From contig NC_049564.1 of NCBI RefSeq assembly GCF_013368755.1, positions 4,100,001 through 4,164,000 on the forward strand: 64,000 nucleotides of DNA, given 5' to 3'. Of this stretch, positions 1 to 64,000 are shown piece by piece; the first letter of the stretch is position 1; the number at the start of each line of letters is the position of its first letter. The notes beneath the pieces were generated by a model, which saw nothing but the letters and a program-made list of their open reading frames with translations, did not search any database and was not told where the DNA came from. This stretch comes from Talaromyces rugulosus. Its lineage: Eukaryota > Ascomycota > Eurotiomycetes > Eurotiales > Trichocomaceae. The position numbers and the translations under genes are program-made.

Positions 1-1477
1 GCGCTTGTAAAGGGGGGCGTCGTCCTTGGTAAAGCAAAAGACAGCGACAATACCGCCCGAGTTGCCGACACCAATCACAAAGCCAGACCCGATACTGCGC
101 TCCGCGTGGCCCTGCATGTTCATCAGCACCCAGCAGATGATCACGGCGCCAGCACTAAACGAGCCCATGGTGATGAAGCAGATGCCGAGATACTCTGCGG
201 AAAAGTGTTCGGAGCCGTGCAAGGACAACATGATGGCCAGGCCGATGATGATCAGTAGATCGCCAAAGAGAATGAATGGGTAGCGAATGGCATATTTGTC
301 TGAGAAATATGCCATCACCAAGCAGAGTCCGAGAGCAGCGGCAAAGGGCGGCACGCTGTGCAATTGGGTCTGGATGGTTCCGTATCCCAGGGCTTTGATG
401 ATGGTCGGGGCAAAGTAAGCAAAGGCGTAGATGGGGATGACAATGGCTATTTGACTGGTTAGAATATGAAAATGTGCACTAGTCCCAGATAACTTACTAA
501 AGTACATGATCGCAGCCAGGTACCCCTTGGGGTCTCTGAAGAATGAAGCCAAATCAGACTTGGTCACCTTGACCTCGTCATCCTCGTAGTTGCGAGTCTT
601 GGCAATCACCGCGGCCTTTTCGTCTTCGGTCAACCAGGATGCTTGCTGGGGGAAATCGGCGCAGAAGAAGAGGGCGGTAATGCCGACCAGGATGGATGCA
701 ACGCCCTCCAGCAAGAAAATCCACCGCCAGTTTTCGAGACCGCGCATGCCGTCCATTTTGGCAATACCAGAGGCCAGCAGGCCACCAAAGGCGCCAGCAA
801 AGATGACCGAAGACCAGTAGATGGTGAAACGCTTCTGGGCTTCGGCGCGCTTGTACCAAAAGCTGATCAGATAGAAACTACCGGGGAAGATACCGCTTTC
901 AGCCCATCCGAGAAAGAAACGAGTCGCAATCAGACCACCGTAGCTCTGGACAAAGGCTTGGCCGAGCATGACAATGCCAAAGGCAATGATGCAGCCTGAC
1001 AGCCAGATATGCGGCTTCAGCTTTTTCATGATAACGTTGGATGGAATTTCAAAGATGATGTAAGGAATGTAAAAGATCAGTAGAGCGACGTTTGCCCGGT
1101 TGCCGTACAGGTTCAGATCATCCGGCATGCTCATGGTGAGCGCATTGGAGATGTTGACTCTGGAGGCGAGTCAGCACACGAATCAAGGGATGACAGTTGA
1201 ATCGACGATGGAGTCAATCATCAACAAGAGGGCCAGTTGACATACCGGTCCAAAAACGCGACCAGGTAAATGCCAAACAGCATAGGCATTACTCGCATGT
1301 CAATCTTGCGAACCAGCTTGGCGTCGTCGACGTTGGACGGGAAAGGAGGAGCATCCTCCTCGCTTTGCCCGCTTGAGCCCGGGACCGTGTCGATTTTATC
1401 CTCTGCAGGCAGGTTAGTGATTAATTGATTGAGTTCGAAGCAAAAAAGCAAAGTAAAATACCTGTAACAACACCCAT
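1..1477 (-). CDS. MFS permease, anion:cation symporter (Dal5/TNA1-like) family, 3' end off the window
   Basis: Plasma-membrane major facilitator of the fungal ACS family, which imports small organic anions such as allantoate, nicotinate or other carboxylates; the substrate cannot be read here. I see four exons on the minus strand: 1477-1462, 1402-1246, 1159-498 and 446 to the left edge, with phases that agree, giving 427 codons of a family usually near 500. The start gives a short acidic, Ser-rich cytoplasmic tail, then the family's opening KIDMRVMPM and FLDR. Successive hydrophobic helices follow (IFYIPYIIFEIPSN, the WAESGIFPGSFYL stretch, the large central loop with an NYEDDEVKV-like segment). 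The last 70 or so residues, including the final helices, lie outside the window. No frameshift is visible. The membrane family is certain; the ACS subfamily is judged from the helix 1 and helix 4 motifs. Confidence 0.85.
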
Positions 1478-3972
1478 TTTGGCGACGTGGTCGAGATGCG
1501 TCGGCAAAATCACGAGGCTAGCTGGAGAGAGAGAGAGAGAAGGTTCAAGGAAGGAAGCGGAAAGGAGCAGCCAAGGCAGCCAAGCACCAGACACGTGAAC
1601 AGGACAAGCAAGCAACAAACGGCGCTCTCTTGTTTGATCTCCTCTCTCTTGTGTTTGTTTCACAACTCAAATCCGAAGAGGAAAAAGAGCGACGGGCGTG
1701 GCATCTAGTAGTTAAAGGACAACTAACTAGTGATGCATGACTACTATTTAGTTCTATGCTGCCAGTGGGGATCGGGTTTAAGTCGTACTTACCTCGTTTG
1801 CCGTGCGACTTGAGACTAGGCGTCGTAGTCGATGAGCGAGACCGCAATCGCGCAATCGGCGCGGCGAGGTGGCACAGCAGCAGAAAGAAGTATTTACTCG
1901 ATTAGGGGGAGTAAGACCTTGGGACAGCGTGTTACATCAATTGCTGGTGGCGAACGGCTGGTGTCCCTTCTGGCACGAATTCGTGTATCACCGAAGATAA
2001 GATCCGTATTGCTGCCCTCTTAATTCAATAAACCAAAAATATAAATCGGTACTATAAGATAATCGCACTGATGATCCAAGTGCACGTCCACCGGTTTGGC
2101 CGAGGAAGGATTGCATCAATGCACATAAAAAGAAGCATTAAAACTGCACCGAATAGCGAAAAGAAGGAAAAAAGGGAAAACCCAAGGGAAAAAACACGAG
2201 GTGTGGGGCGCGGTAAGTTTATTCTCACACTAGGCCGTATCTAGAATAGCCGCGGAGACCCCTCGCCTTCCAAGTTCGCTGTCTGGCTGCGCATGGGGAG
2301 AAAGGACGGACCGGGGTAAGTCCACTAGTGGAGCCCGAGTGGGCCGCTTTTGTGGGTCCAACCGAGACCCACTCCCCTTTAGCGGCGTCATATTGGTGGC
2401 CAGGGACTGGTTTTCCAGCACTACTTCTGCTTTGGGGCATGTGGGTCACTGCTTAGTCCGCTCCCGGATTGCAACCCCGGTCGATCAAGCAGTTCCCGTG
2501 TGGAGCTGGCCAATCAGCATTGCGATTCCGCGTTGGGAAAGGCCCACCTCTTTTTGCCCTGTCATTGGCTGGTATTAACGAGTTTTGACGACGAAAATAA
2601 TAATAAACCCTGTCTGTTTCTAACTCTATTTCTGTTATAACCAATTCTAGCCCTCGAAAATTCCGAATGAGTTATTTCCGCACAGTCCAAAGCTACTAGT
2701 AGTCGTCAGCTTCGGCATTCGGTCGCTCCGCTGCCGAGTGGGGGAGAAGTAGAACCTCTCTCGCCTCGCAGCATTCCATGATCAGTCGTGCGATAGAACA
2801 ACAAACAACAAACGCCACATTGCCTCCCCTCGTGCAGTGGCTTCATTAGTTAGGATACTCCGTATGGGGTACGGAGTATTGAGGAAGAAATTTCCGCTGC
2901 TAGGGTAGAAAAATACGGGAGTAAGCAGCCATCAGAAGCGTTAGCCCCCATCGGAAGGACGCCTAGATAGGCCTAGTTCGTCAACCTCCAGTCAGCCTGT
3001 CGTCGCATCCTGCTGTAGTAAAATTGTACCTTCTCACATGTCTTTCTTCGTTTTGTCTCTTGGCAACGGAGAGTTTCGCAGATCTGTTGGATTTTTTCTG
3101 CAATAATCGTGATGATAAGTCTGACAATGCATAAACAAGGGCAGGGGGGAGTTTAAGCGGGCCATTTTGTTGCGTCTCCCAATTTTGGGATGCTCTGGGT
3201 GATCGATCTACATATAAAAACGCGCATGGACGATCGTCAGTTCATTCGGTGACGATGAGAAAAGCGATGATGATATGAATGGTGCACTGATGTTTGCGGC
3301 GGTGGATCAATCCTTCCGACAAACCAGCGCTGGATCTTGCCCAAGCCGATTTAGCACCAGTCAAATAAAAACCCACTGTCATGCTGCCTTGAAGGATGTC
3401 TTCAGACCCCAGTTTCCTGTCTAGCGACCAATCCAGTCTCATTACTGGCTCGTGTCTGCAGTCTAGGAGACGGCCCGTTTGGCATTTGCATTATTTGCCC
3501 TAGGTAGTATCCATCTGACTGGCGGAGATATGTTCCAACGATCAACCTAGAATACACTAGTCCGCCTACGTAAATAATAACAAGAGGAATACTAAGAATA
3601 ATACGTACCCCGTAATCATCTGCAGGTAAGCGACGTGACTTCTCGGTCTTCCTACTCCCATTTATCCCAATTCATCCTCGCCGATTCTTCGGTAGCTCGC
3701 CCCGGACAAAGTTCGCTAAAATAACAATAGACCAGGGGAGGGGAATTTTAGATCAAACTTATTTTTTCAGACTATGCCAAACGAATCGTCACTCGTTAGA
3801 CTTTGAGTTATTGGCCCTTTTGCAACGACCGGCAGTGATTAATACTAATACTATCGATGCGGCCCGCCGCACCTCTGGCATTCCTACCCTAGGTGGTCTA
3901 TAACAGCCGTTCCTGTTCCTCACAACCTCCAACTCGTCTTTCAGAGGAATCGGTAGACTCTTGCCATTAAAT
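1478..3972. other. Long non-coding interval between two divergent genes
   Basis: About 2.5 kb separates the ACS permease start from the PTH11-like gene. It should contain both promoters. A short GA microsatellite lies near 1525-1540 just upstream of the permease. A GC-richer block at about 2200-2570 carries several short open frames but none has codon pattern, splice signals or recognisable motifs. A perfect 10-bp inverted repeat lies at 2855-2879 (separate entry). No gene is supported. Confidence 0.6.
2855..2879. repeat. Short perfect inverted repeat, ATACTCCGTA / TACGGAGTAT
   Basis: The arms at 2855-2864 and 2870-2879 are exact reverse complements separated by five bases (TGGGG). The same TACGGAGTA word recurs alone near 7405. 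Such words are common in intergenic DNA of Eurotiales in my recollection, so this may be a miniature-element end or a repeated regulatory word. Confidence 0.6.
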
Positions 3973-5463
3973 ATGGCTACAACGACGGCTTCGGCCGCGC
4001 AGTCGACCTTCGTTCCGTGGCAGGACCCTCCTCCCGGTGTGACATCAAATCCGGATAACCCAGAGTCGCTTACCTACAAGGCCAATATCACCATTGGCAT
4101 AGCGATACCTGTTGTCACCATCTTTTTTGCCTGCCGGTTCTGGGCCCGCGCTTACATCAAGAAGACATGGATTGTGGAAGACTGTAAGGACTACTGCATG
4201 CTGATATTGGACCGCTTACTGACTTGTCTTGGATAGGGCTGGTGACGATATCATGGGTGAGAAAGATATGAAAGAAAACAACCGGAAAGTAATTACTAAC
4301 TTATATTTTTTTTCAGGCCGGTATACTAGCATACTGCGCAGTCATGAGGCTCGTCATGGAACACCATGGTGGGCAACACGCCTGGGACATCACAGCGAAA
4401 CAAGCCGAAGAAGCCGGATATGTAGGTTTACTCTTGTTTCTCGTCTCGCCGCCAGCCCAGCTAATTGTGTGTGTGCTTTCCACAGTGGTTCAACGTCGCC
4501 TCGGTTCTGTACGGTGTCTTTATTATGTTTACCAAGATGTCTGTGCTATGGCTTTACCGACGAGTTTTTTCTCCCATGAAATGGAGTCCCTTGGACACGA
4601 TTATTTTCGCCCTCATCATCATCATGATAGGTTTCTACGTCAGCACAAGCATCGTCAAGATCCTGGAATGTCTACCGAGAGCCAGAATTTTCGACAAGTC
4701 CATTCCCGGGTCATGCATCAAGTTCGTCTCAACAACTAGCCCATAATTTTACTGGAATACGGGCTAACAATTCCCAGTGTCTCGGCTCTTCTTAACGCCA
4801 GTGGTCTATTCAATACAATCACCGACTACATTATTCTTCTTTTGCCCATGCACGCTGCCTGGAAACTGCAACTGAACCGTACCAAGAAGCTCCTCGTTAT
4901 TGCTGTGTTCACCTTTGGTCTCTGGTATGACTCTCTCGGTCTCCGGCCATACGGAATCATGATATTGACTTTAACAGCGCCCCCGTTTTCAGCACCGTTG
5001 GTTTCGTCGTCCGTATCCAGTATAGTGGTAGTTCGGATACCACATGGACTCAGCCCGACATTCTTCTCTGGGGGTGAGTCTTCTATCTTCTTTCGATGCT
5101 GTACACAACGCTAACCAATATACAAGATGCGCCGAGTGTGTCTCGGGTTTCGTAGTCGTATGCTTCCCCGAAATGTCGTTCTTAATCAACCGCAAGTCTC
5201 GCAAACGCAACTATCCCCGCCGCCCAACCAACAGCATGCTCGAAGCATCGACCGAAGCCGCCCAATCGCGCTCACGGTCACGCAAAATGGCCAGTAACCG
5301 CGACGACCTGACATATTACGAGCTCGACGACGATCTTGTCTATGGCGTGCGGGTCAGTCCGTCGGCCAGCAATTCGCGATTACACGAGCCGGCAAACGGG
5401 ACGGTGCAGGTTCACCATGAGATCACGATAGAGTCGACCAAGAAGGAGGATTTTGTTCGATAA
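3973..5463 (+). CDS. PTH11-like seven-helix membrane protein (fungal rhodopsin-type domain)
   Basis: Integral membrane protein of the large fungal PTH11/SAT4-related family with the 'fungal rhodopsin' domain, thought to act as receptor-like proteins; ligand unknown. Seven exons join in phase: 3973-4183, 4237-4256, 4317-4421, 4486-4721, 4778-4924, 4978-5073, 5127-5463, giving 383 residues, normal for the family. The first ATG at 3973 gives a short extracellular tail, then a helix (ITIGIAIPVVTIFFACRFW) with the family's typical RFWAR. It continues with ...EDW, a Gly-His-rich loop, the YxxxxMFTKMSVLWLYRRVF-like helix that is diagnostic, and FNTITDYIILLLP. The C-terminal tail of about 90 residues is Arg/Ser-rich and hydrophilic, as expected for the cytoplasmic end. 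One exon is only 20 bases but is needed to keep the helix VEDW-LVTISW continuous. No CFEM domain is present. Confidence 0.88.
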
Positions 5464-7609
5464 ATATAAAGCTGCTTTGCTCTAAAGCTTTTTTTTTTAT
5501 TTCTATTTCTGCACATACTCTTTGAAATGGGTTGGATTGATTGGGATTGTGGGATTACTTTTGGACGAAAAAATTCACATTCGGTACTTATATGTAATAT
5601 TTTTATTAATTGATGTATAAATGATACCATGGCGCTTGATATTGCCGTTATGCTATTCTCAGGATTCGATTCATCATGAAATCATGAGAGTAAACATATT
5701 ACGTACAGAATTTTTCTTATTTCATGGCACTCTTCAGCTTGTCGATCGCCTCCCAATAGTCTATCTATCTCTTCGGTAATCCTCTTAGGCCACGCCCGTG
5801 CGTAACCAATAGTGAATACTACTTACTACTGCGGCTAGAATATTCGATACTATTAAATAATGTAAGAAGCTTGTTTTTGTAGCTTTTTTCTTTTTTCTTT
5901 TTTCACCCACTGCCCAGTTAGGAAGTTTGTACCCCTGACCAGTTCCACTTTGCTGGGATTCGCCTACCGTTCACCCTTTGCCCCTCTTTCTCTTTTCATT
6001 GCTGAAAATTTGTAAATTCTTCACTGGTTGGCCTTAAAGATATTTCCGTCTACAGGAATGACGAATTGCCCACTCACGCCACTTAAAGTGAGAAGTACGG
6101 AGGATTGCTCGGAGGTTAAAGGTCGAGGCGAGGCGACATCTGGAGCTGACGTGTGACAATCGGAGGATTTTCTTAGTTGGCTATACTATTTTAATAATAG
6201 TAGCAATAATATCAATATTATAAGTTATAACAGCAAGCATTACCCGTATTATTGATATTCCAGATGTTTGTCAGACTCATATTTGGAGAGTTATAAGCAC
6301 AGACATTCCCACCATGAACTCGGCCTGATCAGATCATCATCATTATTCCTGATCACCATTGTTTCTCTCGGCACCTAAAGTCTCCACCTAGTTTTGCGTG
6401 TAATGACGCATGTCCTCGTACCAAGTTTTTTTTTTTTAAGTTTGTTTGTCAAACCTCGTACAGGAGATCACCGCTCATCGGCACGCGAATTTACCAGCAT
6501 GTATTGTTCCGGATCCTGTTATCCGTACTCTGTAGATCGTCGAATATCGGCATTATCTGATTCTTATTCCTATATACGAAGTGTATATGTAACTAGCTAG
6601 CGCCATCCAGGCGAACCCTTCAAGGAAAAATTGGACGCCTTGTACTACTGCCACGTGGAATTACGTATTTTCGCCCATGTCAAACTCGGAGTTTTTTTTT
6701 TTTTTTTTTTTGATGTCTGCATAGGGATATCCTGGCTGGGCAATATCGAGAATCAGCTTATCTCCATCCGCGAACAATTACAACAACGTGTGTACAAGGA
6801 TCATCTGTCATTTCAGACTCAGATTATCAGACTCAGACCATGTAATAATACCCCCTTGACCGCTAGGTGAACGAGATTACGATGCGCGGAAAGTACATAT
6901 CTAGTCCAAAAATAATTACCGATGCGGAAGCTCCATAGCCCTAACAACCGCTAAAGCCTGACAAGTTGACAACCCAAGACCCTTTTTCTTCAATTTTCTT
7001 TTGACATGACGATCAGGCGGCATTTGCCTTTTTTTTTCCGGCCAGCACTCCGTTGGGCCATGTACCCGCTCTCCAGGATCCGAGACCACGCACTAAATCC
7101 TGCCTAGGAGAACACTTGCAGTGGAGCAATGGTGATCCTTGGCACGGAAACAAAACACGGCACGAATAAATAATATAAAAAAGTTCAATTAATAAAATCA
7201 AAATAAGCATTTTTGTTATGCATACGAGCCACATGACTAGATGCTTGGCTAACTACTAGTGTTGTTCATCACCGATTTACAGTTCGTACTCGGGGTTTGC
7301 TTTTTGATGCCTTAGATAAAAAGGTGGAGTCAGGGGTAGGTTTGACTTTAGGGTTTGACTTCGACGTTAACTGTCGGGCCTGAGGCTAGAGCATGTCAAT
7401 GTTGGTACGGAGTACCTGAGTGGAGCCGATGTGAACATGGAGACATAGAACATGAATACGTAGGTGATACTAACGTGCAAAAACAACTGCGAGCACCTCC
7501 TTTCTGTCTGATCCAGACGTTTCAGAGTGTAACTCATCGGTCCATTTAGCAAGCAATCGATATCCCACAGCCCAAGGACATGGGTACATGGGCGGCTGTT
7601 GGGATGCAG
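5464..7609. other. AT-rich intergenic interval with homopolymer tracts
   Basis: About 2.1 kb with no credible coding frame. It has a 20-base T tract at 6692-6711, a shorter T run near 6427-6437, AT-rich patches near 6180-6250 and 7150-7210, and one TACGGAGTA word near 7405. I see no tRNA, no element ends and no conserved protein fragment. Confidence 0.55.
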
Positions 7610-8059
7610 ATGTATAATGGGACATTTTCTCATTTTCTGGCTAGCGCATGACTCAAAAAGCGCGAATTTCAGCCCAGGGAACAGCAGCTGGATGATGAAC
7701 GTCCGGTTCATCGTGGGGGAGGGGGCGGGGAGAGTTTTCTCAGGGGGAATAGCCAGAGATGCTCTTCCAGACGAAGGAGTGAAGTTCAAGCGTACCCGAT
7801 CAAGACGCGCAGGCCACTCCCACGTGTTGACGAAGCCGGTGCCAACCATGACGATACCCCACAGCAGGGTGATGGTGCTGAGGAAGATCCGGGGGCTGAG
7901 CTTCCTGGCGAGTACTGGAAGACGGTGTAGGCGGCGAAGAAGGTGCCCTGATGATGAGGGAGTAGCGCGTGCTGTGTTCAGGAGCAGCTCTTCAGCAGGC
8001 TCAGCAGGTCCATTGCCAGCGCAGGACTCGTGGACGACGCTTCTCATACCCAACAACAC
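7610..8059 (-). pseudogene. Relic of an MFS transporter
   Basis: On the minus strand one frame reads ARKLSPRIFLSTITLLWG followed by IVMVGTGFVNTWE. That is the third/fourth helix region of ACS-type MFS permeases, and a short stretch further on resembles the next helix (LFPGLKFAL). The intervening codons do not align unless frames are changed, and neither the N-terminal nor the C-terminal half of a transporter is present. It therefore looks like a decayed internal fragment rather than a gene. It lies next to a truncated thioesterase and a broken oxygenase in the same orientation, suggesting the remains of one cluster. An unrelated membrane-like frame produced by chance is possible but less likely given the match to helix motifs. 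Confidence 0.5.
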
Positions 8060-8128
8060 GCATGAGAAGAGTTCTTATAGTAATATAATTTTTATGATTT
8101 TCATGATGCACTCGGTACTTTTACAAAG

Positions 8129-8640
8129 TCAAACTTTTGCCCTAGGAGCCTTGGGCGGGTGTTCCAGCTCCCACCTCTCGCGGAGAGCATTGGCCCTCTC
8201 GGATTTCTTGGTGAATCCCTCGAACAAGGCTGGAAAGCCGCCACCGAGAGTGCGAATATCCTTGGGCCGACCAGTCTTGACGTCGACGTATGTGGTTGTG
8301 CCTTTGATCTGGGACACAATAGCCTGTTGCTGGAGCGAGAAGAGCACAGTGGTGCCGCCGTTGCGAGTGGGCTCAATCTTTTCCTGCCGATAAGCGGCAA
8401 TGACCTGTTGGAGACATTGACTTATTAGTACATGTACTCTTAGCGAGGGAGAGAGAGGGAGGAGTCACGAACCACATCGGGGTACTTGACCTGGCGCTTG
8501 ATCTCGAGGTCAAATCTCCGGACCATAGGGGCAACCGTCTTGCCGTTCATGACCCCGGCGAGCTCCTCAGCGGAGAGGAACTCGTCGTAGCTCTTATAGT
8601 GTACACCAGGGCCGGCACCAACTGCTTGGCCCAGGGGCTA
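8129..8640 (-). pseudogene. 5'-truncated 4HBT-type thioesterase fragment
   Basis: Two exons on the minus strand, about 8640-8473 and 8404-8129, join across a good intron (GTTCGT...CCAACAG) and read MNGKTVAPMVRRFDLEIKRQ, then VKYPDVVIAAYRQ. Further on come an LFSLQQQAIVSQIKG strand and a YVDVKTGRPKDI end. This is the hot-dog fold of acyl-CoA thioesterases of the FcbC/YbgC (4HBT_2) type: the 'forbidden' strand pairs and the final 'tGRP' strand are visible. The N-terminal part with the catalytic helix is missing. Just upstream of the first exon the frame is closed by a stop, and the neighbouring oxygenase remnant begins within 100 bases. I therefore regard it as a fragment. An additional tiny 5' exon cannot be fully excluded. 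Confidence 0.6.
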
Positions 8641-8737
8641 TATCTGCATGCATGCATGGCTGAGACGAGTATACATGTAATGTCTTGCCTAGGACTCAAT
8701 TGTTTCTACGGCAGACTAGTAGTAGCTGTTATTAATT

Positions 8738-9829
8738 TCAAACCACCACGGGTTCGCCACCTTTGCTCTCTACCACCGCCTCTCCCCTGCTAAGTGCCAT
8801 GGCCATCTTGACCTCCCACTCCCAGGCCGTCAGGTCAGTGTCCTCGACGCCTGCCCGGTCCTGGCCCGTCTTCGGCTTCATGCTCGCGTTGCGCTCCGGC
8901 CGGAAGAGCGCCGCCAGGCTATACCGGTCAACAAAACGCTGCTCACCAGGCGGGTACTTGATGCGGTGCACGTTGCTGCGTAGCGCACCGCCTGTCCACT
9001 GCACCATGGCGTCGCCGAGGTTTACGATGAGGCAGCCAGGCTGCGGGCGCACCCACCGCCATGCGTCCTCGTCAAGGGCCGAGTCGCCGGGCGTGAGGAC
9101 CTGTAGGCCGCCGACGACGTTGGCCAGGAGGGTGATAGAGCCAAAATCGGTGTGGTGAATCATACTCGTGCGGAGATCCTGGGCGCCGGGGCTGGCGAAT
9201 GCCTTGATGAAACGCACCACCGTGCCAGACAGCTCAGTCGGCCGCTGCGCCGCGGCAAAGGTCTCGACCGGCAGCGAGAGCTGCTTGGCGAGCGTGTGAT
9301 TGATCAAGGTGGCAATCTGCTGCGACTAGTTGAGAAACTTCTTAAAGTAGTCGATGCGCTCGATCACGAATTCCGGGAGCGCCTGCAGGTCGGCGTTGCC
9401 CATGAGACCATCCTGGCCGAGGTTGAACCATTCGAATCGGCCTGGCTCCTCCGTTTCTGTCTTTGCTGCACCGCGTGGCTTGAATTTTTTTTTTTTTTGT
9501 TAAATGGTTAGCATCACGGTGCCTTTACTCAGTAGACGTTCATACTCTAGAAAACTTCGCGGAATGTCGTGCAGGTACTGATGCTTAACACTCTCGGGCA
9601 GGTCGAAGATTTCCTGGCCAATGGCGAACAGCTGGTCAATGCATTCAATCATGGCATCGCCCATGCTGTCCCCGCGCAGATCGAGAAAGAAGAAGCCAAG
9701 CTCCTTGCAGGCGGCCACCACCTTGGCATCATTCTCACGCAGGCCTGTGAGCGACACTGTATTCATGGAGACAGTGGGAATGTCGTCTGGAAATGGCGGG
9801 ATGCCCTCAAACAGCTTACTAGAAGCCAT
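8738..9829 (-). pseudogene. 2-oxoglutarate/Fe(II) oxygenase (isopenicillin N synthase-like), inactivated
   Basis: Minus-strand gene of the plant/fungal 2OG-Fe(II) dioxygenase superfamily, often found in secondary-metabolite clusters. The N-terminal DIOX_N part starts at ATG 9829 (IPTVSMNTVSLTGL, ELGFFFLDLRG). The C-terminal part carries the iron-binding HxD (IHHTDFGSITLL) and the distal His with the RxS 2OG-binding motif (NVHRIKYPPGEQRFVDRYS). Between them the reading frame of the conserved KPRGAAKTETEEPGRFEW to FKKFLN stretch ends in an in-frame TAG at 9328-9326, directly before SQQIATLINH, where relatives are continuous. The first intron (around 9480-9525, containing a 13-base homopolymer) also lacks a donor that would restore the frame of the next exon. 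Two independent lesions argue for a dead gene. Its neighbours are also fragments. Confidence 0.75.
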
Positions 9830-11223
9830 TTTTATTCTGTATGTAGGTTGCTTTCAAGAGCTGTTGAGGAAGCTATTCACCTTGTTAGCAGCTAAAAAGG
9901 CACTGGTATAATCAAACGAAGCAAAGAAAAACAGCCAGCTTACAACAGTTTGTGGCGTTCCCTCCAAATGACGCAGCAGGCAATGTGCTGGCAGGAAGCC
10001 GGCGCAGCACATATATTTGTCGACATACCGGCCACAGGCCAACCTGCGGTCACGTGGAAGCAAACAAAGAAAACAGTTATTATTAGCGAACCACACACAA
10101 ACCCTGTACTTATCCTTACACACGGTCAATCCAGTCATTTTCCCATCAAGCAAAGCTGTCTCATGCGTTCTAGAGCCTCAAGATCTAACCTGCTTCGTCC
10201 AGTTCGACAATACCCGACTACCTAAAGGTGCGACTGGATGACAAATACTACAAGCTGATCGCCAGCACGAACGATCCGTGTATCGAAACCCAGTGGGTAA
10301 GCCTAAGATACGCTCTAAAATCTTAAGAATATTGCAGCAAAGAGCAGCGAAACAGGGAAACCAGGCAGGGCATAGGCTATCAGTACCCACAAAGTGACAG
10401 TCATAATGCAGGGGAGGTTATAGCTTGTCCTGCGCTGTAAGGTAAGCTGAGGTCGACGCTCACTCAGATGTCCATGAAAAGTATGGTGAATGCTGTTCCA
10501 GTTACTGAAATTATCTGGTGATCTCCTGGTTAAGTGAGATTTCTTTCCTGGTTGTAGGTTCTCGCTGTCTATAAAGTTATATAATCCCGAGCAAGCTTCC
10601 GCAAATTCTTCCCTCTTTGTGCATTAGAGACCTCCAGCACAATACCAGGATAAGCTGTGATGAAGCGCCCAGGGGTCAGGTATCAATGGCAGGAGACATA
10701 CCGCACTTTATCGCTGACGTATTCCTGAAGTTGTTGGTCACGCTCTAGTGGTTTTAGCAGTTGTAGATGCTTGTCAGGTGGTAAATGGATCGTTCTTTGT
10801 TCGTCGTAAGATACTTTGGTATGATGGCTTTGGAGGGCCTAGAATATCCCTATAGCGTTCCCCACAGAGAACCTAGCATCAGATGGCTGACGCTGGGCTG
10901 AAGCAGACGGGGTTAAAGGAAAGTTGATATCCCTGTCAGAAGGAGTGTTTTAAAAAGACATATGGAGCATGCCGCTTTTTGACCGCCTAGAACGTTAGAC
11001 TCGAAGACTCTTGCGTGGGATATCTGACATCAATATAGTACATATACTTCATTATGACTTATATCAATGGACTCCAATGTTGGTTACTGATAAACGCATA
11101 TGTGAAGGCTGGTAGCTTAAATCTATCCACTGAAGAGGCCAGGTACAAAGTCGTGATAATGACAAGAAATAATAGCAAACAAAGACGAATACGTGACAGA
11201 ACCAATGTACTACAGTCAGACAA
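9830..11223. other. Intergenic interval with one possible orphan exon
   Basis: About 1.4 kb without a supported gene. Around 10189-10296 on the plus strand a stretch reads like real coding sequence (IPDYLKVRLDDKYYKLIAS) and ends at a plausible donor. The following 41-base intron leads to a frame that closes at once, so it is at most a relic exon. I do not recognise the family. The rest shows no conserved motif. Confidence 0.45.
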
Positions 11224-13086
11224 CTAGAATGTGCTGGTTGCAAGCCGACTAGCAGCATTCTTTGCATCCAACCGGCCGTCGTCCTCCTCAGCAATAGAGC
11301 TGACACCGCTCAGAGCTCGAGCCCGCCCTTTACCGCCGTCACCGTTGGCGTTTTCGTCCTCTGGAATTGGGACGACAACTGCGGCTCCACTGACGCTCCG
11401 GCTCAAACTGTCGCCGCGACGAGGAACGCCACTCCATGCATCGCCCTTAGGTCCTTGGCTCGATGCCATGCTTGCTCTTCGCACTGCAGGGTGCGCTTCT
11501 CGCCCAAGACGACTCAGTCCACCAGAAGCGTCGATCGCCCGAATGTCTGCACGAACGCTCTCGAGCAAAGCCAATGTTCGACGTTCGGCTTCAATCTGCC
11601 GTAGGGTGTAGTCTCGAAGGCTTGCAAGGACATCGTCTGAAGTCCGGTTAAACCACTGTCGCGTTTCCAACAACAAATTCGCAGTTACCCTTTCCGTTTT
11701 CTTCGTAAGATACGTCTCTTGCCCGAGGGCCTCGTCCAAAGCACTAATAGCTTCGTCCACCTTGTCTGGGCGAACTGATGTGCTGCCCTTCAACCGGTCT
11801 GCTGCGGCACGCTTGCTACGCGCCGTCTGTTGCGCCTGAAGTAGCTCTCGAAGGAGAATATGGCGATTCGTCAATGTTTCTTTAACAATAAATGCGTCTG
11901 ATGAGTGGTACTCCAATGGATCTCCTAGTGTTGTTGCTTCTGCTGTGGCTTGGGCCGCATGATAGTCACCGGTCGTTTGAATAATTCGGCCAAGTTTACG
12001 ATAGGCATTTCCTAATCCAGTATGTGTCTCCTGGACATGCATATGCCCAATCTTGACACCGAGATCGGATTCTGCCAATCCGAGGCCTGTAACAAAAGTT
12101 AGAAACCAGCGTGCCCTTCACGTTTCATGAGCGACCTATATGCTTACCTCTCCGGGTTTTAACTACGCGGTCAACCTTTTGACTCGCATCCAGAGCACCA
12201 AGGTAAAACATCTTTACAACCGGGCGTGCGCTCTGTAACTCTGGGGTATCATCCGGCGGCGGTGCGAACTGCTTGATAACCTTTCGACGAACACCAGTTG
12301 CAGGTTGCTTCATCCGGACGACCGGGCTATAGCCAAAATCGCTTTCGACAAAAAGAACAACCTCGTCATCATGGGTGAGAACCTCATTTCCAAAAACGTA
12401 GTTCATCCACCTCTGCATAGAAGTCTTGACACGAATCTCGTCTTCATCGGTTCCTGCACCAGCCGGGGTGAGCGGGGGAGGAACGGCCGGAACCAGAGCT
12501 TCCGGGTTTGAAGATATCAAGTGCTCGGCAAGTTTGACAAACTCAGAATGGGTGCGTCGAACATCTCGGTATTGCGTGGTGCGAAACTTGGGGATGTTGG
12601 TCTACCACGTGGTCAGCTCACACGTTCATTCATATCTCACAAAAAGAGTCTCAAACACACATAAACATCGAATCGTAAGACGGGGTCTTTCTTTCCCGTC
12701 CGCTCCAGAGCCGTTATCTTTCCCTGAAGTTTATATGCCGGTGCCGGCGGCCGGGCAGCATTTTGTCGAGCTCCGGTTTGATAACGAGCAGGACCCTCGG
12801 ATCGGGGCGATTGTTGGTTGGCAGTCGACTGAGGTTGCTGACTGGGTGTAGTTTCACCAGCCTGGGAGCTTTGGGGCGTCCCTGCAGCCTCCCCCGGTGC
12901 TGTTCCTTGCGCAATCCCGGATTCAGTCTCCTGGTAATTTCCGTAGGGCGATTGCTGGTGCGGAGGTAAGGGCGCGGGAGGGACGTCAGTGTGTTGTCCG
13001 GCGGAGGCGAAAGTGTTGCTATCGGGGTGCGGGGATCCCCAAGGGGAAGGTTCCACGAGATCATTAGACATCGTTGAGTAATCCAT
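11224..13086 (-). CDS. vps17: Retromer sorting nexin Vps17
   Basis: PX-BAR sorting nexin that pairs with Vps5 to form the membrane-binding part of retromer, which recycles receptors from endosomes to the Golgi. Three exons, 13086-12661, 12601-12148 and 12086-11224, give 580 residues. Residues 1-115 are a disordered Pro/Gln/Ser-rich tail. The PX domain runs from about 118 to 235 (YKLQGKITALERTGKKDP, then TTQYRDVRRTHSEF, with the basic RRTH loop). A Vps5-type helical BAR region follows (KIGHMHVQETHTGLGNAY, the QAQQTARSKRAAADRLKG helix, ending in RQWFNRTSDDVLASLRDY). The C-terminal 100 residues are Ser-rich and probably phosphorylated. The family identity rests on the order and spacing of these blocks. 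It shares a 481-bp promoter with the divergent mef2 gene. The start ATGGATTAC was chosen over a second ATG five codons on because fungal homologues begin with MDYS. Confidence 0.9.
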
Positions 13087-13567
13087 TCCGTGTATATGTG
13101 CGACGATTCGAGTGATATTGGCCGGCGCGCAGTCAGGCACCAGTTGTCCCGTTGCGATGGCGCTCAATACATGCGAGCGCCGAGACTTGGCAAGGTGGAT
13201 CGGTTGAAGAGGCAGTATGCACAACAGCCCTTGTAAAATCAAAGATGGAGGCGACAGATATTGCACACACACAGAGCTAGAGATAGAGGTAGAGAGAGAC
13301 AGAGAGAGGGGGGCAAGGTCGGATAGGCAGTCGCGGCAGTGCGGAGATGACATCGTGAGGGCCAAGACTGCGGGTCCCTGCCAGGCTTGTGATTCGCCAA
13401 TCCCGCATGCCTTCTGAAAGCTGCCACTGCAGACTTCATTATTATTTTGTCCCAACAACAACTCGAGCTCAACTGCGCTGCCAGATTATTGATTCCGTCT
13501 CGAGTATGGGGGCAATTGGCAATTAGAATACTCTCTATATATTTCTGCTCTCTATTTTGGCTCGAAC
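13087..13567. promoter_or_regulatory. Bidirectional promoter between vps17 and mef2
   Basis: 481 bp separates the two divergent starts. It contains a purine-rich GA tract at about 13275-13312 and a TATATATT sequence near 13535, about 35 bases upstream of the mef2 ATG. No other element is recognisable. Confidence 0.6.
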
Positions 13568-16336
13568 ATGGTGACCGCCCCTTTCTTGGGGAGGGCTATT
13601 GCCCGACCTGTAACGGGCCTGTCAAGGAGACCAACATCCATATGCACATCTAAGAATATCTCGAGAAAAACAGCTGTTGCTGTCCTGAATAGAGGTTTTA
13701 CTCGAGACTTCAGCGCTACATCGCTTCTTCAGGAAGAAATCGACCTTGAAAAGACTCGCAACATTGGTATTATCGCGCATATCGATGCCGGGAAAACCAC
13801 AACCACCGAGCGCATGCTCTACTATAGTGGCTTTACACGCCGAATAGGGGACGTCGACGATGGGTCGACAGTCACAGACTTTCTTCCTGCGGAGCGGGCG
13901 CGGGGAATCACTATTCAGTCTGCTGCCATTACCTTCCATTGGCCACCCCAGGGGGCAGCTGGCGAGGCCGACAAGCTAAGCGTCCAGGAGCTGGATGACA
14001 AGCGTCTTCCAAGATCGTCAGTCTCTCACACGGTCAATCTGATTGACACTCCTGGTCACGCCGATTTTACATTTGAGGTGCTTCGGTCGTTACGAATCTT
14101 GGATGGGGCTGTGTGTATTCTGGACGGGGTTGCTGGCGTTGAAGCGCAGACGGAGAAAGTATGGCACCAAGCAAGTACATACCGAATCCCACGCATCGTG
14201 TACGTCAACAAGCTTGACCGAGACGGTGCCGCTTTTGGGAAAACAGTACGCGAAGTAGGCTCCAGACTGCATGGCTGGCCCGCAGTCTGCCAAATTCCAT
14301 GGTTCCAGGGAGGCGATGGCCGGTTTACGGGTATTGCAGACGCAGTCTCCCTTACCGGCCTTCTATGGCAAGAAGCTGGAGATGGGAAATCAGTCAAGGC
14401 GTTCGACCTCGCGGGACTGGAAGCAGAGGATGCAAAACTCGCTAGTGAATTGAAGCGCGCTCGAACAGCTTTAGTTGAGCTGCTAAGTGAGCACGACGAA
14501 GACATGGTTGAAAGGTTCTTTGAGCATGAAGAGGACCATTTGGCTATTCCACCCATTGACATTCTTAAAAGCCTCCGGAAATGTCTACTCGACCCTGCAA
14601 ACAAGATCATACCTGTCTTTGCTGGTGCTAGTTTCCGCAATATAGGAGTGCAGCCTCTGCTAGATGCGGTCACTAATCTCTTGCCTGGGCCGACAGAATC
14701 TCCTGACCCCGAAATCAGTGTTGGAAACACTACTGGAAGGCTCAGTCGACTTCTTAGCGGAGAATTGACAGTTGATCAGAGCAAGCAAGCTACGACTGGG
14801 AAATCCAAGCAGAAGAAAAAGGCCGCTCCACCTGCGGCTTCTACGATAAAAAATCCGGTTGCTAGTTTAGAGAGCTGTTCGTTAGCATTCAAAGTTGTCA
14901 GTGACGCGAAACGTGGCGTACTCGTTTACGTTCGCGTCTATTCCGGATCTCTCAACCGACAAAGCCTTCTTTACAACACCAATCTCAACGTTACAGAGAA
15001 AGCCCCCCGCCTTTTCAAGATGTACGCCAACGATGCTGTGGAAGTCGAGTCTATCTCTGCAGGCCATATTGGAGTTGTTGCCGGTTTGAAACTTGCTCGG
15101 ACGGGCGACACCTTGATATCCTGTGTAGGTAGCAGGATGACTCCCCCAGAACCGCTCAATACACTGCAGCTGCGTCCCATTGACGTTCCTCCTCCTGTTT
15201 TTTTTGCAAGCATCGAACCACACAGCCTCAGCGAGGAAAAGAACATGCAAGAAGCTTTGGCATTGCTACTACGGGAAGACCCCAGCTTACAAGTAACCAT
15301 CGACGAGGACTCTGGCCAAACACTGCTCAGCGGCATGGGAGAGCTTCATTTGGAAATTGCCCGAGACAGACTCGTAAACGACTTTAAGGCCAAGGCATCC
15401 ATGGGCCGCATCGAAATTGGCTACCGCGAGTGTGTCCTAGGCCAGTCCGGCGCCGTCACCAAGACCTTTGACAGAGAAATCGCAGGACGCAAGGGCAAAG
15501 CCAGCTGCACAGCTGTCGTCGAGCCATACGACTCAGCCGAAGAAAACACGGATTTAGGAGAAAACATCATCTTCACGCAAACCCGCGATGGGAACCAAAT
15601 CGTCATCCGCGCTCCTGGCCTTGATACCACGACGGACAAAAACGGTAACGAGCAGAGCTCCCAATTACCGTCACATCTAGACGTCAGCACATTCCAAACA
15701 TCTCTCTTCAACGGTGTCCTCTCGGCGCTCGCGCGTGGACCCCAGTTCACATTCCCTATACATAGCACACGAGTCACGCTGACCTGCGATGTCGTCGAGC
15801 ACCTTTTCGGATCCGAAAGCAGCACCTCGGCCATCTCCGCAGCGGCGCGACTCGCCACGCAAAGCGCACTGCGAGAGCTCGTCGCAACAGCCCCGAAAAA
15901 TAGCACTGCTCTGATGGAACCCGTCATGAACGTCATCATCAGCGTCGACGAAGCCAGTCTCGGCAGTGTGGTGCACGACATCTCCTCGGCGCGCGGCGGA
16001 CATATCATATCCCTCGACGAGGAAACCTCCATTACCACCACCACTACCACAAATAATGATGATGAAGCCGTCGTCGACATCGACGTAAGCAAAATATACG
16101 CTCCACCAGACCCATTCGAGTCGCCATCCGTGGCTGGTGGTCTTCCAACACAAGCTTCTGCAAACCAAGCGCGCACGATCACAGCCAAGGTTCCCTTGAA
16201 AGAAATGGTTGGGTATTTGAAACATCTGCGTAGTCTGACGGCCGGTCGCGGCACGTTTGTGATGCATGTTGATCGGTTTGAGAAGATGTCGGCGCAGCGA
16301 CAAAAGGCGGTGTTGACGGATCTAAGTAATATGTGA
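13568..16336 (+). CDS. mef2: Mitochondrial elongation factor G2 / ribosome recycling factor 2
   Basis: Translational GTPase of the EF-G family acting in mitochondria. The EF-G2 branch works with the ribosome recycling factor to split mitochondrial ribosomes after termination. A single uninterrupted exon encodes 922 residues. Residues 1-55 are basic and Ser/Thr-rich without acidic residues, fitting a mitochondrial presequence. The G domain follows: P-loop AHIDAGKT at 70-77, RGIT at 112-115, DTPGH at 160-164, NKLD at 214-217. Domain II, the EF-G domains III/IV ([12 protein letters not shown], the GYREC strand) and the C-terminal domain V ([23 protein letters not shown]) are complete. A low-complexity [14 protein letters not shown] insertion after the G domain and a threonine-rich insertion near residue 825 are seen. 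The presence of two insertions and the fast-evolving domain IV favour MEF2 over MEF1. It is convergent with the ArfGAP gene. Confidence 0.93.
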
Positions 16337-16519
16337 AAAGAAAAAAGAAAGGCACTGTTTGCATAGATGATGCATGTATACTAGGAGGAAATAAGTGTTT
16401 TTTTTTGTACAATATAACTACTAATTTATTCATTCATTCCGTGAGGGAGGGATATCAACTACCCTACTCTACAACTAAGCTAGCTAAAAAGGGTCAATGA
16501 ACGACATGCATCTATTACC

Positions 16520-17911
16520 CTACCACTCCTCTCCCCAGTCGTCTTTCTCTTTGCTCGGCGCATTAGGTATCGTAGATGCAACGCCCGTAGCCGGATTAAG
16601 CCTTGAAGCTGACGTGGTCGAAGAAGATGGCGTGTGCCTCAGGGCCGTCGTTCCGATAGACCCAGACTGCCTCTTTTGTTGGTTGGTCTTCTGCTCTCCA
16701 AGCGATGAAAGGTCGTCCCAGAAATCCTGGCGCTCGGGCTGATAACGTCGCTGTGTACCAGGTGCGTCGGGGCCCTCGACAAAGCGGTTGAATTGATCAG
16801 CCGCACCCTTTGCGCCTGTTTGCAAGTTCTGGCCAAGTTGTGCGGCCTGAAGTCGGGCTTGGGCTGCAAATTCTGACTCGGCGAGCTACAGTAACAAGTT
16901 AAAAAAAGATCATTCCCCCAGGATATTATAGGGTGTGTAATAATACGTACCGACTTGGCTGTAGGCTGTATATAAGCGTCATTCACAGTTTTGGCACTCT
17001 TTCCAACGGCCGAAGTAAACCACCCGAAACCCTTGGAAAATGCTGCCACGGGATCCTTTTGGAAATCCTCAAACCCAGGCACTGGTCCTTCTTGACGCGG
17101 AGTACTGGATACCGGAAGTCCGCCACCGAAGCCACTATATTTCCCACCCTGCGAAGGAGCTAGGCCATCGGGCCGGGTCGCATTGTCATTCCCCATCTTT
17201 GCAAAATACGCCTCGTTGCGTTCTTTCTGCGTGGGCGCGCTGCCGAAAGATGCTGGTGAAGCGCGTCCACCTTGTAGCGGGGTGCCTGACCTCGAAATAT
17301 TCTCTGGGATTGAAGCAGGTGACGGTTGTTTCTTCTTTCTCTCTCCGGGGACATATTCCTTGCCCTCGGCATTGGCTGCCAGTCGATCCTTGTACTCTTC
17401 GCCCACCTCACTATCATATCGTTCCTTGATCGTCGAGTCCTCGAATGTGCGACCCTCTGAGACAACGATGGCGTGCTCGTCATAGAATTTCTTCCACGTA
17501 TCGTTTCCGCCTTTATCCATACGCTGGATTTCGGCGTTCTTAAAGGCGTCCATGGTGATGGATCGAACGAACGAAATGTGTACACCGAGGCCGCGATGAG
17601 TGCCAGCACAGTTCAGGCAGATGAATATACCGAATTTCGGCGACGCCTAATCGAAATCGTCCACAAGTCAGCACTTCAACAAACAATACTTTCAAACACT
17701 AAAGTCCTAGGAATTGGATTTACCCATTGCGGTGACGGTGCTCCGCAGTCACAACAGCGGTCGTTCCCATTCGTCTTGGAGATTTGAAGGAGCTAAAGAA
17801 GAAGAAAAAAGGCGATTAGCACACAAAATTTGATATAGCACATGTTCATAATGCGAGGTTTATTCATACCTTAGCCCTTGTCTCGGGGTCGACTTCCCAC
17901 ATTTTGGACAT
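16520..17911 (-). CDS. gcs1: ArfGAP zinc-finger protein, Gcs1/ArfGAP1-like
   Basis: GTPase-activating protein for the small GTPase Arf1, acting on COPI vesicles between Golgi and ER. Four exons, 17911-17870, 17792-17724, 17646-16951 and 16885-16520, give 390 residues. The ArfGAP zinc finger C-x2-C-x16-C-x2-C is formed by Cys27, Cys30, Cys47 and Cys50 (CCDCGAPSPQW ... FICLNC). It is followed by the catalytic arginine region GTHRGLGVHISFVRS. Two very short first exons carry the start and half of the finger. Further on, GFGWFTSAVGKSAKTVNDAY resembles an ALPS lipid-packing helix: bulky hydrophobics with Ser/Thr/Gly on the polar face. That supports curvature-sensing ArfGAP1/Gcs1 rather than Glo3 or Age2. 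The extreme C-terminus is acidic with Trp (DDWGEEW), a typical COPI coat-binding motif. It is convergent with mef2, 183 bp between the stop codons. Confidence 0.9.
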
Positions 17912-18649
17912 CTTGGGCAGCCGGACGTTCGTTCGCACTTGATAGAGCTAAAAAAACAATAGAGTCCAGTGTCGCAATTGAAGACTATGAGGGAGGAGTA
18001 TCCAGATAAATAAACAATATGTATAGCAGCTAGCACTTTCGCCTTCGCATTCCCGGTCGTCTGCTATCTCCAGGGGTGTGCTTGGATGAAGTGGACTCGT
18101 TGGTGTGGATAAAGGTCGAGAACCGGCTTAGTCTGTTCCAATGGCTATGACGGGAACCATGGCACGTGCTTTTTATCACATGCCAAACGAGGGCCTCATA
18201 ATAATGCCTCTCATCTTTAAACTACATGATAAAAATATTGTTGATGCAATTCTTTGCCTGTAATAAACCGTGTCGTCGTCGATTTTGTGTATATTTGTTG
18301 GTGTGAAGTTTACGTGAAGAGCTTACTTCTACGAGAAATGGGTACAATGTTCCCTTAAAACAGAATCAATGTCTAATGTCTTATTATGATACAAGTGAAT
18401 GGAAATAATAGAAATTAATAAAATGATTTCTCAAGTCCATATGGACAAGATCAAATGCCTGGTTTCTGAGCCGCAGTGTGTCAAACACGCAGACACACAA
18501 TAATAAAGGCTAAATTCATCACTTGTAAGACATGTCAACTACAAGACACCTTCCACTTCTGTAGTGAGTAGCTACCATAAAATTGTAATGACTTCTGCAT
18601 GGCAAGTCTTGTAACATCCCCTGTTCGTTAATTGATGCTTGACAAAGGC
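17912..18649. other. Intergenic: ArfGAP promoter and 3' region of the RRM gene
   Basis: 738 bp, AT-rich, holding the upstream region of the ArfGAP gene and the 3' flank of the RRM protein gene, which is transcribed in the same direction. No further gene or element seen. Confidence 0.6.
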
Positions 18650-20037
18650 CTAGGCAGCAGCAGGGGCGGGGGTCTCCTCAGCTGGTGCGGCTTCAGCTTC
18701 AGCACCTTCAACGCCTTCGGCACCTTCGACACCTTCACCAGGGATAATGTCCTCCTTGCCAGGGCTGTCGATGGCGACCTTGACGGCAATTTCGCGGCCT
18801 TCAATCTCCTTGCCGTTCATGTCCTGGACAGCCTTCTCCTGAAGAGCCTCGGAGCCCAGAGTGACGAATCCAAAGCCACGGCCCTTGCGGGGCTCGTTGC
18901 GGGCCTGGAGCTTCTTGATCATGAAGCGAGGAATTGGGCGCAGGGCGATCTTAGCCGAAACAGGCTCGTATTCCTGGAAAAGTTCCTTGAGCTTTACAAG
19001 GGTTAGCTTTGGAAGAATTTATTGCAATGAATGGGATGATCGAACCTTCTCTTCACTGAGATCGTAAGGAAGATTGGCAACCATGACCTTGGTCTTTGAA
19101 GGAATGCCATCCTCAGGAGGACCGCGCTGCTTCTGGGTACGAGGAGCACGGTTCTTGCCCTCGGCGTCGACGGCGGCTTCAGTCACAGATTCAGCTTGGC
19201 CAGGAGCAGTGGTCACATCGGCAACCTCACCCTCTTCGCCCTGTTTTTCCCCAAATCAGTAAATTGCTCGGAAACAAATAAGAATGCGAATATCTAATCA
19301 AAAACTTACAGTAGCGTCATTGCGAGCCCGACCACCGCGGGCGAAACGGCCACCACGACCACGAGCACGGCCGCGTCCACGGCCAGATCCCCGCTTGCGG
19401 CCTTCGCCTCCGCTGCCACCTTCACCTCCACTCACTGCACCTTCCTTGGCCTCGGCGGGCTCGGGCTTGCGAGCGACTTGGACAGACACCTTGCGTTCGA
19501 GGACTTCCTTGCCAGAGAGGTTCTGGATGGCGTCCTGGGCCTCCTGGGCAGTGGCAAGGTCGACGAAGGCATAGCCAACGGGGCGGTTGGTGCGGGGATT
19601 GACGGGAATGGCAACACTCTCACTATCGGGTTTGTCAGTTGTGATACTCTGATGATGATGACAGCAAAAATAGGCAGAAAGAAAGGAAAAGAGAGGAGCA
19701 AGGGTTGTAGGATGACAGCTTTTTAAGGAAGGCTTTGTTTAGCCTCCGCACAGTGCGGGGATAACACAGCTGGCATAAATAGCAACACCCACAAATCCGA
19801 TGGGGGTTGTATCAAACAGGGGCGAATAACACGAAGCTAAGGTTGCACTTACATGGTGTAGCCGGTGAAGAACTCTTTGAGTTCTCCCTCAGTGGTCGCA
19901 TACGCGAGGTTCCCAATGTACAGCCGACGACCCTCGTCGGCACTTGCAGCGGCGGCATCAGCCTGGGCAGCGCCGTTGGTGTCGTTGAGGGTGGTAGAAG
20001 CCAGGGTGTCGGCGAGGTTGTCTGCGGCAGTAGACAT
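18650..20037 (-). CDS. RNA-binding protein with two RRM domains and an RGG-like linker
   Basis: Probable cytoplasmic or nucleolar RNA-binding protein; the exact role is unknown. Four exons, 20037-19853, 19622-19310, 19240-19046 and 18991-18650, give 344 residues. RRM1 covers about 38-115 with RNP2 LYIGNL and RNP1 VGYAFVDL. A linker with repeated Arg-Gly (GRGRGRARGRGGRFARGG) follows at about 135-165. RRM2 covers about 215-305, with RNP2 VMVANL and RNP1 GRGFGFVTL; its loop between beta 2 and beta 3 is long (RPIPRFMIKKLQARNEPRKG). The C-terminal tail is very acidic and Ala-rich (EGVEGAEGVEGAEAEAAPA). The ATG at 20037 was preferred to one 57 bases upstream because related proteins start MSTA; the longer form would add 19 residues of no evident function. 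A fungal RIE1/SGN1-like protein is one possible comparison. Confidence 0.85.
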
Positions 20038-21248
20038 GTTTAGGCTGAGGACACGGGGGTCGTTTTTTGTGGAGGTGTTGACGAAAGGATTCAAAAGAAG
20101 AGCTGGTGACTGGAACGGACCGGTGTGTAGGAAAACGACTCAGGTAGCGGGAGGCTGCCTTGTTGGTGGGAGATTGACTTGAGGGAGGAAAAGGGTAGCT
20201 TGGTGCCCTAGATACAGAGGGGGGGGGATGAGCGTGTTGATGGAGAAACGAGAAACGATGCTTGAAGGTCTGGGGAGAGAAGAAGAGGAAGTTCGGGCTG
20301 GGCCTGGCGGAAAGGAGAAGTGCAAAAAAGGGCAGCAGCGACCGAGGATGCGCGCTAGGCCCGGACGGGACGAGTGGCGGTCGACAGCTCGTGCCAGAGC
20401 CGCACGCTGATTGGTGGCCCCGGACCCACCTGCCCGCGGTGTTGTTTTTTCTGTGAAGTTTTACACTGAACGGGTCAACAGGGCATCAACTGTACCTGTA
20501 TTGACCGTACCGATACCTGCATATGTATTCAATATTACCTGCGGAAAGACAGCGGTGTATGCCATCACGTGTCTGATGACTCATCTTCGTCTTGATTATA
20601 TCGAGACACCATTCAATGTATATATATATATATATATGTATTTATATGCACTATCTTCCATGCAATAGTCAACTCCCCTTCCGAAACTATTCTTTCTAGC
20701 CACTAGTTGACATATGTGTTTCACTTTATACTCTTGCCCCGCTATTATTTTATTTTATATTATTGTATATTATTTATTGATTTTTCTTGTCGCTAGAGCG
20801 TGCTGTTGATCAATAATCCTCACCGCGTTTACGTCACCTACAAACCCGCCATCAATTTGATTTATCGGACCATGGCTAATAACTTGATACTGCATGTAGC
20901 TCAGGGTCAACGTCGATCGGAGCAGAAGACACCCAATAGCATTAGTAACAAGTTACTAACAACCCTAACCCATATGTGGCATGACGTAGACTCCAAGATT
21001 CTCTGTTCTTATTAATATTAATATCTAGATAACCTGCTTATGACAAGCCTTTTGACCCCCGTTGCGGATCCTCGCCCGATCGGGTTTGGCGCCTGTGATT
21101 TGCGCGCTGCTTCGAGCTTAGTCAGGTGGCTCAATCTCTCTCCCTGTGCGACTATGACTAGAGTCTCGCCGCCCGCGACTTAAAACCGCGAGTTTTTTCC
21201 TCTTCCTCCCTGGAACACCGCTTTCTCTATTGCTCGTGTCTCGCCGCC
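20038..21248. promoter_or_regulatory. Divergent promoter region with a TA microsatellite
   Basis: 1.2 kb between the divergent RRM and DUF2985 genes. The first 400 bp upstream of the RRM gene are GC-rich with a G run near 20220. A TA dinucleotide run lies at about 20618-20637. A second AT-rich block is at 20730-20790. No gene is supported. Confidence 0.55.
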
Positions 21249-23351
21249 ATGGATCGAATTGAGCAGGCCGAGGATACCGCTGACAGCAGTGCCAATTCAA
21301 ACCTCCAGCCTCCGCAAGAGGCTTTCCCCTCCCTGCCGGAGGAGACCGCATCGCAGCAGCAGCCGGCAACGAGGGTCCGTTCCGCGCGGCAACGGCCTCG
21401 ACAGCCCAGTATTCGACTACGCCGTCTGTCTTCGCTCTCCTCCATTGACCAGCAAGCTGCCATCGAAAACGCACAGGCTGCCGCTCCAAGTGCTCTCGCG
21501 GGATCGACTGCAGAGGAACCTCTGCCTGGCACCCAAAATGTCGATGACGATGCATGGCAAGCGAACCGCCGTCGTAGCAATTCGGAGCCGCGCCCCGGTC
21601 GCTATTCGGCGTCTCCTCTCGTCATACCCCCCGCTGTTAGGACGAAATCGTCGCAGCAGTACATGTCGCCCGTGAAGGAAGAGACTGGTCGGCCGTCTAT
21701 AGACTTCAATACCGCCGAGCGCCTAGCACCAGAGTCGCGCCTAGCACCAGAGTCAGAAGCCTTGCCTCCTGCCCCCGACGACCGATCGACAGCAGAATCG
21801 CAACGGCCTGGAACGAGTCAAGGTAGGACACGGATGCTTCGACGCGCAAGTAACGCGGCTTTGTCTGCTTTTGGTCGGAATCGCGCTTCCACCGTTAGTG
21901 GAGCGGACCTTCCTCAGCGCTCTCTTGCCCGTGATGAATATGACTCCCGAATAGTTGATCTTTTGGACGTGATTGGTAAGTTTGATATACCCTGCTTGCC
22001 ATTCCATGACTAACCCGAGTGACTTATTAGATCCGGAGGTTGCAACGCTTTCCACTTTGACCAATGTTCAGAACTCTCTCTTTATTCCTGATCTCGGAAG
22101 CCTACTCAATCGCATGCCAACATATACTCTTACCCGACGACCTGCTGATATCCCCGAAGGCCAACCGCCTGAACGGAGGACTGAAGAAGAAAGGATTGCC
22201 GAAGAAGGCGCAGGAAAAGACTATTTTGAGCCTCATCCGACTCGCCCGCTCACAGTTAGCTCTGTAACCTCCGTTCTAGGCGAAAGCCACTTTGCCATAC
22301 TACCAGAAGGTGTTACTTTGAGCGGCTGGAGCAAGCAGGATGTCGAGGAGCTCAACGACCATGTACGCCATATGCTTCATTCGCGCCGGTCGAAATTCAA
22401 ACGAGCTATGAGGGGGTTTGGGCAGTATGTTCGGAAACGTAAGTAGACTAGTTTTTGTCTCGCTGCTCTACGAAGAAAGCTAACAACGCCTAGCTCTTGG
22501 ATTTTTTGTGACTTTGTATGCCACCTTGATCACTCTCTTCGGTCTTGCTTGGGTTCTTTTCTTGATTGGTATGTCTTTTGTTTATTCTTAGTCTCTTGAC
22601 TGTTATTGACTAAAATATTCTAGGCTGGATCAACGTCGGCGGACGACAATTATACATTATCAATGTCATCGATAACGTCCTTGTGGCTCTGTTTGCTGTT
22701 ATGGGAGATGGGCTGGCCCCATTTCGAGCTGTCGACACTTATCATATGATCTTCATCGCTCACTATCATCATTTGACGTGGAAGCTCCGAAAAAAGCGTA
22801 CTCTTCCAAAGTTGCAAGACAAGAACGACTTGCCAATACGCCGCGCAGAGGATGGCGATGCCGAGGCCGATGTTGAGAAGAGCGCAGAAGAAGAAGACCG
22901 GGGTGCAGAGTATTCAGTTCTCAGCCCTCTCCAACAATACAGGCTGGACCACCACCAGAAAAAATTCGCAAGATCACATACTTTCTACAAACCCCACGAG
23001 ACCTCTACTCACCACGCCTTCCCCCTGCGAATTCTTGTCGCCATCGTTGTGCTGTTAGATTGTCATTCCCTGTTCCAAATCGCCCTTGGAGCGTGTACAT
23101 GGGGCATCAGCTACCACGTTCGCCCATTTGCATTGACTACCGTCATTCTGTGCTGCTCCATCACATGCAACATCACCGGCGGTGTCTTGATTTCCGTCGG
23201 AGATCGTATGAGCCGGAAGAAAGATGTCATCGAACGTATGTTCCGCCAGGGCCTCACGAGCGAGGCCATGAAAAAAGTGGAAAAACGGAAACGAAGAGAA
23301 GAGGAGCAGCACCAAGAAGAAAACGAGCCTGACCCTTATGCAGGAACTTGA
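21249..23351 (+). CDS. DUF2985-family integral membrane protein
   Basis: Fungal membrane protein of unknown biochemical role with a DUF2985-type core. Four exons, 21249-21975, 22031-22438, 22494-22568 and 22624-23351, give 645 residues. The first 250 residues are disordered and rich in Ser, Pro, Arg and Gln. They include an 18-base tandem duplication (21719-21754) that repeats RLAPES. The membrane part begins near residue 380 with FFVTLYATLITLFGLAWVLF and is followed by IINVIDNVLVALFAVMGDGL, which is the diagnostic segment. A charged cytoplasmic loop comes next, then two more helices (LRILVAIVVLLDCHSLFQIA and a TTVILCCSITCNITGGVLIS helix). The C-terminal 50 residues are Lys/Glu-rich and probably helical. 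Complete copy with no lesions. A role in membrane stress or polarity has been guessed for relatives, but nothing here shows it. Confidence 0.85.
21719..21754 (+). repeat. 18-bp tandem duplication inside the DUF2985 gene
   Basis: Two exact adjacent copies of GCGCCTAGCACCAGAGTC, in frame, duplicating six residues (RLAPES) in the disordered N-terminal tail. Probably a recent slippage event with no effect on the membrane core. Confidence 0.85.
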
Positions 23352-23689
23352 GTTGACAAATATCTGACATATATATAATCTCTCGCGAACCTTGCTTATG
23401 ATACCCCCCGCCGAGTACGAGATTAATTGATGACTTTTTGTATACATATATGTGTATTTTATTTTTCTTGCCGGTCATTTACTTAGAAATACGTCGTTTA
23501 ATACAAAAATACCGGAACTTTTGGTCACTTTCTCGGTTGGAATTCGCGGTATGGCAACGTAACCTATTGTTATTAATTAATTGATAAACCGAAACCCTAG
23601 ATTGCTTTTACATGGCTTCATACTACGTGTACCACCCGGCCCATAACCCTGCATACACATGGAGAGAAAAAAATAACAATATTCGTACA
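23352..23689. other. Convergent 3' flanks, no gene
   Basis: 338 bp between the stop codons of two convergent genes; AT-rich with several TATATA-type words that may serve in 3' end formation. Nothing else seen. Confidence 0.6.
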
Positions 23690-25522
23690 TCAAGAATCCC
23701 CCGCATCATCACCGCCTGAACTCTTTGGCGTTCCAGGAATATCATCGTCACCTTGCTGCTGTAGCAACGTCGGAGTCGCCATGGGACTGGCGATACTTGT
23801 TGTTGTTGCCTCTGCGTTCCTCCGCGTTTTGGCTCCTTCTTTGAGTTTTTCCCATCTCTCACGGTATCGAGTCAAAACGACCTTGAGTTTCTCGTTTTCA
23901 TGCGATACCTTGTCGATTTCCTTTTCGCGGCGGCGGACTGCGTCTTCGAGATCTTTGATTCGTTTTTCGTGTTCGTTTGGGAGTGTTCCTACCGCTGTTG
24001 CTGCTGCTACTGCTGGTGGAGGAATCGCTGAAGATGCGGTTGGGGACGACGTATTGTAATGCTGGTGATGATGGATGGCTTTGAGAGACTGTTGCAAGGC
24101 CATGGACGACGATTGCGCGTTGACTTCCCACATGTGAAGCCGTTTGGAGAGTTGGTCGGACAGCTGTTTTAGAGCTTCGTTCTCGACATGTAGCTCCTCC
24201 AGTGTCTTGGTACTCTTATAATCATATCCCCCGCTGCCGTGCGAGCTTCTGGTCTTACTGGCTACCATATTCTGTAGCATTTCGGGCGATGGTGGTGTTT
24301 CGCGTGCGTCGACAAAGTCTTCGTCGCCGCCGTCATCCATGCTGTTGCGGCGAGCTTCCTTCTCGGCGCGGGACAGGATGCCAGCATATGAGACCGTGCC
24401 GCCTGTCGTTGGCACAACGTAGAACGATTCTGCTGCGTTGTTTGGGATGCCTCCATTGGAATCCCGTACTGCTCTCAAAGCAGCTCGGGAGAATAGGTGA
24501 TTGACGTCGGGTTCAGCAGCCGCACTGGGGCGATCCGAGGTTGCGTTGTTGCGGTCAACTTTTGGTTCCGCCGAGGATTTCTTCTGGCGAAAAAAATCGC
24601 TGTTATCGGTTCCTAGAGGAAGACCAGCAAAGGCCAAAGGTGCTGATATCTTGGAAATGAGGCCTTCAAATGTCGAGTAGAATCGCTGAAACGGTTGGTC
24701 AGAAGCCAACAGACGTCCTGGTGCCGATTGCTGCCCATGAGCGTCAACAGGAGCAAACTGCTGCGCTTTTATTTCTGTTGGGCTGACCGATGAAGGCGAT
24801 CGTGGTTGTTTGGAAGTTGGTACGACACGGCTACTGCGCTCTCGTGCTCTCCCTTCTGCTGTTTTTGCCCGCCCGGGTGAGTCAGTCAGCTGGCCTCCAG
24901 CGTGCTGCGCAGACAATGTCGGTGATGCCGGGGAGCTTCGACGTGGGATTCCCCGGGCAGAGGCGAGGTTGCTGGCGATTGACGAAGAATCTCTCTGCAA
25001 CTGCCGATTATGCCCAGGAAGTCTTGGAGGCTGTTGCGGCAAATCTCCCGCCTGTGTAGACTGTGCAACTATCGGTACAGCTTTGGACGCAGAGGATTCG
25101 ACCTGGCCAGTTCTGTGGTGTGATGTCAAGGGTGAGGTTGTTGTAGAGCGCTCCGGGGACGTCGGGCGGGTGGGATGCTCATGTTGAGAGCGCAAAATAA
25201 CGGCGAGTCGCTTATGTTCTTCTTCAAGTAGTTTCAAGGTGCGTAGCGCCTATTTCCCAAGAAACAGCTCGTCAGCAAGATTATAGCAAAAGGCGCAAGG
25301 AAGTCATCCACACACATAAGTGTCCACGCAATTCTGGGAGGCAGTTGCGAACTCTCCAGCAGCCAAGTCATGCTCTTCACTAGCTGCCACTGGATTTGAC
25401 TTGCGAGTTTCGAGCACGGCATTGCGCGCATGGGTGTGTGCCTGTATCAGGGTACGCCGTTAGTCGTCAGGTCTAACTAACAAGAGTAGGCTTGGTACCA
25501 AAGTCAGAGGAACGGCCTCCAT
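23690..25522 (-). CDS. MIT-domain coiled-coil protein, possibly Atg38/NRBF2-like
   Basis: Three exons, 25522-25499, 25441-25316 and 25249-23690, give 569 residues. The first exon encodes only eight residues (MEAVPLTL), followed by a helical stretch with HARNAVLETRKSNPVAASEE and HDLAAGEFATASQN, ending in LRTLKLLEEEHKRLAVIL. Together these form three amphipathic helices of the MIT type (microtubule interacting and trafficking). The long middle is disordered and rich in Ser, Pro and Gln. Two coiled coils follow, at about residues 395-425 (LEELHVENEALKQLSDQL) and 475-520 (RIKDLEDAVRRREKEIDKV). An N-terminal MIT domain plus C-terminal coiled coil is the layout of yeast Atg38 and animal NRBF2, subunits of the autophagy PI3-kinase complex. 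I therefore propose that role, but sequence alone does not prove it. It is divergent from the GRAM-VASt gene. Confidence 0.75.
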
Positions 25523-26687
25523 TTCGACTGCGCCCAAAAAGACCACCAGATAATGTGCTGAATCCTAAAGAGCTCCTGGGAACTGTCGAAACAAAGCGTA
25601 TCCTCATGCGGACTTAGAAAGTGGACCAAGAAAAAACTTATATAGATCTGGCGGAAGACGCAAACGGAGAGATTTGGAGGTGCGGGGAGCTGGATGATTG
25701 TCACGGTGGTGTCTGCGAATGACGGATTAAGCAAGCCAAGGCAAACACACGGTAGCTGTAGTTTGTTCACCCTGGGTAGCGTTGATGTCGATGTGATTCT
25801 CGAGTGTCGTGTGTCGTACGTGCCATCGTAGGTAGATGCCAAAACGGTGTAAGTTACCACTTACGAGTTGCACAGGTCATGTGGAAGCAACGGCGGCTAG
25901 CCACGCCTGCCGCGGTCGTCCTTGAACCATTACGTCGTGGACCGACAAACTAATACTCTCTCCAACCACATCGTCACTGTGCTCGCATTGACCGTGACCC
26001 ATCGCCGCACTCTGTCCCATCGCAAAGAATAGTTATGGTGCAGGTCCATCTATCCATCCCTGAATTCCCCCTCTCTCGGCGATCTCCCCACCGTACCTCG
26101 TCACCCAACGGAGTCAACGGACGCCTCGCCGTGCTAAACCCTTCTAGACCAAAGCGTCAGAGCAGAAAAACTGGAGCCAAAAACAGCCCCCGGCGCCTGC
26201 GCTGCTGCTGCTGCTAATTAACTAGCTGCTTTAGTTGCAGTCATTGGCCACCATCAACTCGACGCCGAGAGCTGGAGTTGTCTGCCAAAGGCCAGACTAG
26301 TCAGCCAACAAGCATCATTGCTCGTCTCCTCCCACCGCCTGCTTCCATCTCCTTTCCATCGCATTTGCTGCATTATATCATTATCGAAACACGAGACTCT
26401 TCTCCTGACGAGACGACAATCGCTATCAATCGGCATCGGCATCGGAATGGGGGAAATGTTGCATCAGCTAAACTGACCTCCCGTCAAGGTACGCTTGCTC
26501 ATCGCGCCCTCCCCTGGCCGACGAATAATAACCTATTGCACTTCTATAGACACAGAACGAGACACCGGATATCTGCGAGACCTATGGTCTGATTTGGAGA
26601 AAAAGAAACAGCCGATTGACCCAAACGACGCCTGTCTTTGCACAGCCTTAACTACAACCCGGCGGGGAAGCCCCGGCCGCCTGCCTC
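25523..26687. promoter_or_regulatory. Divergent promoter region between the MIT gene and the GRAM-VASt gene
   Basis: About 1.2 kb. It contains pyrimidine-rich stretches close to the GRAM-VASt gene, a short CTG repeat near 26202-26215 and no credible coding frame. The 26300-26680 part probably forms a long 5' leader of the GRAM-VASt gene. Confidence 0.5.
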
Positions 26688-29600
26688 ATGGATGACGCCC
26701 AGGAATTGTCGACAAATTCTCATCATTCCGGCGGTTTGAAGAAGGTTTTCTCACGGTCGAATCGGAGCCAGACGACACATGAAACCGAGAGTACCCAGGG
26801 TTCCGCTCGAAGCAATGACCGCTCATCAGCCGACTCGACGCTAGACAAACGCCCAGCAACCGCCGGTGGTGGTGAGCTGACGGTGGAGGACTCGCCCAAT
26901 CGGTTATCGAAACTTCTTACCTCTCGTAGGAAGAAGAAGAACAACAACAACAACAAAACTATAGAATCTATCCCATCTGCTGATTCCTTGGTGGAGGGCG
27001 ACGATGACGAACCGGGTCCTTTTCCACCGCTACCCTCGGAGGAATTTGTCCCTTCTGAATCCCGTGGAAATACTGCCGGCTTTAACCAGAGTAATGTTAG
27101 CATCAACCTGTTGACCGATGATTCGGAAACCGACCAGTGAGTTGACAACCGGTCTCAAATAAGCATACTGTATTTTTTAGACCTCAAGGAAGCTAACGAA
27201 TATGCTATGATAGCACGCCTCCTCTGACGTCACAAGATTCTCACGTTGGTTATTTGACTACATCGTCTCCATTGATAAAGACCACGCCAGTGGACGACAC
27301 GGACGATACTCGTTCGGCCTCTTCGACATCGCCCTCGCGGCGCCATAGCATTTCTGCCCCAGAAGTCTCTTCCCCCGGCCATCTTGGATTCACGGCCACA
27401 ATATCTGGCCCTCCATCAGATAGTTCCAGGAAACAAAGTGTCTCCCCCGGGAGACGATTGAAAGATGCATTCAAGCCTTCACAGAGTAAGAAGAGCCCAG
27501 GTGTGAGCCCCGACCGAGAATCATCCCAATCTAGCGAGAGTCAAGGAAGGAAATCACAAAGTATCTTCGCCAATAGTCGGCGAAGCAGCCTGTCCGAGAG
27601 ACGAGCTGGGAAGCGTTCGCAAAGCCCACCACCTCCGCTACCAAAGCCGATCATCGTTGACTCTGTTCCGCCCCCGAAACCCCAGTCACCTGCTAGTACA
27701 AGTTCTGTCAAAACACCTACCGCAAGAGATGTTGCGAGAGTCGTAACTACTGTCACACCGCCTACACCAACTGATTCCAGCAATGGGTTTGCTCCTCAGC
27801 TGACAGATTCACCGGAATCTATCAAGTCCAAAGGTGCAGAATTCCCCCCTGGAACAGTGGTCAGTCCGTCGGGGAACATGATATCTCACCGTCGCGTAAG
27901 ATCCGCCGGAGCTGTTTCTCATCCTCCGAGCAAGCTATCACAATCGACAATTCTGACGCCTATGATCGAAGAGACTAGGGCTATGGGTTCTCGCTCGCCG
28001 TCAGGCGCCCAGAATGGATTTTTCTCTTCGGTACTTTCGGCGGCCCAGAATGCTGCTTCCTCACTCAGCGGTAGTCTGGGTGGTCCAAATAAAAACCGCA
28101 GTGTCACCTCGCCAACCGATATGGATAAGGACCAGACTTCTACAGATGTGATTGCAGAGGGTGAAAAAGAAGCACATGCGGATCCAGCATCGCAAGATGC
28201 TAGCGAGGATGCGAAAAGGGAACTCGCGGTCAACACTCTTGGTACTGGGGATTTGGACTTTAGCCATTTGGATGTAGACTCCGCGGCTGGCGGTGTTGTG
28301 ACAACAAAAGACGGAGTTGTGATTACCAAACCCGACACGTCAACAGATAGCCAAGCGACAAAGAGGGATCAGATGTCGGCTCGTATTGAAGATTTGCGAG
28401 CAGCTAGGGCCGTATCAATGGCATACGAGAAACCATCCGAGCTCGCATCCACCCCTGCAGGATCTACGCCGGAAGAGGGCGGTGAACAAAAGTCGATTGG
28501 ACTTCCCTTGACCAAACAAACCAGCGGAGAGCACACACCGCCAGGGGGGAGCACAATTGAAGGCGAGACACCAAATAGCTTGAGACGTACCGGAAGTGTG
28601 CGCAGCCGGCTAGCTCGCCGTCATCGCCGTTCTTCAGGAGCGACCGGGTCCACTATAGGTGCTATCGGACTAAACGCAGTATCACTGGGATTGCCGAATG
28701 GAAACTCAACGGCGCCACGTTTGACTGGTTTTGCTGTTGCAAGCAAAAAGCGCAACCGTGAATACCACCAGCTCTTCCGAAGCGTCCCCGAGGACGATTT
28801 TTTGATAGAGGATTATAGCTGTGCGTTGCAGCGTGATATCATCCTTGCTGGTCGAATCTACATATCTGAAGGCCACATTTGTTTCTCGAGCAACATCCTG
28901 GGTTTTGTAACAACCTTAGTCATCAGCTTTGATGAGATTGTCGCCATTGAGAAGGAGAATACCGCCATGGTATTTCCAAATGCAATCGCCATTCAAACTC
29001 TACATTCTCGACATACCTTCCGCAGCTTGCTTAGCCGCGAAGCAACATACGACTTGATGGTCAACATATGGAAAATCAATCACCCTTCATTACGAAGCTA
29101 TCTCAATGGTATGAGGATCGACGAAGGTCTTGGTGACAAGACTGAGAAGGCCAACGAAAGCGATGTTGCTAGTGATTTGGAGGATGAAGATGAAATTTAC
29201 GATGAGGACGAGGACAACGAGGACGACAGCTCAGAAGATGGCGGTGAGGATACCATGACCGAAAACAAAAATGCCGAATCAGGTAAACAAGTGAGCCGAA
29301 AGGCTTCCGGTCTGACTACGAACGCACTGGGCCAGGGGGCAGCCTCAGCCCCCGCCCTAGCCACATTGGATGCAGGCGTCGCCGCGAATTCTGGGTCTTC
29401 TGAAGGCAATGGAAACGAGTTTCCTGGACCGTCTACACACCCCGCAACGGAATACAATGATGCCGGAGGTCGGTATGACAAAGTTGTCAAGGAAGATATT
29501 ATCCCTGCACCCCTGGGTAAGGTGTACAGTCTGGTATTTGGGCCCGCGTCTGGAACCTTCATGACCAAGTTTATGGTGGAGGATCAGAAATCCCTCGAAT

Positions 29601-30655
29601 TGCAACTTGAAGACGACAAGAAAGGATTGAACAATGCGAACAAGTCTCGCCAGTACTCATATATCAAGCCATTGAATGCACCCATCGGCCCCAAGCAGAC
29701 GAAATGTATCAGCAACGAAATGCTTGATCTACTCGATCTAGAAAAGGCGGTCCTCGTGACTCTTTCAACCCAGACCCCTGACGTCCCTAGTGGCAACATC
29801 TTCACGGTCAAAACGAAATATCTTTTCACCTGGGCAGCAAACAACCAAACCAAGTTTTTCATGTCTTGCGCCATCGAATGGACAGGGAAGAGTTGGTTAA
29901 AAGGTAAGCCCCGGGAAATATTTGTCTTTTTCGAACTATTCTAACGGTATACATTAGGGCCAATTGAAAAAGCGGCTATCGATGGCCAGATGGGCTTCGG
30001 TAACGATCTCGTGAGGGCTCTGAAAACGGCAGTACAAAGCCGTGCCGTTGGTGCAAAAGGCGCCAAAACAAAAGGTCGCCGTAAGAAAGGCGCCGTCGAC
30101 GCAGGCGAAAATGTGGCTGTGGCGGCTGCAGCTGCTAGCGCCGCTCTCGACGCCAACAAAAGGGATCATCAAGGATGGGGTTTACTGGAACCTCTTCGCG
30201 GTCCGTTGCAACCGGTTGTGAGCATTTTCAATCCACTCTGGAGCGCTCAGGTTGCGATTGGAATCATTGCATTTTTGTTGTTCACCATATACTCCAAGGG
30301 CCTGACTGGGCCATCAGTACTATCATCCGACATGACTCGCCTCAAACTGACTCCTCCACAGCGCCTCGCTGCTTATGAAGAGATGTGGCGCGCCGAGGAG
30401 AACGAGCTGTGGAAATGGCTCGAAGATCGGGTAGGGCTGGATGGGATCAGCTTCCCGGGCAGCAGTCAGAACCATGACTCCAAGCTACGGCCACAGAAAC
30501 GTAGTCAAAAACCCTTTAGTCAATATCTGGCCTCAAAAATTGACGATGAACAAATATCGCAGCGTGAGATGAACTATGCGATCGGCGTTGTTCGAGATCG
30601 CCTCGAGAAACTTGAACAAGTGGTAGGCGAGCCAAATGATCAAGGTCCCCGATAG
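26688..30655 (+). CDS. GRAM-VASt membrane-anchored lipid transfer protein (LAM/Ysp2-type)
   Basis: Protein of the Ysp/LAM family (animal GRAMD1/Aster), anchored in the ER and moving sterol between membranes at contact sites. Three exons, 26688-27136, 27214-29903 and 29958-30655, give 1278 residues. The first 660 residues are disordered and Ser/Thr/Pro-rich. The GRAM (PH-like) domain starts near residue 665 (NREYHQLFRSVPEDDFLIED, CALQRDIILAGRIYISEGHI, FSSNILGF). A strongly acidic segment (EDEDEIYDEDEDNEDDSSED) follows. The VASt/StART-like sterol-binding domain runs from about 905 to 1070 (IPAPLGKVYSLVFGP, RQYSYIKPLNAPIGPKQTK). A single helix near 1146 (VAIGIIAFLLFTIYS) is the ER anchor, followed by a short helical tail. 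The order of domains is that of yeast Ysp2/Lam2 and Lam4. There is one VASt domain, as in Lam5/Lam6 or Ysp1-like members, so the precise orthologue is uncertain. Confidence 0.88.
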
Positions 30656-31189
30656 ACAAAACGCAAAAATCTCTTGCATGAGCGTTTTCTTTAAAGAATC
30701 CGTTCTTTCCCTATACTCTACACTCCTTTTATGTTAAATATCCCGCTGTGGTCAATGACTGACAGCGTACCTCCATCCTTTTGCTACTGCTTTCCTTGTG
30801 TACACTCCAATCCCTTTTGAGGGAACTTCTTTTTCAGATATGGGGGCTTTGATGTCAGCGGTTTTCTTGTGTATACTTTTGATTGTTGTGCCTCTAAATG
30901 CCATGGCGAATTACGAAACTGTGGCTATCTTCTCCGTTGTTGACATTGTGAGCGTGTTTTTTTATATCACTAGTTTATTTTGTTGTTTGTGTTTTTATAG
31001 GAGTTTTATATCTTAACATCTTATCAAACATCTTGGAGAAATTTAGAATGACTTTGATCTTGCAGAACACGATTGCATCAATGTTTCTGATATCAGTTTT
31101 ATTTAAAAGAGATATCTACTCGTTTTAGCAACTAATCCCTCTCAATATTATTTGATCTTGCACAAGCCTTCCAATATGGTCCTCTCGAA
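30656..31189. other. Convergent 3' flanks, no gene
   Basis: 534 bp, AT-rich, between convergent stop codons. A short open frame at 30798-31016 is hydrophobic but ends in low-complexity T-rich sequence and has no recognised relatives. Not called. Confidence 0.55.
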
Positions 31190-34110
31190 TCAAGACACAT
31201 AAAAGGTCGCATTTGCTCGAATATTCACCGAACTGCTACCTACATGGACAATGAAAGCCCCGGACTCGACGACGTACTTCATATTAGCATTCCACAAACC
31301 CAGATCACCAACTTGGATCGGGATTTTCACGGTGCGTGTCTCACCGGGCCCGAAGATGACCTTGTCGAAGCCTTTTAATTGCTGGTTTGGCACGACCACT
31401 GACGCATACTCGTCTGTGATGTACGCCTGAACAACCTCGGTTGCGTTGCGCGTCGTATCCTCGTTCTTGATGTCGATACTGATCGTGACCGTATCCGTGG
31501 CCGTGACTTTCGTTTTGTCTAGCTGTACGGCACTATACTGAAACGTCGAATAGCTCTTACCATATCCAAACTCGTACCATGGGAGCGGAGAACCAATGGC
31601 ATATTGATGTCCAAAGACAATAGTATCATTTGCAGTAATGAATCCAGAATCTCCAATCGACCGACCGGAGTTGAGATAGTCGTAAAAGATGGGCAACGAA
31701 CCGACTGACCGTGGGAAGCTGACTGACAGCTTGCCTGACGGATTATAGTCGCCGAAAAGCACATCTGCCAAAGCATTTCCACCTTGTTCTGATGGGTAGA
31801 ACTGCTGGATTAATGCCGCTGTCGAGTTTGAGATCCATGGCTCTGTGACCGGTTTTCCGGAGGAAAAGACTACGACGGTGGGGACTCCTGTATCAGTAAT
31901 CGCTTTGACAAGCGGAGCTTGGGCGCCAACTAGGCGCAAATCGTTCACATCGACATGCTCCCCAGTGCTTCATTTTTGTGTTAGAAACTTTCGTTCATCA
32001 TAGTGTTATCTGTAAGATAAGATTACTCACGTTGCATTTAAGCCTTCCCAAAGCTCTTGCTGATCTCGAGACCATGTACCCACAACGACAACGGCTACAT
32101 CAGACTTTTTTGCAGCCTCGATGGCTTCATCGAATCCGGATTGGTCGTTGCTCCAACGCTCGCATCCCTGGGCATAGTTGATGATTGTTGAATTTCCAAC
32201 AGCATTTCTAATCCCATCAAGAGGAGTAACGCCTCGGTACTGGCTCTGGTATACTACATAGTCACCGTACTTTCAACAAAGCGTTAGTGTAATAATAATG
32301 ACTATAGAACTATTTTTGTGGTGAACTCACATTCATAAAGCCATGAGCCATGGGCCCAATCACAGCTATACTTCCGTCTTTCTTCAATGGAAGAGTGTTG
32401 TTGTGGTTTTCAAGCAGCACTATTGACTCTCGATCCAAGTCCCTTGCTATGCTCAATGCCTCGGGTGTGTGAATGAGCTTACTCCATTGGCTAGAAGGTG
32501 CGCCAGGATACGGATTTTCGAAAAGACCCATTTCGAATTTTGCTCTCAAAAGTCTTGAAACCGCTGTGTCGACAGTTTTGATATCGAGTTTTCCAGATTT
32601 GACTAGCTCCGGTATCTTCTCAAAGTTGCTGTGACATTTTGTCATTAGAAAATAGGGTTTGGAAAAAAAAAAAAAAAAAAAAAGGCTTCTAAAATAAGGA
32701 ATTCTTACAACGACCCGCCTCCCATTTCCACATCATTTCCTGCAGGAAGAGCAGCGAGGGTGATGGCTTCCGAATCAATGGGCGAACTTTGGCACAGCTT
32801 GAAAGCCGTACATAACCTGTCAGTTCCACCTGCGTCACTGATTACCCAGTAATCATATCCCCATTCTTCTCGCAGAATTTCTGTCAGCGTGTGATGATCA
32901 GATACAGCAGGAATTCCGTCATAGCTAGAGTCAATAGTTAGTATCCGTACGTGACTGTATAATAGGGGGATTACCTGTGATAGGCACTCATGATACTCCA
33001 CGCTCCTGCATCAATGATCGCTCGTTTGAAGGGCGGGGCCCAACTGATATGCATAAGTTAAAAAAAAAGCATATCTTCCAGAGGACCGAAAGACTTACGT
33101 TGTTCTTAGTTCCCTCTCACCTCCATGGACCGGCCCAGTGTTCAGCCCTTGTTCGGGATTGCTGAATCCTATAAAGTGTTTGACTGTTGCAGATACATTC
33201 TGGCTTTGCAAACCCTTGATGTAATGATATGTAATTTCACCTGCTAGAAATGGGTCTTCCGAAGTTGTCTCTTCGACCTTTACAACTTCATTAGCCAGGT
33301 TCATCGAGAATTCAGCGGGTCTTATACTCGGCCATAACGCAGCTCTCGAGCCAAATCAGCAAGAGGGGCAAATAACTGAGTGACTCCCAAGGCACGTGCT
33401 TCCTGTCCGATAATTTGGCCCATTTTTTGCACCAACTGTGAATTTGCCATGTTAAGTTCAAGCGAGAGAAACAAGAGGTCTAGGAATGTGGATATAGGGA
33501 TCACTTACATCTCGATTCCACGAAGACCCATAACCAATAGGGGAATTGAAAATGGTAGCATTTCCGATAAGAAAGCCATGGATGCCTTCGGTCTGAACCA
33601 GTGCTGGAATCCCCAGGGTTGTATTCTGAAGAAGATAGTCCTGTCCTTTTTGGATATTCGTTGTAAGCCATTCCCATGAAATAGGATATCCGACTAAAGG
33701 GCATAATTAGTAATTATCTTTGACTTGCTTTTTATAGTGAGAATAGATCTTCAGGAGATATTTCATACCGTAGAATGACCCCGCTTTCACCTGCATGTTT
33801 TCCACTAGCCCAGACTCATTAAATGCGCCTGAAGTAGAATTCATCCAGTTCGTTATATCCCCTAATGTCAAAATAAAGACAAAAAATATAAGTCTTCTGC
33901 CAGCTAACAAACTGGTCTTCCTCACAAATAGTACACACCTTGTATCAACTGCGCCGTTTTGTCTTCGATTGTCATCCGTCCGACCAAATCCGCGACTCGT
34001 TGGTCGACTGATAGATGAGGATTTTTATATGGGAGTGTGCCGTTTGCCCATACTCCCAAGTCCAGCGATAAAAGGCATAGGCCATAGGCTAGCCCTCTGA
34101 TTGTAAACAT
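31190..34110 (-). CDS. Secreted glycoside hydrolase family 3 (beta-glucosidase/xylosidase-like)
   Basis: Extracellular GH3 enzyme removing terminal beta-linked sugars from oligosaccharides or glycosides. Ten exons join in phase: 34110-33939, 33861-33769, 33693-33509, 33435-33328, 33277-33099, 33043-32975, 32924-32709, 32628-32331, 32269-32031, 31967-31190, for 778 residues. A signal peptide of about 22 residues (MFTIRGLAYGLCLLSLDLGVW) precedes the TIM barrel. The barrel has the landmarks GIPALVQTEGIHG, LFAPLADLARELRYGRVEET and VKHFIGFSNPEQG, and the catalytic nucleophile Asp299 in WVISDAGGTD. The second (alpha/beta sandwich) domain contains IAVIGPMAHG and VVVVGTWSRDQQELWEG. The C-terminal fibronectin-like domain ends the protein (GETRTVKIPI). 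One intron (32708-32629) holds a run of 21 A. Relatives include the GH3 saponin-detoxifying enzymes of plant-associated fungi, which makes the saponin-hydrolase-like gene 5 kb away noteworthy; the real substrate is unknown. Confidence 0.9.
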
Positions 34111-35859
34111 TGATGTGGCGTTCCCCGGATTCTCTCTCCAAACGTCGTGAGTGGTAAATAAGAGTCACAGATATACAACGAGCTAGTTGAAGCAATAAAG
34201 CCCCAGAAAGTCGATCAAGTAAAAATAAAAGAAGAATGAATGGATAATTACCGAATCAGGGTCGGCAGAACGCCCGGGTTTCTTCGAGAGCTCCGTTCTT
34301 GAAAATTCCCCGAAACGGAAATTGGAAGCTAGGGTCCTAAAATAGGCAAAAAGTGTAAAATCGCCACACACTAGAACATTCTCTGTGTTGTTTACCACGA
34401 TTTTATATGAAAGTCATATGAATGTGATCAACAATCTTGCGGAGTGTCGTTCTGGTTATAGTCCTTAAGAGGTGGGCTTCCTTTGACCCCCGCATTGGAC
34501 TAATCGAGGATCGATTTTATCCTAAATTTCTATAATTTTACCGGTTAATTAAATATGCTGTAGTGCTAGCTAACTTGCGGGGTATTTAATGGGCTGTTAG
34601 TGTGAGTTGACTATTAATTGACATATCGCACTGTGCACATGCATCTGGATCTAAGGGCCATCGAATCGGAACATTAATTGATCACTACCTGTAGAATTTT
34701 TTACCGGTACAATGCTAACTGGAAGGAGAATTAGTCAAATTGCATATGTATACAAAGCAAAGAACTTGTATGACTTAAAATTAAGGAGCTCACCAAGTCT
34801 TGGCCTCTTTCCCCAGTCTGCGCCATAAATTGATTTTACTATTTAGTACGGCTTTGGATTTCCCACCAATCGCGTTTAACAATAATGGTGGATATAAGCA
34901 GGATATCAAATAATTTTATACAAGTAGAATAGGAGTACCTGCATATTTAACAGTAAAAGTAACAACTAATAAAGCTATTTTAATACTATTTCGACCCACT
35001 GTTTTAACAATTCACTTACCAATGTAACCTTTTAGTCGCTGTAGATACTAAGCCTTCTAGGTCGTCTCAATATTAATCATCTGAAAGGTAGCTTTTGTTT
35101 CTAAACATAATATAACCACTAGCAAAAATATTTTAACTACCTCCTATTCTAGCATGTTCACTCCCTAGACCCACGTTAATCACCCTATAAAACATCATCT
35201 GCGCCCACTTGTTCCCTACTACTTCTACTACTCTCCTTTTCTCCCTCTCTCTCAGGTCTGGGTAGAGGTGGTTAATATTGGGTCAAAATTGGTCCTAGGA
35301 CTATGAACTTAAATCTACATATGTAGATATGTCCTAGGCTCGCGGTACTTAAGTTAGAGAAGTGTGACACTCTAGGCATGCCCGCGTTCTCGTCCCCCCA
35401 AGCCTAATATCCAGTTGGGCCATATAACCAACTTGGCCAACTAATTGTAGGAACTGAATGTGCCTCCCTTAAGTATGTTAACTAGTTTTTACTTCCAGAC
35501 GATTTGTCTCAATCCAATTTTACATGTATAATCGAGCCTCGATATATTCCACCAGATGAGGATATTTGGAGACATCAAAGACTAGCCGCGCACATGGAAG
35601 CACCGCATACACCCGGGTTGAAAAGCGCCAAAGGAACGGGTGATGTGGAAATCTCAGTATATTGCTATTCTTCACGGTACGGCAATTTGTTTAGATTAAG
35701 ATTTTCTAAGAGTTTGAAGCCACAAATAAAGTCTAATTCGCTATTCTATAATGCTAAAGGGGAAAAAAAAAGAGAAACTATAGAAGAGAGAATCTAAAAG
35801 CAGAAGAAAAAAAAGGAGGACTTGGAATATAGCATGTGGAATATAAACGCCAAAAGATA
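34111..35859. other. AT-rich intergenic interval with short palindromes
   Basis: About 1.75 kb upstream of the GH3 gene and downstream of the RTA1-like gene. From 34500 to 35200 it is markedly AT-rich with many stop codons in all frames. A 16-bp perfect palindrome lies at 35313-35328 with GTCCTAGG words on both sides (separate entry). No gene is supported; decayed repeat DNA is likely. Confidence 0.5.
35292..35338. repeat. Perfect 16-bp palindrome flanked by GTCCTAGG words
   Basis: ATCTACATATGTAGAT at 35313-35328 is its own reverse complement. GTCCTAGGAC (35292-35301), itself palindromic, lies before it and GTCCTAGG (35331-35338) after it. It could be a protein-binding site or a piece of a mobile-element end. 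Confidence 0.55.
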
Positions 35860-36747
35860 TCAGACCTCCGAATAGCTAGTTGCAAGGGGCATGCTTCCCT
35901 CAAGATCCTTCGTCGGCTTTATATCGCTGGGATACCAAATGAAGAAAATAACCATGACAATCGCCATCGGCGCAGAGTCAAATATATAAAGCGTCCACTC
36001 GTGTGACAAGGGGTAGCCGTCGTTTCCAAGGACATATTCAATAATGCGGAAAACAGAGCGAATAATAATCAAAGCACTAACAGCGTATAGCATATTCAAT
36101 GACTTCTTCCAGGGCATCCCGGGAAGGAGAGATTCGGGGGTAGGCGAGCGGTTGATGCGTTTCTCAAAGATTATGGCCGTGAGCCAAAAAATGGAAAATG
36201 AGATAAGTTGGATTGCTAATCCAGCAATGACTGCAACCTTTGCCCATGTAGTATACCCCAGGACCGAGAGAGATGAGGAATTGCCTTGGACGATGAAAGA
36301 CAAAACGTCGCCCCAGACAAAAGTCTTTGTCAAACGCGAGACACGAATGACTGAAAGGTGCTCTCCTCCGATGCGACGAATAAGACGACCTAAGGTCATG
36401 TAAATGGAGGCGGCGAAGAGCGTAGGACCGAGTAGAATGAATATGTTTGCCAAGATATATGGCCCCATGCCGGTGGTATTACCATGTGAAACACAACGGC
36501 CTATGTATCCTAATATTTCAACTAAGCCATGTAAATTAGCATTTGGTCTTCAGGGGTTGAAAATGTAGAGTGTATACATACACAAGCCACCTAGAGTGAA
36601 AGAGATGCAAAACCATGTTCTCATCGTGAATAACTTCCAAGAATGAAGTCCAGTCAGGATCATGAATATAAGCATAAAGATGACGGCCGCAGGCAGTGAC
36701 GGAACATAGTTCCAAAATTTATAGGAGCGTGAAATGATTTCATGCAT
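35860..36747 (-). CDS. RTA1-like seven-helix membrane protein
   Basis: Member of the fungal RTA1 family (Rta1, Rsb1, Pug1), plasma-membrane or ER proteins linked to resistance to membrane-active sterol analogues and to lipid translocation. Two exons, 36747-36582 and 36521-35860, give 275 residues, normal for the family. Seven hydrophobic segments are visible, beginning AAVIFMLIFMILTGLHSWK. The family signatures are present: GYIGR at the exon junction region, YILANIFILLGPTLFAASIYM after it, and FVWGDVLSFIVQGNSSSL with Asp and Gln in the membrane, then the HEWTLYIFDSAPM segment near the end. The first ATG giving MHEIISRSYKFW was used. It is preceded by an AT-rich promoter and sits between the GH3 gene and a Zn2Cys6 regulator. 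A protective role against sterol-binding compounds is inference from the family. Confidence 0.88.
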
Positions 36748-37617
36748 GCTGGGCAATCACTTGACCTAGTTTAAAGCGAATGAAAGGAGGAGAGGAAAAG
36801 AAAAAGATGAAACCAAGAGGTAGTGGTGAGTATACAGCCATCGTGATGAATAGAAAATTTAAGAGATTTAAATACTTATCGTGAAAACATTTCGAGTCCA
36901 GTGTCTCCATAAATAAAATACATACGCGTATCTGAATAGTGGGGCATACCGGCCCACTTCCTCCCGAGATCTAGCGCCAACCTAAATTTACCCTGGTTCG
37001 AATACGCGTATAGAATTTTGCCTCCAAAAAAAGGCTGCCTGTGGGTGGAGCTTGATACTAAAACTAGCACATATGAATTTCCATGGCAGAATAGTCCTTT
37101 GATAACCGTTTTTGAAACGGGGAAGAGTTTAAAACTCGCCAAACACACAACATCCGTCTCGAGATAAAAATATGTGAAAGCGATCATCGACTAGGCGATA
37201 AATCAGGGTAAATTGAATATTGAGTAACCACCTAGGCGCGTTCAAGTTTATTGTAATGCTGGATATTTGGGCATGGCTGTGAACAGCTTCCCATCTGGAT
37301 GAACGGATGAAGCCTTTCGTACACTTTTCAAATAGTATAAACCCAAGATGCACACCTCTTTCTGCATGTGGGATTATCGTCCTATGAGACACCATCCAGC
37401 TGCGATACTCTTTATTGTAAATAAATCTCTTTTAAGCGAAGGTAAGAAGTGCACACTCTTCCAGCTTGAAGATGCGACATTGGAAAGTAGACTTTATTGC
37501 GTGAATGAACAGAATTTAACTTTTTATGAAAGTGAACAGGAATTTGAATACGGTGATGACTGGCAAATCACTCTAGATATTGTAGATGCTTTTTATTATA
37601 GTCCTTTTCTAACATGT
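36748..37617. other. Intergenic interval with unrecognised short frames
   Basis: 870 bp between the RTA1-like start and the 3' end of the regulator gene. Frames at 36876-37395 (minus) and 37348-37671 (plus) are open for about 100 codons each but overlap each other and the regulator's 3' end and match nothing I know. They are not called. The regulator's 3' UTR and the RTA1-like promoter must lie here. Confidence 0.5.
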
Positions 37618-38758
37618 TTAAGAAATGGCCTGAATTGGCCAGGCCAGCCAGTCAGACCATTCATAACCTAGATGTTGACTTATGAGGTTCACCAAAAACG
37701 CGCCACCATCCCCACACATCCACATGTCAGTACGATAATGCACCACGACTCCAAAATATGCTAAAATAACCAAGGCATGTGGCTCTCTTCGTCTCAACAA
37801 GTCAGTGTATCCCTGGCATAATATCACAGGCCAAGCCAAGATAGAATGGATGCTGAGCTTTCCTTGCGTACCCGAAGGTGCTGAACTAAATACAGACTGC
37901 AATGATGAAATGGCTTGCTCACAACTGACAATATCTTCATGAGGGAGGTCGGCTGACTCGATCAGATTTTGCAGTGGCGAGCAGAGCTCTCCCAGAGGCG
38001 CACCCACAGGAAGAACAGATTCGCCTTGTTTTATAAGCGGGCTCAGAATGCTCTCACTCAGGATGTGCCATGAGCCACTGGTGATTGCTCTGACCCCTTG
38101 ATGCAAGGAAAGATACCGAACAAACTTCTCCATGAACGGCTCGAATTCGGTCTCCCGGAAAATGAAAGTTTTGCACATCTCATGTAAGCCGAGAATTGAA
38201 GAGAAAAGAAAAAGTGGAACGCAGGTTTCGTCGTTGACTTGAGGTTTCATCGCGTTGAGTATGGATAAAGCGTGCGTCTGTAGCTCAGTCGCCTGGTGTA
38301 GATAAAAGGCTTCTTCGCTCGGGTCCAAGGTGCTCCGATGTATGGCAGCAAGAGCTAGGAGCTCGTTCATGAGATATGGAGCCGACACCGCCTCTTTTAA
38401 GAGCTTATGAAATGGGATGTGGACATCTCCAAAGTCCAATCGAAATGACTCATAAGTTTCTGTTGAGAGATGGTAGAAAAGACCAACGTGCTGCATATTC
38501 ACTGGACGGTATTGTGTATCTAACTCTTGGTGATCGGACGGGCTAACTGCGGATGACTCGCTCCCAGCCACATATTGACAGTTTCGCTCTGAGCTTGTGC
38601 AGTTCGAACAGACGGGTCTTTTTTCATCGCACTTCCAGCCAGTCAGCATCCCCCCCCTTGGAAAAGAATGTATTTCGCGTGGAACTCAATACCTTCATAT
38701 GACGTCGCTTGCATTCCATGCAGCCTTTGCGCGACTTGCGATGTGACCTACGAGGCAT
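37618..38758 (-). CDS. Short Zn2Cys6 transcription factor
   Basis: Nuclear DNA-binding regulator of the fungal binuclear zinc cluster type. Two exons, 38758-38693 and 38631-37618, give 359 residues. The cluster is Cys13-x2-Cys16-x6-Cys23-x6-Cys30-x2-Cys33-x6-Cys40 (GCMECKRRHMKCDEKRPVC); an intron splits it between Lys22 and Cys23, a usual position for this class. No coiled-coil dimerisation linker is obvious after the cluster. The rest resembles the short regulators of the sterol-uptake (Upc2/Ecm22-like) class, with a central LALAAIHRSTLDPSEEAFYL helix and a C-terminal helical region, rather than the classic Fungal_trans domain. It lies between the RTA1-like gene and the saponin-hydrolase-like gene, both in the same orientation, and may control them. 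In-frame sequence upstream of the chosen ATG is open but does not look like part of the protein. Confidence 0.88.
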
Positions 38759-39447
38759 CTTTAAACATCCTAATCTGTCGCGAGCCACATCGTCTATCAT
38801 TGGAAATAACGTGCGGAGTGCCAAAAGGCAAAAACGACCTTGTTCGGTCGACGTTCGACTGAATCTTTCGGAATTCAAGGTGCAGGATGCAAACAATGCA
38901 AACTGAAATTAGGGTTATGGAGATATGAGGATCCGAGAACTAAATACATAACAATTACAACAAATTATACTCAAAACATGCGTAATTAAGCTCACTAGAG
39001 TACCCAGTTGATTTATATAAGCTCTGTTATCTGTTCAATTTGGATGGTTAGGTGTCGACCCCAGTAAAATGATTGTTGGTGAAAACCATATAAAAAGGTT
39101 CGCTACACAACGGTTCTTGCCGGACAACTTCAATATTACACACTACACTGTACTACTCTACAGTAAGTTTACTATAAAATTTATAAATATCCTTATCATT
39201 CTCTACATCGTTCGCGCTCGCTGTTTAATGCCATTTTAATTAAAACGCTACTAGTGGGACTTGGGAAGTTATAGGTTATTCCTAAAACTTCGCGGCTTTC
39301 TGTAGTAGTAACATTGAATAACACAGGGAGTTTAAAAAAGTTTGACAATTGGGGACTGGTAAGTATTTACACTCTTATTGAGAGATATGTGTATACATAT
39401 CCTGGAGACTGTCGAAATCCCGTCTTTCGCTATGCATATAGCAAGCG
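38759..39447. promoter_or_regulatory. Promoter of the Zn2Cys6 regulator and 3' flank of the saponin-hydrolase-like gene
   Basis: 689 bp, AT-rich; no coding potential. A TATAAAAAG-type word lies near 39090-39100 but its position fits neither gene well. Confidence 0.5.
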
Positions 39448-41376
39448 TTAGGTAGCATTTTCAGGTTGGCGATAGACAACTCCATCGACTGTAGTAGTCA
39501 GGGTGCCATTCGCGTAAAACTTGTTATTATTGATATCAATATCAAAGTAAAACCCACCAGGGCTCGTCAACTTGGAGCTCTTACTGATGCCGGTCGAGTG
39601 CAAGTCCGAGAACCAGTCCACGTGAATTAGAGTCATATTTGGGTATGACGTGGACACTTTCTCGGTACCCATGATGAAGTTGTCGCCATCATCAGAGTAA
39701 TTATAATACGTGGCGAGGACAGTTTCAAGAGTAGTGCCAGCACTATTGGCAACAAAGGAAACCTTAGCGTGGCCGCTCACCTGGCCGGTCAAGGTAAAAT
39801 TGCCATAGGGAACAAGCGCTTGATCCGGGGGTGCGCTTCCCGGAACATATGGCTGTCCCCAGGGCACAGTATCAGAAACCGGGTCCATAGGTGCCCATGG
39901 AATTGGCTCGCGGCTCGACAGCGTTGCCATCATGAGCCGTTCGGTGCGGTGGCCCGGCTCAGTGGAGTTTGGACACGGTAACGGGTTGCTTCCCCCGCAG
40001 TCAGGGGTTTGGACCAGAAGCTGAAAGTACGCAATCTTGGTCCCATCGAGAGAGAATCGAGGATCAGCGCCGCCGTTCCAGAGAGGGTCACTCACGCTAC
40101 CCGGGTGGCTATCTCCACCGGCATTGATCTGCTGGCCTTGATAGTTGCGGCTATCTTTGTGATCACGGGCGCCGTAGCGTTCGAAAAGCCACGGCTGGAA
40201 GAATCGCCGATGGCCGTTGTTTCGGATAGAAGAGATGGCCCCCGTAATCAGAGTGTCGACAAGGGGTGGTACGCCTCGCATCCCCGCCAGAAACATCATC
40301 CGGTCAGAGGTCGTAGTATCCATAATTACCACCCACTTGCCATCCGAGGACGTGTCCATGGGGCCGACGTATTCTGGGCCGTAGGTCACTCGTGTCACCT
40401 CTCCGGTCTTGAGGTTGGCCCCGAAAATATCGACATTGCAAGATTCTGCAGGGAATCCGAGGTAGTCGATCTGATCGCCCAGGCCACTCAAGCCCCGTGC
40501 CTCCCCCACCGAGATTGACTGCCTGTTGATTGTCAAGTGGCTCCCATTAGCGGATAAAGGGGTTTCGCCTGTCGGATCATATAGCAGGGTGACATTGACT
40601 AGATCATAACGCGGTGTGAGGGGGGTTCCTGTCGTCGGCGCGGGATTGAACTGGAGTCGCGCAAAATAGGCATATTGAGCTATGGTGCCGGTGGTATAGG
40701 ACATGGCGTTGAAGCTCAAATGGACGTCGTCGGGGTGCTTGCGCAACTCCCGAATGGCCCCTCCAGAGCCGTTGCCATTTGGAGTGATATTCCATCGGAT
40801 AGGATAGATATGGACCTTGTCCGGCGTACACTTTGGGCTGGCGAGTTGCGCGGTGCCGCAATCGATGATATATGCTCCTGCGAGGACCCGGGTTCCATCA
40901 GTGAACGCCTGGGGGTACTGGTAGTCCATCGTCGAGGTGAGGCCGTATTGTTGATCAGCTGGAACCCCGCAGGTGATGCATTTCCATGGATCCCCATTAG
41001 GGAAATTTGTTCCATTAGCACGGATGATGATCAAGTGGAGGCCGTTATAGATGCTGGCCGGGTCGGGAGCGGCGGGCGCCCCTGTAAAGACCAAGGAGGC
41101 CGTGACATGATCCCCATCCGGTAGAAAGTTTCCGCTGAGTAGATTCGATGCTGTTGCACCTATGCAGCCCGTCCCATGTGGGTTGATCTTTCGTGTACAA
41201 CCGCCTTCGGTTTCATCCGGAGTGACCGGGGGAAGGGGAAGCTCAATGATCTCAATGGGCTCGGGGTCAGGCGGGGATGGGACAGCAATGTTTTTCTGCT
41301 TGGTGGAAGTGTAGGGCACTCTCTGGGCTGTCACAGCCAGGAAGATGCCATATAGAAATGCTGCCTTTAAGCGCAT
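39448..41376 (-). CDS. Secreted saponin hydrolase-like protein
   Basis: Single-exon gene for a 642-residue secreted protein resembling the fungal saponin hydrolases, known to cleave the glucuronide sugar chain from triterpenoid saponins such as soyasaponin. A signal peptide is clear (MRLKAAFLYGIFLAVTAQ); the ATG at 41376 was used because it starts this peptide. After a Pro-rich segment the mature protein shows the family blocks GTGCIGATASNLLSG, FPNGDPWKCITCGVP, YPQAFTDGTRVLAGAYIIDC, GLSGLGDQIDYLGFP and DPRFSLDGTKIAYFQ. The last is a TolB/WD40-like propeller blade motif that recurs, so a beta-propeller fold is likely. Conserved Cys pairs and many Asn-x-Thr/Ser sites fit an extracellular glycoprotein. 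Length and block order agree with the full-length family, and no lesion is seen. Neighbours (GH3 glycosidase, RTA1-like protein, regulator) suggest a plant-glycoside context. Confidence 0.85.
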   Translation of the reverse strand: MRLKAAFLYGIFLAVTAQRVPYTSTKQKNIAVPSPPDPEPIEIIELPLPPVTPDETEGGCTRKINPHGTGCIGATASNLLSGNFLPDGDHVTASLVFTGAPAAPDPASIYNGLHLIIIRANGTNFPNGDPWKCITCGVPADQQYGLTSTMDYQYPQAFTDGTRVLAGAYIIDCGTAQLASPKCTPDKVHIYPIRWNITPNGNGSGGAIRELRKHPDDVHLSFNAMSYTTGTIAQYAYFARLQFNPAPTTGTPLTPRYDLVNVTLLYDPTGETPLSANGSHLTINRQSISVGEARGLSGLGDQIDYLGFPAESCNVDIFGANLKTGEVTRVTYGPEYVGPMDTSSDGKWVVIMDTTTSDRMMFLAGMRGVPPLVDTLITGAISSIRNNGHRRFFQPWLFERYGARDHKDSRNYQGQQINAGGDSHPGSVSDPLWNGGADPRFSLDGTKIAYFQLLVQTPDCGGSNPLPCPNSTEPGHRTERLMMATLSSREPIPWAPMDPVSDTVPWGQPYVPGSAPPDQALVPYGNFTLTGQVSGHAKVSFVANSAGTTLETVLATYYNYSDDGDNFIMGTEKVSTSYPNMTLIHVDWFSDLHSTGISKSSKLTSPGGFYFDIDINNNKFYANGTLTTTVDGVVYRQPENAT

Positions 41377-43254
41377 CTTGATCCTTGTAAGAGATGGACT
41401 CTGCTGCTTCAACGTCGAGTTCTAGATACCCGTGGGCAAACGGTCAATTTAAGCAATAGCCCATACGCCAGAAGACCTGGAAGACCATTAGAATACGCCA
41501 TGACGGGTTGATGTATGCCGCAGGATTTAGTCACTGCCTTGGTGAGGTTGGCAGCATCCGCAGGGGGATGTCCATGTACGTATACGCGTATTTGCTCGTT
41601 CCCACCCTGCTCCACAATTGATGATCAGCAAGAATGACCAACTCAGGAGGTAGTTTGGCACCACCTTGCACGGGCCAGCTGTTGGAATAGGTCAGAACTG
41701 GAAGTCTGGAACTTTATTCTGGTTGTGACAGCTGACCTGTGCATTAGTAGTTTACAACATTTCATTAAAAATTTCAGAAAAATTTCAATGTATAATATAA
41801 ATTTATATAGTAAACTAAAACACTAGATAAATAATTTTTTGATTTTGAAATATTTCTGAAATAATTTTACAAGTATTATTTAAAATCCGCAATCCATAGA
41901 CCTCTTGGTAGAATGGCTGGTGGAATAATAATCCGGTTCCAACACTTGGTCTGTGTATAGTCGCTGACAACTATACGCTCTGAGCGACTCTGTCGCACTT
42001 TGTGGAGCAAGGCTTAATACTCGGTTTGGACTTTGGAACCTGCAAGGTGCCAAATTTGTAAGAGGTGTCAAAAGGTCTGATTTGTTCTATCTGCCACTAA
42101 TTTTCTTAGTTCTATTTATATGCAACTAATCCCGATTTGTTTACCCTGATCACTTGCCAAATCGGCAGTTGATTTCGGTAAATTTGCCTCTGATCAGTTG
42201 AGGATTAGTACAATTTGACGGTTGACAAACTCTGAATTATGGGTCCGAGGCCATCTACTTTTAGCATTTTTTGCAAATTGAATTTATTTCTCTTCTTCGA
42301 TTGCGGTTATCTCAGACCTCAGACCCTCCTGCTGAGGATCTCGTGACACTGCCAGCCCTGTCGGACCGAGGTAGTTTGGTTTAAATTAGACACATACATC
42401 TATATCTATATAATAAGTTATCGAACCCTGTGTGCGGCCGGGTTACGCTAAGCCCTGTAACACACCCCCCCAAGTAACCCAGTTATTGAGCGAGATCGGC
42501 AGTCAAGCCATACAAATAACTAGGTTATTGATGCCTTGTGTGCCTTTGAGTTACTGTATAAGTTACATTCTGAGCATCTTAAATAGAAAGGTGGTAAGTA
42601 AGGCGGTCAAATAAAACTGGCATAATTTATATAAAAATTGAATAATTTAATATATTTAAGATATATAGTTCATATATTTCAATTAAAATAAAAGAAAAAA
42701 TTAATTTATACTTTTAAATTAAATATATAAAGATAATACTGACAGAATTACTTAGTTAGCCCGTACAAAACCAGTTTTTAAAAATACCTTGGTAGTCTTG
42801 GGCGGGGAGGTGGTAAACAAGATAATCAGATAAAACCGACAGAATAACCAAAAAGGGTAAAAATTGCCTAGTCATCCTAGTATATCTGTATGGGAGTGGT
42901 TATTAATGGCTTGGCATTTTGTTACATAACCCACATACTAAAAGCGGGTAACTCACTTTGTAACACATACAAAGTCCCGCTCATATAACCCCTACATATA
43001 ACCCCTAGTTATCATAAGTAGGATGTAATAATTCAACATTAAGAAATAAACGTATTTGACGTTTATTTTAATATTCTTAAATAGTTCAGAAAATGCTGGG
43101 TGAATAATAACCAAATAATAACAATAAAGCCACAACATCTGTAATATTAATACCATTAGTGGTTTTTTTTAATCAGGAACGGTATGAGCCCTAGGGCGGG
43201 GTTGTACATTTTACGACCCTCACTTGTAATTCTGCAGATACAAATACAACAGCC
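41377..43254. other. AT-rich interval with RIP-like degenerate repeats
   Basis: About 1.9 kb. At 41409-41615 (minus) a short frame contains VYVHGHPPADAANLTKAV and looks protein-like, but it has no ATG, no continuation and no family I recognise; it may be a gene scrap. From 42400 to 43100 the DNA is strongly AT-rich and contains at least two, possibly three, diverged copies of one repeat (separate entry). No intact gene. Confidence 0.55.
42590..42880. repeat. Diverged repeat copies with mainly transition differences
   Basis: A segment beginning GGTGGTAAGTAAGGCGGTCA at about 42591 is matched near 42809 by GGTGGTAAACAAGATAATCA. Over roughly 30 aligned bases I count nine differences that are all C/T or A/G transitions, plus two mismatches of other kinds at the end. 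A third partial copy lies at about 42731-42765. A transition-only pattern in AT-rich DNA is typical of repeat-induced point mutation (RIP) of a former repeat. Confidence 0.55.
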
Positions 43255-43674
43255 ATGAGTGCAGACCATTCGATCTCTAGCCGCTTGCTCTTGCTACCTC
43301 TAGAACTACTCACATATATTTTTGACATCCTGCCAAACCGTGATCTCAAAAGTGCGCGTCTGACCTGTAGGGGTCTCGGCAACGCAATACGTTTGCGAAT
43401 CGACCGCGTCTTCATATCAGCCAATCCACGTAACGTCGAAGTCGCTAGGGCCATTGCCGACGACGAAAATTACCGCAGAGGCGTCGTCGAAGTTATCTGG
43501 GACGACTCATTACTTCAGGACGACGGCAATGATAGCGCTGATTCTTCAGACGATTCTGACTCTCAAGACGACGGCAATGATGGGCCGCCAAGTTGGTGTG
43601 TCTGGATTCCACTCGTAGATTCTTCGCTCCAGTCCTCTCTTTGTGTTTTTGGTTTTTCTATTTTCTCTTTTTGA
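43255..43674 (+). CDS. Truncated F-box domain protein
   Basis: The open frame encodes an N-terminal F-box (LLLLPLELLTYIFDILPNRD, LKSARLTCRGLGN), the motif by which such proteins bind Skp1 in SCF ubiquitin ligases. A stretch typical of large fungal F-box families follows (VEVARAIADDENYRRGVVEV, IWDD). After an acidic Asp/Ser repeat (DDGNDSADSSDDSDSQDDGN) the frame degenerates into unrelated hydrophobic sequence and stops at 43674; full-length relatives continue for several hundred residues. I find no splice path in phase with the coding sequence just downstream, which belongs to a chitinase. It is therefore either a short expressed F-box protein or a gene cut off by the rearrangement that brought in the chitinase remnant. 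Confidence 0.55.
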   Translation: MSADHSISSRLLLLPLELLTYIFDILPNRDLKSARLTCRGLGNAIRLRIDRVFISANPRNVEVARAIADDENYRRGVVEVIWDDSLLQDDGNDSADSSDDSDSQDDGNDGPPSWCVWIPLVDSSLQSSLCVFGFSIFSF

Positions 43675-43740
43675 AGAGGGGGTTTCTCGGTTTACATCAA
43701 CGAAAATCAAGACTGACCGGACTGTTTTTTTCCTATCAAC

Positions 43741-46700
43741 TAGAAATCACCGATATTGTTGCCTCCACCGGTGCAACTCCGTATCTGGACACAAACGCTG
43801 GAGACAGATATCTCGTCTACAATAGAAATAGCTGGGTCTCGTGAGTTCTCTTCCACCTAGAGGTTGAAAACATGTTTAAATTATTAATTTAATTACCTAT
43901 TCCAGCTACGACGATGCCATCACATTCTAGGCGAAGATTGAGTATGCTAATATCATGGGTCTCTCTGGAGTGATGATCTGGGCCATAGATCTCGATACCA
44001 CAGCTCTGGATGCGCTCGATGCCGTGGTAGATGCTTCGGCTGTTAACGCTACGGACATGCCCTTTGACCTTGTTGATCTGTCATACCTGTTCCCTGAAGA
44101 GATGCTCCCACCATCTGACACCCCTACAAAATACGGGCTTGTAACTCTAGGTCATAGCATCAATCCGGCCGATGGCGGATTTGGTTTTATGCTTGTAACT
44201 GGCGACTCGTCCGCTGTCTCTTCGCTAAAGAAGCGTGACGGTGAAGCGGAGCCTTTTGTCTTCCTTAACTGCCCTCAAAGTATATATGATCAGTCTAGAG
44301 ATAAAATGGCCCATACTGCCAGGGTGACCTGCCTAAGTGATGATGTTGTTGGATGTTTTGCCATTATGGAACAAGGCGTGGAAGGAACCATAGTGGAGAT
44401 GCCGGATAACTGTTCTCCCAAATCGTTTGCCCGAGCCATATCACTTGAGATTTCTGATGGTAAGTCTGTTTTGTTTACCACTGGTGGGTGAAATTTTAAC
44501 TTTCTCCATGCTGAGTCCCTACAGATCAGAATTCCCCGGGCAGCCTTTCAGCCAGAAAGCTGTCTTCACCGGTTTACGACTTCACGTTCGACTTTGATAT
44601 CGGGCTTGCCCGAAGAGACACAGGTAACGTTAGCGTCCGCATAGATTTGACCAACGTCCCCGGCTACTGGAAATACATTGTCGATCATCCTGGTATCCAA
44701 TCGCAGGACCTTAAGAAGAGATTCTTTGCTCCAACAGCCGGAGACTGGGCGGATGAGTTTGGGGAGATTCTAGATAACAATGTTACCTATGACGAATCAT
44801 TTTATTTCCAGCAAGATCTCACCAAGGTATATTTATGGGATACAGTTGACACTTGCGTTGTCGACGGTTATGACTTTATTGAGGGATTTGGGGCTTACGT
44901 CCAGGGTGCGATGACTTCTGACATTCTCTACGGCGTGACTTTCATAGTGGGTGTAACCCCGAACCCCCTTCTTTCATACTGGGTTCGGTCAACTGACAGC
45001 AAGCAAATGCTAGTATACGGCCGATGAAAATGGCCATCTTAGCCCGGAGAATCAGGGGAGCGGTTTCATGAAAATCACTGGCGATACCTACTTGACTTTC
45101 GGAATCGGGGGAGTTGCAGATGTCGACATTACGCGGGTGAACAAGGGCAATCCTGCCTGGAGCTCAGACATGCAACATACGCTGACAACCGGCTCCAATG
45201 TCGTCGTGACTGGGGGAAATCCCTCGGCTGTTGTTACCCCGTATTATGAGATCATCTATGAGACGGGTACGTATAACCCATCGGCTGATTCTGAGGGCAC
45301 CGACTCCAGCTCGGTGGCTGGGTTCAACGGTCGTATGGAGGCTGTTATCATCAGCGATTTGGGAAATTCCACTGTCAGGTGGCCAATCCAATCTGATAGC
45401 ACCCTATCACGCAAGGACAATATAATTGAAATCCCGACTAGTAACATTCTATACGACACTCCTGGTGGCGGTGGGGGCATCAGCTTGGGCGCCAAAGTCA
45501 ACATTGGCCTAGAACTCCAACTTAGACATTTACCTCATTTCAACTGGCTTGAAGACGGCAAGGTAAATTATACATGTTGTGATTTTCCAAATAGATAACG
45601 GAACGCGTCGACTGATGCTATTTCCCTCAGATGTACATGTCCTACCAGACAGTCTCGCAATTCTCTTTTACTCCAGGAGATGACGAACAGGGAGGCACCG
45701 GTAATCCGTCATGCTCAAGCTATGAGATAGCGACAAGTATTACACAAGGTGTTGAAGGAGGGTGAGCACCTACTCATATACCACGTTCAAAACCCAGCCG
45801 AGTAATTACTAATGAGTGTCTAAACAGACTCAATTTGCTGGGCTTAGGCAGTGGGAAAGACTATGAATTGGTACTAGCACTGGATCGGAGATCGCCCGAC
45901 CGGGGAGTATGCTATCCTAACCAGGTCGGTATTGTTGTCGGAGACGATAAACGCAGCGACAACGAGCTTCTCGCGACCAGAGCCAAAGATATGGATCATT
46001 ATATGGCAGGGTTCGGCCTGGAGTCTGGTGAAATACCGAGACCAGATGATTTCCTAAAGGGTGGCATGATTGAAGGCCTCTCAAAGGTGTTTGATGGCGG
46101 CCAAAATGTGTGGGGTTGCTCAACCAAAGGCAGTTGTCTCACTTGCGGACAAGGAGAGTTTTCATCGCCACTATGTTGCGGCTGTTCTAGCATGCCATAC
46201 CAGTTTCAAAATTTCCGCGATATGACGCCCTGCGATGAGTGCGATCAATATTCAGACGATGTTGATGGTATTTGGCCATCCGGTGGATCTGACAACGGCG
46301 AGGACGAGGAAAACAGTGACCAATTCCATCATCTATACAAGCGAAAAGATAGAACGGCGACCATGAGTTCGAAGGCGGTCAATGTCTGCGGTCGCCAAGT
46401 ATCACTTGGAGGAGATTATCGGTATCCGTCATTCCCAAAAAATTACAACAACGCTTGGGACGGTATCCAACGCAGGAAATGGGACGTTATCCCAAGATAT
46501 TATGGCAATACCTCTGACAATTGTCTCGTATGGAATGTTGGCAAATTAGCCACAGCCGATCAGACCTGGATCCCCAGCGAGGCTGATCCCAGAAAGATGA
46601 AAAAAGTCCGAACCGATTACCAAAGTGCGACATCCTCTTCCTCTTCCTGGTGAAATAAAAAGACAGGCTAAGCTAACAATATTCAATCACAGCTGAACAT

Positions 46701-47715
46701 GTCCTTGAGGGCCAGCTGATTAGCGATTTCTTTACCTACTGGCTAGATCAAGGACATATAAAAGGAGAAACGCCGCCTAACGGTCAGGCCTTGACCAAGT
46801 TCTCATGTCAGAGCACAAAGAGGCACATTACGAGCGGCAATCCAAATTCCCCGTGGGCCGGACCAAACAATAAACCTTTCATCAAAGTTCTTTTATCAGA
46901 GTTGGGGAGCGTAGGCCATCTAGACCGCCTGACTATTTTTCTGGCGAGACCCAATGGCAAGAAAGGCCGTGTGAGTGTCTCTACGTCCCTTCATAATTGT
47001 TTCCTATCATGAGGCTGACGAGATGCCGGGGATCATTGGCTGTACAGTAATAAAGTAACAACAGTGATCAACAAGTTTGCACAAGAAATGAGTGCGGACG
47101 AACAGCTACAGGCAGCGAAGGATTAGGCAAGTTAAGATCTTTGGTTTTAAACTGCGTTGAGTCCAACATCTAACCATGTGCACATCTCAACAGGAATGAT
47201 CTTCAATTATATGAACCTCCCAGAGGTGTGGAGCCAGTTCTGCGCAACCTATGAAGCCATCTATGACGACTTGCTGGATTTCGACAACTGGATCTCTGCA
47301 AATGGGCCCAACTTTAACTCACTGGCCTTTGAATGGCAATTTTTTATCACAAGAACCCTCAATTCTGTAAAACAAATTGCCAGGGGTGAATACGATTCCT
47401 ACGTTGAAGCGGCGTAAGTTTGTTTCTATTTTCTTATCTTTCGCATAGCTGATCAGCCTCTTCAGGACTCCGAGTTTTCAGCAGGTGGTTTCCGACCCGC
47501 TAAATGCCCTTTATTTCAGCGCCAAATGGACGTATAACACCGCTAGCAATAGAGGCGTGTTTAAATTTCCTCGCTCGTGTCCTCCCTGCCACCAGTCGGG
47601 TAACAACCAGTCAAAATATCTAGATTTGAGTTCTTTTGAAGAACTTCATCTAGTGGCAGGTTTTAAGTACAGAGTGTATTTAGATCTATTATTAGACAAT
47701 GTTATGTTCATTTAG
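43741..47715 (+). pseudogene. C-terminal half of a class V (GH18, subgroup C) chitinase, broken
   Basis: The plus strand from 43741 begins in the last part of a GH18 TIM barrel (ASTGATPYLDTNAGDRYLVY, then a GLSGVMIWAIDLDT strand). It continues through the long C-terminal region of the killer-toxin-like chitinases (VPGYWKYIVDHPGI, Cys-rich SSPLCCGCSSMPYQFQNF) to the terminal helices (DLGMIFNYMN-like, QFCATYEAIYDDLLDF). The N-terminal LysM/chitin-binding modules, most of the barrel and the catalytic DxxDxDxE motif are absent. An in-frame TAG interrupts it at about 43928, and one extra base shifts the frame near 45015-45027, where no intron fits. Several introns are otherwise still recognisable (near 45565-45630, 45762-45829, 46634-46690, 46970-47190, 47415-47465). 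It is best read as a non-functional remnant fused by rearrangement to an F-box fragment. The description is of the breaks only. Confidence 0.75.
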
Positions 47716-48625
47716 GTCGGCAACCTCTCTGTCGTGTGCTAATTTTCACCCAACTAATAGTATTAATTAAATTGATATGTTGTGGGGTTATAGATTTAGT
47801 TTCTTATGGAGTTTGAAGAACTTTCTTTTATCTATTACCAGTCGACTTTTCGAGATAGCTACTATTTGCTGTTAATTATCAGTTGTTTTTGTGTATACTA
47901 TTTAAGGTTCTTGTACTTCAGCCAGTTCTGTTGATGTTGCTTCCTGTTTTAAAGTGAAGGATTAATCTACTAGTATTTGCCCTTTATCCAATGATACTAG
48001 TGACAACTTTCTAGCCCCTGGAGACCAAAAAAAAGATTAATAATAAGTTGGAACTACTACACATTAACCCCTTATAAAGTCTAATCAATGACATGCTATG
48101 CTCTCAGAGAGCTTTTACCATTAATCCTTCCAACGAGCACATAAGTAGACATTAATATAAAAATCTATCCAAAGTAGTCAGGAGAATCACTAAGCAATAG
48201 GACCAGTATAAAATAACATCAACATTAATAAAACACATTCAATGTTCTAGACCTCACACTAAATTACCTAGAAGATTTCCGTTAGTCCGTTGGCTGCGGG
48301 ACAACAGTGGACAATTACCTAATTAAGGCCCTCTGTCGCACTTTTCCAAAAACATTAATTAATTGCAATAATATTATCTACCATGTCGTGCAGACATACG
48401 TTGAAGTGCCGGAGACTCTCGGGTATTGCCGAGCCCATTCCTCAGGGGAGAAACCGAGGCGGCTGTCTTTTACTTTATTCTATTTCTTATCTAGTGCATC
48501 TTCAACGTTACGTTTCGGATCTTTGAAGCATAAAGGTAAACAAATCTTTTCCAGAAATGGAAGCTTCACGTTGGTAAGGTGTGATATTCAACGAGAATTA
48601 TCAATATCTCAAATCTCAGCTCGAC
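47716..48625. promoter_or_regulatory. AT-rich interval and promoter of the HglS-like gene
   Basis: About 0.9 kb. The left 600 bp are AT-rich with no coding sense. The right 250 bp are the upstream region of the 2-oxoadipate dioxygenase gene and contain one CTCGG-N6-CCGAG palindrome (separate entry). Confidence 0.55.
48418..48433. promoter_or_regulatory. CGG-N6-CCG palindrome (CTCGG/CCGAG arms) upstream of the HglS-like gene
   Basis: CTCGG GTATTG CCGAG has perfect 5-bp arms and lies 193 bases before the ATG. The inverted CGG triplets with 6-bp spacing are the classic site type of a dimeric Zn2Cys6 factor such as Ppr1. Confidence 0.6.
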
Positions 48626-50098
48626 ATGATGCTATCGACACTGCATTCTGGCAGGGTTCACCCGGACGAGTTGCGCACGTCTTTCGCGCTGGCCATGTCG
48701 CACATGTATAAAAACGAAGTGCCCCTATACGGCAATCTGGTGCACATTGTGCAGTCTGAAAACAACGAAATCCTTATGAGCAACAGTAATACTATGCCTC
48801 CTGATAGCCGCGAGCGCCTCACCCTCGAGCGCCACGGTGCGATCCGGCTGGGCAAGGCCGAGGAGCTGTACACAGTTCGACGCATCTTCGCCCTGCTGGG
48901 TATGCAGCCTGTTGGATACTACGATCTTTCGGTAGCAGGTCTGCCTGTGCATGCCACCTGCTTTCGCTCCATTGACACCAAATCGCTGGCCGTGAACCCG
49001 TTCCGCGTCTTCACCACACTGCTGCGGCCGGAGCTGATACGCTCCCCGGCAGCCCACGACCTGGCTCTCCAGCTTCTCCAGCGCCGGAATATCTTCAGCC
49101 AAGAGCTGCTGAGAATGCTGGACGTTGCAGAGGCCGTAGGTGGACAATTGAGGGTCGAACAGGCCGAGATCTTTATCTGTGAGGCTTTACGCACCTTCAG
49201 TTGGGCCCCACTGGCCGAGGCCTCCCAGACTGAGTACCAGTTGCTGCAGGCAGAGAATCCCATTCTGGCCGACATCGCCAGCTTCCGCACAGCTCACATC
49301 AATCACCTGACACCTCGCGCACTGGACATTGACGCAGCCAGGGCTGCCATGGCAGCCGAAGGTATGCCTGTGAAAGATCTAATCGAGGGCCCTCCTAGGC
49401 GGAAATGGCCTATCCTGTTGCGTCAGACGAGCTTTCTCGCCCTGGAAGAGAAGATACAGTTCAAATCAAGAGACACGCCACCACCTTTTGGTGAAGAGAA
49501 TGCAAAGAAAAATGTCGGCAACCTAGTGGATGGCTCCCACAAGGCCCGTTTCGGCGAGATCGAGGAACGCGGGGCTGCCGTGACCCCTGCAGGGCGGGCT
49601 CTCTACGATAAATTGTTGGAGAGCAGTATGCACGAAGCGGGATGCCAGAGGACATCTCCCGAGGCTGTTGACGACACGTTTCGAGCGTACCCCGACACGT
49701 GGGATGAGCTACGTAAGCAAGAGCTCGTATATGTCAAGTATAGCTTTACCGGAAAATTGCCCTCGTCAGCGCTACTGGCCTCGGAGCTCGGTAAACCCGT
49801 CGTAAGTCCATCTATCATCGAGAGTCTAATTGAGGATGGCTATCTCGGGACTTCGCCCATCACATATGAGGATTTCCTACCTTTTTCAGCGGCGGGTATT
49901 TTCCAATCCAATTTAAGCCGAAACTCTAAACCGCTCCAAGTAGGTGAGTCGCAACAGGCTGCTCGGCAGGCTGACATGGTGGGCTTGGAACATGCCTTGG
50001 GGTGCTCTGTTATAGACCCGGATGTTCTGTATGCTCGAGCGCAGGAAGAGAGCTTGGAATCGAGTTTGTTGAATTTGAAATCTCTCCTCATTAGATAG
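48626..50098 (+). CDS. 2-oxoadipate dioxygenase/decarboxylase homologue (HglS, DUF1338 family)
   Basis: Iron-dependent enzyme related to bacterial HglS, which converts 2-oxoadipate to D-2-hydroxyglutarate and CO2 in lysine breakdown; plant relatives do the same. A single exon of 490 residues, close to the bacterial length of about 460. The signature blocks are complete: LERHGAIRLGKAEELYTVRR with metal-ligand His70 and the substrate-binding Arg74, GMQPVGYYDLSVAGLPVHAT, and ASFRTAHINHLTPRALDID with His224/His227. EGPPRRKWPILLRQTSFLAL comes next, and the Glu ligand lies in RFGEIEERGAAVTPAGRALY. By family knowledge the metal is held by two His and one Glu, all present. The ATG at 48626 places His70 exactly as in the bacterial enzyme. 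Absence of introns among intron-bearing neighbours is compatible with acquisition from bacteria, though old fungal homologues also exist. It is the first gene of the 48-62 kb cluster. Confidence 0.88.
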   Translation: MMLSTLHSGRVHPDELRTSFALAMSHMYKNEVPLYGNLVHIVQSENNEILMSNSNTMPPDSRERLTLERHGAIRLGKAEELYTVRRIFALLGMQPVGYYDLSVAGLPVHATCFRSIDTKSLAVNPFRVFTTLLRPELIRSPAAHDLALQLLQRRNIFSQELLRMLDVAEAVGGQLRVEQAEIFICEALRTFSWAPLAEASQTEYQLLQAENPILADIASFRTAHINHLTPRALDIDAARAAMAAEGMPVKDLIEGPPRRKWPILLRQTSFLALEEKIQFKSRDTPPPFGEENAKKNVGNLVDGSHKARFGEIEERGAAVTPAGRALYDKLLESSMHEAGCQRTSPEAVDDTFRAYPDTWDELRKQELVYVKYSFTGKLPSSALLASELGKPVVSPSIIESLIEDGYLGTSPITYEDFLPFSAAGIFQSNLSRNSKPLQVGESQQAARQADMVGLEHALGCSVIDPDVLYARAQEESLESSLLNLKSLLIR

Positions 50099-50427
50099 TA
50101 AACCTAAGGGAAAATAAACATAATGAGGTGGTTACGGGCTGCGCAATGTGGCAACGTTACAGCATCAAGCTTTTGATCTGCTTCCCTCAAGTATCCTGCT
50201 AGAAGGCGTTCATAAGTGACTTATAATGGGCTATGTTCAGCCTGTAGTCATCAGACAATGTCTTGTACATAAATGAAGACTAGTAGAATTGTAAGCTTGT
50301 CAACAACTGCAGGTCGTATACCCTAGCAGCTTTTCTTTCTGCGAATATTGCATAAACATATTTCCTAGGACTTTTATTATACAAATGAAAATGCCATCCA
50401 GTCCAATAACTACAGTAGATACTGTCA

Positions 50428-51294
50428 CTACATGATATTTCTTTCAACCATAGGACCCGTTCGCTGGCTGTCCAGGTCTTTCCAGTGGGCCTGGCGTCTC
50501 CTGACAACCCCCGAGTAAAACCAGCTCGCCATGGTGAAAACGTCATACACGGGCAGGTTGACTGCTTCTTGTACCGACTGGCCAAAGGGAGGCATCTGGG
50601 TGCACTCAAGCACAATGGCTCCGACGTCAGGGTGGTCCGCAACAAGGCTTTTTGCAGCATCGACTAATTCAGTCTCAATGGCATCGAAGCTGTACGGGCT
50701 CTGCATGCGTACCAGCCGCTGCAAGTGCCCTCCGTCAGGTGCACCGCGGATGTAGCAGCGCGCAGCATTTTGCTCAGGAATTCCGAGGCGCTCAAAGTGG
50801 AGTGGTCCGAGTTCAGCAGCATTATAGGTGATGATGCCGATCTTCTCATCCGGCGCAAGCCAGGCGAGGATGGAAGGGATTTGAAGCAGAGAGGAGGTGG
50901 CAACAGGGATGGGCAGTCTCGCCGCAAGCCTGTTTTACGGGGTTAGTTAACCTCAAAAGTTTCGCTTCTCAGGTGTTTGGAGAAGCTGGCAGCAAAAGTA
51001 CACCTACAATGGTTGGACCATGGCGAGAAAGCCACAGCTGGTGATGATACCGCAAGCGCCTCTGTCGGCTAGTCTCTTGCCAGCAGCGACAAAACTCTCA
51101 ATGAACTCGTCATTATAGTCGTCCTTGGACACAAGCGCGCCTTCCTTGGAGCCATTGGCGAGCTCTCGAATGATAGGGAAATTCCATGTGAGTTCACTGA
51201 AGGCATCACCAGCGGGTCGGTAGAAGAAACACTCTACGGCGATAAAGCCGATAGGGGGAAGGCCATCCCGATCCTCAGCTCTGTAGTCGGTCAT
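50428..51294 (-). CDS. Asp/Glu racemase superfamily protein
   Basis: Two exons, 51294-51008 and 50929-50428, give 262 residues of the Asp/Glu/hydantoin racemase superfamily, which also holds maleate isomerase and arylmalonate decarboxylase. The two catalytic cysteines expected of the fold are present: Cys87 in GIITSCGFLAM and Cys205 in IVLECTQMPPFG. The Rossmann-like half-domains can be followed (LPPIGFIAVECFFYRPAGDA, IPVATSSLLQIPSILAWL, EKIGIITYNAAELG). The reaction could be racemisation, isomerisation or decarboxylation of a small acid; the sequence does not say which. The gene is convergent with the HglS-like gene (stop codons 329 bp apart). Its promoter holds two overlapping CTCGG...CCGAG palindromes. 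The ATG at 51294 gives MTDYRAEDRDGLPPIGF, the usual start of such fungal proteins. Confidence 0.85.
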
Positions 51295-52129
51295 TTTGTA
51301 GCTTGACAAAAGATAATATGGTGATCCCTGTTTAATTCCTGTGTTCACTGGGTTTATAATGTTGTATTTCCATTTATACGTTCTATTACCTTCATTTTTC
51401 TCTGTATCTTATCTCGGCCCCGGCTCCGAGCTCGGGAAATGCCGAGTTCTTTTGATAAGTAGCTTCTAGATTTTTTAGATTACTAGCCCGTTTTCTAAAA
51501 GAATGGGGTGTCGACCGAGCATTATTATAAACATTAAGAATATGTCGAATTGGTAGTCACTCTTTATCCAATTCTTCCGGCGGCAATAAACCAATATCAG
51601 TGTAATTCTGAGATGTTTGCAATCAGCACCGCAGCATTGGCCAATTATTTCGTGATATTTACGACACACATTTGAACTCATGCCATACATAGATCTGCTA
51701 ATAGCCATAGGCGGGTAAAAGAACGTTTCAGAGGTTGTACATGCATCGCCACTTCTTCGACCACGGAAATTCCTTGTTTAATCACACCGCCATTGTAGAA
51801 CAATTAATATTATAAAAGCCTGTACTTGATCTTGCTCGTAGATTTTCTATCATCTGTACGTAAACGAAATGTGTCTAAAGAATTAGCTTCATGTACGTTT
51901 CAATTTGGATTCAAAGTTTCTTTATATCGCGTAATCATGACCAGCCGAAATAGACATCACGCTTATAAAAGCATAATGACAATAGAGATGCCTCCACGAC
52001 CAATTGCATAACCTTGGCTCTGCCTGAAAACTTCAACTATCCTAACCTTGAACCTGATGTATTTAATTGAATATATCCTGATTCTTCATTCTCGAATAGA
52101 ACAACATAAAACCTGTCTGATCCACGCCC
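51295..52129. promoter_or_regulatory. Promoter of the racemase-family gene and 3' flank of the MFS gene
   Basis: 835 bp, AT-rich except around 51410-51450, where the palindromic operator-like sequence lies. No gene seen. Confidence 0.55.
51413..51446. promoter_or_regulatory. Two adjoining CTCGG...CCGAG palindromes upstream of the racemase-family gene
   Basis: CTCGG GAAATG CCGAG at 51431-51446 repeats the 6-bp-spaced site seen in the other cluster promoters. Immediately left of it, 51413-51430 reads CTCGG-N8-CCGAG with the same arms and 8-bp spacing. The pair lies about 120-150 bases upstream of the start. Confidence 0.65.
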
Positions 52130-53964
52130 TTAGTCTTTCACAGCAACAGCCTTTCCAGTTGTAGCTTCGCTCTCGTGGTCACTACGTCGACTCAATACAT
52201 GATCAGCCATCATATACCTAATTGCTCGGTTTGAGGATGGGAAAGAACGCCTTACCTTGTCTCCAAAGACTCGATGACTACTACTGCCTTGGTCCGCTTG
52301 TATTGATTCCACCAAGGACCCTCAAATAAATCATCCAGCTTTTCCAGATCCACACCAGCTGTCTCAGGAACGACCAAGAACGCGTAGATAAGGGCCAAGA
52401 AGCACCAGCCGGCAAAGAAGAGGAATCCTCCCCAGTTATCGGTCTTGGCAAGCAAAGATGGGACACCCTTGTTGACGCCGAAGAAAAACAGCCAGTGAAA
52501 GGTCTGAGTCAGGGCGGCACCGAATGAGCGGATCTGGTTTGGCCATAACTCTGAGACAAACACATAGGGCAATACTAAAAGGCCTGCGTTGGTTTTCAAG
52601 TTAGCCTTTATTTCTCGACTTGGGGAACGATTTCGACCAAAATGAAGACAATAGCACATACCTACGGCATAGCCGAAGCCATGAATAAAGATGGCGGCGA
52701 TAGCAGCTTGACCCGCAGCGTTAGAAACAGGACCTGCTTGGTGGTACTTGATAAATACGCCAATGTAAATATCCGAAAACATCTGTATAGTAATGCCAAT
52801 AAACAGACTGTTTCGACGGCCAAGTGCGTCGACAAAGAAAAAGCTGGCGATTATAGTGTAGAAGAATTTTCCTACACCATACATTGCAGCGACAAATAGA
52901 CTGTAAGAGGAACCGCCTGTGACACCGACCATATTAAGTACTGGCACCAGATAAGTCGTTATGCTGTTTGCTCCGGATAGCTGGGCCAAGGCGTAAGAAA
53001 TCAAGGCCTGTTGAGTACGTCGGAGGTTCGCTGGGACCAGAAACGTTTCCTTTAGAATAGCTCTTAAGCCCCGAAGGGAATACGACGTTCCATTCCCATA
53101 AGCGCTGCGCTCCTTGGCGAGGGACTTTTTGATATCCTGCAGCTCAGATTGCACGCGTGGATGATCAAGGGGCAAGCCTCGGATTTTCACGAGGGCCTCG
53201 GTAGCTTCTTCGTCGCGACCTGCCAGGAAGAGCCAACGGGGGCTCTCAGTGACGAAGAAACTGGCGACGATTACGAACGCCATGATAATGCACGGCACAA
53301 AAAAGGGAATCTGCCACTGCAGCGAACTGGCAGCCATGTGGACAAAACAGCCATAGACTGTGAATGCGGCTAAGAAAAGTGAAAGTAGGAGGACGACGGT
53401 GAACCAGGTAGTGAGCAGGCCACGGATCTCAGTCGGAGCGATTTCCACGAGCGATACAGGCCCGATTACCGTAAGGGGTCCAATGCCGAATCCAGCCACA
53501 ATGCGTCCGGCGTATATGGTGGCGAGGTTTCCCTGAGAGCCGACGGCAATCATCTGGCCGAGGATCCAGATACAAGTATACAGGCGAAAAGACCATAGAC
53601 GGCCCACACGGTCGTTGATGAAGAATGACAGAGCCGCCCCGACACCACATCCTATGTACACCAGGGATACAAAGTTGGAAACCTGGGCTGGATTGGACGC
53701 GGAAGTGATGCCGAATTCTGCTGAGAAGCCAGGCAGAGAGGGTATAGTAGCGCTTGAGCCTTGGTCCCAACCTGAGAGGCGGTTAGTTGATGTTCATCTT
53801 GACAAAATGACTAAACGAGTAAGGGGGATAAACTTACAAAGAGGTATTCCAGCAAGCGCATAGAGTGCCGACGACGTCAAGAGCGTGCGATTGACGATCA
53901 ATGACCTTGGAGAAGTCTTGATGTTTTTAATGTACTTTGCGAGGGTTGAGTCTTTAAAAACCAT
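52130..53964 (-). CDS. MFS transporter, sugar/quinate/lactose permease-like
   Basis: Plasma-membrane proton symporter of the sugar porter family. Four exons, 53964-53838, 53771-52662, 52583-52256 and 52190-52130, give 541 residues in consistent phase. Twelve helices can be followed. Landmarks are DQGSSATIPSLPGFS at the end of helix 1, FFINDRVGRLWSFR in the loop between helices 2 and 3, GRIVAGFGIG, the VTESPRWLFLAGR motif in the central loop, QQALISYALAQLSGANSITTY in helix 7, VDALGRR, and VPETAGVDLEKLDDLFEG after helix 12. The substrate cannot be read: relatives carry quinate, lactose, uronates or amino-sugar acids. If the last intron is retained, the protein stops at once after ESLETR, so the tail is the least certain part. 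It is divergent from the FAD oxidase gene across a 637-bp promoter with two CGG-N6-CCG sites and is probably the importer of the cluster's substrate. Confidence 0.88.
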
Positions 53965-54237
53965 CTTTGCTGATGTCTGTGATTTTGACTCCTATATTTT
54001 TTGTTGCTTCCCCTCAGTGAGAAGGTCTCGGGCCAGATAGTCAAGACTGCGGTTGAGGTCTTATGGAAACCCTGCGTTGGCTCGTCTGTTTATCTTGGTC
54101 CCTCATCATGGCAATATACGCCATGCTAAGAAGTAAGAAGTCTAGAGCAGCGATAAGCTCTTTCCTCTAACACAGAATGAGCGGCGCTGATTGAATATGA
54201 GCTGGGGAAGTATCCGGGCTGGATTTGAAAGTTAGAA

Positions 54238-54253
54238 CTCGGTAGAAGCCGAT
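54238..54253. promoter_or_regulatory. CGG-N6-CCG site in the MFS/oxidase promoter
   Basis: CTCGG TAGAAG CCGAT; the arms TCGG/CCGA are a perfect inverted pair, with one mismatch in the fifth position. About 274 bases upstream of the MFS start. Confidence 0.55.
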
Positions 54254-54450
54254 GGGTCTCAACCACCTTAATTTCAAACTGCGAACTCCATGACTAGTAA
54301 ACTTTGCTAGTAGTATGTAGCATGATGGACGCTACGTGAGAGGGGGACGCAATACCTAGGAACTATGTGGGGGGTGGCTTATCTTCTTAACCCACCTCAT
54401 ACTAGAGTCAGCACTATAAATGCTGTTATCGTTATCGCCATCCAATTATG

Positions 54451-54466
54451 GTCGGGAGAATCCGAC
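54451..54466. promoter_or_regulatory. CGG-N6-CCG palindrome (GTCGG/CCGAC arms) in the MFS/oxidase promoter
   Basis: GTCGG GAGAAT CCGAC has perfect 5-bp arms, 136 bases before the FAD oxidase ATG, with the same spacing as the other cluster sites. Confidence 0.6.
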
Positions 54467-54601
54467 TTTCGTTGGTGTTCACCCCTGCAACCCCAGATCA
54501 GATAGGGTGGTACATTCGCATTGCCACTCGCCCATGGTAGGCGCATTGAGCACATATCAAGATCTGCTTGCCGGCAGCATCACGGTGTTGTATAACCAAA
54601 A

Positions 54602-56110
54602 ATGCCGCACCGAATTCCGACCAAGAATGAGCCGATTATCATCGTGGGTGCCGGAGCCTTTGGCCTAAGTACTGCTCTGCACCTTGCCCGTCGCGGCTAT
54701 ACCGACGTGACAGTATTTGATAAACAACCGTATGACAAGTCACTTTACTCATACTTCAACGGCTGTGATGCAGCGTCTGCAGGTAACCAAAAAAAGCCGG
54801 GTGGTGACTTCTAGTGAAGACAAGCTGACGCAAGAGACTCTCCAGATGTCAACAAGATCATAAGAGCAGGCTATGGCAAGGATGTTATTTACCAGGCCCT
54901 AACTCTTGAGGCTTTGGCAGGCTGGGATCAGTGGAATGCCGAGCTAGAGAGCGGCCAGACGGTGCCTACAGGAATGACTACCGCAGATCGTGTCTGGATC
55001 AACAACGGACATTTATCCATGACCGATGGTGCGGTGTTACCTCCTTTTGAGCAGGCCAGCCTCGAGTCCATGCCCAAGAACACTCAGCTCGTCGCCACAA
55101 ACCCACATGATGTACAACTTGCAAAGTCGCTAGGTGTGAACCTCGAACCATTCAAGAGACAAAACCCTAGCCGGCCAAATGTGGCCATCTATGATCGTAC
55201 GGGTGGTCTGACATATGCCGACAAAGCGTGTCGATTCGCGCTGCACAAGGCCCGCAGCTACGACGCAAAGTTCGTCCTCGACCCTGTAGCAGGCGAGCTC
55301 AAGGAACTACTACGCGGCTCCAATGGGGAAGTAACCGGCATTCGCACGGCGGACGGGAAATCTCATCAGGCTGTTATGGTCATACTGGCGTGTGGCGGTT
55401 GGACGCCGTCGATACTGCCGGCCCTGGACGGGTTGAACGAGGCTACAGCTGGCTCGGTGGCGCTGCTCAAGATCCCTTGGGAGTCGCCTCTCTTTGACCG
55501 GTTCGCACCCGAAAACTTCCCCAGCTGGATGCACAAGATGCGTGACGGCCACGCCGGGGGTCTATACGGCTTCCCTCGGACGGATGACGGCTGGTTGAAA
55601 ATTGGCTACCGAGGCACCAAGTACACAAACCCGCAGGTGCAGAGCGATGGGCGCGAGCGCAGCGTGCCCATCACTCGGTGGTCCAAGGGGCAAACGATAA
55701 AGGGAATCCCAAAGCAAGCGTTGAGCGTGATTCAGACGTTCCTCGACGAGTATCTTCCGGAACTCGGAGAGGCGGGCATAAAAATATCCATGACCCGCAT
55801 TTGCTGGTATAATGACAGCTTTGACAACCACCTCACAATTGACAGAGTTCCCGGCATGGCTGGAATGATGGTGGCCACCAGCGGGAGTGGCCACGCCTTC
55901 AAGTACTTTCCCAGTCTCGGGAACTGGATCGTTGACGTTATGGAAGGAGTTGGAATCGACAGACCAGCCATTCAGGCTTGGAGATGGAGGTCACTCGGGG
56001 GCCAGCAGACTCCTATCAATGAGATCATGCAGGGTTCGAAGGGACCCAGGGCTTTGAGTAATACAGCATTGATTACGGACTCTCGCCTTGATTCGAGTGC
56101 TAAATTATGA
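54602..56110 (+). CDS. FAD-dependent amine oxidase (sarcosine/pipecolate/saccharopine oxidase or amadoriase class)
   Basis: Flavoenzyme of the DAO family (monomeric sarcosine oxidase group), which oxidises secondary amines with O2, releasing H2O2. Two exons, 54602-54782 and 54846-56110, give 481 residues. The dinucleotide-binding fold is at the start (IIIVGAGAFGLSTALHLARR, GxGxxG at 16-21). FNGCDAASADVNKIIRAGYG follows, containing the lysine-bearing SAD-NKI-R segment typical of fructosyl-amine and saccharopine/pipecolate oxidases. The family's substrate barrel comes next (GGLTYADKACRFALHKARSY, LACGGWTPSILPALDGL, GGLYGFPRTDDGWLKIGYRG), then the C-terminal FAD-binding ATSGSGHAFKYFPSLG. Length fits the fungal group. 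The covalent-FAD Cys of sarcosine oxidases cannot be assigned with certainty. Next to an HglS homologue, an L-pipecolate or saccharopine-type substrate is attractive, but Amadori products or N-methyl amino acids are possible. Confidence 0.85.
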
Positions 56111-56510
56111 GCTCGGCGTGTCTGACTTCCAAGCACGCAGAACCAATTGGTCACCCTACATGTAGTTACGATGAAGCACATTTCATGGAGATTTTGACAA
56201 TTTGACTGCTACAATGGTTGCAGAGAGATAATATAAATAGGATTTGGCAACACATAATTATATCACCTTGGTTGTGTACAGTTCATACAAATCCCAATCT
56301 AATGAGTAAATACTCAATTTTCCTTTTGTACTGTCCATACACGTGTATAATCTGGAGAGTTTGTTATGTTTTTCTCTGTTTCTACCTAAGAGAATCAAAT
56401 TGTTGATGTTGTTTAGCACATTTCTTAAGAAAATAGTTGTATTGTCTATTCCGTTCCACCCAATGCAATAAAAATGAACATTCATTCCGCTCCTATGGCG
56501 CTTCATAACC

Positions 56511-57601
56511 CTAACCCTTGATTTCCCGGACGGGCGAGTTTGGCTTGCCCTTGGTGAAGAGCGCGCGGATGTTTTCAAAGCACTCCCGCTCAGCCTTCTT
56601 GAAGGCGACGTCCGTCAGGCCGCCCAGGTGAGGCTGGACAATGACCTTGTCGCTCTGCAAAAAGTACTGGTCAGGCTTGGGCTCGTTGACAAACACGTCG
56701 AGCCCTGCGCGAGCCACTTTGCCGCTCTCAAGCGCGGCGATGAAGCTGGGCTCGTGGATGACAGCACCGCGAGCCGTGTTGATTAGAAACACGCCGTCCT
56801 TCATGGCAGCAAACTCGGCTGCTCCGATCAGGTTCTCTGTCTCGGCGTTTAGTGGGCAGTTGAGCGACACTACGTCGGCAGCACCGAGAAGTTCGTGCAG
56901 CGTCGCACAGTATGTTGCATTGTACTTGGTCTCCTCATCAGCGGGCAGCTGCCGGCGGTTGTAGTACTTGATCTTCATGTTGAAGGCTAGAGCCTTTTTG
57001 GCCATGTACTAAATGTCTTTGAGTCAATACAAGTGCCAATAAATTTATTATTTTTTTTTTTTTGGAGTAGTACCTTTCCAATAGCTCCCATTCCTACGAT
57101 GCCCAGCGTCAAACCCTCGGGATCGCGGCCAGGCACCAAGCCGGCCCCTGCTCTCCAGACACCGCTGCGCGCACTCTTCTCGGCATTGGTGGTGTTTCTG
57201 AGAGTGGCCAGGGTCAGAAATATGGCCATGTCGGCGGTAGCCTCTGCAACAGCGTTGACGGTGTTGCAAAACCAGATACCTTTCGAGGCCATCCAGTCAA
57301 CATCGAACTCGTTGAAGCCGGCACTGGCCGACGTGATGATTTTGCAGTCAGGGACCAGGTCCTTGAGTAGGGCTTCATCGAAAGGCTCGTATGGCGGGGT
57401 GCCCATACGGATGATAAAAGCGTCAATTGGGCCGTTGTTTTTGATGTCCTCGGGGATCATCTGCTGCGTTTCAGCGCGGTTGGTGGCGGGCAGAACAGAG
57501 TATTGGAATTCGGTCTGGAAGTCCTCAAGGTAGTCCTGCCCTACGAACTTGGGCTCGCCTAGACAGACGACCCGCGGCTTGGAAGTTGGTACGATGGCCA
57601 T
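56511..57601 (-). CDS. NAD(P)-dependent D-2-hydroxyacid dehydrogenase
   Basis: Cytosolic oxidoreductase of the D-isomer-specific 2-hydroxyacid dehydrogenase family, interconverting 2-ketoacids and D-2-hydroxyacids. Two exons, 57601-57074 and 57008-56511, give 341 residues. The N-terminal catalytic half contains CKIITSASAGFNEFDVDWMA and NAVAEATADMAIFLTLATLR. The Rossmann motif GMGAIG is at 170-175; the intron interrupts just after it. The catalytic triad is intact: Arg256 in NTARGAVI, Glu285 in VNEP, His303 in QPHLGG. The residues after beta-strand 2 read YYNRR; the basic pair suggests NADP(H) rather than NAD(H). The fungal GOR1-like/mandelate dehydrogenase subgroup is closest by motif. In this cluster it could act on the D-2-hydroxyglutarate expected from the HglS-like enzyme, or on another ketoacid intermediate. 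It is tail to tail with the FAD oxidase gene (400 bp). Confidence 0.88.
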
Positions 57602-58307
57602 GATATGATTATAATAGCCTTTGCTAAAGTGGCGGAATGAGGTAGCTGTGACTGGTCTAGATACGCTAGTGATATCAAGGAAAAGGAAGTAGTGCAAAGA
57701 AGAAAAAACTAGTAGATCAAACTTGGAGCAAGTGATATTTACGCTCCCGATATTTCACGACTTAAAAGGTATCCTGACATCGACGAAGGTAATTCCTAGT
57801 TACAAGTGGGACGCCACTAAAAAAATTAAACTTCCACTACATCCCTTGCACGGCTTCCCCCGAGATGCGGAAGATCCACAACGATAGTAAAGGCACGTTG
57901 GATTTCTTCCGCCTTTCAACTTATTATTTAATTTAAAATAAATTATTTGTTGGAGCATTTTTACTAATAGACTTGTGTCTTTATCATTCCTCTTGAAGTG
58001 CGTTTTCGTGTTTGTAACACTTCTCTCTGCATGCACGTTACTAGACATATGTTCGTTCGGCTTCTTCCGTACATTGCTGTAGCAGGTCTTGGTGGGTGCA
58101 TACTAATGTCGGCAAGCTGATATCCTTCTCTGCTCCATGAGAAATAGTAAAGGATTTTTATTTGTTGAGGGGAATCCCAGTATTATTAAAAGGACATTCA
58201 TGTTTGCACACTGGGTCTCAGCGACAAAGAATAGTAACATAGTTATATATAGAGCCTTCAAATTACGAGACTTATTATACGATATTTATTTAATATTTAC
58301 ATTGCGT
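57602..58307. promoter_or_regulatory. Promoter of the dehydrogenase gene and 3' flank of the aldolase gene
   Basis: 706 bp, AT-rich in the middle; one CGG-N6-CCG site at 58058-58069. No gene seen. Confidence 0.55.
58058..58069. promoter_or_regulatory. CGG-N6-CCG site upstream of the dehydrogenase gene
   Basis: CGG CTTCTT CCG, about 457 bases upstream of the start. Only the triplets match (the flanks read T..T), so it is weaker than the extended sites. Confidence 0.4.
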
Positions 58308-59240
58308 CTATAAAAGAAAATCGCCCCCTGTTTCCTTTAAGATGCACTGATACTCGGGCGCAAATTGCATATACATGACCTCTGGTGTGCCGGTACCCTT
58401 CTTCGTATATTCGGCTTCCTCGCGGGAAACGAAGACTTTAGACAGGCCTGAAACAGCGCCTCCGATACTGGACGAAGCCGTCGCCGACTCGACCAATAAC
58501 TGGGTGTGACAGGCGCGCTCGAGGGCGATGAAGAAGCCGGCAGCCTCGGCAATGGTGCCGCCACAGGTGAGAATGCCATGGTTCTGCAGGATGAGGTTCT
58601 TTTTCTGCGGGCCTAGGGCGTGGGCGATATTGACGCCCTCCTCGGGGGCTAGCACGACACCGCCAAAGGCTGTGTAGATGGCGAGGTCTTCGTAGAACAT
58701 GCAGCTATCCTGGTTTAGCATGTCGATACCACGCCCAAACGTGCTCCAGGCTCTGCCATAAGGACTGTGCATGTGGCACGCCGCGTGCAGGTCCGGGCGT
58801 GCCTCGTGGATTGCTCGGTGGATGATGAAGCCTGCGCGGTTTACCATGGCGTCGGCTCCTCCGATGCGATTCCCTTCACGGTCGATGTGTACCATGTCCG
58901 AAATGGTAAGCACGCCAAAATGGACGCCGTACGGGTTGATCCAGAAGGTCTCGGGCTGGACAGGATCTGAGAAAATGTCAGTGTCTCGTAATATGTTATT
59001 GCTTTGCGTCCTTTTCTCACCTCGTAAGCTTATATGTCCGCTACCACCATCCGCGAATCCCAGCTTAGCAAAGACGCGAAACGCGCCAGCCATCTGCTCC
59101 AACTGCCATTTTCTCTGCTCTAGCGGGGTTTCCGGCCAAGGAATGCGATGGATGGGTCTTTCCGGCGTCCTTATGGGCTTGGGAGCTTGTGTCGCTTGGG
59201 CATCATTTGGAGGAGATGTCAACGTTGCTGTTTGTGACAT
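58308..59240 (-). CDS. Class II aldolase/adducin-family enzyme
   Basis: Zinc-dependent enzyme of the class II aldolase/adducin fold (L-fuculose-1-phosphate aldolase, L-ribulose-5-phosphate epimerase and relatives), which cleaves or epimerises small hydroxy-acids and sugar phosphates. Two exons, 59240-59021 and 58966-58308, give 292 residues. The intron is 54 bases, a multiple of three and free of stops, so the unspliced frame is also open. It is called an intron because HISLR then runs straight into DPVQPETFWINPYGVHFG, as in relatives. Metal ligands are His138 and His140 (CHMHSPYGRAW) and His203 (LQNHGILTCGG). GFADGGSGHIS is the usual phosphate/substrate loop; without the usual TSGN-type residues it may not bind a sugar phosphate. 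Fungal members are often found in catabolic clusters. Two CGG-N6-CCG sites lie upstream. Confidence 0.87.
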   Translation of the reverse strand: MSQTATLTSPPNDAQATQAPKPIRTPERPIHRIPWPETPLEQRKWQLEQMAGAFRVFAKLGFADGGSGHISLRGEKRTQSNNILRDTDIFSDPVQPETFWINPYGVHFGVLTISDMVHIDREGNRIGGADAMVNRAGFIIHRAIHEARPDLHAACHMHSPYGRAWSTFGRGIDMLNQDSCMFYEDLAIYTAFGGVVLAPEEGVNIAHALGPQKKNLILQNHGILTCGGTIAEAAGFFIALERACHTQLLVESATASSSIGGAVSGLSKVFVSREEAEYTKKGTGTPEVMYMQFAPEYQCILKETGGDFLL

Positions 59241-59407
59241 TTTTAGGAGATCTGAACTGTGCGGTGTATAGTTTAGAGGTAGCTGTTATGAATTGTGACC
59301 AGCCTTGCCCGGAATACCATGAGGAGGACATTGGAATAAACAACAATAAACAATGCCCTTGGAGACCTTGCCCCCCTCATCCCACGAAACCAAAAATGGC
59401 ACCATGC

Positions 59408-59419
59408 CGGATCAAGCCG
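59408..59419. promoter_or_regulatory. CGG-N6-CCG site, proximal, upstream of the aldolase gene
   Basis: CGG ATCAAG CCG, about 168 bases before the aldolase start; same spacing as the other cluster sites. Confidence 0.5.
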
Positions 59420-59507
59420 AGTCACAGGACAGGAGATTCTCTATGGAAACTTCCGTGGTTCGTATGAGTGCGCTGTTCCCCACGTTCTTGGCCTGTCAAT
59501 CTGTCAC

Positions 59508-59519
59508 CGGTATGTCCCG
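59508..59519. promoter_or_regulatory. CGG-N6-CCG site, distal, upstream of the aldolase gene
   Basis: CGG TATGTC CCG, about 268 bases before the aldolase start, exactly 100 bases beyond the proximal site. Confidence 0.5.
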
Positions 59520-59629
59520 AAGCCGTAATACCAGGGGAGCGGGAACCAGAGACTACAGACAAAAAAAAGTACAAAGTTTATTGCTCTTCCCCGCATACAT
59601 CCTTTGCTTACTCACTCATATTGCTAGCT

Positions 59630-62235
59630 TCAGTTTAGCGAATTAACGTTCGTCTCCGCTTCGAAATCCTTAATGCCCTGAAGTAGCTCCTGAGCCAACC
59701 AATGCAAATCTCCTGGCGCAGTGACATCGTCCAACGCCATGATCCAGTCCTGTAAAGCCATGTCGGATCCTCCAACCTGTTCTGGGTCTGCTCTATCCCC
59801 ATTAGCAGCTGTAGATGTGTCGTACGTATATCCAGAAGTATTCTCGCCGCCGCCACCGCCGCCGCCCATAAGAGTTGTCAGCGCCGTCAGCTCCAAGCTC
59901 TCGCCACGGCTCTCTGCTGCATCCCCGCCGTTGCCACAGATCATGGCAATCGTGCTCTCCGAAAGCAGCTCGAAGATGTCACGGTACGAGATCGCCTCGT
60001 TCCAGCGCTCGGCGATAATGATGAGGACTGTTGTGCATGCCATGCACGTGTTGATGACCGTGTTCAGCCGCGTGCGTCTTCGAACATGAGGGGACTTCCA
60101 CAGGCAGTAGAGATACGTCAGGCCGCCCAGGAACAGGATGTGCAGGCTACCCCAGGTAAACTGGATCTGTGACTGCTGCGACTGATACAGCCGCCGGTAC
60201 TGGAGGCACATTTGCCGCGCATGCGCTGAGCAGGTCTCAAAGGCGCGGTCACGGATGTCCTCCTGCTCACTATCTTCCTGCGTTAGTGAAACCGGCACCT
60301 GGGCGGCGGGTTTTGAGCTGTCGATGATGTAGTGCCGATACAGAAGTAAAATAGAATAGTTGTAAGCCAACTGAAACCAGTCGTTTGAGGCAAACACCGA
60401 CAGTGGTCGAGCGTGAAGATTCTCCAGTTTATCCGGAGATGTAGCGCGCCAGTCTTCTAGTTCCTGGCGTAGAGCCTCAACCGAAATTATATTCGGATTC
60501 CTGCCGCTATCACTACCATGATGAGAGTTGACAGAATATAGATTGTCGCTGAACTTGGACCATAATTGCCGAAGTTTGATGGAATGGAGAGCCCCCGTTA
60601 GCTGGGTTGGCGGGTCGGAAGGGTTCTGCCTCGGCGGGCAGAGCAAGCCATCTGGTGTAATATATTCGTCGTCGATATCTAGGGGTAACTACTTCTTTTT
60701 AGTATAAAAAAAAATGGACAAATGGAAGGCTGTTCGGAAATGAAAAATGAAAGGAGCGCTGCAGTACCTCAACGTCAATGGCATTGTCCGATATGCTTGC
60801 TGGACGGCCAAGAATAAAGGATGCCACACGATCAATATCATATGCGACCCAGAAACAACGCTTGGAAATCTCCTTAGTAAGGGAATCGACCGAGTTGCGA
60901 TACCTCTCAGTGCTACGGTGGTAGCCTAACTCGATACAATGCCGCATAGCCATTCCTGATATTTTCCTAGAAATACACATATAAGCTTGTAAAGAAAGAA
61001 CGTGCTTGCTGCAAAAACGACATATGGAATATATTTCTTACCATAGACTGGCCCCAACCGGTGATCGAACAGAATATACAGCACAACAAAGCATTGCTTG
61101 TATGGATAGTAGGTTATCCATGTCGAGGAGGGGTGCTATTTGATCAAGGGCCATGGCGTAATATCCCTTTTTTGTTAACCATACCGTTCTGACAGAAACG
61201 GAAGAACCAAACTCACTTCTGCTGCGTCAAACTCGCTATGCCCAAGCGCCAGAGAGCCGATTGCGTAGACCTGAAGACAATATTAACACGCCACTCTATC
61301 GTTGGATACAATGTGAAACAAAGAAAGATTAGGCCGCACCATAAGCACGAAAAAGAGAGATGATCCCGGGGCAGCACCGAGGTCATTGCGCAGGCTAGCT
61401 TCTAAACACTGCTGCTCCATGAGCCGAAAGGTCGGTTGATGCAGGAAGGGATACTGCGGGTGGATGTTGCTGAAGTAGGCCTTGGAGAGCTTGGCCATGA
61501 TGCCAGGGCCGGGGAACTCCTGGTAGCGACCCGTGGCATGGCTCGTGTTGCTATAATGCGAGCTTGCTGTGCCACCAGCGCCTCCGCGACGAGGCAAGCG
61601 CAGAGTGCTACTAACGATGCGCGAGAAGTGGACAGCCGACGAAGGCCCAAAGTACTGTGGCTCGCGCCCGGCGGCGCCGAGACAGAGAAGAGCGACCTCG
61701 TTGCTGAGAAGGTCACTTTCGTCAGCATCGTCACTGTCATTGACAGGCTGCTGTGTAGAAGCGCCAGGAGCAACATTCGCAGCACCAGCAGAGTCCGGTA
61801 CGGCACCGTCGGCCTTTTGCGGCTGCTGAAAGAGACCTGCAAAGTGATCAATCGCCACCTCTGGCCGTGATTCTTGCAGAAGGCCCTCCAAGAAGGCCAC
61901 GCGCGCTTCGAGAGATCGCACATAGTCACGCGGGCGGTGCAAACCCGTGGCCGGGTCTTCGACCAAGCAGTCTAGAAGGGTATGAGCCACCAGGAGGGGA
62001 TGAGAGAGAAATAAAGAGACAAATACCTCGGTCACTTCTGGTGCAATTACTGCATTTGGGGCTTTGCCCATCGCACTGTATGCACAAGAATCGTTAGCCC
62101 AGCTATCTCCACCTCATCCCCCGTTAGCTAGCGTACCTTCAACTTGCGCTGCTTGCAGTTTGTACAAGCTAGCATCGTGCGCTCGCCGACTTTTGCCCGC
62201 TTTGCGGGGTGCGAGGCCCGGCGCGCTGTGCTCAT
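59630..62235 (-). CDS. Zn2Cys6 transcription factor with Fungal_trans domain, probable cluster regulator
   Basis: Nuclear regulator of the Gal4 class. Seven exons, 62235-62137, 62075-62027, 61971-61340, 61270-61217, 61166-61042, 60966-60768 and 60688-59630, give 738 residues in phase. The zinc cluster is Cys24-x2-Cys27-x6-Cys34-x6-Cys41-x2-Cys44-x6-Cys51 (ACTNCKQRKLKCDGQSPKC); introns split it twice. A linker and coiled coil follow (YVRSLEARVAFLEGLLQES), consistent with a homodimer. The middle holds the Fungal_trans domain (PQYPFLHQPTF, LLSIQAMLCCAVYSVRSPVG, MRHCIELGYHRS, ISKRCFWVAYDIDR). The tail has glycine runs and many hydrophobic acidic patches. Its position at the end of the cluster and the repeated CGG-N6-CCG sites suggest that it controls the genes to its left. 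No obvious site was seen in its own upstream region. Confidence 0.9.
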
Positions 62236-63109
62236 GTTGAAAGGGCGTCAACCGGTGTCAGGATACAGTTTGAAGTGGTGTGTGTTGGTGAGGGAGCGAG
62301 ATTGATAAGCTTTATGTAGAGCCTGTGGGTCAGCAGACTCTAGATTAAAAAGGGCCCACTCTTGTTACTATACGTTTACTTTTATATTTTATCTTTAAAA
62401 AGTAATTTAATTTACTCCTTATTTCGTATAAAAAAATCTATTTTTTATTTAACAGTTACTATATTAATTCTTTAATCCTATACCTTATACTTAATATCTT
62501 TTAACTATTGATTTTTGAATGCTGTGTGCACTGTAGTAAGGTGCAACGATCGTTGAGACAATAAGTTAAATCGGATTGTATATGTAGTAGCACTTGGCCT
62601 TTATTATCCACACTCACCACTACATGTAACGGCCATGCGTGCTTCTGCAGCATCAATTGATATATGAACTTTGAGTGAAATACGACCCAAGATTAGCAAC
62701 TTTTTTATTGTCCAATAGCAAATTCTATTAGCAGATGAAGCACGATCAATTTAAGAGAAAGGTACGAAATACGAAATGTCCTATGACGAAGCCTCAATGT
62801 TCACTGATTGAATTATGAGCTTCGACTAAGCGCCATCTCGAATACTTGATTTTTAGCGTGCTTGACACGTACACACCGATTCCTCAGCACGTTCATGGTT
62901 AGTAACATTCATATGTCATTCTCTAAAAAAGAGGATGATATTTTAAAATGGCTGAAGAAGATACAGGAATTAACAACTACAAAGTAAGAAAAGAGCTTCA
63001 AACGAATAATATGAGAGATATCAAACAGTAGTCTCCCGTAAGCTTAGGCAATAGCAAAAGTCAATTCCGTAGTGCCTGGAGACCCGAGATCACAGCGAAA
63101 GGAAATCCC
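62236..63109. other. AT-rich intergenic interval
   Basis: About 0.9 kb; the upstream region of the regulator is followed by a very AT-rich block at 62370-62520 and further AT-rich sequence. No gene, repeat end or RNA gene recognised. Confidence 0.55.
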
Positions 63110-63406
63110 CTATTTCTTACGACTATCACTCTGATGTGGTGTTAGTAGTTGCACTAGAAGCTGGCCTAAGGGGGAAACTTACCAGAGCCTGCTCGTCTGC
63201 CTTATGAGTGACATGCTTCTTGCTTAGATGATTTCCATTCTCATCTTCATATACGATTCCGGCATGCTCATATTGGTCACTTGGGCTGTCGTGGAAAGGG
63301 TCTCTGCATGAAATCAGAAATGAATGGTACAAACTGGTATCAGCCAAACTTACTCAATAACGGCATCTACTGCCACTTTCCCTGTTTTTGCCTGGACTTG
63401 TGCCAT
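63110..63406 (-). CDS. Small unrecognised protein, three exons
   Basis: Exons 63406-63354, 63303-63183 and 63130-63110 join in phase across introns with normal GTAAGT donors and CAG acceptors, and would encode 64 residues. Visible pieces are MAQVQAKTGKVAVDAVIEDP, then DSPSDQYEHAGIVYEDENGN, then KKHVTHKADEQAL and a short basic end. I do not recognise the family; the composition is hydrophilic and soluble. A longer protein may exist: on the same strand a frame from ATG 63567 (MSGSKVFLRKLPCGRNLFYR) runs towards it, but I could not find a splice that keeps the phase, so it was left out. The three matching splice sites make a real small gene likely; function unknown. Confidence 0.45.
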
Positions 63407-63567
63407 ATGCCGAGCACCCTCATCATCGACTCTATCACACCGACTGTTAAGGACAAGTACTCTTCATTGGTAGTTACCCGACGCCATGCTCCACCAACAG
63501 CGGTCGTACGATAGAAGAGATTTCGGCCACAAGGGAGTTTGCGAAGGAAAACTTTGGATCCAGACAT

Positions 63568-64000
63568 TTTCGAGTGAAAGGTTGAAACAAGGATATGGAC
63601 GTCTAAATAAATGGGAAATAGTAGAAGCAGGAGTAAAAGTATAAAGCTGGCTCTGTGACCTGTTTTATCTATACGAACTCCTGGGGATTTCATGGGGTTT
63701 ATATGTTGATCCAGAGACAATATACTATCTCATTTCTAATGCTCGCTAAGCGCTGCCTTCAAATGCACATTTAATAAATGCGAAGGTTACGAAACTATTG
63801 GATAGCAGAGCTTGAATCACATTAACATTTAAGCACGAGCTGTAGCAAGGGGCTGTATGGCCGTTCTTAGCGCTGACTATTAGCATAGCGGCTTAATTAT
63901 GATTCCATGGACGAAAAGAAAACCATATATCGCTATTTTTATCGCTCGAGAATGGTAAGAGACTAGTGGCCCGTGCGAAAGCGTGGGGCTATTAATAATT
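63568..64000. other. Right end of the window, no gene seen
   Basis: About 430 bp with no open frame longer than chance, moderately AT-rich. No element recognised. Confidence 0.5.

What the first reader, a model, noticed from the sequence alone, without database searches (positions are those of the whole stretch)
48418..59519. Shared CGG-N6-CCG operator in every promoter of the 48-62 kb gene cluster
Seven inverted CGG triplets with 6-bp spacing lie in the upstream regions of the HglS-like, racemase-family, MFS/FAD-oxidase, dehydrogenase and aldolase genes (48418, 51431, 54238, 54451, 58058, 59408, 59508). Four are extended to TCGG-N6-CCGA or longer. By base composition alone I would expect about one CGG-N6-CCG in roughly 3 kb of such intergenic DNA, and the 8-base extended form only once in about 65 kb. 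Inverted CGG pairs with fixed spacing are how Zn2Cys6 dimers choose sites (Ppr1 uses six). A full-length Zn2Cys6 factor with a coiled coil ends the cluster at 59630-62235, so these genes look like one undescribed regulon.
Basis: partly seen in the sequence, partly recalled or inferred. Interest (0 to 1): 0.9.

Follow-up and report, generated by a model that had tools for sequence, protein, structure and literature searches.

The report
Shared Ppr1-type operator, fungal catabolic cluster
A mould of the genus Talaromyces carries a cluster of seven genes in which every promoter except that of the regulator gene holds the same short mirror-image DNA site, spaced as expected for the cluster's own regulator, so the cluster looks like one undescribed, jointly switched nutrient-breakdown unit.

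Summary
The genome's background predicts 0.5-0.7. The regulator's DNA-binding domain is closest among solved structures to yeast Ppr1, gap-free through the linker; Ppr1 and UaY use a spacing of six (passage of PMC4832277). Spliced models give HglS, a racemase-fold protein, a sugar-type transporter, an FAD amine oxidase, a D-2-hydroxyacid dehydrogenase and a class II aldolase-fold protein. Regulator, oxidase, racemase and, in two cases, transporter are linked in other ascomycetes. The regulator's own promoter has no site. Most likely: a pathway-specific Ppr1/UaY-type activator with its regulon, a new member of a known kind. The substrate is open; HglS, whose role in fungi is unsettled, makes a route through 2-oxoadipate testable. 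Not tested: binding, expression, conservation of the sites in relatives. The UaY orthologue is the main rival.

The parts
48418..48433 (.). operator CTCGG-GTATTG-CCGAG, about 190 bp before the HglS start codon
51431..51446 (.). operator CTCGG-GAAATG-CCGAG, about 135 bp before the racemase-fold gene
54238..54253 (.). operator CTCGG-TAGAAG-CCGAT in the divergent transporter/oxidase promoter
54451..54466 (.). operator GTCGG-GAGAAT-CCGAC, about 135 bp before the oxidase start codon
58056..58071 (.). operator-like TTCGG-CTTCTT-CCGTA in the dehydrogenase promoter
59406..59421 (.). operator-like GCCGG-ATCAAG-CCGAG before the aldolase-fold gene
59506..59521 (.). operator-like ACCGG-TATGTC-CCGAA before the aldolase-fold gene
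48626..50098 (+). HglS-family 2-oxoadipate dioxygenase/decarboxylase, 490 aa, no intron; only match in the genome
   Evidence: (PF07063, 467 bits)
50428..51294 (-). Asp/Glu/hydantoin racemase-fold protein, 262 aa, 1 intron; two invariant Cys (87, 205); only match in the genome
52130..53964 (-). MFS sugar-type transporter, 541 aa, 3 introns
   Evidence: PF00083
54602..56110 (+). FAD amine oxidase of the sarcosine/pipecolate/fructosyl-amine oxidase kind, 484 aa, 1 intron, ends in AKL
   Evidence: (PF01266)
56511..57601 (-). D-isomer specific 2-hydroxyacid dehydrogenase, 341 aa, 1 intron
58308..59240 (-). class II aldolase-fold protein, 292 aa, 1 intron; nearest solved relative TqaM
   Evidence: (PF00596)
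59630..62235 (-). Zn2Cys6 transcription factor, 738 aa, 6 introns, Zn_clus plus Fungal_trans; no CGG-N6-CCG in its own upstream 865 bp

Best explanation
A catabolic gene cluster with its own activator. The Zn2Cys6 protein at 62235-59630 most likely binds as a dimer, one zinc cluster on each CGG, held six base pairs apart by a Ppr1-type linker and coiled coil, at TCGG-N6-CCGA-like sites; the nearest site lies 135-275 bp before the start codon of each of six structural genes. It would turn them on when a substrate or product is present. The regulator gene carries no site of its own, so it is probably not autoregulated. The structural genes encode import (MFS), oxidation of an amine or amino acid, probably in the peroxisome (FAD oxidase ending in AKL), an epimerase or lyase step (racemase fold), and 2-oxoacid / 2-hydroxyacid chemistry (HglS, dehydrogenase, aldolase-fold protein). 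Shown by computation: sites, spacing, gene models, families, kinship to Ppr1, linkage of part of the group elsewhere. Inferred: binding, activation, identity of the factor. The substrate is not known; a chain that reaches 2-oxoadipate, which HglS would turn into D-2-hydroxyglutarate and the dehydrogenase perhaps into 2-oxoglutarate, is my best guess (about 0.2-0.3).
For: Spacing: CGG-N6-CCG 8 times in 3,293 bp, 7 for the other 20 spacings together; 0 of 5,000 shuffles; P about 1e-7 against the genome's sampled background. Each of the five promoter regions has at least one; 12 of 16 half-sites TCGG. Of 47 perfect CTCGG-N6-CCGAG in the genome the closest pair is the one here, 3,013 bp, the next 59 kb. 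Regulator: best PDB relative Ppr1 1pyi, E 3e-12, 63 residues without gap through zinc cluster, DPATG...PR.YV linker and LE.R; Gal4 E 1.5e-5. Linker kept in 56 of 59 sequences (the window's and the 58 of 120 listed relatives in which the Zn2Cys6 pattern was found). Linker sets the spacing (PMC4245848 passage); spacing 6 for Ppr1 and UaY (PMC4832277 passage). Cluster unity: regulator and oxidase hits share a contig length for 28 of 120 regulator hits, regulator and racemase for 16 of 120, all three for 7 contigs; locus tags UA08_08175/08178, ZTR_08742/08746, OPT61_g1658/1659/1662; fused gene models of related transporter and regulator in Boeremia and Pseudogymnoascus (62% and 59% identity over the transporter). 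Positive control: the urate oxidase gene of the same genome has TTCGG-N6-CCGAA about 375 bp before its start codon, one of only 19 in 35.76 Mb.
Against: No binding or expression data. Site conservation in relatives untested. The four sites before the dehydrogenase and aldolase-fold genes are weaker (each lacks the T or A on one side). Genome-wide the motif is not in excess of the pattern read backwards: 442 against 664, 47 against 42, 19 against 41. Other Zn2Cys6 factors are near: 61 exon matches to this DNA-binding domain, two of them this gene's own, best paralogue 44%.
Confidence: 0.77

Rival explanations
1. The sites belong to the orthologue of UaY, the purine-utilisation activator, and the cluster is a branch of purine or ureide/hydantoin use; the local factor does something else or co-regulates.
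Confidence: 0.12
2. Another of the many Zn2Cys6 proteins with an N6 preference, not linked to the cluster, binds these sites.
For: Besides this gene's own two exons, 59 exon matches to its DNA-binding domain occur in the genome; several align through the linker region.
Against: The gene next to the cluster already has the right linker, and pathway-specific factors of this class usually lie with their targets (general knowledge).
Confidence: 0.08
3. The sites are a chance or compositional effect.
For: Window-wide CGG-N6-CCG is not in excess (11 of 100 shuffles reach 17); TCGG-N6-CCGA occurs 442 times in the genome, fewer than the pattern read backwards, and two places among the first 50 listed have three within 6 kb.
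Against: The excess is confined to one spacing and to these promoters; 0 of 5,000 shuffles and P about 1e-7 against sampled background. At the two places with three sites no comparable cluster was seen, read by eye from open frames without a family search.
Confidence: 0.03

Closest known systems
Ppr1 of Saccharomyces cerevisiae (and Candida Ppr1)
   Same: Zn2Cys6 cluster, gap-free linker and start of coiled coil, CGGN6CCG site (PMC11534201 passage)
   Different: Ppr1 controls uracil synthesis or, in Candida albicans, purine catabolism (same passage); this factor sits in an amine-oxidase/HglS cluster, and orthology to Ppr1 was not tested
UaY of Aspergillus nidulans
   Same: same spacing class (PMC4832277 passage); specific control of a catabolic pathway (PMC5746545 passages); original 1995 paper not held
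   Different: UaY acts on purine genes; this genome's urate oxidase site has TTCGG ends, the cluster's half-sites are CTCGG more often than any other form
RhaR / PDR-1 rhamnose regulators
   Same: Zn2Cys6 activator of a catabolic pathway with TCGG half-sites (PMC4245848 and PMC5469009 passages)
   Different: spacing 11, not 6
HglS of Pseudomonas putida and plant FLO7
   Same: family PF07063 at 467 bits; metal triad and substrate arginine kept
   Different: in a fungus, beside an amine oxidase and a Ppr1-type regulator; fungal role stated as open in PMC7286885 (passage)

Membership tests
Ppr1-type Zn2Cys6 factor | Six cysteines C-x2-C-x6-C-x6-C-x2-C-x6-C | tested here: met
   Spliced model; PF00172 35 bits over cut-off 21; all six Cys invariant in 22 aligned sequences, the window's and 21 that I picked of 120 listed
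Ppr1-type Zn2Cys6 factor | Ppr1-length linker and following heptads | tested here: met
   63 residues aligned to 1pyi without gap; leucine/valine spacing 70-74-77-81 by eye; no coiled-coil program was run
Ppr1-type Zn2Cys6 factor | Binds CGG-N6-CCG | not testable with these tools
   needs purified protein
UaY orthologue | Closer to UaY than to other factors | not tested
   No UaY sequence was compared; only a source's name on one relative
Fungal catabolic cluster with its own activator | Genes linked as a group in other species | tested here: met
   for regulator, oxidase and racemase, and transporter in two cases; HglS, dehydrogenase and aldolase-fold gene not tested
Fungal catabolic cluster with its own activator | Co-expression dependent on the factor | not testable with these tools
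   no expression data
HglS (2-oxoadipate dioxygenase/decarboxylase) | Metal triad His70, His226, Glu294 and Arg74 | tested here: met
   Counted by hand on the alignment to 6w1g: His70, His227, Glu311 and Arg74; Ser403 kept (Ser421), Val402 is Phe420; residues named in PMC7286885
HglS (2-oxoadipate dioxygenase/decarboxylase) | Turns 2-oxoadipate into D-2-hydroxyglutarate | not testable with these tools
   needs an assay
L-pipecolate / sarcosine oxidase | Activity on pipecolate or sarcosine | not testable with these tools
   Names by sources only; nearest solved relatives are fructosyl-amine oxidases, best E 7e-32
Asp/Glu/hydantoin racemase superfamily | Racemase fold with two catalytic Cys | tested here: met

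The most novel reading that the evidence does not exclude
The cluster is a first gene-level handle on a fungal route through HglS: an imported lysine-type amine (pipecolate, saccharopine or a glycated or N-substituted lysine) is oxidised in the peroxisome, reaches 2-oxoadipate, is turned by HglS into D-2-hydroxyglutarate and by the clustered dehydrogenase into 2-oxoglutarate, all under a Ppr1-class activator that senses an intermediate.
Probability: 0.22. Interest if true: 0.72.

Novelty: new member of a known kind. Interest (0 to 1): 0.52.

Why it matters
It turns seven genes of unknown purpose, linked in part in many ascomycetes, into one candidate regulon with a predicted regulator and a 14-16 bp operator that a simple binding test can confirm or reject. 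It also ties the only HglS found in this genome to an amine oxidase and an activator, which makes the open question of what HglS does in fungi (PMC7286885, passage) directly testable, and suggests that Ppr1/UaY-type N6 operators serve more than purine and pyrimidine pathways.

Tried and rejected
Gene models by an automatic script misplaced exons of the racemase-fold, transporter and dehydrogenase genes, stopped early on the regulator, and for the oxidase started one base off because I gave a wrong start; they were replaced by hand-placed introns, which agree in length with relatives (oxidase 484 against 483 aa in T. atroroseus, racemase 262 against 262 in T. verruculosus).

Looked for other groups of TCGG-N6-CCGA among the first 50 of 442 places (only these were listed): two groups of three within 6 kb (C1 877-881 kb, 2141-2147 kb). 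Read by eye from open frames, without a family search, they hold a 2-hydroxyacid dehydrogenase and an esterase-like frame, and ABC-transporter-like and other frames; the place with the same 14 bases as 48419 (C1 2176755) lies among GTPase-like and other frames. I saw no second regulon there; the other 392 places were not listed.

Asked whether the structural genes have a clustered paralogue: racemase and HglS gave a single gene each, the oxidase only distant paralogues. Genes of the D-2-hydroxyglutarate/lactate dehydrogenase type were listed but not followed.

The urate oxidase locus has a second CGG-N6-CCG inside the gene, and 22 of 200 shuffles of that locus reach two matches, so the control rests on the perfect 16-base form, 19 in the genome. 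The urate-permease-like locus likewise has a second match inside its likely first exon.

Considered and dropped: 'aldolase' as a literal function (nearest solved relatives are TqaM, 4xxf, 9n43 and 'decarboxylase NovR'; an Fe(II) oxygenase of this fold is described in PMC11841055, passages). One racemase hit with a Fungal_trans domain (P0247) does not match the cluster's regulator and was not counted as a fusion. A profile of the racemase family found glutamate racemase 3out at E 1e-4 and allantoin racemase at 0.025, too weak to name a substrate.

Literature: judged by the titles and abstract starts listed, no paper on this cluster or regulon came up; the library lacks most subscription papers, so this is no proof of absence. 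Maleate-isomerase, purine or Amadori-compound roles could not be excluded.
Full report
What is there. The window is part of contig 4 of a 35.76-Mb, six-contig genome. The closest relatives listed for the regulator over its full length are Talaromyces atroroseus (80% identity), T. marneffei (75%), Xylariales sp. PMI_506 and T. verruculosus (72% each); a partial T. pinophilus sequence is 82% identical over 56%. I take the organism to be a Talaromyces, species not determined. Spliced models give, from left to right: HglS (48626-50098 +), racemase-fold protein (51294-50428 -), MFS transporter (53964-52130 -), FAD oxidase (54602-56110 +), D-2-hydroxyacid dehydrogenase (57601-56511 -), class II aldolase-fold protein (59240-58308 -) and a 738-residue Zn2Cys6 factor (62235-59630 -). 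Families by Pfam are PF07063, PF01177, PF00083, PF01266, PF02826/PF00389, PF00596 and PF00172 plus PF04082.

The motif. CGG-N6-CCG occurs 17 times in the window, which is not unusual. In the five promoter regions of the six structural genes (3,293 bp, GC 0.38-0.48; three of them run to the 3' end of the next gene, and for HglS I took 726 bp) it occurs eight times; dinucleotide shuffles give 0.19 on average and never eight in 5,000. Every other spacing from 0 to 20 occurs at most twice, seven in all, and no shuffle in 1,500 reached eight at its best spacing. The extended form occurs four times at spacing 6 and once at spacing 8. In 200 kb taken at regular places from all six contigs there are 41 CGG-N6-CCG, of which 7 in the 42.5 kb free of long open frames; that predicts 0.54-0.68 in the promoters. 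The number per 10 kb in that background is 0-5, in two overlapping 10-kb stretches of the cluster 7 and 8; for TCGG-N6-CCGA it is 0 or 1 in the background, 4 and 3 in the cluster. No site lies in the regulator's own upstream 865 bp or in the two gaps between converging genes. The half-site is TCGG in 12 of 16; the base before it is C in 8 of 16. The perfect 16-base form CTCGG-N6-CCGAG occurs 47 times in the genome; the two here are 3,013 bp apart, the next-closest pair 59 kb. Genome-wide these patterns are not in excess of the same patterns read backwards (442 against 664, 47 against 42, 19 against 41 for the TTCGG form), so only the local grouping speaks.

The regulator. Among solved structures its DNA-binding region is closest to Ppr1 (1pyi, E 3e-12), ahead of Gal4 (1.5e-5), and the alignment runs 63 residues without gap through the zinc cluster, the linker DPATG...PR.YV and the start of the coiled coil. 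The linker is held by 56 of 59 sequences in which the zinc-cluster pattern was found (58 of 120 listed relatives and the window's), and in 22 aligned sequences (21 relatives that I picked) D55, P56, G59, R62, P63, R64, Y66, L70 and E71 are invariant. Published work states that the linker sets the distance between the triplets (PMC4245848, passage) and that the distance is six for Ppr1 and UaY (PMC4832277, passage); PMC11534201 gives CGGN6CCG for Ppr1 (passage). The predicted site class of this factor is thus the one found.

A control in the same genome. The urate oxidase gene (UaY controls purine utilisation, PMC5746545 passages; that urate oxidase is a direct target is recalled) has TTCGGCCACCTCCGAA about 375 bp before its start codon; this 16-base form occurs 19 times in the genome. 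A urate-permease-like gene has TCGG-N6-CCG about 170 bp before a likely start; a second permease-like gene has none in the 1.9 kb fetched. Other purine genes were not looked at. So N6 sites seem to mark a second Ppr1-class regulon here, and for the same reason the UaY orthologue is the main rival.

Is the cluster a unit? Hits to the regulator, the oxidase and the racemase were matched by the length of the longest contig that carries them: 28 of 120 listed regulator hits share it with one of 120 oxidase hits (15 on contigs under 600 kb, one of only 7,890 bp), 16 of 120 with one of the 80 racemase hits that I entered of 120 listed, 12 oxidase hits with a racemase hit, and seven contigs carry all three. 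Locus tags agree: UA08_08175 and 08178 in T. atroroseus, ZTR_08742 and 08746 in T. verruculosus, OPT61_g1658, 1659 and 1662 in Boeremia, FALCPG4_013792 and 013786 in Fusarium falciforme. Two automatic gene models fuse a transporter 62% and 59% identical to the window's with the regulator. Members of Talaromyces, Aspergillus, Colletotrichum, Fusarium, Boeremia, Alternaria and Pseudogymnoascus are among the carriers; the more distant ones may be paralogous groups.

Verdict. It is a new member of a known kind: a pathway-specific Ppr1/UaY-type factor with its regulon. What would lift it is the substrate.

Noticed in passing
G000 C4:2963823-2963838 (L029 2748-2763): A perfect TTCGG-N6-CCGAA lies about 375 bp before the urate oxidase start codon, one of 19 in the genome: a likely UaY site, with an outer base different from most of the cluster's sites.
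   Followed up: partly
58308-59240: The 'aldolase' is closest in sequence to TqaM and, further off, NovR, so it may be a metal-dependent decarboxylase or oxygenase.
   Followed up: partly
50428-51294: The racemase-fold protein has no single-sequence match in the PDB at E up to 1 but a confident model nearest to allantoin racemases; a solved fungal family member, OpaE (9qbx), ranks tenth; two relatives are named DMSP lyase by their sources.
   Followed up: partly
56099-56110: The FAD oxidase ends in AKL, a PTS1-type peroxisomal signal; none of the other five structural proteins ends so.
   Followed up: no
44600-44613: A fifth TCGG-N6-CCGA lies left of the cluster, near frames without a Pfam match.
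   Followed up: no
37618-38649: An open frame with part of a Zn2Cys6 domain (E 1.9e-4), a second possible regulator in the window.
   Followed up: no
P0003, P0176, P0280: The regulator of Xylariales sp. PMI_506 is 72% identical, as close as that of T. verruculosus, while its oxidase and racemase are only 58% and 54%; exchange or paralogy of the regulator is possible.
   Followed up: no
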